64,000 bases of DNA from Streptococcus oralis ATCC 35037 (GTDB lineage Bacteria; Bacillota; Bacilli; Lactobacillales; Streptococcaceae), in NCBI RefSeq assembly GCF_900637025.1, contig NZ_LR134336.1:760001-824000 (forward strand), given 5' to 3'. Position 1 is the stretch's first letter. Each line of letters begins with the position of its first letter. The translations under genes were made by a program, and so were the position numbers. The notes under the pieces were generated by a model, which was given only the letters and a program-made list of their open reading frames with translations, was not told the origin of the DNA and made no database searches. Shown here piece after piece: positions 1 through 64,000 of the stretch.

Positions 1-98
1 TTTTTCTATGGGGAGGAAAGATATTGGAATTTAAACGATGGCATCGCTTGATGATGTGATTTAAAAAGTTAAGGTAAAAGAATTAAGGAGAAAGAAAA
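1..98. other. window edge, no gene assigned
   Basis: No reading frame in this stretch can be tied to a known product. All three forward frames reach a stop by position 59. It may hold the end of an upstream gene or only the leader of the transporter that follows. The only recognisable signal is the ribosome-binding site AAGGAG at 85-90 ahead of the ATG at 99. Confidence 0.4.
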
Positions 99-1094
99 AT
101 GAAAAATAAACGTTTGATTGGAATTGTCGCTGGATTAGCAGTATTGGTGGTGGCTAGCTTGATTTATTCATCAATGAACAAGCCAGCAACTAAGGAAGAG
201 CAAAAGGTCGCTAAGGTTGGTGTCCTTCAATTTGTTAGTCATCCATCCTTGGACTTGATTTACCAAGGGATTCAAGATGGACTAGCTGAAGAAGGATATA
301 AGGGCGACCAAGTAAAAATCGACTTTATGAACTCTGAAGGTGATCAGAGCAAGGTTGCAACCATGAGTAAACAATTGGTAGCAAATGGAAACGATGTTGT
401 TGTTGGGATCGCGACACCAGCTGCTCAAGGACTTGCTAGTGCTACAAAAGACCTACCTGTTATCATGGCTGCTATTACAGACCCAATCGGTGCTAACTTG
501 GTTAAAGATTTGAAAAAACCAGGTGGCAACATTACAGGGGTGTCAGACCACAACCCAGCTGAACAGCAAGTGGAATTGATTAAAACTTTGACACCAAATG
601 TCAAAACAATCGGTGCTCTTTACTCAAGTAGCGAAGATAACTCAAAAACACAGGTAGAAGAATTCAAGGCTTATGCTGAAAAAGCAGGTTTGACAGTCGA
701 AACCTTTGCCGTTCCTTCGACTAACGAAATTGCTTCAACAGTCAATGTTATGACAAGCAAGGTCGATGCAATTTGGGTTCCAATTGACAACACCATCGCA
801 TCCGCATTCTCAACAGTTGTTTCAAGCAACCAAACTGCTAAAAAGCCAATCTACCCAAGTGCTACTGCCATGGTAGAAGCAGGTGGATTAGCATCTGTAG
901 TAGTTGACCAACACGATCTTGGAGTGGCTACTGGTAAGATGATTGCCAAAGTTTTGAAAGGTGAAAAACCAGCTGATACGCCAGTTAATGTCTTTTCAAC
1001 TGGTAAGTCAGTGATTAATAAAAAACTAGCGCAGGAACTTGGTATCACCATTCCTGAGTCCGTTCTAAAAGAAGCAGGACAAGTGATTGAATAA
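99..1094 (+). CDS. trpX: ABC transporter substrate-binding protein, tryptophan (TrpX) type
   Basis: This 331-residue protein belongs to the ABC_sub_bind family of periplasmic-type binding proteins, which deliver ligand to a two-gene permease/ATPase pair. The streptococcal members are annotated as tryptophan importers; the ligand is inferred from family, not from sequence. A hydrophobic segment at residues 7-24 is followed directly by the soluble domain. There is no lipobox cysteine, so the protein is probably held by an uncleaved N-terminal membrane anchor rather than by lipid. The start at 99 is supported by AAGGAG ten bases upstream. The permease and ATPase genes follow in the same direction, separated by a hairpin. 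Confidence 0.8.
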   Translation: MKNKRLIGIVAGLAVLVVASLIYSSMNKPATKEEQKVAKVGVLQFVSHPSLDLIYQGIQDGLAEEGYKGDQVKIDFMNSEGDQSKVATMSKQLVANGNDVVVGIATPAAQGLASATKDLPVIMAAITDPIGANLVKDLKKPGGNITGVSDHNPAEQQVELIKTLTPNVKTIGALYSSSEDNSKTQVEEFKAYAEKAGLTVETFAVPSTNEIASTVNVMTSKVDAIWVPIDNTIASAFSTVVSSNQTAKKPIYPSATAMVEAGGLASVVVDQHDLGVATGKMIAKVLKGEKPADTPVNVFSTGKSVINKKLAQELGITIPESVLKEAGQVIE

Positions 1095-1101
1095 AGATAA
1101 A

Positions 1102-1130
1102 GGAGGAGCTGGACACATCTCCTCCCATTT
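1102..1130 (+). terminator. hairpin between trpX and trpY (attenuator-like)
   Basis: GGAGGAG at 1102-1108 pairs with CTCCTCC at 1119-1125, followed by a short T run at 1128-1132. Such a stem in the gap could lower read-through so that the binding protein is made in excess over the membrane parts. The 5' arm is itself a perfect Shine-Dalgarno sequence that has no start codon behind it. Confidence 0.45.
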
Positions 1131-1159
1131 TTACTAAAGAAAGAAATGAGTGAAAGATT

Positions 1160-2026
1160 ATGATAGTATCCATTATTTCTCAGGGGATGGTCTGGGCGAT
1201 TTTAGGTTTGGGAATCTTTATGACTTTTCGAATTTTGAATTTCCCTGATATGACTACTGAGGGCTCTTTTCCTCTTGGGGGAGCAGTAGCTGTAACCTTG
1301 ATAACACAGGGAGTCAATCCATTCTTAGCGACCTTAGCTGCAGTAGGAGCGGGCTGTTTAGCTGGTATGGCGACGGGACTCTTATATACAAAAGGAAAAA
1401 TCCCAACTCTCTTATCAGGGATTTTAGTCATGACTTCCTGCCATTCCATCATGCTCATGATTATGGGACGTGCCAACTTGGGGCTTCTTGGGACCAAGCA
1501 AATTCAAGATGTCTTGCCTTTTGATTCGGATCTCAATCAACTCCTGACTGGATTAATCTTTGTAGCTCTTGTAATTGGTCTCATGCTCTTTTTCCTTGAT
1601 ACCAAACTAGGTCAGGCCTACATCGCTACAGGTGACAATCCCGATATGGCTCGTAGCTTTGGTATCAATACGGGTCGTATGGAACTCATGGGCTTGGTTC
1701 TCTCAAATGGGATTATCGCGCTTGCAGGAGCCTTAATTGCTCAACAAGAAGGATATGCAGATGTTTCTCGAGGAATCGGCGTGATTGTCGTAGGGCTTGC
1801 TAGCTTGATTATTGGTGAGGTTTTGTTCAAGAGTTTGACCCTGGCAGAGCGACTCATGACCATCGTTGTAGGGTCTATTGCTTATCAATTCCTCGTTTGG
1901 GGAGTGATTGCTCTTGGGTTTAATACAAGTTATCTTCGTTTGTACAGCGCCTTGATTTTGGCAGTTTGTCTCATGATTCCAACCTTCAAAAGCAAATACC
2001 TGAAAGGAGTCAAGTTTAGCAAATGA
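1160..2026 (+). CDS. trpY: ABC transporter permease, TrpY type
   Basis: A 288-residue polytopic membrane protein, with about eight hydrophobic segments, of the branched-chain-amino-acid-type permease family that pairs with ABC_sub_bind proteins. It would form the membrane channel of the importer whose binding protein lies upstream. The start ATG has only a weak ribosome site (GTGAAAG). The stop codon overlaps the start of the ATPase gene by four bases (ATGA), which points to translational coupling. Tryptophan specificity is inferred from the family annotation in streptococci. Confidence 0.8.
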   Translation: MIVSIISQGMVWAILGLGIFMTFRILNFPDMTTEGSFPLGGAVAVTLITQGVNPFLATLAAVGAGCLAGMATGLLYTKGKIPTLLSGILVMTSCHSIMLMIMGRANLGLLGTKQIQDVLPFDSDLNQLLTGLIFVALVIGLMLFFLDTKLGQAYIATGDNPDMARSFGINTGRMELMGLVLSNGIIALAGALIAQQEGYADVSRGIGVIVVGLASLIIGEVLFKSLTLAERLMTIVVGSIAYQFLVWGVIALGFNTSYLRLYSALILAVCLMIPTFKSKYLKGVKFSK

Positions 2027-2781
2027 CAGCAATTGTAGAATTAAAAAATGCCACCAAAGTCATCACGAATGGCTTTGACGAGGAAAAAATCATTCTGAAT
2101 GATGTTTCTCTTGAAATTTTCGAACATGATTTTATTACCATCTTAGGGGGAAATGGAGCTGGGAAGTCAACGCTTTTTAACACTATTGCAGGTACCTTGC
2201 CTTTAACAAGTGGAAGTATCCGTATCATGGGCGAGGACGTGACGCATTTTTCACCTGAAAAGCGGGCTAAGTACTTGTCTCGTGTCTTTCAGGATCCTAA
2301 GATGGGGACGGCTCCTCGTATGACGGTGGCGGAAAATCTCTTGATTGCCAAGTTTCGTGGTGAGAAGAGAGGACTCCTGCCTAGAAGCCTATCAAGTCAT
2401 CGGGAAGAGTTTCAGGCTACCATTGAAAAAGTGGGAAATGGGCTTGAAAAGCATCTAGATACTCCGATTGAGTTTCTATCAGGTGGTCAACGCCAGGCCT
2501 TGAGTCTCTTGATGGCAACCTTGAAGCGACCAGAGTTGCTCTTGTTGGATGAACACACAGCAGCTCTCGACCCAAAGACCAGTGTTGCCTTGATGGAGTT
2601 AACAGATGACTTTGTCAGCAAGGATCATCTAACAGCCTTGATGATTACCCACCATATGGAGGATGCGTTGAAGTATGGAAATCGTCTGATTGTCATGAAG
2701 GAAGGTCGTATCATCCAAGACCTCAATAAAGAAGAAAAAGCTCAGATGAAAATTTCAGACTACTATCAATTATTTGAATAG
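2023..2781 (+). CDS. trpZ: ABC transporter ATP-binding protein, TrpZ type
   Basis: This 252-residue ATPase shows Walker A (GGNGAGKST, residues 42-50), the ABC signature (LSGGQ, 152-156), Walker B (LLLLDE, 172-177) and an H-loop histidine in ITHH. It energises the importer encoded by the two preceding genes. Its start overlaps the permease stop by four bases. The gene ends the operon: a strong hairpin with a T run lies 35 bases downstream. Confidence 0.85.
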   Translation: MTAIVELKNATKVITNGFDEEKIILNDVSLEIFEHDFITILGGNGAGKSTLFNTIAGTLPLTSGSIRIMGEDVTHFSPEKRAKYLSRVFQDPKMGTAPRMTVAENLLIAKFRGEKRGLLPRSLSSHREEFQATIEKVGNGLEKHLDTPIEFLSGGQRQALSLLMATLKRPELLLLDEHTAALDPKTSVALMELTDDFVSKDHLTALMITHHMEDALKYGNRLIVMKEGRIIQDLNKEEKAQMKISDYYQLFE

Positions 2782-2816
2782 ATGAGTGAAGTAATCATCA
2801 AAAAATAGTGAAAATT

Positions 2817-2850
2817 AACTTAGAAACATGGAAGTGTTTCTGAGTTTTTT
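2817..2850 (+). terminator. intrinsic terminator of the trpXYZ operon
   Basis: A 12-bp stem (AACTTAGAAACA with TGTTTCTGAGTT, one G-U pair) and a six-base loop run into a T tract at 2845-2850. Confidence 0.85.
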
Positions 2851-2910
2851 ATCTCCTCTTTCTATCTAGAAAAATAAGGCAAAGAGAATTACGGAAAGCG
2901 TATGAAATGG

Positions 2911-2939
2911 TTTACTTTTTTTCAGAAATAAGCTATACT
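2911..2939 (+). promoter_or_regulatory. promoter of dnaG-rpoD
   Basis: TTTACT (2911-2916) and TATACT (2934-2939) are spaced by 17 bases. This places transcription start near 2946, about 30 bases before the chosen dnaG start codon at 2978. Confidence 0.6.
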
Positions 2940-2977
2940 AGTTTACGTGAAACTATGATAAAATGGAGGTATTGTGT

Positions 2978-4738
2978 ATGGTTGACAAGCAAGTCATTGA
3001 AGAAATCAAAAACAATGCCAACATTGTGGAAGTCATAGGTGATGTGATTTCTTTACAAAAGGCTGGACGGAACTATTTAGGGCTCTGTCCTTTTCATGGT
3101 GAAAAGACCCCCTCTTTCAACGTTGTGGAAGACAAGCAGTTTTATCACTGTTTTGGCTGTGGTCGTTCAGGAGATGTCTTTAAGTTTATCGAAGAATACC
3201 AAGGCGTGTCCTTTATGGAAGCCGTTCAGCTCTTAGGAGAGCGAGTTGGTATTCAACTAGCCATGCCTGTACAGTCTCGTCCTCATCAGGCTTCCCCTCA
3301 TCAAGCTCTATATGATATGCATGAAGAAGCTGCTCGTTTTTACCATGCAATCCTCATGACGACCAAGATGGGAGAAGAAGCAAGGGCTTATCTCTACAAA
3401 CGCGGATTGACAGATGATGTTCTGAAGCATTTCCAGATTGGACTGGCTCCAGCAGAGAGAACCTATCTCTATCAACGTTTGGCTGACAAGTTCGAGGAAA
3501 AGGATTTATTGGATTCGGGCTTGTTTTATCTGTCAGATGGCAATCAGTTTTATGATACTTTTTTTGGACGTATCATCTTTCCTTTGACCAATGACAAGGG
3601 GCAGGTCATTGCCTTTTCAGGTCGTATTTGGCAAGAAACAGATAATCAGACTGCCAAGTATAAAAATAGCCGTTCGACTGCAATTTTTAATAAGAGTTAT
3701 GAATTGTATCATTTGGACAAGGCAAAAAAGGGAACAGGTAAGATCACAGAGCTCTATCTGATGGAAGGCTTCATGGATGTGATTGCAGCCTACCGTGCTG
3801 GCATAGAAAATGCTGTGGCTTCCATGGGAACAGCCTTAAGCAAGGAGCATGTTGACCACCTCAAACGTTTTACCAAAAAAATTGTTCTCAGCTATGATGG
3901 CGACAAGGCAGGGCAGGCAGCAACAGCCAAAGCTCTGGAAGAATTAAAAGATTTCTCAGTGGAAGTTGTCCGAGTACCTGATGCCATGGACCCAGATGAG
4001 TATTTGCAAAAGAATTCTGCTGAAGACCTGGCTTACCTTTTAACCAAGACTCGGATTAGTCCCATAGAGTTCTATATTCACCAGCTCAAGCCGGAAAATA
4101 GTGATAACTTACAGGCGCAAATCGAGTTCATTGAAAAGATTGCCCCCCTAATCGCCAAAGAAAAGTCTATCACTGCCCAGAATTCTTATATCCACATTCT
4201 GGCGGATAATCTACCTTCTTTTGATTACCAGCAGGTGGAGCAGATTGTAAATGAAAGTCGCATTGTTCAAAGGCAGGAAAGAGTCAAAGAGGAGCAACCT
4301 CCAGCAGCGATTAGTTTACCTGTAACGCGGCAACTGACAGCAGTCATGAGAGCAGAGGCTCATCTCCTCTATAGGATGGCTGAGAATCCAGTTGTTCTAA
4401 ATGACTACCGATTAAGAGAAGATTTTTTCTTTGATACCCCAGAATTTCAAATTCTTTACGAATTATTAAGTGCAGAGGGAGAAATCGGTTCAGAGGAACT
4501 GTCTCATCAGACGCCTGAGGTTGAAAATGCTTGGTACCACGTGCTTAGTCTGGATTTGCCAGCTGAGATGTTGCCTCAAGAGCTAGTGGAAGTCGAAGCG
4601 ACTCGAAATCGTGCCCTCCTCAGCAAGGACAACTTAAGAATTAAAAAGAAAGTGCAGGAAGCTAGCCATGTAGGAGATACAGACACAGCCTTGGAAGAAT
4701 TGCAACGATTGATTTCCCAAAAGAGAAGAATGGAGTAA
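2978..4738 (+). CDS. dnaG: DNA primase DnaG
   Basis: Primase makes the RNA primers for replication. The 586-residue protein starts with a CHC2 zinc finger (C37, H40, C58, C61). The Toprim core follows (E263 in the EGFMD motif, D307 and D309 in YDGD), then a C-terminal helicase-binding region. An in-frame ATG at 2963 overlaps the GGAGG at 2965-2969, so the start at 2978, nine bases after that site, is preferred. The rpoD gene begins two bases after the stop, the classic macromolecular-synthesis arrangement that links replication and transcription. Confidence 0.95.
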
Positions 4739-4740
4739 TA

Positions 4741-5850
4741 ATGGCAACAAAACAAAAAGAAGTAACCACATTTGATGTGCAAGTAGCAGACTTTATCCGT
4801 AACCACAAAAAAACAGGAACAGCAACAGATGACGAAATCAATTCAAGTCTGGTTATTCCTTTTACCCTAGATGCAGACGGCATTGAAGACCTTTTGCAAC
4901 GGATTCAGGATGCTGGCATTTCTATTACGGATAACGAAGGGAATCCAAGTGCACGTGTCCTTAGTACAGAAGAAGAGCCTGAACTCAGTGATGAGGATTT
5001 GATTGGCTCAACCTCTGCTAAGGTTAATGACCCTGTCCGTATGTATTTGAAGGAAATTGGGGTCGTTCCTCTCTTGACCAACGAAGAAGAAAAAGAATTG
5101 GCTTTAGCTGTTGAAGCTGGTGATATCGAAGCCAAACAACGTCTTGCAGAAGCCAATCTTCGTTTGGTGGTTTCGATCGCGAAGCGCTACGTAGGTCGTG
5201 GCATGCAGTTTCTTGATTTGATTCAAGAAGGAAATATGGGCTTGATGAAGGCTGTTGACAAATTTGACTATTCAAAAGGCTTTAAGTTTTCTACTTATGC
5301 AACTTGGTGGATTCGTCAGGCGATCACTCGTGCCATTGCTGACCAAGCCCGCACCATTCGTATCCCTGTCCACATGGTAGAAACCATTAACAAGCTTGTC
5401 CGTGAACAGCGTAATCTCCTTCAAGAATTGGGACAAGATCCAACTCCTGAACAAATCGCTGAGCGTATGGATATGACTCCTGACAAGGTCCGTGAAATCT
5501 TGAAAATCGCTCAAGAACCAGTATCACTTGAAACACCGATTGGTGAAGAGGACGATAGCCATCTTGGGGACTTTATTGAAGACGAAGTGATTGAAAATCC
5601 AGTAGACTACACAACTCGTATCGTTTTGCGTGAGCAGTTGGATGAAGTCTTGGATACTCTCACAGACCGTGAAGAAAACGTTCTGCGCCTTCGTTTCGGG
5701 CTGGACGATGGGAAAATGCGTACCCTTGAAGATGTTGGTAAAGTCTTTAACGTAACTCGTGAACGTATCCGTCAGATCGAAGCCAAGGCTTTGAGAAAAC
5801 TACGTCAACCAAGTCGCAGCAAACCGCTTCGTGATTTTATTGAAGACTAA
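4741..5850 (+). CDS. rpoD: primary sigma factor RpoD (SigA)
   Basis: The housekeeping sigma-70 factor, 369 residues, directs RNA polymerase to -10/-35 promoters. Region 1.2 ([11 protein letters not shown]), the region 2 core ([20 protein letters not shown]), regions 3 and 4, and the final helix-turn-helix ([18 protein letters not shown]) are all present. It lacks the long N-terminal insertion of the E. coli protein, as usual in Firmicutes. The gene is two bases behind dnaG and certainly cotranscribed with it. Confidence 0.97.
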
Positions 5851-5864
5851 GAGTGAGGAATAAC

Positions 5865-6194
5865 ATGGCTTATACAGAAGAGCAAATCGAAACGATCAAA
5901 ACACGCATTTTAAATGCTTTGGAAGAAGTCATCGACCCTGAGTTGGGGATTGATATTGTCAACCTAGGTTTGATTTATGAAATTCGTTTTGATGGTGAAA
6001 CAGGTCACACTGAAATTGATATGACCTTGACAACTATGGGCTGCCCACTGGCTGACCTTTTGACAGACCAGATACATGATGCGATGACAGATGTGCCTGA
6101 GGTAACTAATACCGAAGTTAAATTGGTCTGGTATCCAGCTTGGACGGTTGAAAAAATGAGTCGATACGCGCGTATCGCCCTAGGAATTAAATAA
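5865..6194 (+). CDS. DUF59/MIP18 family iron-sulfur cluster assembly factor (SufT-like)
   Basis: A 109-residue single-domain DUF59 protein. The family motif with its conserved cysteine is visible as MTLTTMGCPLADLL. Members help load or mature Fe-S proteins; the client in streptococci is not clear. An earlier in-frame GTG at 5853 lies inside the likely ribosome site (GAGTGAGG, 5851-5858), so the ATG at 5865 is chosen. It is the third gene of the dnaG-rpoD transcript and is followed by a hairpin terminator. Confidence 0.85.
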   Translation: MAYTEEQIETIKTRILNALEEVIDPELGIDIVNLGLIYEIRFDGETGHTEIDMTLTTMGCPLADLLTDQIHDAMTDVPEVTNTEVKLVWYPAWTVEKMSRYARIALGIK

Positions 6195-6210
6195 AGACTA
6201 AAAAAATGAG

Positions 6211-6270
6211 AGAGACGATTGGAAAATAAGGTAATTTTATCCTTTTTCCTTTGGTCTCTTCTTTCTTTTG
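6211..6270 (+). terminator. terminator after the dnaG-rpoD operon
   Basis: A two-part stem: AGAGAC (6211-6216) pairs with GTCTCT (6254-6259), and GGAAAA..AAGG pairs with CCTTTTTCC inside it. A pyrimidine/T-rich tract follows to 6269. Confidence 0.6.
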
Positions 6271-6290
6271 CTGATTTTCTGGAAATAAAA

Positions 6291-6299
6291 TGGTATAAT
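6291..6299 (+). promoter_or_regulatory. extended -10 promoter of cpoA
   Basis: TGGTATAAT has the TGn extension and a perfect -10 hexamer at 6294-6299, with no clear -35. The predicted transcription start (6305-6307) coincides with the cpoA ATG at 6307. Confidence 0.65.
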
Positions 6300-6306
6300 G
6301 AGAGGT

Positions 6307-7350
6307 ATGGAAAACGAAAAATTGCGTATTAATATGCTAAGTTCAAGTGAAAAAGTAGCTGGTCAAGGAGTGTCAGGAGCTTATAGAGAATTGGTTAGTC
6401 TCCTTCACCGTGATGCCAAAGACCAGTTGATTGTTACAGAGAATCTTCCTGTAGAAGCGGATGTAACTCACTTTCATACCATTGATTTCCCCTATTATTT
6501 ATCTACTTTCCAAAAGAAACGCTCTGGGAGAAAAATTGGCTATGTGCATTTTTTGCCTGATACGCTTGAGGGGAGTTTGAAGATTCCATTTTTCCTAAAA
6601 GGAATTGTCAAACGTTATGTTTTTTCCTTTTACAACCGAATGGAACACTTAGTGGTGGTCAATCCCATGTTTATCGAGGATTTAGTGGCTGCTGGTATTC
6701 CGCGTGAAAAAGTAACTTATATTCCAAATTTTGTAAACAAAGAAAAATGGCATCCATTACCAGCTGAACAGGTTGCACAACTCCGGAAGGAAATGGATCT
6801 TGCGGAAGATCAGTTTGTCGTTATCGGTGCGGGTCAAGTTCAGAAACGTAAAGGGGTTGATGATTTTATCCGTCTTGCTGAGGAGTTGCCAGAAATTACC
6901 TTTATCTGGGCAGGTGGTTTTTCATTTGGTGGGATGACAGATGGTTATGAACGCTACAAGAAGATAATGGACAATCCACCTGAAAATCTTATTTTCCCTG
7001 GAATTGTGTCACCCGAACGGATGCGGGAACTTTACGCTATGGCGGATCTGTTCTTGCTACCAAGTTACAATGAATTATTCCCTATGACCATCTTAGAGGC
7101 CGCTAGTTGCGAGGCTCCTATTATGTTAAGAGATTTGGATCTGTATAAGGTTATTCTTGATGGGAATTATCGTGCTACAAGTGATGTTTCCGAGATGAGA
7201 GAAGCAATCCTAGAATACAAGAATGACCCTGAAGCTTTAAAGGACTTGAAAGAAAAAGCTCGTGAGATCTCCAAAGAGTACTCTGAGGAGCATTTGTTGG
7301 AAATCTGGTTAAAATTTTATCGAGAACAGGCTGCTTTGGGCAAAAAGTGA
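6307..7350 (+). CDS. cpoA: glycosyltransferase CpoA (galactosyl-glucosyl-diacylglycerol synthase)
   Basis: A 347-residue GT4-type retaining glycosyltransferase with the EX7E motif (ELFPMTILE) in its C-terminal Rossmann domain. The S. pneumoniae homologue CpoA adds galactose to glucosyl-diacylglycerol; it was first found through altered beta-lactam susceptibility. An ATG at 6298 is inside the -10 box and cannot be used; 6307 is the first usable start. The gap between GAGAGG (6300-6305) and this ATG is a single base, so the message may be leaderless. The partner glucosyltransferase follows after eight bases. Confidence 0.85.
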   Translation: MENEKLRINMLSSSEKVAGQGVSGAYRELVSLLHRDAKDQLIVTENLPVEADVTHFHTIDFPYYLSTFQKKRSGRKIGYVHFLPDTLEGSLKIPFFLKGIVKRYVFSFYNRMEHLVVVNPMFIEDLVAAGIPREKVTYIPNFVNKEKWHPLPAEQVAQLRKEMDLAEDQFVVIGAGQVQKRKGVDDFIRLAEELPEITFIWAGGFSFGGMTDGYERYKKIMDNPPENLIFPGIVSPERMRELYAMADLFLLPSYNELFPMTILEAASCEAPIMLRDLDLYKVILDGNYRATSDVSEMREAILEYKNDPEALKDLKEKAREISKEYSEEHLLEIWLKFYREQAALGKK

Positions 7351-7358
7351 GGTAATTT

Positions 7359-8684
7359 ATGCGAATTGGTTTATTTACAGATACCTATTTCCCTCAGGTT
7401 TCCGGGGTCGCGACTAGTATTCGGACTTTGAAAACTGAGCTTGAAAAGCAGGGGCATGCAGTTTTTATCTTTACAACGACTGATAAAGACGTAAACCGAT
7501 ACGAGGATTGGCAAATTATTCGCATTCCGAGTGTCCCTTTCTTTGCGTTTAAGGATCGACGATTTGCCTACCGAGGTTTTACAAAGGCGCTTGAAATTGC
7601 CAAACAGTATCAACTCGATATCATTCATACCCAGACAGAATTTTCTCTTGGTTTGTTAGGAATTTGGATTGCGAGAGAATTGAAAATTCCAGTTATTCAT
7701 ACCTACCATACCCAGTATGAAGACTATGTGCATTACATTGCTAAGGGCATGCTAATTCGTCCGAGTATGGTAAAATATTTGGTACGAGGCTTCCTTCATG
7801 ATGTAGATGGTGTGGTTTGCCCTAGTGAGATTGTTCGTGACCTTTTAGCGAAATACAAAGTCAAGGTTGAAAAGCGTGTCATCCCAACTGGAATTGAGCT
7901 GGCTAAGTTTGAACGACCTGAGATCAAAGAGGAAAACTTACAAGAGCTTCGTTCGAAGTTAGGTATTCAGGAAGGCGAGAAAATGCTGCTGAGCCTTTCG
8001 CGTATTTCTTATGAGAAGAATATCCAAGCAGTCTTAGCTGCCTTTGCTGAGGTATTGAAAGAAGAAGACAAGGTGAAGTTGGTTGTTGCTGGAGACGGAC
8101 CTTATCTGGACAGTCTGAAAGAACAAGCAGAGAAATTAAACATACAAAAACATGTGATTTTTACAGGTATGATTGCTCCGAGTGAGACAGCCTTGTACTA
8201 TAAAGCAGCTGATTTCTTTATTTCAGCCTCTACGAGTGAAACTCAGGGTTTAACCTATCTAGAAAGTCTAGCCAGTGGAACGCCTGTTATTGCTCATGGC
8301 AATCCCTATCTTGAAAATCTGATCAATGATAAAATGTTTGGGACCCTCTACTATGGAGAACGAGAGCTTGCGGGCGCTATCCTTGAAGCATTGATCGCTA
8401 CTCCTGATATGTCTGAACAAAAGTTGGCTGATAAGTTGTACGAGATTTCGGCTGAAAATTTTGGGAAACGAGTTCATGAGTTTTACCTTGATGCCATTAT
8501 CTCAAATAACTTTGAACATGAGCTACATGATGGACAACCTGTCACTCAGCGCTTCTTAAAAACGATTCTCTATCTACCTCAACAAGCTGTTACAAGCCCA
8601 GTAAAAGAATCCAAGCGTATTTTAAGAGCGTCTCGAAAACAATTGTCTAGCATCAGAGATTATTGGAGAGACGAATTCAAATAA
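7359..8684 (+). CDS. 1,2-diacylglycerol 3-glucosyltransferase (monoglucosyl-diacylglycerol synthase)
   Basis: A 441-residue GT4 family enzyme. The N-terminal motif (RIGLFTDTYFPQVSGVATS) is typical of lipid and mannosyl transferases of this family, and the EX7E motif sits in ETQGLTYLE. In S. pneumoniae the gene next to cpoA makes glucosyl-diacylglycerol, the acceptor for CpoA, so the two genes form a two-step glycolipid pathway that also supplies the lipid anchor of lipoteichoic acid. The C-terminal 60 residues are basic and may bind the membrane surface. It is cotranscribed with cpoA. Confidence 0.85.
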   Translation: MRIGLFTDTYFPQVSGVATSIRTLKTELEKQGHAVFIFTTTDKDVNRYEDWQIIRIPSVPFFAFKDRRFAYRGFTKALEIAKQYQLDIIHTQTEFSLGLLGIWIARELKIPVIHTYHTQYEDYVHYIAKGMLIRPSMVKYLVRGFLHDVDGVVCPSEIVRDLLAKYKVKVEKRVIPTGIELAKFERPEIKEENLQELRSKLGIQEGEKMLLSLSRISYEKNIQAVLAAFAEVLKEEDKVKLVVAGDGPYLDSLKEQAEKLNIQKHVIFTGMIAPSETALYYKAADFFISASTSETQGLTYLESLASGTPVIAHGNPYLENLINDKMFGTLYYGERELAGAILEALIATPDMSEQKLADKLYEISAENFGKRVHEFYLDAIISNNFEHELHDGQPVTQRFLKTILYLPQQAVTSPVKESKRILRASRKQLSSIRDYWRDEFK

Positions 8685-8704
8685 TAGAATAAGAGGAAGA
8701 AAAA

Positions 8705-8893
8705 ATGAAAAAATTAATGAGAAGCGGGAAAGATCAAAAAATTGGTGGAGTATGCGCAGGAGTTGCTCATTATTTTGATATCGATCCAACAATTGTTCGT
8801 GTCATTTGGGCTGTTCTTGCATTTTGTTATGGGACAGGAGTCCTTGCTTATATCATTTTATGGTTGATTGCACCAGTTTCAACAGAATATTAA
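8705..8893 (+). CDS. PspC domain small membrane protein
   Basis: A 62-residue protein consisting of one PspC (phage shock protein C) domain: a basic start with GVCAGVAHYF, then a hydrophobic hairpin ending in IILWLIAP. Its role in streptococci is not known. Its place between the glycolipid synthases and obgE suggests an envelope-linked job, but that is only inference. Ribosome site AAGAGGAAG lies upstream. Confidence 0.85.
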   Translation: MKKLMRSGKDQKIGGVCAGVAHYFDIDPTIVRVIWAVLAFCYGTGVLAYIILWLIAPVSTEY

Positions 8894-8922
8894 ATTAGAA
8901 TTATATAGAAAAAGGAGAAGTT

Positions 8923-9057
8923 ATGGCTTTTGGAGATAACGGAAAACGTAAAAAAACTTTGTTTGAAAAGGTGACACTTGTTGTCGTGCTCATCATGTTG
9001 TTTGTAACCCTTGCTGGTATCTTTGCAACTGCGCTTGGAGCTTTCAGTAGATTCTAA
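8923..9057 (+). CDS. DUF4044-like 44-residue membrane peptide
   Basis: A short frame with a strong ribosome site (AAAGGAG) encodes 44 residues: a basic start (GDNGKRKKTLFEK) and one transmembrane helix (VTLVVVLIMLFVTLAGIFAT). The size and layout fit the DUF4044 family of tiny streptococcal membrane proteins. No function can be assigned. It lies between the PspC gene and obgE in the same direction. Confidence 0.75.
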   Translation: MAFGDNGKRKKTLFEKVTLVVVLIMLFVTLAGIFATALGAFSRF

Positions 9058-9090
9058 GCAAGCTACGAGGATAGAGACAATAACTAATGA

Positions 9091-9112
9091 CTGGGTTCTC
9101 CCCAGCCTTTTT
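9091..9112 (+). terminator. hairpin upstream of obgE (partial terminator)
   Basis: CTGGG at 9091-9095 pairs with CCCAG at 9101-9105, followed by a short T run (9108-9112). The stem is only about five pairs, so it more likely attenuates read-through into obgE than stops it. Confidence 0.45.
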
Positions 9113-9128
9113 AAAGTGAGAAGAAAAT

Positions 9129-10439
9129 ATGAGTATGTTTTTAGATACAGCCAAGATTAAGGTCAAGGCTGGTAATGGTGGCGATGGCATGGTTGCCTTT
9201 CGCCGTGAAAAATATGTCCCTAATGGCGGTCCTTGGGGTGGTGATGGTGGACGTGGAGGTAACGTTGTTTTCGTGGTAGACGAAGGCTTACGTACCTTGA
9301 TGGATTTCCGCTATAACCGTCATTTCAAGGCTGATTCCGGTGAAAAAGGAATGACCAAAGGAATGCACGGACGTGGTGCAGAAGATCTACGTGTTCGCGT
9401 GCCACAGGGGACTACTGTACGTGATGCGGAAACAGGTAAAGTCATCACAGACTTGATTGAACATGGTCAAGAATTTATCGTGGCTCATGGTGGTCGAGGT
9501 GGTCGTGGAAATATCCGTTTTGCCACTCCAAAAAATCCTGCACCTGAAATCTCTGAGAATGGAGAACCAGGACAAGAACGTGAGTTGCAACTGGAATTGA
9601 AAATCTTAGCAGATGTTGGTCTAGTCGGTTTCCCATCTGTCGGAAAGTCAACTTTGCTTAGTGTTATCACTTCAGCTAAACCTAAAATCGGTGCTTACCA
9701 CTTTACGACAATTGTTCCTAATTTGGGTATGGTTCGTACGCAGTCAGGTGAATCTTTTGCAGTAGCAGACCTTCCAGGTTTGATTGAAGGGGCTAGTCAA
9801 GGTGTTGGTCTTGGAACCCAGTTTCTTCGTCATATCGAACGCACTCGAGTTATCCTCCATGTCATCGATATGTCAGCTAGTGAAGGACGTGATCCTTATG
9901 AGGACTACCTTGCTATCAATAAGGAATTGGAATCCTATAATCTTCGTCTCATGGAACGTCCACAGATTATCGTGGCCAACAAGATGGATATGCCTGAAAG
10001 TCAGGAAAATCTGAAAACTTTCAAGGAAAAGTTGGCTGCAAACTACGACGAGTTTGAGGAACTTCCAGCCATTTTCCCAATTTCTGGATTGACCAAGCAA
10101 GGGTTGGCGACTCTTTTGGACGCGACAGCTGAATTGTTAGACAAGACTCCAGAATTCCCGATTTATGATGAATCCGATATGGAAGAAGAGACTTACTATG
10201 GCTTTGACGAGGAAGAAAAAGCCTTTGAGATTAGTCGTGATGATGATGCGACATGGGTACTTTCTGGTGAAAAACTAATGAAACTCTTTAACATGACCAA
10301 CTTTGACCGTGACGAATCGGTCATGAAGTTTGCCCGTCAGCTTCGTGGTATGGGGGTTGACGAAGCCCTTCGTGCACGTGGCGCCAAAGATGGCGACTTG
10401 GTCCGCATCGGTAAATTTGAGTTTGAATTTGTAGACTAG
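9129..10439 (+). CDS. obgE: Obg/CgtA GTPase
   Basis: The essential ribosome-associated GTPase, 436 residues. The glycine-rich Obg fold (residues 1-158) is followed by the G domain (GFPSVGKST, then DLPGLIEG and NKMD) and the C-terminal OCT domain. It acts in large-subunit ribosome assembly and in stringent and stress control. In S. pneumoniae it is cotranscribed with cpoA, as the layout here also suggests. A small basic protein gene follows nine bases later. Confidence 0.95.
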
Positions 10440-10448
10440 GAGATTGAT

Positions 10449-10613
10449 ATGGGAGATAAACCGATATCATTCCGAGATGCAGATGGCAATTTTGTTTCTG
10501 CAGCAGATGTGTGGAATGAAAAGAAACTAGAAGAATTGTTTAATCGTCTCAATCCTAAACGTGCTCTTCGATTGGCGCGTACAAAGAAAGAAGAAACACA
10601 GTCAAAGAAATAA
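10449..10613 (+). CDS. small hypothetical protein (54 residues)
   Basis: A 54-residue frame directly behind obgE with ribosome site GGAGATTG. It is acidic in the first half and strongly basic at the end (NPKRALRLARTKKEETQSKK). I do not recognise a family beyond small conserved proteins found after obgE in streptococci. The position before a strong terminator makes it the last gene of the cpoA-obgE unit. Confidence 0.7.
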   Translation: MGDKPISFRDADGNFVSAADVWNEKKLEELFNRLNPKRALRLARTKKEETQSKK

Positions 10614-10617
10614 AAAA

Positions 10618-10650
10618 TTCCCGTGATCTTTTAATCACGGGATTTGTTTT
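10618..10650. terminator. bidirectional terminator between obgE unit and argR
   Basis: TCCCGTGAT at 10619-10627 and ATCACGGGA at 10634-10642 form a perfect 9-bp stem with T-rich sequence on both sides. It serves the rightward obgE unit and the convergent leftward argR gene. Confidence 0.85.
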
Positions 10651-11119
10651 ATTCACTAAAGAAAAATGGCGGCGCATATTTTTTAAGACTCTCAAAACAA
10701 GCCTGCGCTTTTGCAGCATCTTCACAGATAATCATGCAGACATCGTCTCCACAAAGGGTTGCAACGACATCTGGAAAAGCCAAGGAATCAATTACAGATC
10801 CAAATGATTGGGCTAAACCGGGTAAAGTTTTCAAAATAACTTGGTGTTGCACCGGACGCAACATAACAAGAGCATCTTCCATATAATTTTCAAGACGTTT
10901 TTCCCATTTGGAGATAGAGCCTGTATTTAGCACATAGTAAGAATTATCCTCTTCGCGCACTTTTGAAAGGTTCATAGTTTTGATATCGCGTGATAAGGTA
11001 GCCTGAGTAACTTGGATATCATTTTCCGCTAATAAGGCTTGTAATTCAGCTTGCGTATGGATTTTGTTTTTTGAAACGAGGGCGCGGATAAGTTGGTGTC
11101 TGTGTTCTGATTTGTTCAT
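10649..11119 (-). CDS. ArgR/AhrC family arginine-responsive regulator
   Basis: A 156-residue winged-helix repressor. The DNA-binding domain carries the family signature [12 protein letters not shown], and the C-terminal oligomerisation and arginine-binding domain carries LCGDDV, with the two aspartates that contact arginine. Streptococci have several ArgR paralogues with different jobs, so no symbol is given. The start codon at 11119 uses AAAAGGAG, a ribosome site that lies inside a degraded copy of the pepX 3' end. No promoter is obvious directly upstream, so it may be read from pepX. Confidence 0.85.
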
Positions 11120-11130
11120 AAAGTAAGTAC

Positions 11131-11639
11131 TCCTTTTAAAAGGTACAGTAAGCGTGGACTGAACGAAAACGTCAGTCGGGTGGTAGGCGGTATTGTCACG
11201 TATGATGATTTTAAAGTCAGTAGGATAAAGAACTAGATGGAGAGATTCTCCTTCTTTTAACTTTTCACTAGTTGGGTGCAGATAAACTGGGTAGCGATTC
11301 GTTCATCTACATTGATGTTCTTTAATGACAGTGAATCATTCAATTTGGGTAGCTTTTTGTCACGGCGTTTTGTGAATTTACTCTAAATGTAATTCACAGA
11401 GATTTCCAACATGTGGTCTGGTAGCGTGTATGATAAATGGTTACACATGTTGGTTAGAGGGAGTATCTTTTGTCCAAGTTCCGTCTAGGGGCTTCTAAAA
11501 TGCTTTCAGATGAACTGAATTTGATACAAAGTTTATGTCTGATTCGACTGTTCAAGTGGAAAACTTTGGTTATAGGAAGTTCAATGGTCAAATTCATTGA
11601 CTTTTCCTTTGAATCCTTCCATATTGAAAGTCTGGTAGA
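11131..11639 (-). pseudogene. degraded tandem copy of the pepX 3' end
   Basis: This 509-base gap reads as a decayed duplicate of the last 537 bases of pepX (11644-12180). By hand, 39 of the first 57 aligned bases match, from 11141 against 11655, without a gap. Further anchors are AATTCACAGAGATT (near 11390), CATGTGGT (near 11410) and CTTTTGTCCAAG (near 11468). Net length losses of 11 and 10 bases between anchors destroy the frame. The copy ends at 11639, exactly against the pepX stop codon. At its other end it supplies the ribosome site of the regulator gene. A partial tandem duplication, or the tail of an older pepX allele, would explain it. Confidence 0.85.
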
Positions 11640-13922
11640 TTATACCTTTTGACAAGGTAGGATAAGACTAGACTGTGCTAAATCAACAGTCAACTGATAG
11701 TCTGTATTGTCTCGAATTGTAATCTCAAAGTCTGTGGTGTAGAGAACCAAACGGAGAGTATCTCCTTTTTTAAGTTTGTAGATAGTTGGTTGAAGCTCTA
11801 GCTTGAAGTCCATCCATTCATTTGGTTGGATTTCTTCAATCGTCAAGAGATTGGTTCGATTTTGAAGATTAAGGTAGCCTTTGGTGATGACACGTTGGGC
11901 ACTTGGGTTGAATGGCAGTTCACAGAGATTTTCTAACATGTGGTAACGGCCATTATCAATGGTTCTAGCACTTAAAACCGCTGGATAAGGCTGCAGATAT
12001 TTCTTTTGTCCAAGTTCTAGCAGTTGGGCTGATAATAAGCCCTTGTTTGTACTTGATTTGACACGAAGTTTTAGCTCTACTCGCCCATTTAAGTGAATGT
12101 CTTGACTTACTGGAAGGTCAATGGTGATCTGATTAGCTTTTCCTTGGTAAAGTTCGGTGTTGAAGGTCTGGTAAGTCTTACCATAACGATCAAAATCTTT
12201 TTGATCATACTGGTTTTGAATCACTTTTTCCTCATTACCAAGAGAGAAGGTATGCAGTTCATCCTGTTTGCCAAAGTTATCAAGACCTTGCCATTTTTGC
12301 GGTGCGATATTGTCCTGCCAAATGACAGTCGGAAGTTGGTAGCTTGAGTCAAGTCCTAACAATTTCATACTTAACAAGGCATTCATGGACTCGCGGAAGT
12401 CGATCGACTGCCAGTTATTCATATAAACATGGGCACCATGATGGAAAAAGAGGTGCTTATTGATATGGCTAGGAAGGGCATGAAACATCTGGTAAACATG
12501 AAGAGGTTTGACGTTCCAATCCTGGGAACCATGCGTAAAGACGACCTCAGCTTGAACCTTGTGAGCATTGAGCAGATAGTTGCGGTCATGCCAAAACTGA
12601 TTGTAGTCACCAGTCTTGCGATCGAGTTTCTCTTTAACCTTTTCTAAGTCTGCTTGATAAGCTTCATTGCCACGAATATAGTCACCAGCTTGGAGGTTGC
12701 GAGAGTAGGTCAATTCAGCAAGTGAGTCAAAATCCTCACCTGGATAGCCCCCTGGGCTGGTCACTAGACCATTTTCCCGATAGTAGTTGTACCAAGAGGA
12801 AATACCTGCTTCTGCGATGATCACTTCCAAGCCATCAACACCAGTGGTGGCGAGACCATTGGACATGGTACCTAGATAGGAAATACCTGTTGTTGCGACT
12901 TTGCCGTTTGACCAGTCAGCTTTGACTTGGCGTTTGCGCGTGTGGTCCGTGAAAGCACGGCAACGACCATTGAGCCAATCAATGACATTTTTATAGGCCT
13001 CAATCTGCTGGTAGTTACCATTAGTCATGAGTCCTTGAGAATCTTTGGTTCCAACACCCGATACATAGAGATTGGCAAATCCACGTGGGAGGAAGTAGTC
13101 ATTTAGAGTATATGAGCTATTGATATGAGATAGCTTTTCTTCAGCTTCTGAGACGACTTCTGCTTGACTATGAGGTCCGACTAAATTCAGCTTAGGTTCC
13201 TCAAGTTCAATGGTGTGGGGCAGTTTGACCTCAAGCTCCCCTTCCATTTTGTAGAGAGCCTTGTCACTGGCTTTGTCGTTGGTCCCTTGGTGATAAGGGC
13301 TGGCAGTCATAAGAGCAGGTACTTGACCATCGTAACGTGGGCGGATAACGCTGACTTTGACTAAATCAGGGAGTCCATCTTTATCAGTATCCACACGGCT
13401 CTCGACATACACGACTTCACGAATGACATCATGAGTAGAGAAGGTAGCCAAGCTCTTACCGTTAAAGTAGTGGTAGTGATTATCTTCTGAAATGAGTCCA
13501 TCACTAACAAGCTGATCGATGAGCGTATTTCCTTTTTTCGTTCGCGTATTGAGCAATTGATAAAGATTTTCAATGAGATCTCCATAAACAATAGGAAAAC
13601 CAGTTTCTTTACGGAACTGTTCGGCATCCTCAAAGTCAACAAGATAGCTAAATCCTAAAAGTTGAAAAACTACTGTGTAGAAAATCTCCGCAGTTAACTC
13701 ACGGTCTGACTGGAAAAAGGTTACTAAATCTGTTTCTTTATCCGCAGCCAAAGTTGACAAGGCATAATCCGTGTTAGAATAAGTGAAAAAACTCCAACGA
13801 ATGAAGTCTTCAAACTGTCTTTTTAAGGACAGTTGGGGTGACAGCTTTAGACCAAGACCTTCTAATTCCTCAAATCGTTGAGAACTAGTGGTTGGTTGGT
13901 AGCTGAATTGATTAAAACGCAT
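11640..13922 (-). CDS. pepX: Xaa-Pro dipeptidyl-peptidase PepX
   Basis: A 760-residue S15 family serine peptidase that removes X-Pro dipeptides from peptide N-termini and helps release amino acids from proline-rich peptides. The catalytic serine is S348 in GISYLG. The aspartate is in GSQDWN, and the histidine in HHGAHVY. Length and domain order are those of lactic-acid-bacterial PepX, so this copy is intact. It is divergent from dnaE. No terminator is visible after its stop; a decayed copy of its own 3' end follows instead. Confidence 0.95.
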
Positions 13923-14335
13923 GTTTCTCTCCTTTGAAAACAGACTGAATTTATTATATCAAAAAAGAGGGAAAAATGGAATAAATAAACTTAAATGAAA
14001 TAAATTTCTTAAACCAGCATATCTATTTGGTAAGTTATTATAAAATGCTGAATAAATATCATAGAAGTAAGCCTTTTTCTAGAGATTTTTATATGTAAAA
14101 CTGCATATAACTCCTATCTTTATTATTCTTCGTTTGGTATAAATATATCTAAATTTACATTAAAAACTATTATATAATATTAATTTTTGTTTCCTTCCTT
14201 TGAAAAATGAAGAATTTAACAGTAAGAAGAGAAGAAGTTTGTAACTGATGATATTGAAAAGAAAGTGCAGAGTTGCTTCAATATCCAGCTTAAAATGGTA
14301 TAATAGTAGTAAAACGAAAGCAAGGAGGAGAAGTA
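13923..14335. other. pepX-dnaE divergent intergenic region
   Basis: A 413-base AT-rich gap without a gene. Leftward, an extended -10 (TGATATAAT; hexamer complement at 13953-13958) serves pepX. Rightward, TATAAT at 14299-14304 serves dnaE. A further TGGTATAAA (14135-14143) could be a second rightward promoter. A small inverted repeat (TTATATG at 14089-14095, CATATAA at 14104-14110) lies between them. I see nothing else in it. Confidence 0.5.
14296..14304 (+). promoter_or_regulatory. extended -10 promoter of dnaE
   Basis: TGGTATAAT, 31 bases before the ATG at 14336. The ribosome site AAGGAGG is at 14322-14328. No good -35 hexamer is seen. Confidence 0.55.
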
Positions 14336-17300
14336 ATGATTGCACAGCTCGACACCAAGACTGTTTATAGTTTTATGGAAAGTGTGGTTTCGATTGAAAA
14401 ATATGTACAAATGGCTAAAGAGTATGGCTATTCTCACCTTGCTATCATGGATGTGGATAATCTCTATGGGGCTTATCATTTTTTAGAGGTGACTCGAAAA
14501 TATGGAATCCAACCTTTAATTGGTCTTGAAATGACCTTGATCAAAGATAAGGAGAATATTTCTCTTCGTTTTCTAGCCCTATCCACTAAAGGCTATCAAG
14601 AGTTGATGAAGTTATCCACTTTAAAAATGACTGGACGGAAAAATTGGTCTGACTTCACCTCCCACCTCGAAGATGTGGCCATTGTTGTTCCCTATTTTAA
14701 TGGGGTCGAACAGTTGGATTTGGGGGTTGATTATTTTATCGGTGTTAGTCCAGATACTCCTCAAGAAGTCTTTACTAGCCCCATTCTTCCACTCTATCAG
14801 GTCAACTCTTTTGAAAAAGAAGATATTCAAGTTTTACAAATCTTATCAGCAGTCAAGGACAATGTCAGTCTGAGAGAAGTGGATCTGCATTCACAACAAG
14901 GGATTTTTTTACCTGCCTCAGACTTGGAAGCACGGTTTAAAAATCGCTTCCCTCAGGCGCTTGCCAATCTCCAAGGTCTGATAGAGAATGTAAGCTATCA
15001 AATCGACCCAAGTTTAAAACTTCCTCGCTTTAATCCTGAAAGACCAGCAGTAGAAGAACTTCGAGAGAGGGCTGAGCAAGGCTTGAGTGACAAGGGGTTG
15101 ACCTCAGCTATTTACCATGAGCGACTGAATGAGGAATTAGCTGTGATTCATGATATGGGCTTTGACGATTATTTCCTTGTAGTTTGGGATTTGCTCCGTT
15201 TTGGACGCTCCCAAGGCTACTATATGGGAATGGGGCGTGGTTCTGCTGTTGGTAGTCTGGTGGCTTACTCACTGGATATTACAGGAATTGACCCGGTCGA
15301 GAAGAACTTGATTTTCGAGCGCTTTTTAAATCGTGAGCGCTACACCATGCCTGATATTGATATCGACATCCCTGACCTTTATAGGCCGGAGTTCATTCGC
15401 TATGTTCGTGATCGCTATGGCAGTCAACACGTGGCACAGATTGTCACTTATTCGACCTTTGGAGCAAAACAGGCAATTCGTGATGTTTTCAAACGTTATG
15501 GTGTCCCTGAGTACGAATTAACAAATATTACGAAAAAAATCAGTTTCCGAGATACGCTAACGACAGCCTATGAAAAGAATTTACAGTTTAGGCAGATCAT
15601 CAATAGTAAGATTGAATATCAAAAAGCTTTTGAGATTGCTCGAAAGATTGAAGGGTATCCTCGTCAGACCTCTATCCATGCAGCTGGGGTCGTTATGAGT
15701 GACCAAGACTTGACGGACTACATTCCTCTAAAATATGGTGAGGATATGCTCATCACTCAGTATGATGCTCATGGTGTTGAAGCCAATGGACTTCTAAAAA
15801 TGGATTTCCTCGGTTTACGTAACCTGACTTTTGTCCAAAAAATGCAGGAATTGCTTGCGGAGTCAGAGGGTGTTCATCTAAAAATCGAAGATATTGATTT
15901 GGAAGACAAAGAAACTCTGGCCCTCTTTGTTGCTGGAAATACCAAGGGGATTTTCCAATTTGAACAACCTGGCGCCATTCGGCTCTTGAAACGAGTTCAG
16001 CCGCAAGTCTTTGAAGAGGTAGTAGCAACGACATCCCTCAATAGACCGGGGGCAAGTGATTATATTGATAATTTTGTCGCTCGTAAGCATGGTAAAGAAA
16101 AGGTGACGGTGTTAGACCCTGCCTTAGAAGACATCCTTTCATCAACCTACGGTATTATGCTCTATCAAGAGCAGGTCATGCAGGTAGCTCAACGCTTTGG
16201 AGGATTCAGTCTTGGTAAAGCCGACATTCTCAGACGTGCCATGGGTAAGAAAAATGCCAAAGAGATGCATCTGATGAAGGAAGATTTTATCACAGGAGCT
16301 ATGAAATTGGGGCATACAGAAGAAAAGGCCAACCAAGTTTTTGCAGTGATGGAAAAGTTTGCCGGCTATGGATTTAACCGATCCCACGCTTATGCCTACT
16401 CAGCGCTGGCTTTCCAGCTTGCTTATTTCAAGACACACTATCCTGCTATTTTCTTTCAAGTTATGTTGAACTATTCTAGCAGCGATTACATTGTAGATGC
16501 ATTGCAGATGGGCTTTGAAGTAGCTCCCTTAGCAATCAACAGCATTCCCTATCATGATAAAATTGCTCAGAAGAAAATCTATCTGGGTCTAAAAGCCATT
16601 AAGGGAATGCCGAGAGATTTGTCTTACTGGATTATTGAAAATCGTCCTTTCTCAAGCATTGAAGATTTTGTCACACGTCTTCCCAAGAATTACAAGAAAC
16701 TGTCGCTTTTGACGCCTTTGGTTGAACTAGGGCTTTTTGATGAATTTGACAAGAATCGCCAGAAAAACTTAGTCAACCTACCAAACTTATTTGTTTTTGT
16801 TGAGGAATTAGGTGGACTTTTTGCGGATACAAATTATAGTTGGACTGAAGCTGATGATTTTACTGAGGCAGAGAAATTTTACAAAGAGCAGGAACTGATT
16901 GGGGTAGGTATCAGTCCCCATCCTCTCCAAACTCTTGCCAAACAAGCCCTATATCCGACCACTCCAATCACTAATCTAACCGAGGGAGCTCAAGCCACTC
17001 TCCTAGTTGAAGTGCAAAAGATTAAAGTGATTCGAACCAAGAAAGGCGAGAGTATGGCTTTTCTACAGGTTCATGATAGTAAGTCTCGGATGGATGTAAC
17101 TGTATTTTCAGACCAATATAGAAAATTTGCTTCCAATTTATCCGAAGGGAAATTTTACTACATCAATGGCAAAGTTCAATCTCGAGATGGTCGTCTGCAA
17201 ATGATTGCACAAGATTTGAAAGAAGCAGTGGCAGAACGATTCTGGATTCAAGTTAAAAATCATGAATACGATAAAGAGATTTCAAATATCCTAGAACAAT

Positions 17301-17437
17301 ACAAAGGTCCAATCCCTGTCATTATCAGGTATGAAGAGGAAGGAAAAACGGTTGTTTCTACACAACATTTTGTAAGAAAAGATTCTGCTCTAGAGGAAAA
17401 GTTAGAGGGAATTGCTATGAAAACGATTTATCGCTAA
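14336..17437 (+). CDS. dnaE: DNA polymerase III alpha subunit DnaE
   Basis: The second replicative polymerase of Firmicutes, thought to extend RNA primers before handing over to PolC. At 1033 residues it is the short Gram-positive type. The N-terminal PHP domain is degenerate: it begins LDTKTVYS where active PHP domains have a HxH motif. The catalytic aspartates are in PDIDIDIPD (D340 and D342). The finger, helix-hairpin-helix and C-terminal OB-fold regions follow (for example TLLVEVQKIKVIRTKKG). Glycolytic pfkA is 80 bases downstream. Confidence 0.95.
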   Translation: MIAQLDTKTVYSFMESVVSIEKYVQMAKEYGYSHLAIMDVDNLYGAYHFLEVTRKYGIQPLIGLEMTLIKDKENISLRFLALSTKGYQELMKLSTLKMTGRKNWSDFTSHLEDVAIVVPYFNGVEQLDLGVDYFIGVSPDTPQEVFTSPILPLYQVNSFEKEDIQVLQILSAVKDNVSLREVDLHSQQGIFLPASDLEARFKNRFPQALANLQGLIENVSYQIDPSLKLPRFNPERPAVEELRERAEQGLSDKGLTSAIYHERLNEELAVIHDMGFDDYFLVVWDLLRFGRSQGYYMGMGRGSAVGSLVAYSLDITGIDPVEKNLIFERFLNRERYTMPDIDIDIPDLYRPEFIRYVRDRYGSQHVAQIVTYSTFGAKQAIRDVFKRYGVPEYELTNITKKISFRDTLTTAYEKNLQFRQIINSKIEYQKAFEIARKIEGYPRQTSIHAAGVVMSDQDLTDYIPLKYGEDMLITQYDAHGVEANGLLKMDFLGLRNLTFVQKMQELLAESEGVHLKIEDIDLEDKETLALFVAGNTKGIFQFEQPGAIRLLKRVQPQVFEEVVATTSLNRPGASDYIDNFVARKHGKEKVTVLDPALEDILSSTYGIMLYQEQVMQVAQRFGGFSLGKADILRRAMGKKNAKEMHLMKEDFITGAMKLGHTEEKANQVFAVMEKFAGYGFNRSHAYAYSALAFQLAYFKTHYPAIFFQVMLNYSSSDYIVDALQMGFEVAPLAINSIPYHDKIAQKKIYLGLKAIKGMPRDLSYWIIENRPFSSIEDFVTRLPKNYKKLSLLTPLVELGLFDEFDKNRQKNLVNLPNLFVFVEELGGLFADTNYSWTEADDFTEAEKFYKEQELIGVGISPHPLQTLAKQALYPTTPITNLTEGAQATLLVEVQKIKVIRTKKGESMAFLQVHDSKSRMDVTVFSDQYRKFASNLSEGKFYYINGKVQSRDGRLQMIAQDLKEAVAERFWIQVKNHEYDKEISNILEQYKGPIPVIIRYEEEGKTVVSTQHFVRKDSALEEKLEGIAMKTIYR
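17418..17431 (+). promoter_or_regulatory. possible cre-like site ahead of pfkA
   Basis: TGAAAACGATTTAT, inside the last dnaE codons, matches 12 of 14 positions of the CcpA consensus TGWAANCGNTNWCA. It is centred about 63 bases before the expected pfkA start of transcription. Because it is coding sequence, chance is a real alternative. Confidence 0.3.
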
Positions 17438-17470
17438 AAATACGGAAAATAGAAGAATTTTCGATTTAAA

Positions 17471-17481
17471 TGTGGTATAAT
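17471..17481 (+). promoter_or_regulatory. extended -10 promoter of pfkA-pyk
   Basis: TGTGGTATAAT has a perfect hexamer at 17476-17481 with the TGn extension, 37 bases before the pfkA ATG. No good -35 is present. Confidence 0.6.
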
Positions 17482-17496
17482 CAGTAAGAATGTTAA

Positions 17497-18525
<1,029 letters not shown>

Positions 18526-18591
18526 TCAACTTTCATTAATTTGGTAACATGACCATAAAAGGTCGAATTATATAAAGGAGTCACAAAAATC

Positions 18592-20097
18592 ATGAACAAA
18601 CGTGTAAAAATCGTTGCAACTTTAGGTCCTGCGGTTGAAATCCGTGGTGGTAAAAAATTCGGTGAAGACGGATACTGGGGTGAAAAACTTGACGTTGAAG
18701 CTTCAGCTAAAAACATTGCTAAACTGATTGAAGCAGGAGCAAACACTTTCCGTTTCAACTTCTCACACGGTGACCACCAAGAACAAGGTGAGCGTATGGC
18801 AACTGTTAAACTTGCTGAAAAACTTGCAGGTAAAAAAGTTGGTTTCCTTCTTGATACTAAAGGACCTGAAATCCGTACAGAATTGTTTGAAGGTGACGCA
18901 AAAGAGTACTCTTACAAAACTGGTGAAAAAATCCGTGTTGCAACTAAACAAGGAATCAAATCAACTCGTGAAGTGATTGCTTTGAACGTTGCTGGTGCTC
19001 TTGATATCTACGATGATGTTGAAGTTGGTCGTCAAGTATTGGTTGACGATGGTAAATTGGGTCTTCGCGTTGTTGCAAAAGACGATGCAACTCGTGAATT
19101 TGAAGTAGAAGTTGAAAACGACGGAATTATCGCTAAACAAAAAGGTGTAAATATCCCTAATACTAAAATTCCTTTCCCAGCTCTTGCTGAACGTGACAAC
19201 GATGATATCCGTTTCGGTTTGGAACAAGGTATCAACTTCATCGCTATTTCATTCGTACGTACTGCAAAAGACGTCAACGAAGTTCGTGCAATCTGTGAAG
19301 AAACTGGTAACGGTCACGTTCAATTGTTTGCGAAAATCGAAAACCAACAAGGTATCGATAACTTGGATGAAATCATTGAAGCTGCTGACGGTATCATGAT
19401 CGCCCGTGGTGACATGGGTATCGAAGTACCATTCGAAATGGTTCCAGTTTACCAAAAAATGATTATTACAAAAGTAAATGCAGCTGGTAAAGTCGCTATC
19501 ACAGCAACAAACATGCTTGAAACTATGACTGAAAAACCACGTGCAACGCGTTCAGAAGTATCAGATGTGTTTAACGCTGTTATCGACGGAACCGACGCTA
19601 CAATGCTTTCAGGTGAGTCTGCAAATGGTAAATATCCACTGGAGTCAGTTACTACGATGGCAACTATTGACAAAAATGCTCAAACTCTTTTAAAAGAATA
19701 CGGTCGCTTGTCATCTGTTAACTTGTCACGTAATTCTAAGACTGAGGTTATGGCTTCAGCTGTTAAGGATGCGACAAATTCTATGAATATCAAGTTGGTG
19801 GTTACTCTTACTAAGACAGGTCACACTGCTCGTTTGATTTCTAAATACCGTCCAGATGCTGATATCTTGGCAATCACTTTCGATGAATTGACTCAGCGTG
19901 GTTTGATGCTTAACTGGGGAGTTATTCCAGTAACCACTGATCGCCCATCAAACACTGATGATATGTTTGATCTCGCTGAAAGAATTGCAGTTGAGCAAGG
20001 TTTGGTAGAATCTGGTGATGATATTGTTATCGTTGCAGGTGTACCACTTGGCGAAGCTGTTCGTACAAACACAATGCGCATCCGCACTGTACGCTAA
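18592..20097 (+). CDS. pyk: pyruvate kinase
   Basis: Pyruvate kinase, 501 residues, makes ATP and pyruvate from phosphoenolpyruvate. The active-site regions NFSHGDH, LDTKGPEIRTE, AKIENQQG and the signature ITATNMLETM are present, with the C-terminal allosteric domain ending RIRTVR. Codon use is strongly biased, as for pfkA and tuf. A hairpin and T run end the transcript 15-60 bases after the stop. Confidence 0.97.
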   Translation: MNKRVKIVATLGPAVEIRGGKKFGEDGYWGEKLDVEASAKNIAKLIEAGANTFRFNFSHGDHQEQGERMATVKLAEKLAGKKVGFLLDTKGPEIRTELFEGDAKEYSYKTGEKIRVATKQGIKSTREVIALNVAGALDIYDDVEVGRQVLVDDGKLGLRVVAKDDATREFEVEVENDGIIAKQKGVNIPNTKIPFPALAERDNDDIRFGLEQGINFIAISFVRTAKDVNEVRAICEETGNGHVQLFAKIENQQGIDNLDEIIEAADGIMIARGDMGIEVPFEMVPVYQKMIITKVNAAGKVAITATNMLETMTEKPRATRSEVSDVFNAVIDGTDATMLSGESANGKYPLESVTTMATIDKNAQTLLKEYGRLSSVNLSRNSKTEVMASAVKDATNSMNIKLVVTLTKTGHTARLISKYRPDADILAITFDELTQRGLMLNWGVIPVTTDRPSNTDDMFDLAERIAVEQGLVESGDDIVIVAGVPLGEAVRTNTMRIRTVR

Positions 20098-20112
20098 TCT
20101 AACATTACAAAG

Positions 20113-20157
20113 CCTATCATATCAAGCTTTATCGCTTGTGTGATAGGTCTTTTTTTA
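20113..20157 (+). terminator. terminator of pfkA-pyk
   Basis: CCTATCA..CAAGC (20113-20127) pairs with GCTTG..TGATAGG, with a small internal bulge, followed by a run of T to 20157. Confidence 0.85.
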
Positions 20158-20205
20158 TCGAAATAGAATGTTTAATCAATAGGAATGGGAAAAAACTGAA
20201 AATTA

Positions 20206-20214
20206 TGATATAAT
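20206..20214 (+). promoter_or_regulatory. extended -10 promoter of murA
   Basis: TGATATAAT, with hexamer TATAAT at 20209-20214, lies 42 bases before the ATG at 20257. Confidence 0.55.
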
Positions 20215-20256
20215 AGAACGAAAAGACCTTTTTAGTAAATTTTGAAAGAGTAAAAC

Positions 20257-21516
20257 ATGAGAAAAATTGTCATCAATGGTGGACGTCCATTGCAAGGTGA
20301 GATCACCATTAGTGGTGCTAAAAATAGTGTTGTAGCGCTTATTCCAGCTATTATCTTATCAGATGATATTGTCACTTTAGATTGTGTTCCAGATATTTCA
20401 GACGTTGCTAGTCTTGTCGAAATCATGGAAATTATGGGGGCGACTGTTAAGCGTTATGAGGATGTCTTGGAGATTGATCCAAGAGGTGTTCAGAACATTC
20501 CTATGCCTTATGGCAAGATTAATAGCTTGCGTGCTTCTTATTATTTCTACGGAAGTCTTTTAGGTCGCTTTGGTGAAGCTACAGTTGGACTTCCTGGTGG
20601 ATGTGATCTGGGACCTCGTCCGATTGATCTTCACTTAAAAGCCTTTGAAGCCATGGGTGCTAAGGTCAGCTATGAGGGAGATAATATGAATTTATCTGCC
20701 CAAGGTAAGGGGCTTCATGGCGCAAGTATTTACATGGATACCGTTAGCGTTGGAGCAACGATTAACACCATGATTGCTGCGGTTAAAGCTAAGGGACGTA
20801 CTGTCATTGAAAATGCGGCTCGTGAACCGGAAATTATTGATGTCGCTACCCTTTTGAACAATATGGGGGCCCATATTCGTGGTGCAGGAACTGATATTAT
20901 CATTATTGATGGTGTCGAGAAACTTCATGGAACGCGTCATCAGGTTATTCCAGACCGTATCGAAGCTGGAACCTATATTTCACTTGCTGCGGCGGTAGGA
21001 AAAGGAATTCGCATTAACAACGTTCTCTATGAACATTTAGAAGGCTTTATCGCCAAACTAGAGGAAATGGGCGTTCGTATGACGGTCTCAGAAGACAGTA
21101 TCTTCGTTGAAGAACAGTCTGATTTGAAGGCCATCAATATCAAAACAGCTCCCTATCCAGGGTTCGCAACCGATTTGCAACAGCCTATCACGCCACTTTT
21201 ACTAACTGCCCAAGGTCGTGGAACTATTATTGATACGATTTATGAGAAACGTGTTAATCATGTCTTTGAGTTAGCAAAAATGGATGCGGATATTACGACT
21301 ACAAACGATCACATTATTTACAACGGTGGTCGTAAGTTACACGGGGCAAGTGTAAAAGCTACAGACTTGCGAGCTGGTGCTGCACTTGTCATCGCTGGTT
21401 TGATGGCTCAGGGCCAGACTGAAATTACGAATATTGAGTTTATCCTTCGTGGCTACTCAGATATTATTGAAAAATTGCGTAGTCTTGGAGCGGATATTAC
21501 ACTCGTTGAAGACTAA
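20257..21516 (+). CDS. murA: UDP-N-acetylglucosamine 1-carboxyvinyltransferase
   Basis: MurA transfers enolpyruvate to UDP-GlcNAc, the first committed step of peptidoglycan synthesis and the fosfomycin target. The 419-residue protein has the active-site cysteine at C116 ([12 protein letters not shown]) and K22 with N23 in SGAKNS. Streptococci carry two MurA paralogues; the neighbouring acetyltransferase and CBS protein fit the copy called MurA1 or MurZ in pneumococcus, but sequence alone does not settle which. The ribosome site is modest (GAAAGAG). Confidence 0.93.
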
Positions 21517-21531
21517 GCCGTTGAGGTGATT

Positions 21532-22083
21532 ATGAATATTTGGACCAAATTAGCAATGTTTTCTTTTTTTGAAACGGAGCGCTTGTATTTGCGTCCTTTC
21601 TTTTTTAGTGACAGTCAAGCGTTTTTTGAGATTGCTTCAAACCCTGAGAATTTACAGTTTATTTTTCCCAGTCAAGCAAGTTTGGAAGAAAGTCAGTACG
21701 CACTTGCTAACTATTTTATGAAGAATCCTCTAGGGGTTTGGGCAATTTGTCTCCAAGGAAATCAGGAAATGATTGGCTCCATTAAATTTGAAAAAATCGA
21801 TGAAATCAAAAAAGAAGCAGAAATTGGTTACTTCTTAAAAAAGGATTCTTGGTCACAAGGTTTTATGACAGAAGTGGTTACCAAGCTTTGTCAGCTTTCC
21901 TTTGAAGAATTTGGTTTAAAACAATTATCCATCATCACTCATTTGGAGAATCAAGCTAGTCAAAAAGTAGCCTTAAAATCAGGCTTTAACCTCGTCCGAC
22001 AGTTTAAAGGGAGCGATCGCTATACACGAAAAATGAGGGACTATCTTGAATTTCGATACATAAAAGGAGAATTCAATGAGTAA
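21532..22083 (+). CDS. GNAT family N-acetyltransferase (RimJ/RimL type)
   Basis: A 183-residue GNAT protein of the RimJ/RimL-like subfamily: ETERLYLRPF at the start, a GYFLKKDSWSQGFMTE acetyl-CoA region, and a C-terminal NQASQKVALKSGF motif. The acceptor is unknown. A GTG at 21526 lies within the ribosome site TTGAGGTG, so the ATG at 21532 is chosen. The last eight bases overlap the next gene, which implies coupled translation with it; murA lies 15 bases upstream. Confidence 0.8.
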   Translation: MNIWTKLAMFSFFETERLYLRPFFFSDSQAFFEIASNPENLQFIFPSQASLEESQYALANYFMKNPLGVWAICLQGNQEMIGSIKFEKIDEIKKEAEIGYFLKKDSWSQGFMTEVVTKLCQLSFEEFGLKQLSIITHLENQASQKVALKSGFNLVRQFKGSDRYTRKMRDYLEFRYIKGEFNE

Positions 22084-23353
22084 ACACCAGGAAATTTTGT
22101 CCTATCTGGAAGAGTTGCCAATTGGGAAGAGAGTTAGTGTACGCAGTATTTCCAATCACCTAGGTGTTAGTGACGGAACAGCCTACCGAGCTATCAAAGA
22201 AGCTGAAAATCGTGGCATCGTTGAAACTCGGCCACGTAGTGGAACCATACGGGTCAAGTCCCAGAAAGTGGCCATTGAGAGGCTAACCTATGCTGAAATT
22301 GCTGAAGTCACCTCCTCTGAAGTTTTAGCTGGTCAGGAAGGGCTTGAGAGAGAGTTTAGTAAATTCTCCATTGGGGCTATGACAGAGCAAAATATCCTGT
22401 CTTATCTCCATGATGGCGGTCTTTTGATCGTAGGTGACCGTACTCGCATTCAACTTTTAGCCTTGGAAAATGAAAATGCAGTCCTTGTAACGGGTGGTTT
22501 TCATGTGCAGGACGATGTTCTTGAGTTGGCTAATAAAAAAGGGATTCCAGTTCTAAGAAGTAAACATGACACTTTTACAGTAGCGACCATGATTAACAAA
22601 GCTCTCTCAAATGTTCAAATCAAAACCGATATTCTGACAGTCGAAAAGCTCTATCGTCCCAGTCATGAGTATGGTTTTTTGAGAGAAACGGATACGGTAA
22701 AAGACTATCTAGACTTGGTCCGTAAGAACAGAAGTAGTCGTTTTCCAGTCATTAACCAACATCAAGTGGTTGTTGGGGTTGTTACTATGCGTGACGCAGG
22801 AGATAAATCCCCCAGCACGACGATTGACAAGGTGATGACACGTAGTATCTTTGTAACAGGATTAGCGACTAATATTGCCAATGTCAGTCAACGAATGATC
22901 GCAGAAGACTTTGAGATGGTTCCCGTTGTCAGAAGTAACCAAACCTTACTCGGTGTCGTAACACGACGAGATGTCATGGAAAAGATGAGTCGTTCCCAAG
23001 TTTCAACTTTGCCAACTTTCTCCGAGCAAATCGGGCAAAAACTCTCTTATCATCATGATGAAGTCGTTATTACTGTTGAGCCCTTTATGCTGGAGAAAAA
23101 TGGGGTCCTTGCTAATGGAGTCTTGGCTGAAATCCTCAACCATATGACCCAAGATCTCGTTGTCAATAGCGGACGTAATCTCATCATTGAACAGATGTTG
23201 ATTTATTTCTTGCAGGCTGTACAGATAGATGATACTCTGCGGATTCAGGCTCGTATTATTCACCACACGAGACGCTCAGCTATTATTGATTATGATATTT
23301 ATCATGGTCATCAGATTGTTTCAAAAGCAAATGTTACGGTTAAAATTAATTAG
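22076..23353 (+). CDS. DRTGG and CBS-domain regulatory protein (YtoI-like)
   Basis: A 425-residue multidomain protein. It has an N-terminal winged helix (SVRSISNHLGVSDGTAYRAI), then a DRTGG-like region (DGGLLIVGDRTRIQ). A pair of CBS domains (VKDYLDLVRKNRSSRFPVI; ITKVMTR-like VMTRSIFV) and a C-terminal hot-dog fold segment follow. The B. subtilis relative is YtoI. CBS pairs usually sense adenine nucleotides, so a nucleotide-responsive regulator is likely, but no target is known. Confidence 0.8.
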   Translation: MSKHQEILSYLEELPIGKRVSVRSISNHLGVSDGTAYRAIKEAENRGIVETRPRSGTIRVKSQKVAIERLTYAEIAEVTSSEVLAGQEGLEREFSKFSIGAMTEQNILSYLHDGGLLIVGDRTRIQLLALENENAVLVTGGFHVQDDVLELANKKGIPVLRSKHDTFTVATMINKALSNVQIKTDILTVEKLYRPSHEYGFLRETDTVKDYLDLVRKNRSSRFPVINQHQVVVGVVTMRDAGDKSPSTTIDKVMTRSIFVTGLATNIANVSQRMIAEDFEMVPVVRSNQTLLGVVTRRDVMEKMSRSQVSTLPTFSEQIGQKLSYHHDEVVITVEPFMLEKNGVLANGVLAEILNHMTQDLVVNSGRNLIIEQMLIYFLQAVQIDDTLRIQARIIHHTRRSAIIDYDIYHGHQIVSKANVTVKIN

Positions 23354-23368
23354 AATCTAGGAGAAAAA

Positions 23369-24229
23369 ATGATAACTTTAAAATCAGCACGTGAAATCGA
23401 AGCCATGGACAAGGCTGGTGATTTCCTAGCAAGTATCCATATTGACTTACGTGATTTAATTAAGCCAGGCGTGGATATGTGGGAAGTTGAAGAGTACGTT
23501 CGTCGACGTTGCAAAGAGGAAAATTTCCTTCCCTTACAGATTGGTGTGGATGGTGCTGTCATGGATTACCCCTATGCCACTTGTTGCTCTCTCAATGACG
23601 AAGTAGCTCACGCTTTTCCACGTCATTACATCTTGAAAGATGGCGATTTGCTCAAGGTTGACATGGTACTGGGTGGTCCGATTGCCAAATCCGACCTCAA
23701 TGTCTCTAAACTTAACTTCAACAATGTTGAGCAAATGAAAAAATACACCCAAAGTTATACTGGTGGTTTAGCTGACTCATGTTGGGCTTATGCGGTTGGT
23801 ACACCGTCTGAAGAAGTGAAAAACCTTATGGACGTAACCAAGGAAGCTATGTATGTAGGAATTGAGCAAGCAGTTGTCGGCAATCGTATCGGTGATATTG
23901 GTGCAGCCATTCAAGAATACGCTGAAAGTCGCGGTTACGGTGTCGTTCGTGATTTGGTTGGTCATGGTGTTGGTCCAACAATGCACGAGGAGCCAATGGT
24001 TCCTAACTACGGTATTGCAGGCCGTGGACTCCGTCTCCGTGAAGGAATGGTACTAACCATTGAACCCATGATTAATACTGGTGACTGGGAAATTGATACA
24101 GATATGAAGACTGGCTGGGCTCATAAAACCATCGATGGCGGCCTGTCTTGCCAATATGAACACCAGTTTGTGATTACCAAAGACGGTCCTGTTATCTTGA
24201 CTAGTCAAGGTGAAGAAGGAACGTATTAA
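23369..24229 (+). CDS. map: methionine aminopeptidase, type I
   Basis: Removes the initiator methionine from new proteins. The five metal ligands can be placed at D98, D109, H206, E232 and E264, with substrate histidine H81. At 286 residues it is longer than the E. coli enzyme because of an extra stretch of about 35 residues between D109 and H206, a feature of streptococcal enzymes. The ribosome site is AGGAGAA. A strong terminator starts at the stop codon. Confidence 0.95.
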   Translation: MITLKSAREIEAMDKAGDFLASIHIDLRDLIKPGVDMWEVEEYVRRRCKEENFLPLQIGVDGAVMDYPYATCCSLNDEVAHAFPRHYILKDGDLLKVDMVLGGPIAKSDLNVSKLNFNNVEQMKKYTQSYTGGLADSCWAYAVGTPSEEVKNLMDVTKEAMYVGIEQAVVGNRIGDIGAAIQEYAESRGYGVVRDLVGHGVGPTMHEEPMVPNYGIAGRGLRLREGMVLTIEPMINTGDWEIDTDMKTGWAHKTIDGGLSCQYEHQFVITKDGPVILTSQGEEGTY

Positions 24230-24254
24230 AAAAAGGAGCTTAGCTCCTTTTTTT
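24228..24254 (+). terminator. terminator after map
   Basis: AAAAAAAGGAGC and GCTCCTTTTTTT form a perfect stem around TTA. It begins within the map stop codon. Confidence 0.9.
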
Positions 24255-24354
24255 GTGTCAAATTTAGTCAAAATAAACAAGCGTAGCAGACTTCTTACAA
24301 ATTTATTCTTTTGTAGTACAATAGGATTAGAATTTTGAGAAAGTAGGTAATTCG

Positions 24355-25062
24355 TTGGAGTCGATTATATTTCTAGTATCCGTTTTTTTAGCAGGTATCC
24401 TGTCCTTCTTTTCACCCTGTATCTTTCCTTTGCTACCTGTCTATGCTGGTATTTTACTGGATGATCAGGGGAATTCGAAAAGCTTTCGATTTTTTGGAAG
24501 AGACGTTGCATGGTCAGGCTTAATTCGAACCTTGTGCTTTATTGCAGGAATCTCCCTCATTTTCTTTATTTTAGGATTTGGAGCTGGATTCCTAGGGCAC
24601 ATGCTCTATGCAGACTGGTTTCGTTATGCTATGGGAATAGTCATTATTCTTTTAGGACTTCATCAGATGGAAATCTTGCATTTCAATAAACTGGAAGTTC
24701 AAAAGACAGTCACCTTTAAACAATCAAAGTCTAATCACTATCTGTCAGCCTTTTTACTTGGGATAACCTTTAGTTTTGGTTGGACCCCTTGTATCGGACC
24801 AGTCTTAAGTTCAGTCTTGGCCCTAGCAGCTTCCGGTGGCAATGGTGCTTGGCAAGGAGCCGTGTTAACATTAGTATATACATTGGGAATGGCCCTTCCT
24901 TTCATTGTTTTGGCCTTGGCTTCGGGCTGGATTATGCCCTATTTTAGTAAATTAAAACCCCATATGATTCTACTAAAGAAAATCGGGGGAGCTTTGATTA
25001 TTTTGATGGGATTATTATTAATGCTAGGGCAGTTAAATGCCTTGTCAGGAATTCTTGGATAA
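24355..25062 (+). CDS. ccdA: CcdA-family thiol-disulfide membrane transporter
   Basis: A 235-residue protein with six membrane helices. The paired cysteines of the CcdA/DsbD beta domain are in FFSPCIFPLLPVYAG and FGWTPCIGPVL. It passes electrons from cytoplasmic thioredoxin to extracytoplasmic thiol proteins, here surely the thioredoxin-like lipoprotein encoded 12 bases downstream. The start codon is TTG, behind a weak site (AGAAAGTAGG). In pneumococcus the equivalent pair is CcdA2-Etrx2, which helps reduce surface methionine sulfoxide reductase. Confidence 0.88.
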   Translation: MESIIFLVSVFLAGILSFFSPCIFPLLPVYAGILLDDQGNSKSFRFFGRDVAWSGLIRTLCFIAGISLIFFILGFGAGFLGHMLYADWFRYAMGIVIILLGLHQMEILHFNKLEVQKTVTFKQSKSNHYLSAFLLGITFSFGWTPCIGPVLSSVLALAASGGNGAWQGAVLTLVYTLGMALPFIVLALASGWIMPYFSKLKPHMILLKKIGGALIILMGLLLMLGQLNALSGILG

Positions 25063-25074
25063 AAGGAGAAAAAA

Positions 25075-25620
25075 ATGAAAAAAGTTATTTTTGCTGGATT
25101 GAGCCTCATGTCTCTATTCTTGTTGATTGCCTGTGGTGAAAAAGAAACCAAACAGACAAGCAGTCCCAAACAACCTGCTGTACAACAAATAGCAGTCGGT
25201 AAGGATGCGCCAGACTTTACCTTGCAGTCTATGGATGGCAAAGAAGTGAAGTTATCAGACTATAAAGGGAAAAAGGTCTATTTAAAATTCTGGGCTTCTT
25301 GGTGTGGACCATGCAAAAAAAGCATGCCTGAGCTGATGGAATTAGCTGCCAAACAAGATCGAGACTTTGAAATCTTGAGTGTCATTGCACCTGGTCTACA
25401 AGGTGAAAAAACAGTTCAAGACTTTCCAAAATGGTATCAAGAACAAGGATACAAGGATATTCCAGTTCTATATGATACGCAAGCAACTACCTTCCAAGCC
25501 TACCAAATTCGTAGTATTCCAACAGAATACTTGATTGACAGTCAAGGTAAAATCGGAAAAATCCAATTTGGTGCTATTAGCAATGCTGATGCAGAAGCGG
25601 CTTTTAAAGAAATGAAATAA
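25075..25620 (+). CDS. surface thioredoxin-like lipoprotein (Etrx/TlpA family)
   Basis: A 181-residue lipoprotein: the lipobox LLIAC ends at C20, followed by a hydrophilic linker and a TlpA-like thioredoxin fold with the active site WCGPC (C77, C80). It would act as a disulfide reductase outside the membrane, recycled by the CcdA protein just upstream. The pair without an msrAB gene beside it resembles pneumococcal CcdA2-Etrx2. Ribosome site AAAAGGAG. Confidence 0.88.
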   Translation: MKKVIFAGLSLMSLFLLIACGEKETKQTSSPKQPAVQQIAVGKDAPDFTLQSMDGKEVKLSDYKGKKVYLKFWASWCGPCKKSMPELMELAAKQDRDFEILSVIAPGLQGEKTVQDFPKWYQEQGYKDIPVLYDTQATTFQAYQIRSIPTEYLIDSQGKIGKIQFGAISNADAEAAFKEMK

Positions 25621-25622
25621 AG

Positions 25623-25650
25623 AAAAAATCGCGATTTTTCGCGATTTTTT
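25623..25650. terminator. bidirectional terminator between etrx and dacA
   Basis: AAAAAATCGCGA (25623-25634) and TCGCGATTTTTT (25639-25650) form a perfect 12-bp stem with a four-base loop. A on one side and T on the other let it work for both convergent genes. Confidence 0.9.
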
Positions 25651-26891
25651 TATAGTTTTTCATTGATAAAGCGGATAAATTGATTCCACCAAACCTTCAA
25701 AAAGAAGGCTTTTTCTACTTTCTTTTCAGAAACCATTTCAAAAGATGGTTTGTCGGAAGTGAGATAGCCCTGGCCGACCAAATCCTGATCATCATAGGTC
25801 AGAGTACCAACAACCTTGCCTTCTTCCAATGGAGCCATTTCTGATGTTGATTTCGGTGTGAATTGGAGGGCTGGCGTAGTACCGCTTCCGATGCGTTGGA
25901 CGATGGAAATATCTGACTTAGCGACAGCTGTCACATTATCTTCTTTACCATCCAGAACTGTTACTTTACTATCGTTGTAAGCTTCACCTTTCTGAACGAC
26001 AGTTTTTAAGGCAAAGTTTGCAGAAATATAATCTAAAAGTGCAGAAGTTGCAGTAAAACGCGCATAAGGGTTGGTATCTTGTTGATCTGCATTTAAAACA
26101 ACCGTAATAATACGCATCCCTTTCTCAACAGTTGTTCCCACGAATGAAGCACCAGCTTTATCAGTAGTACCTGTCTTTAGTCCATCAATACCGCCACGAT
26201 AGGCTGGCATTCCCTCCAACATATAGTTGGTTGAGTGGATTTCAAGTCCTGCAAAGGTAGAAGTTGGCTTTTTGGTGATTTCCAAAACTTGAGGATAATC
26301 TCGGATGAGGTTACGAGCGACGATTGCAACATCGTAGGCACTCAACTTGTTTTCATCGTCTTTCTTTGAACCAGGATAGATATTATCGCCAAGGGTCTCA
26401 TTATTTAAACCAGTAGTGTTTACAATAGTTGCATCTTGAATTCCCCATTCAAGAAGTTTAGCCCTCATTTTGTCTACAAAGTCTTTCTCAGAACCAGCAA
26501 TCTTTTCTGCTAGTGCAATGGCAGCGCTGTTTGCACTGGATACCATTGTAGCCTCTAATAGTTGTTCAACAGTATAATTTCGAGCTTCCATAGGGACGTT
26601 ACTCGCCTCAGAATTAGTTGTAAGTTTGTAAGGATAGTCCGAAATATCAACAGGTGTAGATAGGCTGATAGTTCCTTGTTCCAGAGCTTCATAGACCAAA
26701 TAAACTGTAACCAATTTAGTAATAGAAGCAATTTCTACAGGCTGATTTGCATCTTTTTCATAGAGGATTTTTCCAGTTGTAGCCTCGACAGCAATAGCAT
26801 GTTTAGCAGCAACATCAAACTCCTGAGCAGAAACAGTAGAAGCTGTTCCAAAAACTAAAAGTGTCATAAAAGATAAAATTATTTTTTTCAT
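25650..26891 (-). CDS. dacA: D-alanyl-D-alanine carboxypeptidase DacA (PBP3)
   Basis: A low-molecular-weight penicillin-binding protein that trims the terminal D-Ala from peptidoglycan stem peptides and so limits cross-linking and helps place division. The 413-residue protein has a signal peptide ending VSA-QEF, then the catalytic motifs SITK (S56, K59), SAN (S119-N121) and KTG (239-241). A C-terminal amphipathic anchor (FFLKVWWNQFIRFINEKL) completes it. The start at 26891 has no Shine-Dalgarno sequence, and the -10 box ends only nine bases before it. Confidence 0.95.
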   Translation of the reverse strand: MKKIILSFMTLLVFGTASTVSAQEFDVAAKHAIAVEATTGKILYEKDANQPVEIASITKLVTVYLVYEALEQGTISLSTPVDISDYPYKLTTNSEASNVPMEARNYTVEQLLEATMVSSANSAAIALAEKIAGSEKDFVDKMRAKLLEWGIQDATIVNTTGLNNETLGDNIYPGSKKDDENKLSAYDVAIVARNLIRDYPQVLEITKKPTSTFAGLEIHSTNYMLEGMPAYRGGIDGLKTGTTDKAGASFVGTTVEKGMRIITVVLNADQQDTNPYARFTATSALLDYISANFALKTVVQKGEAYNDSKVTVLDGKEDNVTAVAKSDISIVQRIGSGTTPALQFTPKSTSEMAPLEEGKVVGTLTYDDQDLVGQGYLTSDKPSFEMVSEKKVEKAFFLKVWWNQFIRFINEKL

Positions 26892-26900
26892 ATTAGCTTT

Positions 26901-26909
26901 ATTTTATCA
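26901..26909 (-). promoter_or_regulatory. extended -10 promoter of dacA
   Basis: On the minus strand TGATAAAAT has its hexamer at 26906-26901. The expected transcription start, near 26894, would give a leader of about three bases. Confidence 0.5.
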
Positions 26910-26967
26910 TAAAGAAAAAAAATATTCTCGCTTTTTTACTAAAGCCAACTTATCTTTTTCAGAAATA

Positions 26968-26976
26968 TGGTAAAAT
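26968..26976 (+). promoter_or_regulatory. extended -10 promoter of the AI-2E family gene
   Basis: TGGTAAAAT with hexamer at 26971-26976 lies 20 bases before the ATG at 26996, with GAAGGAGG between them. Confidence 0.5.
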
Positions 26977-26995
26977 AGAGAGAAGGAGGATACCT

Positions 26996-28105
26996 ATGTT
27001 CCGTAGAAACAAATTATTTTTTTGGACAGCTGAAATTTTATTATTAACACTGATTTTCTATCTTTGGAGAGAAATGGGGGCCATCATTACTCCCTTCGTG
27101 ACGGTTGTGAATACCATCATGATTCCATTTTTGCTTGGTGGATTTTTTTACTACATTACAAATCCAGTCGTTACTTTCTTAGAAAAGAGATGTAAGATCA
27201 ATCGTCTAATTGGTGTCTTGGTCACTCTTTGTGCCTTGATTGGTGCTATCGTTGTAGGGGTCGTTTATCTCTTGCCGATTTTGATTAATCAGTTGACCAG
27301 CTTGATTATTTCTAGTCAAAACATCTATAGTAGACTACAAGATTTGATCATCGATTTGTCCATGAATCCAGTCTTCCAAAATATTGATATTCAACAAACA
27401 ATTCAACAACTGAATCTCTCCTATGTGGATATCCTCCAGAATATCCTGAATAGCGTCAGCAACAGTTTAGGAAGCGTTCTTTCAGCCTTGTTTAGTACGG
27501 TTCTGATTCTCATTATGACCCCTGTATTCTTGATTTATTTCTTGTTGGATGGTCATAAGTTGCTACCAATGTTGGAACGTACCATCTTAAAACATGACAA
27601 ATTGAATCTTTCTAGCCTTTTAACCAATCTCAATACAACCATAGCGCGCTATATCAGTGGAATTGCGATTGATGCGGTTATTATTGGATGTTTAGCCTAT
27701 ATTGGCTATAGCGTTATCGGATTAAAGTACGCCCTAGTTTTTGCTATTTTTTCTGGAATCGCAAATTTGATTCCTTATGTTGGTCCAAGTATTGGCTTGA
27801 TTCCAATGGTGATTGCCAATGTGTTCACAGATCCTCATCGTATGTTGATTGCGGTTGCTTATATGCTCATTATTCAGCAGATTGACGGAAATGTTCTCTA
27901 TCCACGTATCGTTGGAGGGGTTATGAAAGTGCATCCGATTACGATTTTGGTGCTCCTTTTACTGTCAAGTAATATCTACGGTGTCATAGGGATGGTCGTA
28001 GCAGTACCTACTTACTCTATTTTTAAAGAAATTACTAAGTTCCTAGCGAAATTATATGAAAACCATAAAGAAGCTAAGGAACTGGAAAAAACAGAATCAA
28101 ATTAA
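26996..28105 (+). CDS. AI-2E family (PerM-like) membrane transporter
   Basis: A 369-residue membrane protein of the UPF0118/AI-2E transporter family with about seven or eight helices: two pairs at the N-terminus, a soluble middle section, and a C-terminal block containing the family motif FAIFSGIANLIPYVGPSIG. Substrates of this family range from autoinducer-2 export to sodium-proton exchange, so no specific transport role is claimed. It stands alone between dacA (divergent) and tuf. A related gene lies at 43576-44742. Confidence 0.85.
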   Translation: MFRRNKLFFWTAEILLLTLIFYLWREMGAIITPFVTVVNTIMIPFLLGGFFYYITNPVVTFLEKRCKINRLIGVLVTLCALIGAIVVGVVYLLPILINQLTSLIISSQNIYSRLQDLIIDLSMNPVFQNIDIQQTIQQLNLSYVDILQNILNSVSNSLGSVLSALFSTVLILIMTPVFLIYFLLDGHKLLPMLERTILKHDKLNLSSLLTNLNTTIARYISGIAIDAVIIGCLAYIGYSVIGLKYALVFAIFSGIANLIPYVGPSIGLIPMVIANVFTDPHRMLIAVAYMLIIQQIDGNVLYPRIVGGVMKVHPITILVLLLLSSNIYGVIGMVVAVPTYSIFKEITKFLAKLYENHKEAKELEKTESN

Positions 28106-28129
28106 AATCAGGGAGACCTGATTTTTTTG
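28105..28129 (+). terminator. terminator after the AI-2E family gene
   Basis: AAATCAGG (28105-28112) and CCTGATTT (28117-28124) around GAGA, followed by T to 28128. Confidence 0.85.
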
Positions 28130-28241
28130 ATGAAAAGACTATCGCCAAACGAAAAGAAGTTTGAATTCATATTGCCATAAAGAAGCAGAAGAACAGGATT
28201 TGATAAGATTTAGATTAATTCACAAAATATGTGTAAAACAC

Positions 28242-28269
28242 TTGCAATTTAGCAGAAATTTGATAAAAT
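28242..28269 (+). promoter_or_regulatory. promoter of tuf
   Basis: TTGCAA (28242-28247), 16-base spacer and TAAAAT (28264-28269) preceded by the TGn extension. The leader is about 65 bases and ends in the ribosome site GGAGG (28325-28329). Confidence 0.7.
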
Positions 28270-28340
28270 AGTAAGGAAAGTTAGACTGTATTGCCTACTG
28301 TCTATCTATAAAATATATTTTATTGGAGGCTTTTACTCAA

Positions 28341-29537
<1,197 letters not shown>

Positions 29538-29581
29538 TTCGATTAAGTTCCCAGAAGAACAATTATTTAAGTCAGACACTA

Positions 29582-29613
29582 AAAGAATCTTGCTTTGCAA
29601 GGTTCTTTTTTTC
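29582..29613 (+). terminator. terminator of tuf
   Basis: AAAGAATCTTGC and GCAAGGTTCTTT (12 pairs, one G-U) around TTT, followed by a T-rich tract. Confidence 0.88.
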
Positions 29614-29665
29614 TTCTTCTTACTCTATTTGAAGTGCTTCTACTCTAGCAGTATAATCGTTTTTT

Positions 29666-29674
29666 TGGTATAAT
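29666..29674 (+). promoter_or_regulatory. extended -10 promoter of ylxM-ffh
   Basis: TGGTATAAT with a perfect hexamer at 29669-29674. The predicted start of transcription (29679-29682) falls on or next to the ylxM ATG at 29682. Confidence 0.65.
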
Positions 29675-29681
29675 AAAAGTT

Positions 29682-30014
29682 ATGGAAATCGAAAAAACCA
29701 ATCGTATGAACGCCCTTTTTGAATTTTATGCGGCGCTTTTGACAGACAAGCAGATGAACTATATTGAACTCTATTATGCTGATGATTACAGTCTTGCTGA
29801 GATTGCTGAAGAGTTCGGTGTCAGTCGTCAGGCTGTTTATGACAATATCAAGCGGACAGAAAAGATTCTAGAAGATTATGAGATGAAATTGCACATGTAT
29901 TCGGACTACATTGTCCGCAGTCAGATTTTTGACCAGATCTTGGAGCGTTATCCCAAGGATGACTTTCTGCAGGAGCAGATAGAAATTTTAACAAGCATTG
30001 ATAATAGAGAGTAA
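29682..30014 (+). CDS. ylxM: YlxM/p13-like DNA-binding protein of the SRP operon
   Basis: A 110-residue helix-turn-helix protein ([21 protein letters not shown]) always found beside ffh in Gram-positive bacteria. In S. mutans and others YlxM binds SRP components and modulates Ffh activity. No ribosome site precedes the ATG: the seven bases between the -10 box and the ATG are AAAAGTT. The next in-frame ATG (29706) has none either. The message is therefore probably leaderless. ffh starts 11 bases after the stop. Confidence 0.88.
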
Positions 30015-30025
30015 GAGGAAGAAAA

Positions 30026-31597
30026 ATGGCATTTGAAAGTTTAACAGAACGTTTACAGGACGTCTTTAAAAATCTACGTAAAAAAGGAAAAATATCTGAG
30101 GCTGATGTCCAGGAAGCAACCAAAGAGATTCGCTTGGCCTTGCTGGAAGCCGACGTTGCCTTGCCTGTTGTAAAGGACTTTATCAAGAAGGTTCGTGAAC
30201 GTGCAATCGGACACGAGGTCATTGATACCCTCAATCCTGCCCAACAGATTATCAAAATCGTTGATGAGGAATTGACAGCTGTTTTAGGTTCCGATACGGC
30301 AGAAATTATCAAGTCACCAAAAATTCCAACCATTATCATGATGGTCGGTTTGCAGGGGGCTGGTAAAACGACCTTTGCTGGTAAGCTGGCTAATAAACTC
30401 AAGAAGGAAGAAAATGCTCGTCCTTTGATGATTGCGGCAGATATTTATCGTCCAGCAGCCATCGATCAGTTGAAAACACTTGGACAGCAGATCGATGTTC
30501 CTGTCTTTGCACTTGGAACAGAAGTGCCAGCTGTTGAGATAGTTCGTCAAGGTTTGGAGCAAGCACAAGCCAATCACAACGACTATGTCTTGATTGATAC
30601 GGCAGGGCGTTTACAAATCGATGAACTTCTCATGAATGAGCTTCGTGATGTTAAAGCACTTGCCCAACCAAATGAAATCCTACTCGTCATTGATGCCATG
30701 ATTGGTCAGGAAGCAGCGAATGTCGCCCGTGAGTTTAATGCTCAGTTGGAAGTAACTGGTGTCATCCTTACCAAGATTGATGGGGACACTCGTGGTGGTG
30801 CGGCTCTATCCGTTCGTCATATCACTGGTAAACCTATCAAGTTCACCGGTACGGGTGAAAAGATTACAGATATCGAAACCTTCCACCCAGACCGTATGTC
30901 AAGCCGTATCCTTGGTATGGGGGATATGCTGACCTTGATCGAGAAAGCCTCTCAAGAATACGATGAGCAAAAAGCTCTTGAAATGGCCGAGAAGATGCGT
31001 GAAAACACCTTTGATTTCAATGATTTCATTGATCAATTGGATCAGGTTCAAAACATGGGGCCAATGGAAGACTTGCTCAAGATGATTCCAGGTATGGCTA
31101 ACAACCCTGCCCTTCAAAATATGAAGGTGGATGAGCGACAGATTGCGCGCAAACGTGCCATTGTGTCTTCTATGACACCTGAAGAACGCGAAAATCCTGA
31201 TTTGTTAAATCCAAGTCGTCGCCGCCGTATCGCTGCTGGTTCTGGAAATACCTTTGTCGAAGTCAATAAATTCATCAAGGACTTTAATCAGGCCAAACAG
31301 CTCATGCAAGGGGTCATGTCTGGTGATATGAACAAGATGATGAAACAAATGGGCATCAATCCCAATAACCTCCCTAAAAATATGCCAAATATGGGCGGGA
31401 TGGATATGTCTGCTCTTGAAGGCATGATGGGACAAGGCGGCATGCCAGATATGTCAGCTCTTGGAGGAGCTGGAATGCCAGATATGAGCCAGATGTTTGG
31501 TGGTGGACTCAAGGGTAAAATTGGTGAATTTGCCATGAAACAGTCTATGAAACGCATGGCCAACAAAATGAAAAAAGCTAAGAAGAAACGTAAATAA
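30026..31597 (+). CDS. ffh: signal recognition particle protein Ffh
   Basis: The SRP54 GTPase, 523 residues, brings nascent membrane proteins to FtsY and SecYEG. The N-domain helices (residues 1-90) are followed by the G domain with GLQGAGKTT, DTAGRLQID and TKIDGDTRGG. The methionine-rich M domain then binds signal sequences and SRP RNA; its tail has repeated GGMPDMSALGG-like segments and a basic end (KKAKKKRK). It is cotranscribed with ylxM. Confidence 0.97.
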   Translation: MAFESLTERLQDVFKNLRKKGKISEADVQEATKEIRLALLEADVALPVVKDFIKKVRERAIGHEVIDTLNPAQQIIKIVDEELTAVLGSDTAEIIKSPKIPTIIMMVGLQGAGKTTFAGKLANKLKKEENARPLMIAADIYRPAAIDQLKTLGQQIDVPVFALGTEVPAVEIVRQGLEQAQANHNDYVLIDTAGRLQIDELLMNELRDVKALAQPNEILLVIDAMIGQEAANVAREFNAQLEVTGVILTKIDGDTRGGAALSVRHITGKPIKFTGTGEKITDIETFHPDRMSSRILGMGDMLTLIEKASQEYDEQKALEMAEKMRENTFDFNDFIDQLDQVQNMGPMEDLLKMIPGMANNPALQNMKVDERQIARKRAIVSSMTPEERENPDLLNPSRRRRIAAGSGNTFVEVNKFIKDFNQAKQLMQGVMSGDMNKMMKQMGINPNNLPKNMPNMGGMDMSALEGMMGQGGMPDMSALGGAGMPDMSQMFGGGLKGKIGEFAMKQSMKRMANKMKKAKKKRK

Positions 31598-31625
31598 AAA
31601 AGGGAAGCAGAAGTGCTACCTAAAA

Positions 31626-31656
31626 AAGAACTCTGAATCCGATTCAGAGTTCTTTT
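31626..31656. terminator. bidirectional terminator between ffh and guaA
   Basis: AAGAACTCTGAATC (31626-31639) and GATTCAGAGTTCTT (31641-31654) are perfect complements, with T-rich flanks on both strands. It serves convergent ffh and guaA. Confidence 0.9.
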
Positions 31657-31669
31657 GTGTTTGATTGGT

Positions 31670-33232
31670 TTATTCCCACTCAACTGTTGCGGGTGGTTTA
31701 CTTGTAATATCGTAGACGATACGGTTTACGTGATCCACTTCATTTACGATACGTACAGAAATCTTTTGAAGGACTTCCCAAGGAATTTTGGCAAAGTCAG
31801 CTGTCATACCATCGATAGAAGTGATGGCACGAATGGCGATGGTGTAGTCATAAGTACGACCATCACCCATAACACCGACTGAACGAACGCCTGTGTTGAC
31901 AGTGAAGTATTGCCAGATATCGCGGTCAAGACCAGCTTTAGCAATTTCTTCACGAAGGATTGCGTCTGACTCACGAACTGTTTCAAGTTTTTCTTCAGTG
32001 ATTTCACCCATGACACGGATAGCGAGTCCTGGTCCTGGGAATGGTTGACGCCATACGATGTGGTCTGGCATACCAAGCTCTGTACCGAGGGCACGGACTT
32101 CGTCTTTATAAAGAGTGTTCAATGGTTCAATCAATTCAAACTGCATGTCTTCTGGAAGACCACCAACATTGTGGTGTGATTTGATGGTTTGAGCAGTATC
32201 TGTACCAGACTCAATCACGTCAGTGTAAAGCGTTCCCTGAGCAAGGAATTTTACATCTTTTAGCTTACTAGCTTCGTCATCAAAGACATAAACAAACTCG
32301 TTTCCGATGATTTTACGTTTTTGCTCAGGATCAGAAACACCTGCAAGTTTATCAAGGAATCGTTTAGCAGCGTCTGCTTTAACGATATTCAAACCAAACT
32401 TACCACCAAGCATGTCCATAACTTGGTCAGCCTCTCCCTTACGGAGAAGACCGTGGTCTACAAAGATACAGATCAATTGATCGCCGATTGCTTTCTGGAG
32501 AAGAACGCCAACAACAGAAGAGTCAACACCACCTGATAGGCCGAGAAGAACACGCTTGTCACCTACAGTTTCACGGATTTTTTTGATCTGCATATCGATG
32601 AAGTTGTCCATTGACCAGTCGCCTTTAGCCTGACAGATGTTAAGGGCAAAGTTGCGAAGGATATCATTCCCGTATACAGAATGGCGAACTTCTGGGTGGA
32701 ATTGGATACCATAGATGTGCTTGTCAGGGTTTTCAATAGCTGCATAAGGACAGTCAGCAGAAGTTCCAGTACGAACAAAATCAGCTGGAATCTCTGTAAC
32801 AGCATCGCCATGGCTCATCAAAACAATCTGTTCTTCAGGAGTCCCTTCAAAGAGGGCAGAAGTGGTATGGGTAAGTGGTGATTGGCCATACTCTCGGTTA
32901 CCAGCATCACCTGCAGGGACAACTTTTCCTCCAAGTTTATGAGTTAAAAGTTGCATACCATAGCATATTCCTAAAATTGGAATGCCAAGTTCAAAAATTT
33001 CTGGGTCAATATCAAATGAACCATCTTCGTATACAGAGTTTGGTCCACCAGAGAGGATGATCCCTACAGGGTTAATCGCACGAACCTCTGCGGCTGAGAT
33101 TTTATGACTTTTTAACTCTGAAAAAACACCGATTTCACGAATACGGCGTGAAATTAGCTGGTTGTATTGGCTACCATAGTCCAGCACGATGATTTTTTCG
33201 ACATCTTGCAAATCAGTTGAAATGTTGCTCAT
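31670..33232 (-). CDS. guaA: GMP synthase (glutamine-hydrolysing)
   Basis: Converts XMP to GMP. The N-terminal class I amidotransferase domain has its nucleophile at C90 (GICYGMQLL), with FHPEV for the histidine and glutamate. The ATP-pyrophosphatase domain has [11 protein letters not shown], and the C-terminal dimerisation domain ends KPPATVEWE. Length 520 is standard. Ribosome site GAAAGGAAAAAG. It diverges from the GntR regulator gene across a 140-base gap. Confidence 0.97.
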
Positions 33233-33313
33233 CTTTTTCCTTTCTCAAAAGAAATATCTTTTTCAATATTCTATCACAAATAGGGGCGAATTACCAACTA
33301 AACAAGGCAAAGT

Positions 33314-33343
33314 TTGACTTTTTATTAGCAAATACGGTACAAT
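33314..33343 (+). promoter_or_regulatory. promoter of the GntR regulator gene
   Basis: TTGACT (33314-33319), 18-base spacer and TACAAT (33338-33343). The leftward guaA promoter probably uses TGATAGAAT in the same gap. Confidence 0.55.
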
Positions 33344-33372
33344 GGAGAAAATAAAGAAAAGAAGTGAGAATC

Positions 33373-34071
33373 ATGTTACCAGCTTATATGAAAATCCACG
33401 ATCAGATCAAGAAGGATATAGATGAGCATCATTGGAAAATCGGAGAGAGACTTCCAAGTGAGCGAGATTTAGCTGAACAGTTTCAAGTTAGCCGGATGAC
33501 ATTACGCCAGGCTATCTCTCTCTTGGTTGAGGAAGGAGTTTTGGAGCGTCGTGTAGGAAGTGGGACTTTTGTCTCTAGCACTCGTGTCCAAGAAAAAATG
33601 CGGGGAACGACTAGTTTTACGGAGATTGTCAAATCTCAGGGGAAAGTACCTTCCAGCCAACTCATTTCTTACAGAAGAACCATTCCAAATGAGCAAGAGG
33701 TCGCTAAGCTAGGGATTACTCCGACAGAGAATATTATCCGCATGGAACGGGTGCGTTACGCTGACCAAGTTCCGCTAGTCTATGAAGTCGCATCCATTCC
33801 TGAGAAATTTATTAAGGATTTCAAAAAAGAAGAAATCACCAGTCATTTCTTCCAAACCTTGCAGCAACATGGCTATCGGATTGGTAAATCCCAACAGACC
33901 ATTTATGCGAGATTGGCTAAGGAAAAGATTGCTCACTATCTGGAAGTTGAAAAGGGGCATGCCATTTTAGCCTTGACTCAGGTCTCTTATCTTGAAGATG
34001 GGACGGCTTTCGAGTATGTAAAGAGTCAATACGTGGGCGAACGCTTTGAATTTTATCTTGAAAATAACTAG
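33373..34071 (+). CDS. GntR family (HutC/UTRA) transcriptional regulator
   Basis: A 232-residue regulator: an N-terminal GntR winged helix (LPSERDLAEQFQVSRMTLRQA) and a C-terminal UTRA effector domain. UTRA proteins usually sense small sugars, amino sugars or related metabolites; the ligand here is unknown. A GTG at 33364 lies in the ribosome site region and the ATG at 33373 is preferred (MLPAYMKIHDQ). Its neighbour across the divergent gap is guaA, but no functional link is shown. A terminator overlaps its stop. Confidence 0.85.
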   Translation: MLPAYMKIHDQIKKDIDEHHWKIGERLPSERDLAEQFQVSRMTLRQAISLLVEEGVLERRVGSGTFVSSTRVQEKMRGTTSFTEIVKSQGKVPSSQLISYRRTIPNEQEVAKLGITPTENIIRMERVRYADQVPLVYEVASIPEKFIKDFKKEEITSHFFQTLQQHGYRIGKSQQTIYARLAKEKIAHYLEVEKGHAILALTQVSYLEDGTAFEYVKSQYVGERFEFYLENN

Positions 34072-34092
34072 TCTAGAAAGGCTAGTTTTTTG
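34066..34092 (+). terminator. terminator of the GntR gene
   Basis: AACTAGTCT (34066-34074) and AGGCTAGTT (34079-34087) around AGAA, followed by T. The 5' arm includes the stop codon. Confidence 0.8.
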
Positions 34093-34208
34093 TTTTCTTA
34101 AAAGATTAGAATTGTCAAAACAATCTGTCTAGGCTTGATTTTATTGCTTATTTACTATAAAATGAGAAGGAAAAACGTCAAACTTTTATATTGCAAATAG
34201 GAGAAAAA

Positions 34209-35495
34209 ATGACAAAAACATTAAAACGTCCTGAGGTTTTATCACCTGCAGGGACTTTAGAGAAGCTGAAAGTAGCTGTTCAATATGGTGCGGACGCAGT
34301 CTTCATCGGTGGACAGGCCTATGGTCTTCGTAGTCGTGCAGGAAACTTCACCTTTGAACAGATGGAAGAAGGAGTCCAGTTTGCTGCCAAGTACGGTGCC
34401 AAGGTCTATGTGGCTGCTAACATGGTTATGCACGAAGGAAACGAAGCTGGTGCTGGAGAATGGTTCCGTAAGTTGCGTGATATCGGGATTGCCGCAGTTA
34501 TCGTGTCAGATCCGGCCTTGATTATGATTGCAGCAACAGAAGCACCAGGTCTAGAAATCCATCTTTCAACCCAAGCCAGTGCGACCAACTATGAAACTCT
34601 TGAGTTCTGGAAAGAACTTGGTCTAACTCGCGTGGTTTTGGCCCGTGAAGTTTCAATGGAAGAATTGGCAGAGATTCGCAAACGTACAGATGTTGAGATT
34701 GAGGCCTTTGTCCATGGAGCCATGTGTATTTCCTACTCAGGTCGCTGTACGCTATCAAATCACATGAGTATGCGTGATGCCAACCGTGGTGGTTGTTCAC
34801 AGTCTTGCCGTTGGAAATACGATCTTTACGACATGCCATTTGGTCAAGAACGCAAGAGTCTTAAAGGTGAAATTCCAGAAGAATTTTCAATGTCAGCCGT
34901 TGACATGTCCATGATTGACCATATTCCAGATATGATCGAAAACGGTGTAGACAGTCTCAAGATTGAAGGTCGTATGAAGTCTATTCACTATGTTTCAACA
35001 GTAACAAACTGCTACAAGGCGGCTGTGGATGCTTATCTTGAAAGTCCTGAGAAGTTTGAAGCCATCAAACAAGACTTGGTAGACGAGATGTGGAAAGTTG
35101 CTCAACGTGAATTGGCAACAGGTTTCTACTACGGTACACCGTCTGAAAATGAACAGTTATTTGGCGCTCGTCGTAAAATTCCTGAATATAAGTTTGTCGC
35201 TGAAGTGGTTGCGTATGATGATGCGACTCAAACGGCAACCATTCGTCAACGCAATGTCATCAACGAAGGCGATCAAGTGGAGTTTTATGGACCAGGTTTC
35301 CGTCATTTTGAGACCTATATTGAAGATCTTCATGATGCCAAGGGTAATAAAATTGACCGTGCTCCAAATCCAATGGAACTCTTGACAATTAAAGTCCCAC
35401 AACCTGTTCAAGCTGGGGACATGGTTCGCGCTCTCAAGGAAGGTCTTATCAATCTCTATAAAGAAGATGGAACCAGCGTCACAGTTCGTGCCTAG
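34209..35495 (+). CDS. U32 family protein (TrhP-like, tRNA hydroxylation)
   Basis: A 428-residue member of the family long called peptidase U32. Bacterial relatives TrhP/YegQ are now known to be needed for 5-hydroxyuridine at tRNA position 34, so that role is more likely than proteolysis. The conserved cysteine cluster is seen in CISYSGRCTLSN and RGGCSQSCRWKYDLY. An upstream in-frame start at 34191 has no ribosome site; ATG 34209 follows ATAGGAG. A small CHY zinc-finger gene follows after 14 bases. Confidence 0.85.
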   Translation: MTKTLKRPEVLSPAGTLEKLKVAVQYGADAVFIGGQAYGLRSRAGNFTFEQMEEGVQFAAKYGAKVYVAANMVMHEGNEAGAGEWFRKLRDIGIAAVIVSDPALIMIAATEAPGLEIHLSTQASATNYETLEFWKELGLTRVVLAREVSMEELAEIRKRTDVEIEAFVHGAMCISYSGRCTLSNHMSMRDANRGGCSQSCRWKYDLYDMPFGQERKSLKGEIPEEFSMSAVDMSMIDHIPDMIENGVDSLKIEGRMKSIHYVSTVTNCYKAAVDAYLESPEKFEAIKQDLVDEMWKVAQRELATGFYYGTPSENEQLFGARRKIPEYKFVAEVVAYDDATQTATIRQRNVINEGDQVEFYGPGFRHFETYIEDLHDAKGNKIDRAPNPMELLTIKVPQPVQAGDMVRALKEGLINLYKEDGTSVTVRA

Positions 35496-35509
35496 AGAAG
35501 GAAAAGTGA

Positions 35510-35821
35510 ATGAATCAAGCACAAGGTTTGTTAGTTGATGATGAAGGCAGATGTGTTCATTATCATGGCGAAAAGGACATCGTTTCTCTTCAGTGCTATG
35601 AGTGTAAAAAATATTATGCTTGCTATCAGTGCCACAATGCTATAGAAACGCATGTTTTTTCGCCCTATCCTTTGGCGCTTTCTGAGGATCGACCGATTTT
35701 ATGTGGGGTTTGTAAGAGGACAATGACTTTCCAAGAATACCAAAAACAGATGGCTTGTCCTTACTGCAGTGCTCCATTTAATCCAGGTTGTAAACAACAC
35801 TATTCCTACTATTTTAAATAA
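35510..35821 (+). CDS. CHY zinc-finger protein
   Basis: A 103-residue cysteine- and histidine-rich protein. The CHY-type pattern is clear: CVHYHGEKDIVSLQC, then CKKYYACYQCHNAIETH, later CGVCKRTM and CPYCSAPFNPGC. It should bind three zinc ions. In eukaryotes the domain occurs in RCHY1-type proteins; bacterial stand-alone copies have no established job. It sits behind the U32 gene and ends at a strong terminator. Confidence 0.85.
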   Translation: MNQAQGLLVDDEGRCVHYHGEKDIVSLQCYECKKYYACYQCHNAIETHVFSPYPLALSEDRPILCGVCKRTMTFQEYQKQMACPYCSAPFNPGCKQHYSYYFK

Positions 35822-35859
35822 ACTGAAAAATACAAGTTTCAAACTTGTATTTTTCAGTT
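35821..35859 (+). terminator. long perfect-palindrome terminator
   Basis: AACTGAAAAATACAAGTTT and its exact complement flank a single C, a 19-bp arm that begins on the last base of the stop codon. The T tract is inside the 3' arm. Confidence 0.85.
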
Positions 35860-35960
35860 TATTTCAGAAAATATAGTAAAATCAAGAAAAACTCGCAATC
35901 TAAAATGGAAAAACTTTCTATAGAATGGTGTAAAAATAGCAAAAATAGAAATATATTATC

Positions 35961-35973
35961 TGAAACGCTTTCA
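35961..35973 (+). promoter_or_regulatory. cre-like palindrome upstream of the atp promoter
   Basis: TGAAACGCTTTCA is a symmetric TGAAA/TTTCA pair around CGC. It is one base shorter in the centre than the usual CcpA site. It ends 14 bases before the -35 box of the atp operon. Confidence 0.4.
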
Positions 35974-35987
35974 ACGTAAGTAAAAAG

Positions 35988-36016
35988 TTGACAAATCAAA
36001 ATTTTAGGACTAAACT
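35988..36016 (+). promoter_or_regulatory. promoter of the atp operon
   Basis: A perfect -35 TTGACA (35988-35993), a 17-base spacer and TAAACT (36011-36016). Transcription would start near 36023, about 29 bases before atpE. Confidence 0.75.
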
Positions 36017-36051
36017 AAGTAAGTAAATTTTAAATAAAAGGAGAATTCATC

Positions 36052-36252
36052 ATGAATTTAACATTTTTCGGTCTTTGTCTTGCCTGTATGGGTGTATCTC
36101 TTGCAGAAGGTATGTTGATGAACGGTTTGTTCAAATCAGCAGCTCGCCAACCAGACATCATCCCACAATTACGTAGCTTAATGATCATGGGGATTGCCTT
36201 TATTGAAGGAACGTTCTTGGTTACCCTCGTCTTTTCATTCGTCATCAAATAG
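36052..36252 (+). CDS. atpE: ATP synthase Fo subunit c
   Basis: A 66-residue proteolipid with two membrane helices. The proton-carrying residue is E52 in AFIEGTF, and the polar loop is ARQPD (31-35). It forms the rotor ring. As in other streptococci it is the first gene of the operon, before subunit a. Positions known to carry optochin resistance in pneumococcus map to G20, M23, I45, I48, A49 and F50 here; I45 and I48 differ from what I recall for S. pneumoniae, in line with a related but different species. Confidence 0.95.
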
Positions 36253-36286
36253 ACAAATGGAACGAGAAGAAAAGGGAGGATTCTAG

Positions 36287-37003
36287 ATGGAAGAAAGTAT
36301 CAATCCAACCATCAATATTGGTCCTGTTACCTTTGATTTAACCATGTTAGCCATGACCTTGTTGATTGTGGGAGTTGTTTTTGGCTTTATCTATTGGGCA
36401 AGTCGCAATATGACTTTGAAACCCAAAGGAAAGCAAAATGTACTTGAGTATTTCTATGACTTCGTTATTGGATTTACAGAACCTAACATTGGTAAAAGCT
36501 ACATGAAAGACTACTCGCTCTTTTTCCTTTGTCTATTTCTATTTATGGTACTGGCAAATAACCTCGGTTTGATGGCCAAACTTCAAACTACAGATGGGAC
36601 AAACCTTTGGACATCGCCAACTGCAAATCTCCAGTTTGACTTGGCCTTGTCATTTGGAATTATCCTGATGACCCATATTGAAGGGATTCGTCGCCGTGGG
36701 ATTAAAAAATATCTAAAAGCCTATATCACACCTGGCTTTATGACTCCCATGAATATCTTAGAAGAGTTTACCAACTTTTTATCACTTGCCTTGCGGGTGT
36801 TCGGAAATATCTTTGCTGGAGAAGTGATGGCTAGTTTGCTAATCACTCTATCTCATCAAGCTCTATATTGGTATCCAGTTGCTTTTGGTGCTAACTTGGC
36901 TTGGACAGCCTTTTCTGTCTTTATTTCCTGCATCCAAGCCTATGTGTTTACCATGTTGTCTTCTATGTACTTAGGAAATAAGATAAATGATGGAGAAGAG
37001 TAG
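36287..37003 (+). CDS. atpB: ATP synthase Fo subunit a
   Basis: A 238-residue membrane protein forming the proton half-channels. The conserved arginine is in [14 protein letters not shown], and the C-terminal helix has [13 protein letters not shown]. It starts 34 bases after atpE with ribosome site AAAGGGAGG and is followed by subunit b after 13 bases. Confidence 0.95.
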
Positions 37004-37016
37004 AAAGGAGTAACAG

Positions 37017-37510
37017 ATGCACGTAACAGTAGGTGAATTAATTGGTAACTTTATTTTAATCGCTGGCTCTTTTATCCTTTTGATTGTCTTAGTTAAGAAA
37101 TATGCGTGGTCAAACTTGACAAGTGTCTTCGAAGAAAGGGCAAATAAAATTGCTGCTGATATTGATGGAGCTGAACAAGCTCGTCAAAAAGCAGAAACTC
37201 TTGCTCAAAAACGTGAAGATGAATTGGCTGGAAGTCGCAACGAGGCCAAAACAATCATTGAAAATGCTAAAGAGACTGCAGAAAAGAGTAAAGCAGATAT
37301 TCTGGCAGATGCTAAAGTAGAAGCAGGTCGCTTAAAAGAGAAGGCGAATCAAGAAATTGCTCAGAATAAAGCTGAGGCTTTGCAAAGTGTTAAGGGCGAG
37401 GTGGCAGATTTGACCGTTAGTCTCGCTGGTAAAATCATCTCAAAAAACCTTGACAGTCATGCTCATAAGGAACTCATTGATCAGTATATCGATCAGCTAG
37501 GAGAAGCCTA

Positions 37511-37511
<1 letters not shown>
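37017..37511 (+). CDS. atpF: ATP synthase Fo subunit b
   Basis: The peripheral stalk subunit, 164 residues: one N-terminal membrane helix ([19 protein letters not shown]) and a long charged coiled coil (for example [19 protein letters not shown]). It links subunit a to the F1 head through delta. Its last base is the first base of atpH, so translation is coupled. Confidence 0.95.
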
Positions 37512-39567
<2,056 letters not shown>

Positions 39568-39582
39568 GAATAGAGGTGTCAG

Positions 39583-40461
39583 ATGGCAGTATCTCTAAAT
39601 GATATTAAAACAAAAATCGCCTCAACCAAAAATACTAGTCAAATCACTAATGCCATGCAAATGGTATCGGCTGCCAAGTTAGGTCGCTCTGAAGAAGCAG
39701 CGCGCAACTTCCAAGTTTACGCTCAGAAGGTTCGTAAGCTTTTGACGGATATTCTGCATGGTAACGGATCTGGTGGTTCAACCAATCCGATGCTCATCAG
39801 TCGCCCAGTTAAGAAAACAGGCTATATCGTTATTACTTCAGACCGTGGCTTGGTTGGAGGTTATAATGCTTCCATCCTTAAAGCTGTTATGGAGTTGAAA
39901 GAAGAATACCATCCAGATGGTAAAGATTTTGAGATAATTTGTATCGGTGGTATGGGAGCTGATTTCTTTAAGGCTCGTGGTATTCAGCCAATCTATGAAC
40001 TACGTGGCTTGGCAGATCAACCTAGTTTTGATGAAGTTCGTAAAATTATTTCAAAAACGATTGAGATGTACCAAAACGAACTTTTTGATGAATTGTACGT
40101 CTGCTACAACCATCATGTCAATACTCTCACAAGTCAAATGCGTGTGGAACAAATGCTTCCGATTGTTGACTTGGATCCAAATGAAGCGGATGAAGAGTAT
40201 AGCTTGACATTTGAGTTGGAAACGAGCCGTGATGAGATTCTAGAGCAGTTGTTGCCACAGTATGCCGAAAGTATGATTTACGGGGCTATTATCGATGCCA
40301 AGACAGCTGAGAATGCTGCAGGTATGACCGCCATGCAAACGGCGACTGATAATGCCAAAAAGGTCATCAATGATTTGACAATCCAGTATAACCGTGCTAG
40401 ACAGGCGGCGATTACACAAGAAATTACAGAAATCGTAGCGGGGGCTAGTGCCTTAGAATAA
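39583..40461 (+). CDS. atpG: ATP synthase F1 subunit gamma
   Basis: The 292-residue central shaft. Both coiled-coil ends are visible: the N-terminal [21 protein letters not shown] and the C-terminal [19 protein letters not shown]. The 85-base gap to atpD is the largest inside the operon and holds two small hairpins (AGGC/GCCT and CCTAG/CTAGG), possibly for message stability. Confidence 0.95.
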
Positions 40462-40537
40462 GGCTTTGCCTCCCTCGTATCAAAATGAACTTAGGACCTA
40501 GTTGAGCTAGGAACCGACAGTATCTTATATAGAATAG

Positions 40538-41953
<1,416 letters not shown>

Positions 41954-41963
41954 GAGGTGATCT

Positions 41964-42383
41964 ATGGCTCATTTAACTGTCCAGATCGTGACACCAGATG
42001 GCCTCGTCTATGATCACCATGCCAGCTTTGTATCGGTACGAACTCTGGATGGTGAGATGGGGATCTTGCCACGACATGAAAATATGATTGCGGTTTTAGC
42101 GGTTGATGAAGTGAAGGTAAAACGTATCGATGATGATACTCATGTGAACTGGATTGCAGTGAACGGAGGAATTATCGAGATTGCCAATGACATCATTACT
42201 ATTGTAGCAGACTCAGCAGAACGTGCTCGTGATATCGATATCAGTCGTGCTGAACGTGCAAAACTTCGCGCTGAACGAGAAATCGAAGAAGCCCATGACA
42301 AGCATTTGATTGACCAAGAGCGTCGTGCAAAAATCGCATTGCAACGTGCTATCAACCGTATCAATGTCGGAAATAGACTATAA
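41964..42383 (+). CDS. atpC: ATP synthase F1 subunit epsilon
   Basis: A 139-residue subunit: an N-terminal beta sandwich ([20 protein letters not shown]) and a C-terminal helical hairpin rich in charge that can inhibit ATP hydrolysis. It ends the operon; a strong hairpin begins at the stop codon. Confidence 0.95.
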
Positions 42384-42419
42384 AAAAAAATGAACTTGAA
42401 ACTCAAGTTCATTTTTTTT
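42383..42419. terminator. bidirectional terminator between atpC and the lactonase gene
   Basis: AAAAAAAATGAACTTGA and TCAAGTTCATTTTTTTT form a perfect 17-bp stem around AAC. It works for both converging genes and its end overlaps the lactonase stop. Confidence 0.92.
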
Positions 42420-43431
42420 AATGTGGGAAGTTGATGCAGACTGCTTCAGGGACATGAAAGTCGTTAGAAAGTTCTGCAAGACGACCACTTTTAGGATTGC
42501 GTTTAAAGACGGTTGCGTTATCAGAATCTTGATGAACAGCAATGAGAAACTCTTGATCAGGAGTTAGGTCGAAATCACGTGGATTTTTACCATGACTTGG
42601 TACAATCTCTAATAATTCCAAGCTACCATCAGCGAGGATTGTATAGACTGCAATGGAATCATGACCTCGGTTAGATGCATAGAGGTATTTGCCATCTTTT
42701 GAAAGACGAATGGCAGCAGTAGCATTGAAGCCTTCGTATCCATCTGGTAAGGTTGAAATGACTTGCATGCGTTCAAATTCACCGACCCCATCATAAATCA
42801 AGACCTCGATAGTGCTATTAAGTTCGCAGATGAGATAGGCAATCTTATAGTGGTGGTGGAAAACGATGTGGCGAGCACCTGCTCCAGCTTGGCCGTGATA
42901 AGTGTGGAGCTTACTTAGTTTTCCTTCTGGACTAACATCGTAGGTCGTTACTTCATCTGTACCTAGATCACAGGTGACGAGATACTGGTCAGGTGTTAGA
43001 TCTGTAAAGTGTACATGTGGAGAAGTTTGGTTTTCATGAGGGCCTTGTCCTCTATGCTGATCTAGATCCGTTTGGATGAGGCTACCATCCGTTTGGCGCT
43101 TATAAACTAGAACTTGGCCTTTGTGGTAGTTAGCTCCGTATACGAGACCACGTTTTTCATCCACTGCCACATAGCAATGGGGAGCGCCTTCTTCAACCAC
43201 ATGATTTAGCAAAGCGCCATCTGTCTTGTATGCAGCGATTCCACCTAAGCCATCCTGGCTTCCTACGGTGTATATGTGTTGCTGTTGGTCAAAGGCAAGG
43301 TAGGTCGGACTTGGTTCAGCAGCAAAGAGTTCAAGATCTGCAAGCTGGCCTGTTTCTGTATCAAAATCTGCCTTGTAAATCCCTTTAGATAAGCGACGAG
43401 TGTAAGTTCCAAAATAAACAGTTTCTTTCAT
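42418..43431 (-). CDS. lactonase family beta-propeller (6-phosphogluconolactonase-like)
   Basis: A 337-residue seven-bladed propeller of the YkgB/Pgl lactonase family, with motifs GPHENQTSPHVH and ASNRGHDSIAVY. The family can hydrolyse 6-phosphogluconolactone in the pentose phosphate route, but many members have other substrates, so the call is by similarity. Two ATGs lie six bases apart; the ribosome site AAGAGGT abuts the first, so the second (43431) is preferred. An extended -10 (TGGTATAAT, hexamer complement at 43460-43465) lies upstream. Confidence 0.82.
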   Translation of the reverse strand: MKETVYFGTYTRRLSKGIYKADFDTETGQLADLELFAAEPSPTYLAFDQQQHIYTVGSQDGLGGIAAYKTDGALLNHVVEEGAPHCYVAVDEKRGLVYGANYHKGQVLVYKRQTDGSLIQTDLDQHRGQGPHENQTSPHVHFTDLTPDQYLVTCDLGTDEVTTYDVSPEGKLSKLHTYHGQAGAGARHIVFHHHYKIAYLICELNSTIEVLIYDGVGEFERMQVISTLPDGYEGFNATAAIRLSKDGKYLYASNRGHDSIAVYTILADGSLELLEIVPSHGKNPRDFDLTPDQEFLIAVHQDSDNATVFKRNPKSGRLAELSNDFHVPEAVCINFPH

Positions 43432-43543
43432 GTCCATACCTCTTAATAATGATAAGTTTATTATACCACAAAATGGCAGTCATGAAGCATCAGATTCATC
43501 CATGTAAGCACTTTAAAAAAGAGTTATTTTAGTCTAAAAATGG

Positions 43544-43549
43544 TATAAT
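43544..43549 (+). promoter_or_regulatory. -10 of the AI-2E/TPR gene pair
   Basis: TATAAT preceded by TGG (43541-43543), 26 bases before the ATG at 43576, with ribosome site AGAAAGGA. Confidence 0.55.
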
Positions 43550-43575
43550 GAGAGAATGACAGAAAGGATGTATTT

Positions 43576-44742
43576 ATGGAACATAAAGAGAAACATTTTA
43601 GCCTATCTTGGTTTTTTAAGTGGTTTTTAGATAATAAAGCCATCACTGTATTTTTAGTAACCTTGTTACTGGGGCTAAACATTTTTATTCTAAGTAAGAT
43701 TAGTTTTATCTTTTTACCGGTATTGGACTTTTTAGGGGTTGTCATGTTGCCAGTTATTTTATCTGGTTTACTTTATTACCTCCTCAATCCGATTGTGGAC
43801 TGGATGGAGAAGCACAAGATCAATCGTGTTCTTGCCATTAGTATTGTTTTTGTCATTATCGGACTCTTTATCATTTGGGGATTGGCAGTCGCAATTCCTA
43901 ATCTGCAACGTCAAGTCTTAAATTTTGCGAAGAATGTGCCGACATACCTGGAAGATGCTGATAAGGTGATCAATGACCTTGTAACCAAACGCTTGCCAGA
44001 TGATTTTAGACCACAGTTGGAGCAGGTTCTTTCCAATGTTTCTAGTGAGGCGACCATGTGGGCCAGCAAAATCTCTTCTCAAGCTGTTAACTGGGTTAGC
44101 GCCTTTATCAGTAGCGTTTCCCAGGTCATTGTTGCGGTTATTATCGTACCCTTCATGCTCTTTTATCTTTTGAGAGATGGGAAAGGTCTACGAGACTATT
44201 TGACTAAGTTTATCCCAAACAAGTTAAAAGAACCTGTCGGACAAGTTTTGTCAGATGTTAATAAACAGTTGTCAAACTATGTTAGAGGGCAGGTTACAGT
44301 TGCTATTATCGTGGCAATTATGTTTATTATCTTCTTTAAGATTATTGGTCTCAGATATGCTGTGACTCTGGGGATCACGGCTGGTATCCTCAATCTAGTA
44401 CCTTACCTGGGTAGTTTTCTTGCCATGTTGCCTGCTTTGGTTTTGGGCTTGATAGCAGGACCTGTGATGCTTTTGAAAGTGATTATTGTCTTTATTGTTG
44501 AACAAACGATTGAAGGTCGCTTCGTTTCTCCGCTTATTTTAGGTAGTCAGCTAAACATCCATCCAATCAATGTCCTATTTGTTCTCCTAACTTCAGGTTC
44601 TATGTTTGGTATTTGGGGAGTCTTGCTGGGAATTCCTGTCTATGCTTCTGCCAAGGTCGTTATCTCAGCTATCTTTAACTGGTATAAAAAAGTCAGCGGT
44701 TTGTATGAAGAAGAAGGGGAGGAAATCAAGAGTGAACAATAG
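43576..44742 (+). CDS. AI-2E family (PerM-like) membrane transporter
   Basis: A 388-residue relative of the protein at 26996-28105, with the same layout: N-terminal helices, a soluble middle and the C-terminal motif LGITAGILNLVPYLGSFLAM. Transport substrate unknown. The C-terminal tail is acidic. The following TPR gene starts inside it, so the two are translationally coupled. Confidence 0.85.
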   Translation: MEHKEKHFSLSWFFKWFLDNKAITVFLVTLLLGLNIFILSKISFIFLPVLDFLGVVMLPVILSGLLYYLLNPIVDWMEKHKINRVLAISIVFVIIGLFIIWGLAVAIPNLQRQVLNFAKNVPTYLEDADKVINDLVTKRLPDDFRPQLEQVLSNVSSEATMWASKISSQAVNWVSAFISSVSQVIVAVIIVPFMLFYLLRDGKGLRDYLTKFIPNKLKEPVGQVLSDVNKQLSNYVRGQVTVAIIVAIMFIIFFKIIGLRYAVTLGITAGILNLVPYLGSFLAMLPALVLGLIAGPVMLLKVIIVFIVEQTIEGRFVSPLILGSQLNIHPINVLFVLLTSGSMFGIWGVLLGIPVYASAKVVISAIFNWYKKVSGLYEEEGEEIKSEQ

Positions 44743-45961
44743 TCAACACATGCTCCAGGCTTTGGATGAACAGGATTTAATCAAAGCGGATCAGTATTTT
44801 CACAAAGCCCTCGAAACAGATTCAAGTGAAGTTCTTTACGAACTAGCAAGCTATCTAGAGGGAATTGGCTTTTATCCTCAAGCAAAAGAAATTTACCAAA
44901 AAATCGTTACAGAATTTCCAGAAGTGAATCTGAATTTAGCAAGTATTGCTAGTGAGGATGGCAATGTTGAGGAAGCCTTTGCTTACCTTGAGGAAATCAC
45001 ACCCGAAAGTGACTGGTACGTGTCGGCTTTGGCCTTGAAGGCTGACCTCTATCAGTTGGAAGGATTGACAGATGTAGCGCGTGAAAAGTTACTGGAAGCC
45101 CTAAACTACTCAGACGATCCCTTATTAGTTTTTGGTTTGGCTGAGTTGGATAGTGAGTTAGGAAATTATCAGGAAGCTATTCAGGGTTATGCTCAATTAG
45201 ACAATCGCTCCATCTATGAGCAAACGGGTGTCTCAACCTATCAACGAATTGGCTACGCTTATGCCCAGTTAGGCAAGTTTGAAGCTGCAACTGAATTCTT
45301 AGAAAAAGCTTTAGAATTAGAATACGATGACCAAACTGCCTTTGAACTGGCTAGTCTTTACTTTGACCAAGAAGAGTATCAAAAATCTGTTCTTTACTTT
45401 AAGCAGATTGATACCATTTCACCTGACTTTGAAGGATATGAATATGGTTATAGTCAAGCTTTGCATAAGGAACATCAGGTGGAAGAGGCCCTTCGTATCG
45501 CTAAACAAGGTTTGGAGAAAAATCCATTTGAAACTCGGCTCTTACTGGCTGCTTCTCAGTTTTCGTATGAATTGCATGATCCTAGTAGTGCAGAGCAATT
45601 TCTCCTTACTGCCAAAGAAGATGCAGAGGATACAGAAGAAATTTTCCTTCGCCTTGCAACCATTTATATGGAACAAGAGCGGTACGAAGATATCATCGCT
45701 CTCCAAAGTCAAGAGCCTGAAAATCTCTTGACCAAGTGGATGATTGCCCGTTCTTACCAGGAAATCGAGGATTTAGATAAGGCCTATGAGCTCTATCAGG
45801 AACTATCGCTTGATCTCAAGGATAATCCTGAATTTCTGGAGCAGTATACTTATCTTTTGCGTGAATTGGGATATTTTGAAGAAGCCAAAGTGCAAGCTGA
45901 AGCTTATTTAAAACTCGTTCCAGATGATGTCCAAATGCAAGAACTCATAGAGACACTTTAA
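44732..45961 (+). CDS. tetratricopeptide repeat protein
   Basis: A 409-residue soluble protein built almost wholly of TPR-like helical repeats (for example AKEIYQKIVTEFPE, QEAIQGYAQLDN, AKFEAATEFLEKALELEYDD-type units). It should be a protein-binding scaffold; the partner is unknown. The start is taken as GTG 44732, which has GGGGAGG nine bases upstream and overlaps the previous gene by 11 bases; ATG 44750 is the alternative. A terminator lies 62 bases after the stop. Confidence 0.85.
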   Translation: MNNSQHMLQALDEQDLIKADQYFHKALETDSSEVLYELASYLEGIGFYPQAKEIYQKIVTEFPEVNLNLASIASEDGNVEEAFAYLEEITPESDWYVSALALKADLYQLEGLTDVAREKLLEALNYSDDPLLVFGLAELDSELGNYQEAIQGYAQLDNRSIYEQTGVSTYQRIGYAYAQLGKFEAATEFLEKALELEYDDQTAFELASLYFDQEEYQKSVLYFKQIDTISPDFEGYEYGYSQALHKEHQVEEALRIAKQGLEKNPFETRLLLAASQFSYELHDPSSAEQFLLTAKEDAEDTEEIFLRLATIYMEQERYEDIIALQSQEPENLLTKWMIARSYQEIEDLDKAYELYQELSLDLKDNPEFLEQYTYLLRELGYFEEAKVQAEAYLKLVPDDVQMQELIETL

Positions 45962-46022
45962 GGATTTCTATTTTTTGTAAAATTTTATTAACAGAAACGA
46001 ATGACTTTAAATGAATGATTTG

Positions 46023-46049
46023 AAAGACCTCAGAGGTCTTTTCTTTTTT
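46023..46049 (+). terminator. terminator after the TPR gene
   Basis: AAAGACCT (46023-46030) and AGGTCTTT (46034-46041) around CAG, followed by a pyrimidine/T tract. Confidence 0.85.
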
Positions 46050-46179
46050 ACTAATATAATATAAATGTTAGAATTTCTTATAGCCAATTTAGATGAAGTT
46101 TTGAACGATGAAAGCCTGCTACACCCTATAAAATAAGAGTTTAAAGGTATGATTTGAACATCGAACTACTATGAAATAC

Positions 46180-46207
46180 TTGACAAATTTATATAAGAAT
46201 ATATAAT
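46180..46207 (+). promoter_or_regulatory. consensus promoter of the LPXTG adhesin gene
   Basis: TTGACA (46180-46185), 16-base spacer and TATAAT (46202-46207): both hexamers are perfect, the best match in the window. The start would be near 46214. Confidence 0.8.
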
Positions 46208-46215
46208 AATAAATA

Positions 46216-46230
46216 GGGGAATCTATCCCC
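46216..46230 (+). promoter_or_regulatory. 5' leader hairpin of the adhesin message
   Basis: GGGGA and TCCCC form a five-pair stem that begins within about two bases of the predicted 5' end. Hairpins at this position often protect messages from 5'-end decay. The ribosome site GGAGG follows at 46240. Confidence 0.4.
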
Positions 46231-46252
46231 AAAAATAAAGGAGGCAAATGTT

Positions 46253-48052
46253 GTGAAAAAGATTAATAAAAAACTTTCTCATGCATTCATGGCGCTATTG
46301 TTAGTAGCTTCAGTATTTATCCCAGTACTAAGAACTAGCAATGTGGTTAAAGCTGCTGAACTACCATCTAGTAGCTATACGCTAACGACAGTACCGACAA
46401 TTAACAATAATAAGTTAGTTGATGGTGCAGAGTATGGTGAAGGGAAATTTTACCTTCAAACCACTTACAAATTCGACAACTCAACAACGTTGAAGAATGG
46501 TGACTTTATGGTTTATAAAGTTCCAAATGAATTCAAAATTGAATCAGATTCAACTACTGAAATCTTTGGTAACGATGGAGTCACTAAAGTTGCTGAGTTA
46601 ACGACAAATAAGTCTGTAAATACAGCGACTGTGACGGTAAGTAACGAAGATTATTTTGCTAACTTACCTGAAGAGAAACAAATTTCGGCCTTATTTACTG
46701 TTGTATGGGCTGATAATGTTGAACTCAATAAATCATATCCAATCGACATTCCTGGAGCAGGAGTATACAATTTGACTCGTATTGTTCCAGATGAGGATCC
46801 AACAGGATTTACTAAATGGGGAGTTCAAGATACGAACGATCCAAATTATATTAATTGGTATATTCGCGTAAACAAATATGCAAATCCTTATGAAGGCGTT
46901 TCGATTCAAGATACAATCCCTGAAGGGCAAGTATTAGCTAGTGAGATTACAGGTTACTACTTTACTGAATGGGGTAAGGATGAACATCATCCTCTTTTGA
47001 ATCCAAGTCACATTGTTGTTCAAGATTCTAATCGCTTCACTATTACTCCAAATGGTAATGGTGATCTAACCAACCAAGGTTTGTATGTAGTTTATAAGAC
47101 TCGTATCACAGCTCCAGTTGATAATACAACAAAGAAAGCTTTCAATAACGTTAAAATTACGACTTCGACTGAAAACTTTGATGTAGAAGGTTTTGCACCA
47201 TTAACCACAACTGAAGGTATTAGTTCTGGTTCACGTTCTACAGAAGTTTCATTTGAGGTTTCTAAGCAGTTAAAAGGAAAAGACTTAGCTGCTGAAGAAT
47301 TTAGCTTCCAACTACTTGATCCAAACGGATCAGTTGTGGAAACTGTTAAGAATGATAAAGATGGCAAAGTGAAATTTAAAGCCGTTAAATTCTCTACAGT
47401 GGGTACTTATAAGTATCAGATCAAAGAAGTTAATGATCAAAAACCAGGTTTTGCTTACGATGATAAGATCATTAACGCAGAAGTTACTGTGACAGATGTT
47501 TATGGTGAGAAGTTTGCAAGTGTTAAATATGACAATAAAGTTTTTGTAAATTCGTATTCTACTAAATCTGCAACAACTTCAATTACTGCTAAAAAAGTCC
47601 TAAATGGTAAAACTCTTGAGGCAGATAAATATGAATTTGAATTGAAAGAAGGCGACAAACTTGTATCTACAGCTAAGAATGCTGCAGACGGAACAGTTGC
47701 TTTCCCAGCGATTGAATACACTACTGCAGGAACTCACACATACACAATCACTGAAAAAGCTGGTAATGAAACTGGTGTAACTTATGATAAAAATGCTTAT
47801 ACAGTAACAGTAAAAGTTGTAGACAATGGTCAAGGTCAACTTGTAGCAACAGTTACAGGTAATAATCCAACCATCACAAATACTTATGCTGCTGAGACTC
47901 CAGGTTCTTCAGATAACAAACCTAAACAACCAGAAGAAAATAAAGAACTACCAAATACTGGTACATCTGAAATGACTATCTTGCTTACTGTTGTAGGAGT
48001 AGTACTTGCGTTTGGTTCCATTCTCTTATTCCGTTTCAAAAAAGTTAAATAA
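46253..48052 (+). CDS. LPXTG cell-wall adhesin with pilin isopeptide repeats
   Basis: A 599-residue secreted surface protein starting at GTG. The signal peptide covers about residues 1-34. Residues 35-325 resemble the paired N2/N3 Ig-like domains of MSCRAMM-type adhesins. Two tandem FctA-like isopeptide repeats follow (about 331-435 and 441-545); both carry the Lys-Glu-Asn triad, proposed as K338-E392-N433 and K448-E501-N543. A proline-rich spacer leads to LPNTG (566-570), a membrane helix and a basic tail. No sortase or other pilin gene adjoins it, so housekeeping sortase A probably anchors it. Ligand unknown. It lies between a TPR gene and an ABC operon as an accessory insertion. Confidence 0.88.
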   Translation: MKKINKKLSHAFMALLLVASVFIPVLRTSNVVKAAELPSSSYTLTTVPTINNNKLVDGAEYGEGKFYLQTTYKFDNSTTLKNGDFMVYKVPNEFKIESDSTTEIFGNDGVTKVAELTTNKSVNTATVTVSNEDYFANLPEEKQISALFTVVWADNVELNKSYPIDIPGAGVYNLTRIVPDEDPTGFTKWGVQDTNDPNYINWYIRVNKYANPYEGVSIQDTIPEGQVLASEITGYYFTEWGKDEHHPLLNPSHIVVQDSNRFTITPNGNGDLTNQGLYVVYKTRITAPVDNTTKKAFNNVKITTSTENFDVEGFAPLTTTEGISSGSRSTEVSFEVSKQLKGKDLAAEEFSFQLLDPNGSVVETVKNDKDGKVKFKAVKFSTVGTYKYQIKEVNDQKPGFAYDDKIINAEVTVTDVYGEKFASVKYDNKVFVNSYSTKSATTSITAKKVLNGKTLEADKYEFELKEGDKLVSTAKNAADGTVAFPAIEYTTAGTHTYTITEKAGNETGVTYDKNAYTVTVKVVDNGQGQLVATVTGNNPTITNTYAAETPGSSDNKPKQPEENKELPNTGTSEMTILLTVVGVVLAFGSILLFRFKKVK

Positions 48053-48069
48053 TCTAGTTGAAAAATCTT

Positions 48070-48089
48070 GATGCCTTTGCTATGGCATC
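48070..48089 (+). other. small hairpin after the adhesin gene
   Basis: GATGCC and GGCATC pair around an eight-base loop, without a T run. It lies just ahead of the terminator and may stabilise the 3' end. Confidence 0.35.
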
Positions 48090-48092
48090 ATC

Positions 48093-48152
48093 AAAGAGCC
48101 ACTTGTATGGATAGTAGAAATGATACTATTCTTATAAAGTGGTTCTTTTTTT
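48093..48152 (+). terminator. terminator of the adhesin gene
   Basis: A long imperfect stem: AAAGAGCCACTT pairs with AAGT-GGTTCTTT, and an inner GGATAGTA pairs with TACTATTC. T residues follow at 48146-48152. Confidence 0.8.
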
Positions 48153-48384
48153 ATATCTCTAGAGGTATGAAGTGAATGAGAGAAAACAGCGTTCTGTATC
48201 AATGAAATTTTTATAGATATTTGATAAAAAAATTGAATCATGGTCCTCTCAGATTTAGAAGTTAAACTTATATTCGAGTCTAGAATCCTTATAATTCTTC
48301 GAATTCTGTAAGATGATATTTCGCTCTTATTTCTTAGATAAAGGTGTATAGTTCAAGAATTATAGAATTTTTTTACAAAAACCC
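48153..48384. other. noncoding gap, no gene seen
   Basis: An AT-rich stretch between the adhesin terminator and the promoter of the amino-acid transporter. No frame with a ribosome site, no strong inverted repeat and no recognisable operator is seen. It may be remnant sequence left with the adhesin insertion. Confidence 0.5.
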
Positions 48385-48412
48385 TTGCTAAATTGTTTAT
48401 TTATGCTATAAT
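48385..48412 (+). promoter_or_regulatory. promoter of the aat operon
   Basis: TTGCTA (48385-48390), 16-base spacer and TATAAT (48407-48412) with a TGn extension, 28 bases before the permease start. Confidence 0.7.
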
Positions 48413-48440
48413 AGGAACAATAATTTTTAGGAGGTGCAGT

Positions 48441-49082
48441 ATGTCTTATATGTTTGAGATATTACCAAGTTTATTGAACGGTGCAAGTATGACACTTCAA
48501 GTCTTTGCTCTGGTCTTGATCTTTTCAATTCCTTTAGGTATTGTCGTTGCCTTTGCTTTACAAGTCCGCTGGGAACCCCTCCATTATCTGATTGACCTTT
48601 ATATTTGGGTGATGCGAGGGACTCCCTTGCTCTTGCAATTAATCTTTATTTACTATGTTCTCCCTAGCATTGGGATACGTTTAGATCGTTTGCCTGCTGC
48701 TGTGATCGCTTTTGTATTGAACTATGCAGCCTACTTTGCTGAAATCTTTCGTGGTGGGATTGAAACCATTCCTAAAGGTCAATATGAAGCTGCTAAGGTC
48801 TTGAAGTTTAGTCCTTTTGACACAGTGCGCTATATTATTTTGCCTCAGGTTACAAAGATTGTCTTACCGAGCGTCTTTAATGAAATTATGAGTTTGGTCA
48901 AGGATACTTCATTGGTTTATGCCCTTGGGATTTCAGATTTGATTTTGGCAAGTCGGACAGCAGCCAATCGAGATGCCAGTCTTGTTCCTATGTTTTTAGC
49001 TGGAGCGATTTATTTAATCATGATTGGTCTTGTAACCATTGTAGCGAAAAGACTTGAGAAGAAGTACAGCTATTACAGATAG
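48441..49082 (+). CDS. polar amino-acid ABC transporter permease
   Basis: A 213-residue membrane protein of the HisMQ type, with the conserved cytoplasmic motif ETIPKGQYEAAKVLKFSP that docks the ATPase. The start is the ATG at 48441 behind TAGGAGGTG; an upstream frame extension to 48393 overlaps the promoter. It forms an importer with the next two genes. The pneumococcal equivalent accompanies AatB. Confidence 0.9.
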   Translation: MSYMFEILPSLLNGASMTLQVFALVLIFSIPLGIVVAFALQVRWEPLHYLIDLYIWVMRGTPLLLQLIFIYYVLPSIGIRLDRLPAAVIAFVLNYAAYFAEIFRGGIETIPKGQYEAAKVLKFSPFDTVRYIILPQVTKIVLPSVFNEIMSLVKDTSLVYALGISDLILASRTAANRDASLVPMFLAGAIYLIMIGLVTIVAKRLEKKYSYYR

Positions 49083-49092
49083 GAGGATTGCT

Positions 49093-49722
49093 ATGTTAGA
49101 ACTACGAAACATTAACAAGGCCTTTGGTGGCAAACAAATCTTAACCAATTTCAGCCTATCAATTCCTGAAAAGCAAATCCTTGCAATCGTAGGTCCATCA
49201 GGAGGCGGAAAGACAACCCTATTACGTATGTTAGCTGGATTGGAAACCATCGATTCGGGGGAAATCTACTATAACGGCGAATCGCTAGCTATAGACGAAC
49301 TAGAAAAGCGTAATCTTCTGGGATTTGTTTTCCAAGATTTTCAACTCTTTCCGCATTTGTCAGTTCTAGATAACTTAACTCTGTCGCCCATAAAAACGAT
49401 GAGCATGGACAAGGAAGTTGCTGAGAAGAAGGCGCGTGGTTTATTAGAACAACTTGGGTTAGCAGGACATGCAGATGCCTTTCCTTTCTCACTTTCAGGT
49501 GGGCAAAAACAACGAGTGGCCTTAGCACGTGCTATGATGATAAACCCAGAAATTATTGGATATGATGAGCCTACATCAGCCTTAGATCCAGAATTGCGAT
49601 TAGAAGTGGAAAAACTTATCCTTCAAAATAAAGAGCGTGGGATGACTCAGATTGTTGTGACCCACGATCTTCAGTTTGCGGAAAACATTGCTGATCAGAT
49701 CCTTAAGGTCGATCCAAAGTAG
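49093..49722 (+). CDS. polar amino-acid ABC transporter ATP-binding protein
   Basis: A 209-residue ATPase with Walker A GPSGGGKTT, Q-loop FQDFQLFPH, signature LSGGQKQRVALARA and Walker B IIGYDEPTSALDP. It is at the short end for its family but all motifs are present. Start ATG 49093 follows AGGAGG; the upstream extension is rejected. The binding protein gene follows after 15 bases. Confidence 0.9.
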   Translation: MLELRNINKAFGGKQILTNFSLSIPEKQILAIVGPSGGGKTTLLRMLAGLETIDSGEIYYNGESLAIDELEKRNLLGFVFQDFQLFPHLSVLDNLTLSPIKTMSMDKEVAEKKARGLLEQLGLAGHADAFPFSLSGGQKQRVALARAMMINPEIIGYDEPTSALDPELRLEVEKLILQNKERGMTQIVVTHDLQFAENIADQILKVDPK

Positions 49723-49737
49723 GACTAGGAGGTGCCT

Positions 49738-50577
49738 ATGAAGAGAAAGAAAATTGCCCTTGTACTTGCTCTGTTCTTTAGCTTCTTCCTGATAGCTTGT
49801 ACTCAGAAGGCAAGTGATCCAAGTCAGGATAATTGGGCCAAATATCAAAAACAGGGTAGCATTACCATTGGCTTTGACAATACCTTTGTTCCCATGGGAT
49901 TTGAGGAAAAGAATGGCCAGTATGCAGGTTTTGATATTGACCTAGCCCAAGCTGTCTCTGAAAAACTAGGAATTCAGATTAAATTTCAACCCATCGACTG
50001 GGATATGAAAGAAACCGAACTACAAAATGGTACTATTGATGCCATCTGGAATGGATATACAGCAACAAATGAACGGAAAGAGAAGGTTGCTTTTACCATT
50101 CCTTACATGGAAAATCAACAAGTTTTGGTCTCTAAAAAGTCTCAAAATATTCACTCAATTCAGGATATGGCTGACAAAGTTTTAGGGGCTCAGGCTGGAT
50201 CTTCTGGCTATTTGAATTTTGAAGGACAACCCGAACTACTCAAGAATCGAGTAAAAGATCAGAAGGCCAATCAATACCAAAGTTTTAATGAAGCCTTAAT
50301 TGATTTGAAGAATGATCGGATTGATGCCCTTGTGATTGACCGGGTATATGCCAATTATTATCTCCAGTCTGAAGGAATATTAAATGACTACAATGTCTTT
50401 TCTGCTGGATTTGAAAGTGAAGCTTTTGCAGTGGGTGTTAGACCTGCTGATAAAACTTTGCTAGATGCTCTGAATCAAGCCTTTATCTCACTATACCAAG
50501 AAGGAAAATTCCAGGAAATCAGCCAGAAGTGGTTTGGGGAAGATGTAGCCACCAGTCAAGTTAAAAATCAAGAATAA
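49738..50577 (+). CDS. aatB: amino-acid ABC transporter substrate-binding lipoprotein (AatB)
   Basis: A 279-residue binding protein: signal peptide with lipobox LIAC (C21), then a two-lobed SBP_bac_3 domain (ITIGFDNTFVPMGFEEKNGQ; GFDIDLAQAVSEKLGI). Members bind polar or charged amino acids; the arginine/cystine-type ligand of pneumococcal AatB is not proved here. A GTG at 49732 lies in the ribosome site GGAGG (49728-49732), so ATG 49738 is chosen. It is unusual but normal for this operon that the binding protein comes last. Confidence 0.85.
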   Translation: MKRKKIALVLALFFSFFLIACTQKASDPSQDNWAKYQKQGSITIGFDNTFVPMGFEEKNGQYAGFDIDLAQAVSEKLGIQIKFQPIDWDMKETELQNGTIDAIWNGYTATNERKEKVAFTIPYMENQQVLVSKKSQNIHSIQDMADKVLGAQAGSSGYLNFEGQPELLKNRVKDQKANQYQSFNEALIDLKNDRIDALVIDRVYANYYLQSEGILNDYNVFSAGFESEAFAVGVRPADKTLLDALNQAFISLYQEGKFQEISQKWFGEDVATSQVKNQE

Positions 50578-50578
50578 G

Positions 50579-50612
50579 AAAAGAGATTGAGTTTTTTCTC
50601 AGTCTCTTTTTG
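50579..50612 (+). terminator. terminator of the aat operon
   Basis: AAGAGATTGAG (50581-50591) and CTCAGTCTCTT (50598-50608), followed by T. Confidence 0.85.
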
Positions 50613-50615
50613 CAT

Positions 50616-50645
50616 TGAAAAATCCTCTGGAAAGTACCAGAGGAT
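50616..50645 (-). terminator. terminator of lysS
   Basis: On the minus strand ATCCTCTGG and CCAGAGGAT form a perfect 9-bp stem followed by TTTTT. It is distinct from the rightward aat terminator beside it. Confidence 0.85.
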
Positions 50646-50651
50646 AAGAGC

Positions 50652-52151
<1,500 letters not shown>

Positions 52152-52201
52152 CTAATTTTACTCAAAATTTGATACGATGAGTCATTTTTTGCGATACTCC
52201 C

Positions 52202-52210
52202 ATTTTATCA
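52202..52210 (-). promoter_or_regulatory. extended -10 promoter of lysS
   Basis: TGATAAAAT on the minus strand, giving a leader of about 53 bases. Confidence 0.5.
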
Positions 52211-52247
52211 TAAATAGCAGAGAAATTCACGGATATTCTTTGAAAAC

Positions 52248-52278
52248 TAAAAAGAACTTGACTATTAAGATCAAGTTC
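52248..52278 (-). terminator. terminator after the phosphatase gene
   Basis: On the minus strand GAACTTGA and TCAAGTTC pair around a nine-base loop and run into TTTTTAG. Confidence 0.8.
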
Positions 52279-52280
52279 GA

Positions 52281-52904
52281 TTATTTTTCTTGATAGGAAG
52301 TGTCATTCCATCTTTCCAGAGTGAAGGATTCAAAATCATTGGTCTCTAAAACTGTCAGACTAGCATTTGCCAAGCCTCCATCTTTGCGAAGGTGAGCCTC
52401 TTTATAGCCTAAGAGTGTACGCAGGCTAGCAGTGAGATTTGCCCCATGACCAACGATCAGAATGTTTTCAGCCGGACTTTCTTTCAGAGATTTGATAAAC
52501 TGAATGGTTCGCTGAGTCGTAGAGTAGAGAGATTCGGCTTCAAACATCCTCGTATCAAACTGAGCCAGATTAGAGCGAAAGGCCTTGATTTGTTGAGGGT
52601 AGATGGCATTGAGCGTAGCAATTTTTAATCCCTCTAGTTTGCCAAGTTGCCATTCACGTAGGTCAGGAATGCTCTTCAAAGGACAAGGGGATTGGAGTTG
52701 ACTTTGGATAATTTCAGCAGACTTAACTGCTCTGGGTAAGTCACTAGAATAAATCGTATCAAAATGAATTTCCTTGAGATGTTGACCCAGTTGTTTTAGT
52801 GTGTCAATGGACTCTGGAAGAAGGGGAGAGTCACCGCTAGCACCTTGAAAACGTCCTTCAAGATTCCAGACAGTCCGACCATGGCGGACAAAATAGAGTT
52901 TCAT
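52281..52904 (-). CDS. histidine phosphatase family protein (phosphoglycerate mutase-like)
   Basis: A 207-residue branch-1 histidine phosphatase. The catalytic RHG motif is at the start (YFVRHGRTVWN), and the second histidine is in IVGHGAN. It is not the glycolytic mutase, which is longer and has a different active-site region; substrate unknown. Its first base overlaps the last base of the preceding YbaK gene, so the two are coupled. Confidence 0.85.
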   Translation of the reverse strand: MKLYFVRHGRTVWNLEGRFQGASGDSPLLPESIDTLKQLGQHLKEIHFDTIYSSDLPRAVKSAEIIQSQLQSPCPLKSIPDLREWQLGKLEGLKIATLNAIYPQQIKAFRSNLAQFDTRMFEAESLYSTTQRTIQFIKSLKESPAENILIVGHGANLTASLRTLLGYKEAHLRKDGGLANASLTVLETNDFESFTLERWNDTSYQEK

Positions 52905-53386
52905 CAGTTGTTTTCCTCCAAGAGATCAGCAAAATCTGCTTTTACAAAGTTGGCTAAGTCTCGAGGTCGAATAATGATACTGTGCCCGACTTCTCCAGCA
53001 GAGACAATCATTTGGTCTAAATCCAAAGCAGTCTGATCAATAAAAATAGGATAATTGTGTTTTTGGCGAATGCCGACGGGGTTATTAGCCCCATGAATAT
53101 AGCCTGTCGTTTTTTCTAGGTCTTTTTGTGGAATCATGCTGACTTTTTTATTACCAGAAACCTTTGCTAGTTTTTTCTCAGCGAGGTGTTCTGTTATGGG
53201 AACGATTCCGATGATTGGTCCCGTTTTGTCTCCTAATAGAGCCAAGGTTTTAAAGATATGAGTTCGATCATATTCCGAAGGAAGTTCACCCTCAAGCGCA
53301 TTGATTTGAATACCAGAATGGTCAATACCCGCCTTGGTCAAGATTTGTTCGACCAAGGTTTTCTTAATCTTCACTTTTTTTGCCAT
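52904..53386 (-). CDS. YbaK/EbsC family Cys-tRNA(Pro) deacylase
   Basis: A 160-residue editing-domain protein (VSMIPQKDLEKTTGYIHGANNPVGI). YbaK-type proteins remove cysteine or similar amino acids mischarged onto tRNA-Pro; in enterococci the name is EbsC. Ribosome site GGAGGATA lies 12 bases before the ATG. Lies in a minus-strand unit with the DUF368 gene upstream, whose stop overlaps its start region. Confidence 0.87.
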   Translation of the reverse strand: MAKKVKIKKTLVEQILTKAGIDHSGIQINALEGELPSEYDRTHIFKTLALLGDKTGPIIGIVPITEHLAEKKLAKVSGNKKVSMIPQKDLEKTTGYIHGANNPVGIRQKHNYPIFIDQTALDLDQMIVSAGEVGHSIIIRPRDLANFVKADFADLLEENN

Positions 53387-54228
53387 TATTTATACTTATC
53401 CTCCAATTGACTCATCCAGATACCAAGCCAAATGCCAAGTGCAAAGAAGAAGGCGATGAGAACATAACTCACAATAGAAAGTCCAGTGTATTGGATACTT
53501 TCAGCACTTCCAGCATTTGGAATCAAAATCAAGAAGGTGCTTGATAGCACAATTCCAATAATAAAGTGATAAACACGGGAGTGGTAGTTGTTCAAGGCAT
53601 GGTCCATTAATTTTGAAAAAATGATGAGTGTTGCACCTGCACCAATTCCGATAGGAAGGAAAGTACCGAATAAATCAAAGGTCTTAAAACCAGTTAGCAT
53701 TGGAGCGTACAGCCCTAAAATCAAGAGTAGATTTGACGGACTTAAACCAGGCACCAAGACACCTAGAGCTAAAAGAGCACCCGCTAAGATAAAACTAGCG
53801 AAACTAGCACTGAGAGAACCAACAACAAAGTTTAGCGCGTAGAGCCCTAGGCCTGAAAGGATAAAGGTAGTCCAGAACCAGACTAGGTCAATCTTGTCAC
53901 GATCAGATTCTCGAGTAGATTCTTTAAGGAGACTTGGAACTGTACCGATGATAGCTCCAGCAAAGCTCCACAAAACATAGACTTGATAATTTTCTAGCAG
54001 ATACTCGATTGGATAAGAAAACAAACCAATGCCTAGCAACATCCCGATTGCTACTGGGATAAAGTATAGGACATTCTCTTTAAAATCCTTAAAGGGATGA
54101 GCCAGAAAGCTAATCATTCGCTCATAAATCCCCAAAATAGCTGCTAAAACACCACCTGAAATTCCTGGTAGGATAAATCCTAAGGCGATGACGATTCCTT
54201 TAATAACTCTTGCAATCCATGAAAACAT
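53386..54228 (-). CDS. DUF368 membrane protein (candidate undecaprenyl phosphate translocase, PopT family)
   Basis: A polytopic protein of about 280 residues with the DUF368 signatures GFILPGISGGVLAAILGIYE and VPGLSPSNLLLILGLY, the inverted-repeat PGxS/G motifs of the fold. DUF368 proteins have been shown in other bacteria to recycle undecaprenyl phosphate across the membrane. The first ATG of an upstream extension (54306) lies before the promoter -10 (TGTTATAAT, minus strand, hexamer complement 54272-54277). The usable ATGs are 54231 and 54228; the latter has better spacing to GAGGA. Confidence 0.85.
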   Translation of the reverse strand: MFSWIARVIKGIVIALGFILPGISGGVLAAILGIYERMISFLAHPFKDFKENVLYFIPVAIGMLLGIGLFSYPIEYLLENYQVYVLWSFAGAIIGTVPSLLKESTRESDRDKIDLVWFWTTFILSGLGLYALNFVVGSLSASFASFILAGALLALGVLVPGLSPSNLLLILGLYAPMLTGFKTFDLFGTFLPIGIGAGATLIIFSKLMDHALNNYHSRVYHFIIGIVLSSTFLILIPNAGSAESIQYTGLSIVSYVLIAFFFALGIWLGIWMSQLEDKYK

Positions 54229-54296
54229 CATAAAATCCTCAATTTCATAAAATTCTTTCTCTATTCTATCAATTATAACACAGACGAGAAGAAAAT

Positions 54297-54333
54297 GAAA
54301 AAACAAGTGAAAAAGAGAGCGATTTTCACTTGT
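54297..54333 (-). terminator. terminator of the GH25 gene
   Basis: ACAAGTGAAAA (54303-54313) and TTTTCACTTGT (54323-54333) are perfect complements; on the minus strand a T run follows. Confidence 0.85.
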
Positions 54334-54334
54334 C

Positions 54335-55135
54335 TTATGGTCTTAAAAATAGTTTTCTGAAGGTTTCTTCTTTTTCCTTCAAGGTAGAAATGAGATTAAT
54401 ATCTAAATGGTGTTCAAATCCAGCGATTCTTCCTTTTGAAGTATACTGATGGAGGTCATAGTCTAAACTGGTATTGGGTGTTGTTTCAAAGTAACCAGAG
54501 TCTGTCCCGTAGGAAGGAATCCAAATAGCAGTAAACTTATCTGTATTGATACTGTGTTCTTGCATGAAGTAAACTCCAATATAGATGCCGATGTTTTTAG
54601 CACCTAAAGATTCCAGTTTGGCACGAAAGGCTTCAACCCCTTCATTCATATCAGACATTGTTTTCTCTTCCACGTCCAACCAATAGTAACTAGGGTTGTA
54701 AGGAGAAGCAGCATTATAGAAAACTTCAGCGGCTTTTTCCATTTCTTCCTTGCTGGGGCTAGCTAGATAGGCATAGACTCCAACTGGGACATTACGCTTT
54801 TGAAATTCTGTAATATGACTTTTATAGGCTTTATCAATACCATTGGCATAAGCCGCATCATTTTTTTCAGTATGTTGAGCCCCATTGTGGACGCGAACAA
54901 TAACACCTGAAATATTTTGAGACAAGGTATCGTAGTTGATTTCCTCAGGTCTTTGCCAACCAGAGACATCAATAATAGGTTTGTCAAGATTATGCAAGGC
55001 CTGATTTTCAACCTGGACTGCATTGGGTTTTGACTTGATAGGATGGTCTTCATAAGTTGGTCTATTGAGGGTCAAAATAGCTATAAATATAGTAAATAAA
55101 GTAAAAATAATAGCTGGATGAATCTTTTTTCTCAT
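54335..55135 (-). CDS. GH25 family muramidase (lysozyme-like), membrane-anchored
   Basis: A 266-residue protein with an N-terminal signal-anchor (IHPAIIFTLFTIFIAILTL) and a GH25 lysozyme domain. The conserved acidic residues are in IDVSGWQ and YYWLDVEEK. It would cut the MurNAc-GlcNAc bond of peptidoglycan. There is no choline-binding repeat, unlike pneumococcal LytC. The ATG at 55135 has no ribosome site; a TTGATT-17-TAAACT promoter ends eight bases before it, so the leader would be about two bases. Confidence 0.85.
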   Translation of the reverse strand: MRKKIHPAIIFTLFTIFIAILTLNRPTYEDHPIKSKPNAVQVENQALHNLDKPIIDVSGWQRPEEINYDTLSQNISGVIVRVHNGAQHTEKNDAAYANGIDKAYKSHITEFQKRNVPVGVYAYLASPSKEEMEKAAEVFYNAASPYNPSYYWLDVEEKTMSDMNEGVEAFRAKLESLGAKNIGIYIGVYFMQEHSINTDKFTAIWIPSYGTDSGYFETTPNTSLDYDLHQYTSKGRIAGFEHHLDINLISTLKEKEETFRKLFLRP

Positions 55136-55143
55136 ATTTAAAT

Positions 55144-55173
55144 AGTTTAACGTAAATAGATAAAAAAATCAAA
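55144..55173 (-). promoter_or_regulatory. promoter of the GH25 gene
   Basis: On the minus strand TTGATT, a 17-base spacer and TAAACT. The -10 ends eight bases before the ATG at 55135. Confidence 0.5.
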
Positions 55174-55250
55174 GAAAACATCGGAAAAAGTGAATATATG
55201 GGCGTCTTTTCCCTATTTCTCTGTTTGTTTACTCCTAAGAAACTAAATTA

Positions 55251-55259
55251 TGGTATAAT
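55251..55259 (+). promoter_or_regulatory. extended -10 promoter of glmU
   Basis: TGGTATAAT with hexamer at 55254-55259, 31 bases before the ATG at 55291. Confidence 0.6.
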
Positions 55260-55275
55260 ATAAGGGAATTTCTAG

Positions 55276-56670
<1,395 letters not shown>

Positions 56671-56679
56671 GAGTCTGTC

Positions 56680-57225
56680 ATGGAATTTGAAGAAAAAACG
56701 ATTAGTCGGAAGGAAATCTATCAAGGTCCTATTTTCAAACTAGTACAAGACCAGGTGGAACTACCAGAAGGAAAGGGTACTGCCCAACGTGACTTGATTT
56801 TTCACAATGGAGCTGTTTGTGTATTAGCTGTGACAGCCGAGGACAAAATCGTTCTCGTTAAGCAATACCGAAAAGCTATTGAGGCGGTTTCTTATGAGAT
56901 TCCTGCTGGTAAACTAGAACTTGGTGAAAATGCTGATCCAATGGCGGCGGCCCTTCGTGAATTGGAAGAAGAGGTTGCCTACACTGGTAAGTTAGAACTG
57001 TTGTACGATTTCTATTCTGCGATTGGATTTTGTAATGAAAAACTAAAACTCTACCTCGCTAGTGATTTGGTCAAGGTGGAAAATCCTCGCCCACAAGATG
57101 ATGATGAAACTTTGGAAGTTTTAGAAGTAAGCCTAGAGGAAGCCAAGAACCTGATCCAGTCAGGTCATATCTGTGATGCCAAGACCATTATGGCGATCCA
57201 GTACTGGGAACTACAAAAGAAATAG
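56680..57225 (+). CDS. nudF: ADP-ribose pyrophosphatase (Nudix hydrolase)
   Basis: A 181-residue Nudix enzyme. The Nudix box is [20 protein letters not shown], and the ADP-ribose-specific region [19 protein letters not shown] precedes it. It splits ADP-ribose into AMP and ribose 5-phosphate, a clean-up role. Ribosome site TAGGAG. Second gene of the glmU transcript. Confidence 0.88.
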
Positions 57226-57236
57226 AGGAGCAACCC

Positions 57237-57548
57237 ATGGGAAAACCTTTATTAACAGACGAAATGATTGAACGTGCCAACCGTGGTGAGAAAATATCAG
57301 GACCACCTCTTCAAGATGATGAGGAAACAAAGATCCTACCAACGTCTTCACAACATTTTGGTTATTCACGTTCTAGAGACCACGGTTTTAGTCAAGATAC
57401 CTTAACAATCGAAGTAGAGCCAACGATTCATAAGAGTCGCCGCATTGAGAATACCAAGAGAAATGTTTTTAATTCGAAACTCAATCGTATCTTGTTTGCA
57501 GTCATCCTACTTTTGATTTTGTTAATTTTAGCGATGAAACTCTTGTAA
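57237..57548 (+). CDS. macP: MacP, activator of class A PBP2a
   Basis: A 103-residue single-pass protein: a cytoplasmic N-terminal part of about 83 residues and a C-terminal membrane helix ([19 protein letters not shown]). It matches pneumococcal MacP, which is needed for PBP2a activity and is phosphorylated by StkP. The phosphorylated threonine corresponds to T31 here (DDEETKIL). It sits in the glmU-nudF-macP-mtnN order seen in pneumococcus. Ribosome site AGAGGAG. Confidence 0.88.
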
Positions 57549-57563
57549 TTGAAAGGACTTGAA

Positions 57564-58256
57564 ATGAAAATTGGAATCATTGCTGCCATGCCAGAAGAAC
57601 TCGTATATTTGACTCAGAATTTGGAAAAACCTAAAGAAGTCCAAGTCTTAGGAAATACTTACTACACTGGCTCTGTTGGCAACACAGAAGTCGTTCTAGT
57701 TCAGAGTGGGATTGGAAAGGTCATGTCGGCTATGAGTGTAGCAGTGTTAGCTGACCATTTTCAGGTAGAAGCTATCATCAATACAGGATCAGCAGGTGCT
57801 CTTGCTGAAGGGATTGCTGTTGGAGATGTAGTGATTGCGGATAAGTTGGCTTATCATGATGTGGATGTGACTGCTTTTGGCTACGCTTTTGGTCAGATGG
57901 CTGGTCAGCCTCTTTACTTTGAATCTGATAAGAAGTTTATTGCTAGGATTAAAGAAAACTTATCTCAGTTAGAACAGACCTGGCACCTAGGCTTGATTGC
58001 TACAGGGGACAGTTTTATAGCTGGAGATGATAAGATTGCTAGTATCAAATCCCACTTCCCAGATGTTCTAGCTGTTGAGATGGAGGGTGCAGCCATTGCT
58101 CAAGCGGCTCAGTCTCTTAATTTACCGTTTCTAGTCATTCGTGCCATGAGTGACAATGCCAATCACGAGGCCTCTATCTCATTCGATGAGTTTATCATTG
58201 AAGCTGGACGTCGTTCTGCCCAAGTCTTACTAGCCTTTTTAAAGGCTTTGGATTAA
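57564..58256 (+). CDS. mtnN: 5'-methylthioadenosine/S-adenosylhomocysteine nucleosidase
   Basis: The Pfs enzyme, 230 residues, clears methylthioadenosine and S-adenosylhomocysteine and feeds autoinducer-2 synthesis through LuxS. Catalytic motifs include E12 in AAMPEE, the VEMEGAA region and MSDNANH with the catalytic aspartate. A TTG at 57549 upstream is rejected in favour of the ATG at 57564 behind AAAGGA. Confidence 0.95.
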   Translation: MKIGIIAAMPEELVYLTQNLEKPKEVQVLGNTYYTGSVGNTEVVLVQSGIGKVMSAMSVAVLADHFQVEAIINTGSAGALAEGIAVGDVVIADKLAYHDVDVTAFGYAFGQMAGQPLYFESDKKFIARIKENLSQLEQTWHLGLIATGDSFIAGDDKIASIKSHFPDVLAVEMEGAAIAQAAQSLNLPFLVIRAMSDNANHEASISFDEFIIEAGRRSAQVLLAFLKALD

Positions 58257-58264
58257 GCGGAAAT

Positions 58265-58293
58265 TTGACAGTTTATCTAGCTTATGATAAGAT
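58265..58293 (+). promoter_or_regulatory. promoter of rocS
   Basis: TTGACA (58265-58270), 17-base spacer and TAAGAT (58288-58293) with TGn extension. Confidence 0.65.
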
Positions 58294-58332
58294 TTAAATA
58301 AAGAAAAGCTAGAAAACGTTTTAGAGGATATT

Positions 58333-58827
58333 ATGAGTATTGAAATGACCGTCAGTGAGATTGCAGAGGTCTTAGGTCTATCTCGTCAAGCAATCAATAA
58401 TCGTGTCAAAGAACTTCCAGAAGAGGACACGAAAAAAAATGACAAAGGTGTAACTGTAGTTACTCGAAGTGGCTTGATCAAGCTAGAAGAAATCTACAAA
58501 AAAACGATTTTTGAAGATGAACCAGTCAGTGATGATGTCAAACAACGTGAACTGATGGAAATCTTGGTCGATGAGAAAAACGCTGAAATTCTTCGCTTGT
58601 ACGAGCAGCTCAAGGCAAAAGACCGCCAGTTATCAGAAAAAGATGAGCAGATGCGCATCAAAGACCGTCAAATTGCAGAGAAGGACAAACAGTTGGATCA
58701 ACAGCAACAGTTAACTCTTCAAGCCATGAAGGATCAAGAAACCTTGAAACTAGAGTTAGACCAAGCAAAAGAAGAAGTCCAAGCAACTAAAAAAGGCTTT
58801 TTTGCTCGCCTGTTTGGAGGAAAATAA
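58333..58827 (+). CDS. rocS: RocS-like chromosome segregation regulator
   Basis: A 164-residue protein: N-terminal helix-turn-helix (MTVSEIAEVLGLSRQAINNRV), a long coiled coil (about residues 75-150, with repeated KDRQ and EKDKQ units) and a C-terminal amphipathic helix (KKGFFARLFGGK) that can sit on the membrane. This is the layout of pneumococcal RocS, which binds DNA and ParB and links chromosome segregation to capsule and division. It lies next to mtnN and macP as in pneumococcus. It has its own promoter and terminator. Confidence 0.87.
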   Translation: MSIEMTVSEIAEVLGLSRQAINNRVKELPEEDTKKNDKGVTVVTRSGLIKLEEIYKKTIFEDEPVSDDVKQRELMEILVDEKNAEILRLYEQLKAKDRQLSEKDEQMRIKDRQIAEKDKQLDQQQQLTLQAMKDQETLKLELDQAKEEVQATKKGFFARLFGGK

Positions 58828-58868
58828 AGAAGCTGTTTGGGTTATTCACTAACCTAATGGCTTCTTTT
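58826..58868 (+). terminator. terminator of rocS
   Basis: AAAGAAGC (58826-58833) pairs with GCTTCTTT, and an inner GGTTA pairs with TAACC. T residues follow. Confidence 0.8.
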
Positions 58869-58908
58869 ATTATTTATAGTGAAAATCGAGTCGAAATTGA
58901 GGTAAAAG

Positions 58909-59502
58909 ATGGAAAAATTAAGAGATTATATTGCCTTTGATTTAGAGTTTAATCAACACGATGGGCTTACCCATTTAATTCAAGTGTCAGCTGTCCGTTT
59001 TCAAGATGGTAAAGAAAGTGCAGCTTTTGATTCTTATGTCCATACTACAGTACCATTGAAGAGTTTTATCAATGGTTTGACTGGAATCACAGCTGAAACC
59101 TTGAAAGATGCGCCAAAAGTAGAACAAGTTTTAAAGGACTTTCAAGCATTTGTTGGCGACTTACCTATTGTTGGTTACAATGCAGCTAAGAGTGATTTGC
59201 CTATTCTCTTGGAGCATGGCATTGATTATCGTGACCAGTATAAGGTCGACCTATATGATGAGGCTTTTGAACGCCGTAGTTCTGATTTACACGGCATAGC
59301 CAATCTTAAATTACAAACTGTAGCGAATTTTTTAGGCTTTCACGGGAAGTCTCATAACAGTTTAGAGGATGCCCGCATGACGGCGCGTGTTTACGAAGCT
59401 TTTTTGGAATCAGATGAAGGAAAGCTATTAATAGAAGACCAGAGTAGTTTTTCTATGAATAATCCTTTTGGTGGCTTAGATTTATCCCAATTTATAGACT
59501 AG
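58909..59502 (+). CDS. DnaQ-like 3'-5' exonuclease
   Basis: A 197-residue DEDDh exonuclease domain. The motifs are FDLEFNQ (D, E), YNAAKSDLPIL (D) and SHNSLEDARMT (H, D). It could be a stand-alone proofreading or RNA-trimming enzyme; the substrate is unknown. Ribosome site TTGAGGT. The membrane GDPD gene follows after eight bases. Confidence 0.85.
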   Translation: MEKLRDYIAFDLEFNQHDGLTHLIQVSAVRFQDGKESAAFDSYVHTTVPLKSFINGLTGITAETLKDAPKVEQVLKDFQAFVGDLPIVGYNAAKSDLPILLEHGIDYRDQYKVDLYDEAFERRSSDLHGIANLKLQTVANFLGFHGKSHNSLEDARMTARVYEAFLESDEGKLLIEDQSSFSMNNPFGGLDLSQFID

Positions 59503-59510
59503 GAGTGCTT

Positions 59511-61274
59511 ATGAAACCTGAAAAACCTAAAAAGCTAGGTTTTAGGAAGATATACTATAACCTAGATAAGATTTTATTTCTATTTTTCTTGATATTTATG
59601 ATGGTTGAGTTTGTCTGGCTACCATTAAATTCATGGATTGCTGGCATCCTTCTGAGACAAACCGGTTATTTGTTTATCTCCTACAATAACTTTTGGGCGA
59701 TTATACAAGGCTCGCCTTTTATCAGTTTAGCCTTTCTCATCTTAATTGCAATCAATCTCCTGGTTGCCTATTTCCAGATTTGTCTTTTGTTTATAGGGGC
59801 TCGTCACCTTCTCTATCATGAAAAGAGAACTTTAATTGAGTACAGTAGAAAAGTATTTCACCAGAGCTTTCTATTCGTTAAGCGATTGAGCTTTTGTAAG
59901 ATGGCCTTTGTCTTTTTTTACATTGCTTTGCTTTTCCCGTTCATCCGTAAGATTTTAAAAATCTACTACCTCAACAAGATTATTATCCCTGATTTTATTG
60001 TGAATTATTGGGAAGGTAAGCATTGGCTGGTAGGTCTGATGATCATAGCATCCGCTTGGATCTTTCTCTACATCTCTGTCCGATTTATGTTTGCCCTGCC
60101 TAAGATTCTCTTTGAAAGAAAGACAGTAAGAGAAAGTGTGAAATATAGTCTCCAAAAGACAAAGAAAAATGTCCTTTTCTTCTCTTGGCATCTCTTACTC
60201 ATTATTATTAAAACCTATCTCTTCTTCTTTGGTTTGTTAATTCCCTTGCTTTTTGCGCAAGCAGTGATGGATAATTTAACTCAAAAAGAATCCTTGATTC
60301 TCGGTGTGATTAATTTTGTCTTGATTAAAAATTTCCATTACATGACCCTGACTTATTTCCTAGTGAAGTTTGTTTCCTTCCTGACAGGAGAAGAACTAGA
60401 GATTATGCCAAGGCGAAAGAAAGATCATCTGATGAGATGGGGTGTCATGGGGTGTGCAAGCATCATCTTTGCCATAGAAGGCTACGTTTATCTGGAAACT
60501 CCAGATACCAATACACCTTTAGTGATTTCGCACAGAGGAGTAAGTAATAAAAACGGTGTTCAAAATACTGTGCAGTCTTTAGAAAAAACAGCTCAACTAA
60601 AACCAGATCTCATCGAAATGGATGTGCAGGAAACGAAAGACGGTCAGTTCGTGATGATGCACGATGCTAACCTCAAAAATTTAACAGGTATTAATGCTAC
60701 ACCGCAAGATTTGACTCTGGATGAATTAACAAATACAGATATTTACGAGAATGGTTATCAAACAAAGATTTCAAGCTTTGATGCCTATTTAGAGCGTGCA
60801 AATGCTTTAAACCAAAAATTGCTGATTGAGATTAAGACCAGTAAAAAAGATAGTCCGCAAATGATGGACCATTTCCTCGAAAAGTACGGAGCGACTATCA
60901 AGAAATATGGACACCAGATGCAATCGCTAGACTACCATGTGATTGATAAAGTGTTGACTTATGATTCTGAAATTCCAGTTTACTTTATTCTTCCCTATAA
61001 CAGTATCTTCCCAAGAACCAAGGCAACTGGTTACACTATGGAGTACTCAACTTTGGACGAATACTTTGTCAATAAACTCTGGACAACTGATCAGAGACTC
61101 TATGTTTGGACCGTAAATGGTTCGGAGGCATTTGATAAAGCAGTTCGTCTCGGTGCAGATGGCATGATTACTGATGATCTTGAAATGGTCCAGTCACAAG
61201 TCACAATGGCTCAAGACGATCCGGAATATACGGAATTACTCTTAAAGAAAGCAATGGAATTCTTTGATTTCTAA
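59511..61274 (+). CDS. membrane-bound glycerophosphodiester phosphodiesterase
   Basis: A 587-residue protein: a GPDPase_memb domain with about six to eight helices (residues 20-330) fused to a C-terminal GDPD catalytic barrel beginning VISHRGVSNKNGVQNTVQS, with the acid pair in IEMDVQETKDG and MMHDANL. It may degrade glycerophosphodiesters or trim lipoteichoic acid. A GTG at 59505 lies in the ribosome site AGGAG (59501-59505), so ATG 59511 is chosen. Confidence 0.87.
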   Translation: MKPEKPKKLGFRKIYYNLDKILFLFFLIFMMVEFVWLPLNSWIAGILLRQTGYLFISYNNFWAIIQGSPFISLAFLILIAINLLVAYFQICLLFIGARHLLYHEKRTLIEYSRKVFHQSFLFVKRLSFCKMAFVFFYIALLFPFIRKILKIYYLNKIIIPDFIVNYWEGKHWLVGLMIIASAWIFLYISVRFMFALPKILFERKTVRESVKYSLQKTKKNVLFFSWHLLLIIIKTYLFFFGLLIPLLFAQAVMDNLTQKESLILGVINFVLIKNFHYMTLTYFLVKFVSFLTGEELEIMPRRKKDHLMRWGVMGCASIIFAIEGYVYLETPDTNTPLVISHRGVSNKNGVQNTVQSLEKTAQLKPDLIEMDVQETKDGQFVMMHDANLKNLTGINATPQDLTLDELTNTDIYENGYQTKISSFDAYLERANALNQKLLIEIKTSKKDSPQMMDHFLEKYGATIKKYGHQMQSLDYHVIDKVLTYDSEIPVYFILPYNSIFPRTKATGYTMEYSTLDEYFVNKLWTTDQRLYVWTVNGSEAFDKAVRLGADGMITDDLEMVQSQVTMAQDDPEYTELLLKKAMEFFDF

Positions 61275-61278
61275 GAAA

Positions 61279-61310
61279 AAAAAAAGAGAAACAGATGTTT
61301 CTCTTTTTTT
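61279..61310. terminator. bidirectional terminator between the GDPD gene and ybaB
   Basis: AAAAAAAGAGAAACA and TGTTTCTCTTTTTTT form a perfect 15-bp stem around GA, serving both converging genes. Confidence 0.9.
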
Positions 61311-61315
61311 GTGGA

Positions 61316-61615
61316 TTAGAAAGGCAATTTTCCAGCGAAAGCACCGAGTTTCTTCTTAGTCGTTTCATCAATTTGCTCAAGAGCAGCGTTAATCGCTTGA
61401 ACAGTCATGTCAGAAAGTGTTTCGAGATCTTCTGGATCTACAACTGCTGGGTTAAAGTCAATGCTGACAACTTTTTTGTCTCCAGTCAAAGTTGCTTGGA
61501 CAAGGTTCTGGGCTGATTTTCCAACAAATTCCATGGCAGCGAGTTCTGCTTGGCTTTGTTCCATTTGTTTTTGAAGTTTTTGTGCTTGGCGCATCATGTT
61601 TTGCATGTTCATCAT
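61316..61615 (-). CDS. YbaB/EbfC nucleoid-associated protein
   Basis: A 99-residue helix-sheet-helix protein ([36 protein letters not shown]). Members bind DNA as dimers and coat the nucleoid. In many bacteria the gene adjoins dnaX-recR; here it stands alone. The AAAGGAAA ahead of the start is 14 bases away, so initiation may be weak. Confidence 0.9.
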
Positions 61616-61654
61616 GGCGGTTTACAGTTTCCTTTTTCTATTATTTTTCTATTT

Positions 61655-61683
61655 ATTTTATCAATTTTAGGGGCAAAAGTCTA
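61655..61683 (-). promoter_or_regulatory. promoter of ybaB
   Basis: On the minus strand TAGACT, 17-base spacer and TAAAAT preceded by TGn. Confidence 0.5.
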
Positions 61684-61792
61684 TTATTTGTTTAATTCAT
61701 GAGATATATGACCTTTTATAATGAGTCTCTCAAACAACTTTTAAGAAATTTACTATGCACACCTAGTATTCTTTGCTAAACAAATAATTTCA

Positions 61793-61809
61793 TTTAAGCT
61801 TTCTTTAAG
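61793..61809 (+). promoter_or_regulatory. CiaR operator
   Basis: TTTAAG-CTTTC-TTTAAG is an exact match to the TTTAAG-N5-TTTAAG direct repeat bound by response regulator CiaR in pneumococcus. It stands where the -35 box of the following promoter would be, the layout of CiaR-activated promoters. In pneumococcus the lic1 genes have such a promoter. Confidence 0.88.
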
Positions 61810-61817
61810 GTTTCTAT

Positions 61818-61823
61818 TATATT
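61818..61823 (+). promoter_or_regulatory. -10 of the CiaR-dependent promoter P1 (tarIJ-lic)
   Basis: TATATT lies eight bases after the second CiaR half-site (TATTAT at 61815-61820 is an alternative). Transcription would start around 61827-61830. Confidence 0.55.
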
Positions 61824-61831
61824 CTAAAGAA

Positions 61832-61868
61832 CTCTATATTAACCGAACGTTGGACGGATAATATAGAG
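61832..61868 (+). repeat. 14-bp inverted repeat at the start of the predicted tarI leader
   Basis: CTCTATATTAACCG (61832-61845) and CGGATAATATAGAG (61855-61868) pair with one mismatch around a nine-base loop. It would form a strong hairpin within a few bases of the P1 transcript end. No real T run follows, so it is not a simple terminator. The remaining leader to 62002 holds no gene that I can support. Confidence 0.7.
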
Positions 61869-62002
61869 GATAACCTATTTTTATTTCTTAATTTGTTATG
61901 GTCTTTCTGGATTTAGTAACACATTGTTCACTTTTTACCTTAAATGATGTGTTGATTATACTAAATGATTCACTGTCTTTTCTTCATGATGGAGGCAGAT
62001 TG

Positions 62003-62011
62003 TGATATAAT
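62003..62011 (+). promoter_or_regulatory. second promoter P2 of tarI
   Basis: TGATATAAT, extended -10 with hexamer at 62006-62011, 44 bases before the tarI ATG. It would give CiaR-independent expression. Confidence 0.6.
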
Positions 62012-62054
62012 AGATGATAATGAGTTTTTTAGAATAAACTAAAGGAGAATATAA

Positions 62055-62762
62055 ATGATCTATGCAGGAATCCTAGCCGGAGGAACTGGCACACGCATGG
62101 GAATCAGTAATTTACCAAAACAATTCTTGGAGTTGGGTGATCGTCCTATTTTGATCCACACAATTGAAAAATTTGTTTTGGAACCAAGTATTGAAAAAAT
62201 TGTAGTTGGAGTTCATGGAGATTGGGTATCTCATGCTGAGGACTTGGTTGACAAGTATCTTTCTCTTCACAAGGATCGCATCATCATTACAAAGGGTGGT
62301 GCTGATCGCAATACCAGTATCGAGAAGATTATAGAAGCTATTGATGCCTACCGTCCAATCACTCCAGAAGATATCGTGATTACGCATGACTCTGTTCGTC
62401 CTTTTATCACACTTCGCATGATTCAGGACAATATCAAACTGGCTCAAAATCATGATGCAGTTGACACAGTAGTAGAAGCAGTTGATACCATTGTTGAAAG
62501 TACTAATGGTCAATTTATCACGGATATTCCAAATCGTGCTCACCTCTATCAAGGTCAAACGCCTCAGACTTTCCGCTGCAAAGATTTCATGGATTTGTAT
62601 GGTTCCCTATCTGATCAAGAAAAGGAAATCCTGACGGATGCATGTAAGATTTTTGTTATCAAAGGGAAGGATGTTGCCCTAGCTAAAGGGGAGTATTCAA
62701 ACCTTAAAATCACAACAGTAACAGACTTGAAAATCGCGAAAAGCATGATTGAGAAAGACTAA
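62055..62762 (+). CDS. tarI: ribitol-5-phosphate cytidylyltransferase TarI
   Basis: A 235-residue nucleotidyltransferase of the IspD/TarI family (AGGTGTRMGISNLPKQFLEL). IspD is excluded by context: streptococci use the mevalonate route and tarJ follows directly. TarI makes CDP-ribitol for teichoic acid repeat units. Ribosome site AAAGGAG. In pneumococcus tarI-tarJ-licA-licB-licC form the lic1 locus. Confidence 0.92.
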   Translation: MIYAGILAGGTGTRMGISNLPKQFLELGDRPILIHTIEKFVLEPSIEKIVVGVHGDWVSHAEDLVDKYLSLHKDRIIITKGGADRNTSIEKIIEAIDAYRPITPEDIVITHDSVRPFITLRMIQDNIKLAQNHDAVDTVVEAVDTIVESTNGQFITDIPNRAHLYQGQTPQTFRCKDFMDLYGSLSDQEKEILTDACKIFVIKGKDVALAKGEYSNLKITTVTDLKIAKSMIEKD

Positions 62763-62766
62763 GGCT

Positions 62767-63789
62767 ATGATTAATCAAATTTATCAACTGACCAAACCAA
62801 AGTTTATCAATGTAAAATATCAAGAAGAAGACATTGATCAGAAGAATCATATCCTTATTCGTCCAAATTATATGGCGGTTTGTCATGCGGATCAACGTTA
62901 CTATCAAGGGAAACGCGATCCAAAGATATTGGCTAAAAAGCTCCCAATGGCCATGATTCACGAGTCTTGTGGAACTGTTATTTCCGATCCAACTGGGACT
63001 TATGAAGTCGGTCAAAAGGTAGTTATGATTCCCAATCAACCGCCTATGCAGAGTGACAAGGAATTCTACGAGAACTACATGACAGGAACCTACTTCCTAT
63101 CTAGTGGTCACGATGGTTTTATGCGAGAATTTGTCTCTCTTCCAAAAGACCGAGTCGTTTCTTATAATGACATTGAGGACACAGTTGCAGCCATTACAGA
63201 GTTTGTAAGTGTTGGTATGCATGCTGTGGATCGATTCCTGCATCTTGCTCATAGCAAGCGAGAGCGCATCGCTGTTATTGGAGATGGTAGTTTGGCCTTT
63301 GTGGTTGCGAATATTATCAATTACACTCTACCGGAAGCAGAGATTATCGTGATTGGTCGCCATTGGGAAAAACTGGAGCTCTTCTCTTTTGCAAAAGAGT
63401 GCTACATTACTGATAATATCCCAGAGGATTTGACCTTTGATCATGGATTTGAGTGTTGCGGTGGTGATGGCACAGGTCCAGCTATCAATGACTTGATTCG
63501 CTATATTCGTCCACAGGGAACGATTCTCATGATGGGAGTGAGCGAATACAAGGTTAATATCAATACACGAGATGCTTTGGAAAAAGGATTGTTATTAGTA
63601 GGCTCATCTCGTTCAGGACGCGTCGATTTTGAGAAGGCTATTCAAATGATGGAAGTCAAAAAGTTTGCAAATCGTCTGAAGAATATCCTTTATATTGAAG
63701 AGCCTGTGAGAGAAATCAAGGACATTCACCGTGTCTTTGCTACAGACCTTAATACTGCTTTTAAAACAGTATTTAAGTGGGAAGTGTAG
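62767..63789 (+). CDS. tarJ: ribulose-5-phosphate reductase TarJ
   Basis: A 340-residue zinc-dependent alcohol dehydrogenase relative that reduces ribulose 5-phosphate to ribitol 5-phosphate, the substrate of TarI. Visible features are CHADQRYYQGKRDP, the HESCGTV ligand region and the IAVIGDGSLAFV nucleotide motif. The ATG at 62767 is four bases after the tarI stop; the earlier frame start at 62749 is inside tarI. Confidence 0.93.
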   Translation: MINQIYQLTKPKFINVKYQEEDIDQKNHILIRPNYMAVCHADQRYYQGKRDPKILAKKLPMAMIHESCGTVISDPTGTYEVGQKVVMIPNQPPMQSDKEFYENYMTGTYFLSSGHDGFMREFVSLPKDRVVSYNDIEDTVAAITEFVSVGMHAVDRFLHLAHSKRERIAVIGDGSLAFVVANIINYTLPEAEIIVIGRHWEKLELFSFAKECYITDNIPEDLTFDHGFECCGGDGTGPAINDLIRYIRPQGTILMMGVSEYKVNINTRDALEKGLLLVGSSRSGRVDFEKAIQMMEVKKFANRLKNILYIEEPVREIKDIHRVFATDLNTAFKTVFKWEV

Positions 63790-63805
63790 AAGATGGAGGT
63801 TAATT

Positions 63806-64000
63806 GTGGAGAAACTCATCAAAGAAAAAATTTCTTCTTTACTATCTGATGAAGAGGAAGTACTCAGTGTTGAACAGTTGGGAGGCATGACCAACCAAAA
63901 CTATTTGGTTAAAACAACCAACAAACAGTATATTGTGAAATTTTTTGGTAAAGGGACTGAAAAACTCATCAATCGTCAAAATGAAAAGTACAATCTTGAA
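63806..64000 (+). CDS. licA: choline kinase LicA (5' part only)
   Basis: The first 65 residues of a choline/ethanolamine kinase: MEKLIKEKISSLL, then the nucleotide loop LGGMTNQNYLV and YIVKFFGKGTE, running off the window. LicA phosphorylates imported choline for decoration of teichoic acids. The start is GTG behind ATGGAGGT. Its place after tarIJ matches the lic1 order. Confidence 0.9.
   Translation, partial: MEKLIKEKISSLLSDEEEVLSVEQLGGMTNQNYLVKTTNKQYIVKFFGKGTEKLINRQNEKYNLE

Follow-up and report, generated by a model that had tools for sequence, protein, structure and literature searches.

A Frame-Broken Duplicate of the pepX Tail Separates pepX from argR in Streptococcal Genomes and May Have Become a Control Region of argR

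Introduction

Partial tandem gene duplications that leave a pseudogene remnant are a known class of rearrangement in bacteria, which usually delete dead DNA. The locus described here, between the gene for Xaa-Pro dipeptidyl-peptidase (pepX) and an argR-type gene, resembles that class in that a same-strand copy lies beside its parent gene, has a microhomology at the join and has lost its frame. It differs from the usual partial-duplicate pseudogenes in being present in at least 36 genomes of several species, between which it has apparently moved, and in evolving slowly in the part nearest argR. The closest arrangement without the remnant is the pepX–argR locus of S. pneumoniae and its relatives, in which the gene order is the same but the end of pepX runs into the Shine-Dalgarno (SD) sequence of argR; at such loci 16–18 nt separate the pepX stop from the argR start, whereas readable carriers have about 460–640 nt of remnant there instead. 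A full-text literature search, covering titles and the beginnings of abstracts and with most subscription papers outside its coverage, returned no description of a pepX remnant.

The operators described for ArgR/AhrC regulators are a second point of comparison. The half-site of the E. coli ARG-box consensus is quoted as TNTGAAT (PMC5291005), and AhrC of S. mutans is described as protecting a 20-bp site (PMC9430756).

Results

The Gap Between pepX and argR Is a Broken Copy of the pepX 3' End

The window analyzed is a stretch of 64,000 nt from S. oralis ATCC 35037, and all positions refer to it. The main features of the locus are the following:

11640–13922, minus strand: intact pepX, Xaa-Pro dipeptidyl-peptidase, 760 aa (open reading frame call; NCBIfam NF003783, 1371 bits against a cut-off of 988)
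11120–11639, minus strand: the remnant, a second copy of the pepX 3' end with a broken frame (blastn, local alignment, genus survey, tree, frame check)
11130–11135, minus strand: SD sequence of argR, AAGGAG, at the argR-side end of the remnant (sequence)
10649–11119, minus strand: gene for an argR-type regulator of 156 aa, downstream of the remnant (TIGR01529 argR_whole)

The identities first given to the two genes were confirmed by these profile matches, that of the argR-type protein falling slightly under the cut-off (E 5.6e-36, 123.8 bits against 130.45). The initial annotation, which was made from the sequence alone, also described the gap as a colinear copy of the pepX tail in the same orientation, and pairwise alignment bears this out up to the argR start. 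When the remnant was searched against the window by blastn, it had one match besides itself, at 11645–12173 (64.4% identity over 539 columns, E 1.9e-43), colinear with the adjacent pepX and on the same strand. The local alignment of the two scored 273, compared with a mean of 33.5 and a maximum of 49 for 200 dinucleotide shuffles and 30 for the reverse complement. Stops occur in all three pepX-strand frames of the remnant in 35 remnants, leaving no intact frame, so the frame is broken as had been proposed, and the positions originally given were essentially right. The end of the remnant does supply the argR SD, and this overlap is ancestral, as relatives without a remnant show (see below). One detail had to be corrected: the duplicate does not begin exactly at the pepX stop, since the codons with which the intact gene now ends (AAG GTA TAA, 11640–11648) were made by the junction itself. 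A conserved open reading frame in the remnant was rejected on account of the stops and the lack of codon periodicity, and an upstream extension of ArgR into the remnant because its frame is not common to the carriers.

Several further observations were made on the flanking genes. A 12-nt perfect palindrome, CCTTTTAAAAGG (11132–11143), covers part of the argR SD, and CCTTGTACAAGG stands in its place in several S. mitis-type carriers; with either sequence a small hairpin could hide the SD. On the minus strand, 10607–10709 has a sub-threshold Rfam match to a trpB cis-regulatory motif (RF04312, 37.6 bits, gathering score 59) that overlaps the argR 3' end and its terminator-like site. In G023 (C1:1128363–1130629) and at locus L097 (G151), pepX is split or truncated by stops, for which sequencing errors are a possible cause. 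Two apparently extended pepX frames were discarded: one running through argR in three genomes is a tblastn extension past the stop of a gene that really encodes 757 aa and is followed by an 18-nt gap, and the 834-aa pepX of S. oralis DD24 (L075) runs through an assembly gap of N.

Distribution of the Remnant in the Genus

The survey of other strains suggested by the initial annotation was carried out by searching the remnant DNA in 284 genomes of the genus (one per species). There were matches in 106, many of them through intact pepX alone; 80 of these loci were classified by the distance from the pepX stop to the argR start, the other 26 being weak partial matches. A remnant was found in at least 36 of the 284 genomes, a lower bound since remnants too diverged for a DNA match could exist in the unmatched genomes. 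Where "type" denotes the position in the pepX tree, the carriers comprise 12 genomes of S. oralis-type (the type with which the genome of the window groups), 22 of S. mitis-type and two others: G237, whose remnant is divergent, and DD24 of S. oralis, which has the gap of N at this place. Among the remaining classified loci, pepX ends 16–18 nt from argR in 30 (17 S. mitis/pneumoniae-type and 13 S. oralis-type) and overlaps an argR-like start by 50 nt in six, all S. infantis-type, while seven are without argR in the stretch looked at and one has a broken pepX frame.

Two peculiarities were noted among the carriers. The remnant of S. mitis SK642 (L088) has an extra insertion of ~110 nt, giving a pepX–argR gap of 638 nt. 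For two genomes labeled S. pseudopneumoniae, 843_SPSE (L072) and 888_SPSE (L079), pepX tail and remnant group with the S. oralis-type and the S. mitis-type sequences, respectively, and their species labels may therefore be wrong.

Evolutionary Rate and Conserved Elements

The remnant does not evolve at one rate along its length, and two parts were distinguished:

11460–11639, minus strand: pepX-proximal part, neutral-like in S. mitis-type genomes (pi compared with 4-fold sites)
11130–11459, minus strand: argR-proximal part (~320 nt), with a diversity in S. mitis-type genomes about half that of neutral sites (pi comparisons)

These comparisons used an alignment of 32 of the 35 readable remnants, from which L088 (the insertion), L062 (a near-copy of the locus in the window) and L099, the remnant of G237 (too divergent), were left out. 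Among 21 S. mitis-type carriers, pi was 0.273 in the first 200 remnant columns, compared with 0.251 at 4-fold sites of pepX and 0.240 at those of argR (rank test p 0.48), and it fell to 0.136 in columns 201–455 and 0.079 in columns 456–530 (rank tests against 4-fold sites, p about 1e-12 each). The initial description of the copy as decayed thus holds for the pepX-proximal part, which alone shows the neutral evolution of a dead copy in these 21 genomes, but not for the argR-proximal part, which looks constrained in them. By codon position, pi in the remnant was 0.25/0.29/0.29 in the first, 0.16/0.11/0.14 in the middle and 0.13/0.09/0.02 in the last part, with no codon periodicity or third-position excess, whereas intact pepX does show such an excess (0.04/0.02/0.22 in its first part). 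Neither coding nor recent conversion from pepX therefore explains the slow part, and gene conversion from the intact copy was rejected as its cause. The ratio of slow to fast was ~0.5 in three comparisons: within S. mitis-type, of S. oralis-type with S. mitis-type, and of G207 with S. oralis-type. These comparisons have genomes in common, and in the last of them the argR start has also recombined. We consider it somewhat more likely than not that the argR-proximal part is under selection.

Three elements within this part were compared in the 32 aligned remnants, and they are listed in the order in which they are met going toward argR:

11406–11453, unstranded: inverted repeat IR1, arm CCAACATGTG (11406–11415) and complement CACATGTTGG (11444–11453) (arm/loop diversity, exact search of the genus)
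11371–11398, unstranded: inverted repeat IR2, arm TGTGAATT (11371–11378) and complement AATTCACA (11391–11398) (same evidence)
11335–11363, minus strand: promoter-like pair GTGACA–17 nt–AATGAT, directly downstream of the repeats (hexamer conservation)

The arms of the repeats are conserved and their loops are not, with pi of 0.018 and 0.041 in the arms versus 0.182 in the loop of IR1, and 0.008 and 0.036 versus 0.259 for IR2; both arms are exact in 22 (IR1) and 26 (IR2) of the 32 remnants. When the same layout was slid along the alignment, the contrast between arms and loop was matched by 7 of 257 placements for IR1 and 2 of 276 for IR2. Exact matches, with no mismatches allowed, occurred in 24 (IR1) and 28 (IR2) of the 284 genomes, every one of them at the pepX–argR locus, while a reversed control pattern gave 0 and 5 genomes, respectively. 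Both repeats are absent from G237. Judged from these sequences, IR1 and IR2 arose new in the remnant. As to the promoter-like pair, the –35-like GTGACA is identical in all 32 aligned remnants, the –10-like AATGAT in 29, and the 17-nt spacer is kept in all. The counterparts of the two hexamers, variants included, are separated by 27 nt in intact S. mitis-type pepX, and the shorter spacing was set by a 10-nt deletion relative to pepX that all 32 aligned remnants have and G237 does not. Compared with a sigma-70-type promoter (two hexamers with a spacing of 16–18 nt), the pair has 9 of 12 consensus matches, which is at chance level for the region (3 found, 2.9 expected in shuffles). In the sliding controls it stood out only moderately, since 6 of 296 placements were equally conserved and 16 of 296 contrasted as strongly with the spacer.

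A full-length argR is matched by tblastn in 35 of 35 readable carriers although it no longer lies against pepX, and upstream of it conserved elements stand in promoter order. On these grounds the argR-proximal part could quite plausibly be a promoter/operator region of argR. The half-site of IR2, TGTGAATT, fits the TNTGAAT half-site as quoted in PMC5291005, but its half-sites are 12 nt apart instead of the 4 nt of an ARG box, it does not match the full consensus, and it differs from the 20-bp site of S. mutans AhrC described in PMC9430756. A search of the genome of the window for the ARG box TNTGAATWWWWATTCANW (4-nt centre; 16-base core, at most one mismatch) gave no match at this locus. IR2 was rejected as an ArgR operator, the likeness being confined to the half-site.

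A substantial minority position in our assessment belongs to an account with the same duplication and the same spread, in which the remnant is a functionless spacer, its low diversity comes from recombination tracts and a young introgression into S. oralis (described below), and the repeats are accidents or products of template-switch repair. This fits with the observation that S. mitis-type diversity dips at the pepX end and at the argR start as well, and with G237, the most divergent remnant, which lacks a slow middle part, its divergence from the others being as high there as in the first part and lower only in the last. The two parts are also alike in 10 S. oralis-type genomes (0.046 versus 0.041, p 0.90), although equally low diversity fits a young import and says nothing on constraint, and compensatory changes are lacking. 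Recombination is common here and could mimic part of a constraint by lowering diversity locally; the first 20 codons of argR in G207 are nearly identical to those of other S. oralis-type carriers and the rest of the gene is not, a clear signature of recombination at that place. Against a spacer stand the ratio of ~0.5 in the three comparisons, with the overlap of genomes and the recombined argR start already mentioned, the fact that within S. mitis-type most of argR and the first part of the remnant are both old, and the pairing of conserved arms with variable loops, which is unlike a tract-wide sweep.

Probable Transfer Between Species Groups

The initial annotation proposed comparing the remnant with the pepX of other species, and the remnants of the S. 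oralis-type genomes did prove closer to that of another species. Their identity is 75–76% with S. mitis-type pepX and 69% with that of S. oralis-type, as measured on up to 8 remnants and 10 tails from each group. At informative sites, which distinguish the two pepX groups, they match S. mitis-type 22 times, S. oralis-type 8 times and neither 7 times (binomial p 0.016), with a ratio of 13:15 for the S. infantis-type outgroup at the same sites. The counts are 8:6 in the first part of the remnant and 9:1 and 5:1 in the argR-proximal parts, in which the S. mitis-type signal therefore sits. We read this proximity as the result of a later transfer, for which there is a breakpoint in a comparison of 11 S. 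oralis-type carriers, 8 S. oralis-type non-carriers and 14 S. mitis-type carriers. The pepX of the 11 carriers is S. oralis-like until about 30 nt before its end and S. mitis-like from there on; over its last 15 nt the difference is 0.04 when it is compared with S. mitis-type carriers and 0.49 when it is compared with S. oralis-type non-carriers. On the other side, the first 39 nt of the carriers' argR are at 0.06 from four S. oralis-type non-carriers, 0.16 from the other S. oralis-type non-carriers and 0.18 from S. mitis-type. The switch at the pepX end is, as we interpret these sequences, the footprint of homologous recombination, and the approximate extent of the transferred DNA is:

11130–11667, minus strand: tract from an S. 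mitis-type donor, comprising the last ~25 nt of pepX and the remnant to the argR SD (breakpoint comparison)

Since the remnant of the window is nearer to S. mitis/pneumoniae than to S. oralis pepX, recombination with an S. mitis-type donor is its probable source in this S. oralis-type genome.

The trees did not fix the exact branching of the remnants. The best tree joins them with S. mitis/pneumoniae pepX (77/95, not starred), and AU tests reject neither a position outside all intact copies (p 0.44) nor one with S. oralis pepX (p 0.29). The first of these results, the presence of carriers in both species groups and the small excess of 8:6 in the first part would be in keeping with a duplication older than the split of S. 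oralis from S. mitis/pneumoniae that was inherited vertically and lost in many lineages. Such a history is nevertheless unlikely in our judgment, because remnants from different groups have a median divergence (0.206) close to the one found within S. mitis-type (0.191), while at 4-fold sites pepX and argR diverge by 0.52 and 0.69 between groups and by 0.26 within, and because vertical descent leaves both the 22:8 share of S. mitis-type states and the S. mitis-like pepX end of the carriers, not seen in non-carriers, unaccounted for.

The flanking gene has its own pattern within S. oralis-type: L115, L116, L121, L130–L134 and L137 have an argR ~83–86% identical to that of the window and a pepX ~88–92% identical, while in L117, L120, L125 and L135 argR is 97–99% identical. 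It seems that argR itself has been exchanged within S. oralis.

Junction and Origin

When a tree was built from 120 sequences of pepX tails and remnants, all 35 readable remnants fell into a single clade (100/100). This clade lies within the S. mitis/oralis/pneumoniae group, while S. infantis and others branch elsewhere. They also have a common junction, with small variants, that involves two features of the intact gene:

11640–12183, minus strand: source segment of the duplication, from pepX codon ~580 to the gene end (alignment and junction comparison)
11645–11650, minus strand: AAAAGG, vestige of the ancestral overlap of pepX stop and argR SD, at the junction (three carriers keep the 757-aa stop TAA, then AAGG)

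Relatives that lack a remnant have a pepX stop that overlaps the argR SD or lies immediately before it (e.g., TAAAAGGAG and variants). Most carriers have an intact pepX that ends in CAAAAGGTATAA or a close variant; three (L078, L088 and L089) keep the original stop as TAAAAGG and a pepX of 757 aa, and in the window the original stop after codon 757 has become CAA. After AAAAGG follows sequence matching pepX from codon ~580 onward (GGTAAGACTTACCAGACC), with GG common to both sides of the join, an arrangement explicable by a duplicated stretch ending at the original 3' flank. Because the intact copy carries a vestige of the argR SD, it must once have abutted argR, and the stretch from codon ~580 to the argR SD was accordingly duplicated in tandem. 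The same junction would result if two alleles within one lineage had undergone unequal crossover.

Two origins had been put forward in the initial annotation, and the junction together with the single clade of 35 readable remnants favors the first, a partial tandem duplication. The second, an allele replacement in which a divergent pepX came to lie upstream of argR while the tail of the old gene stayed behind, draws on the strong difference between the remnant and the adjacent intact pepX in the window (64%) and on the closeness of the remnant to the pepX of another species. As the founding event it is quite unlikely, given that it is the intact copy that ends in AAAAGG, with the original stop kept there in three genomes, that the readable remnants have one junction position and one clade, and that both copies in S. 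mitis-type carriers, the intact one and the remnant, belong to one species group. A tandem duplication in the S. mitis lineage, followed by transfer, is very probably the history of this locus.

RNA Structure

The whole 520-nt remnant folds better than shuffled sequences (z –2.9). The block containing the repeats had a mean z of –2.2 in 16 remnants (G237, –0.7) versus +0.3 for the homologous pepX block of 19 intact tails, and a second run yielded –1.2 to –2.6 for seven carriers, –0.3 for G237 and –0.6 for the pepX of the window. A structure supported by covariation was rejected, as changes on both sides were found in none of 56 base pairs. On 10400–14500 no Rfam family matched at its gathering score (E up to 1), and of the two sub-threshold matches the one in the remnant, mir-1902, is on the plus strand (21 bits against 80). 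Since the excess of folding in the repeat block comes with no covariation and no Rfam match on this strand, the repeats may be DNA sites as well as hairpins. That the remnant is a small or structured RNA acting in trans and not a control region of argR is very unlikely despite the two fold scores of –2.9 and –2.2, in view of the absence of covariation and of an Rfam match at gathering score, a ~200-nt leader that is hardly unlike its pepX homologue in folding (–1.67 versus –1.34), and a remnant whose minus strand has no terminator-like site.

Discussion

The history we favor would have begun in the S. mitis/pneumoniae lineage, when the last ~180 codons of pepX and the first bases of the argR SD were duplicated in tandem, probably joining at the GG microhomology. 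The upstream copy would have remained the gene, while the copy downstream, no longer connected to the start of pepX, lost its frame, and argR would in this way have been separated from the close pepX–argR arrangement of its relatives. The ~320 nt nearest argR would then have been reused as its upstream control region, in which the predicted order is the two new palindromic sites, the promoter-like pair just downstream of them, the leader of ~200 nt and the old SD. Later, homologous recombination would have moved the element into the S. oralis lineage that contains the window.

The sequences themselves show the homology, the junction, the single clade, the spread, the difference in rate and the conserved repeat arms; from these we infer selection on the slow part, a role for it as promoter or operator, and an action on argR. 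As a whole, the best reading of the locus is that the dead pepX tail may well have become the cis-regulatory region of argR itself after a history of duplication and then transfer. We put forward more tentatively the detailed version, in which the dead duplicate became a new cis-regulatory region that freed argR from the old operon, with palindromes that arose de novo, a 10-nt deletion that produced the 17-nt spacing, and the passing of the module between species by natural recombination. If this detailed version is true, carriers and non-carriers would control argR differently.

As bacteria usually delete dead DNA, a gene remnant of ~500 nt that at least 36 streptococcal genomes from different species have kept, and that has apparently moved between them, is unusual. 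If the conserved part drives argR, the locus would be a stepwise natural record of a regulatory region made from a broken gene copy, and strains of S. mitis and S. oralis with and without the remnant, both kinds of which are found in the same species groups, would differ in the control of argR.
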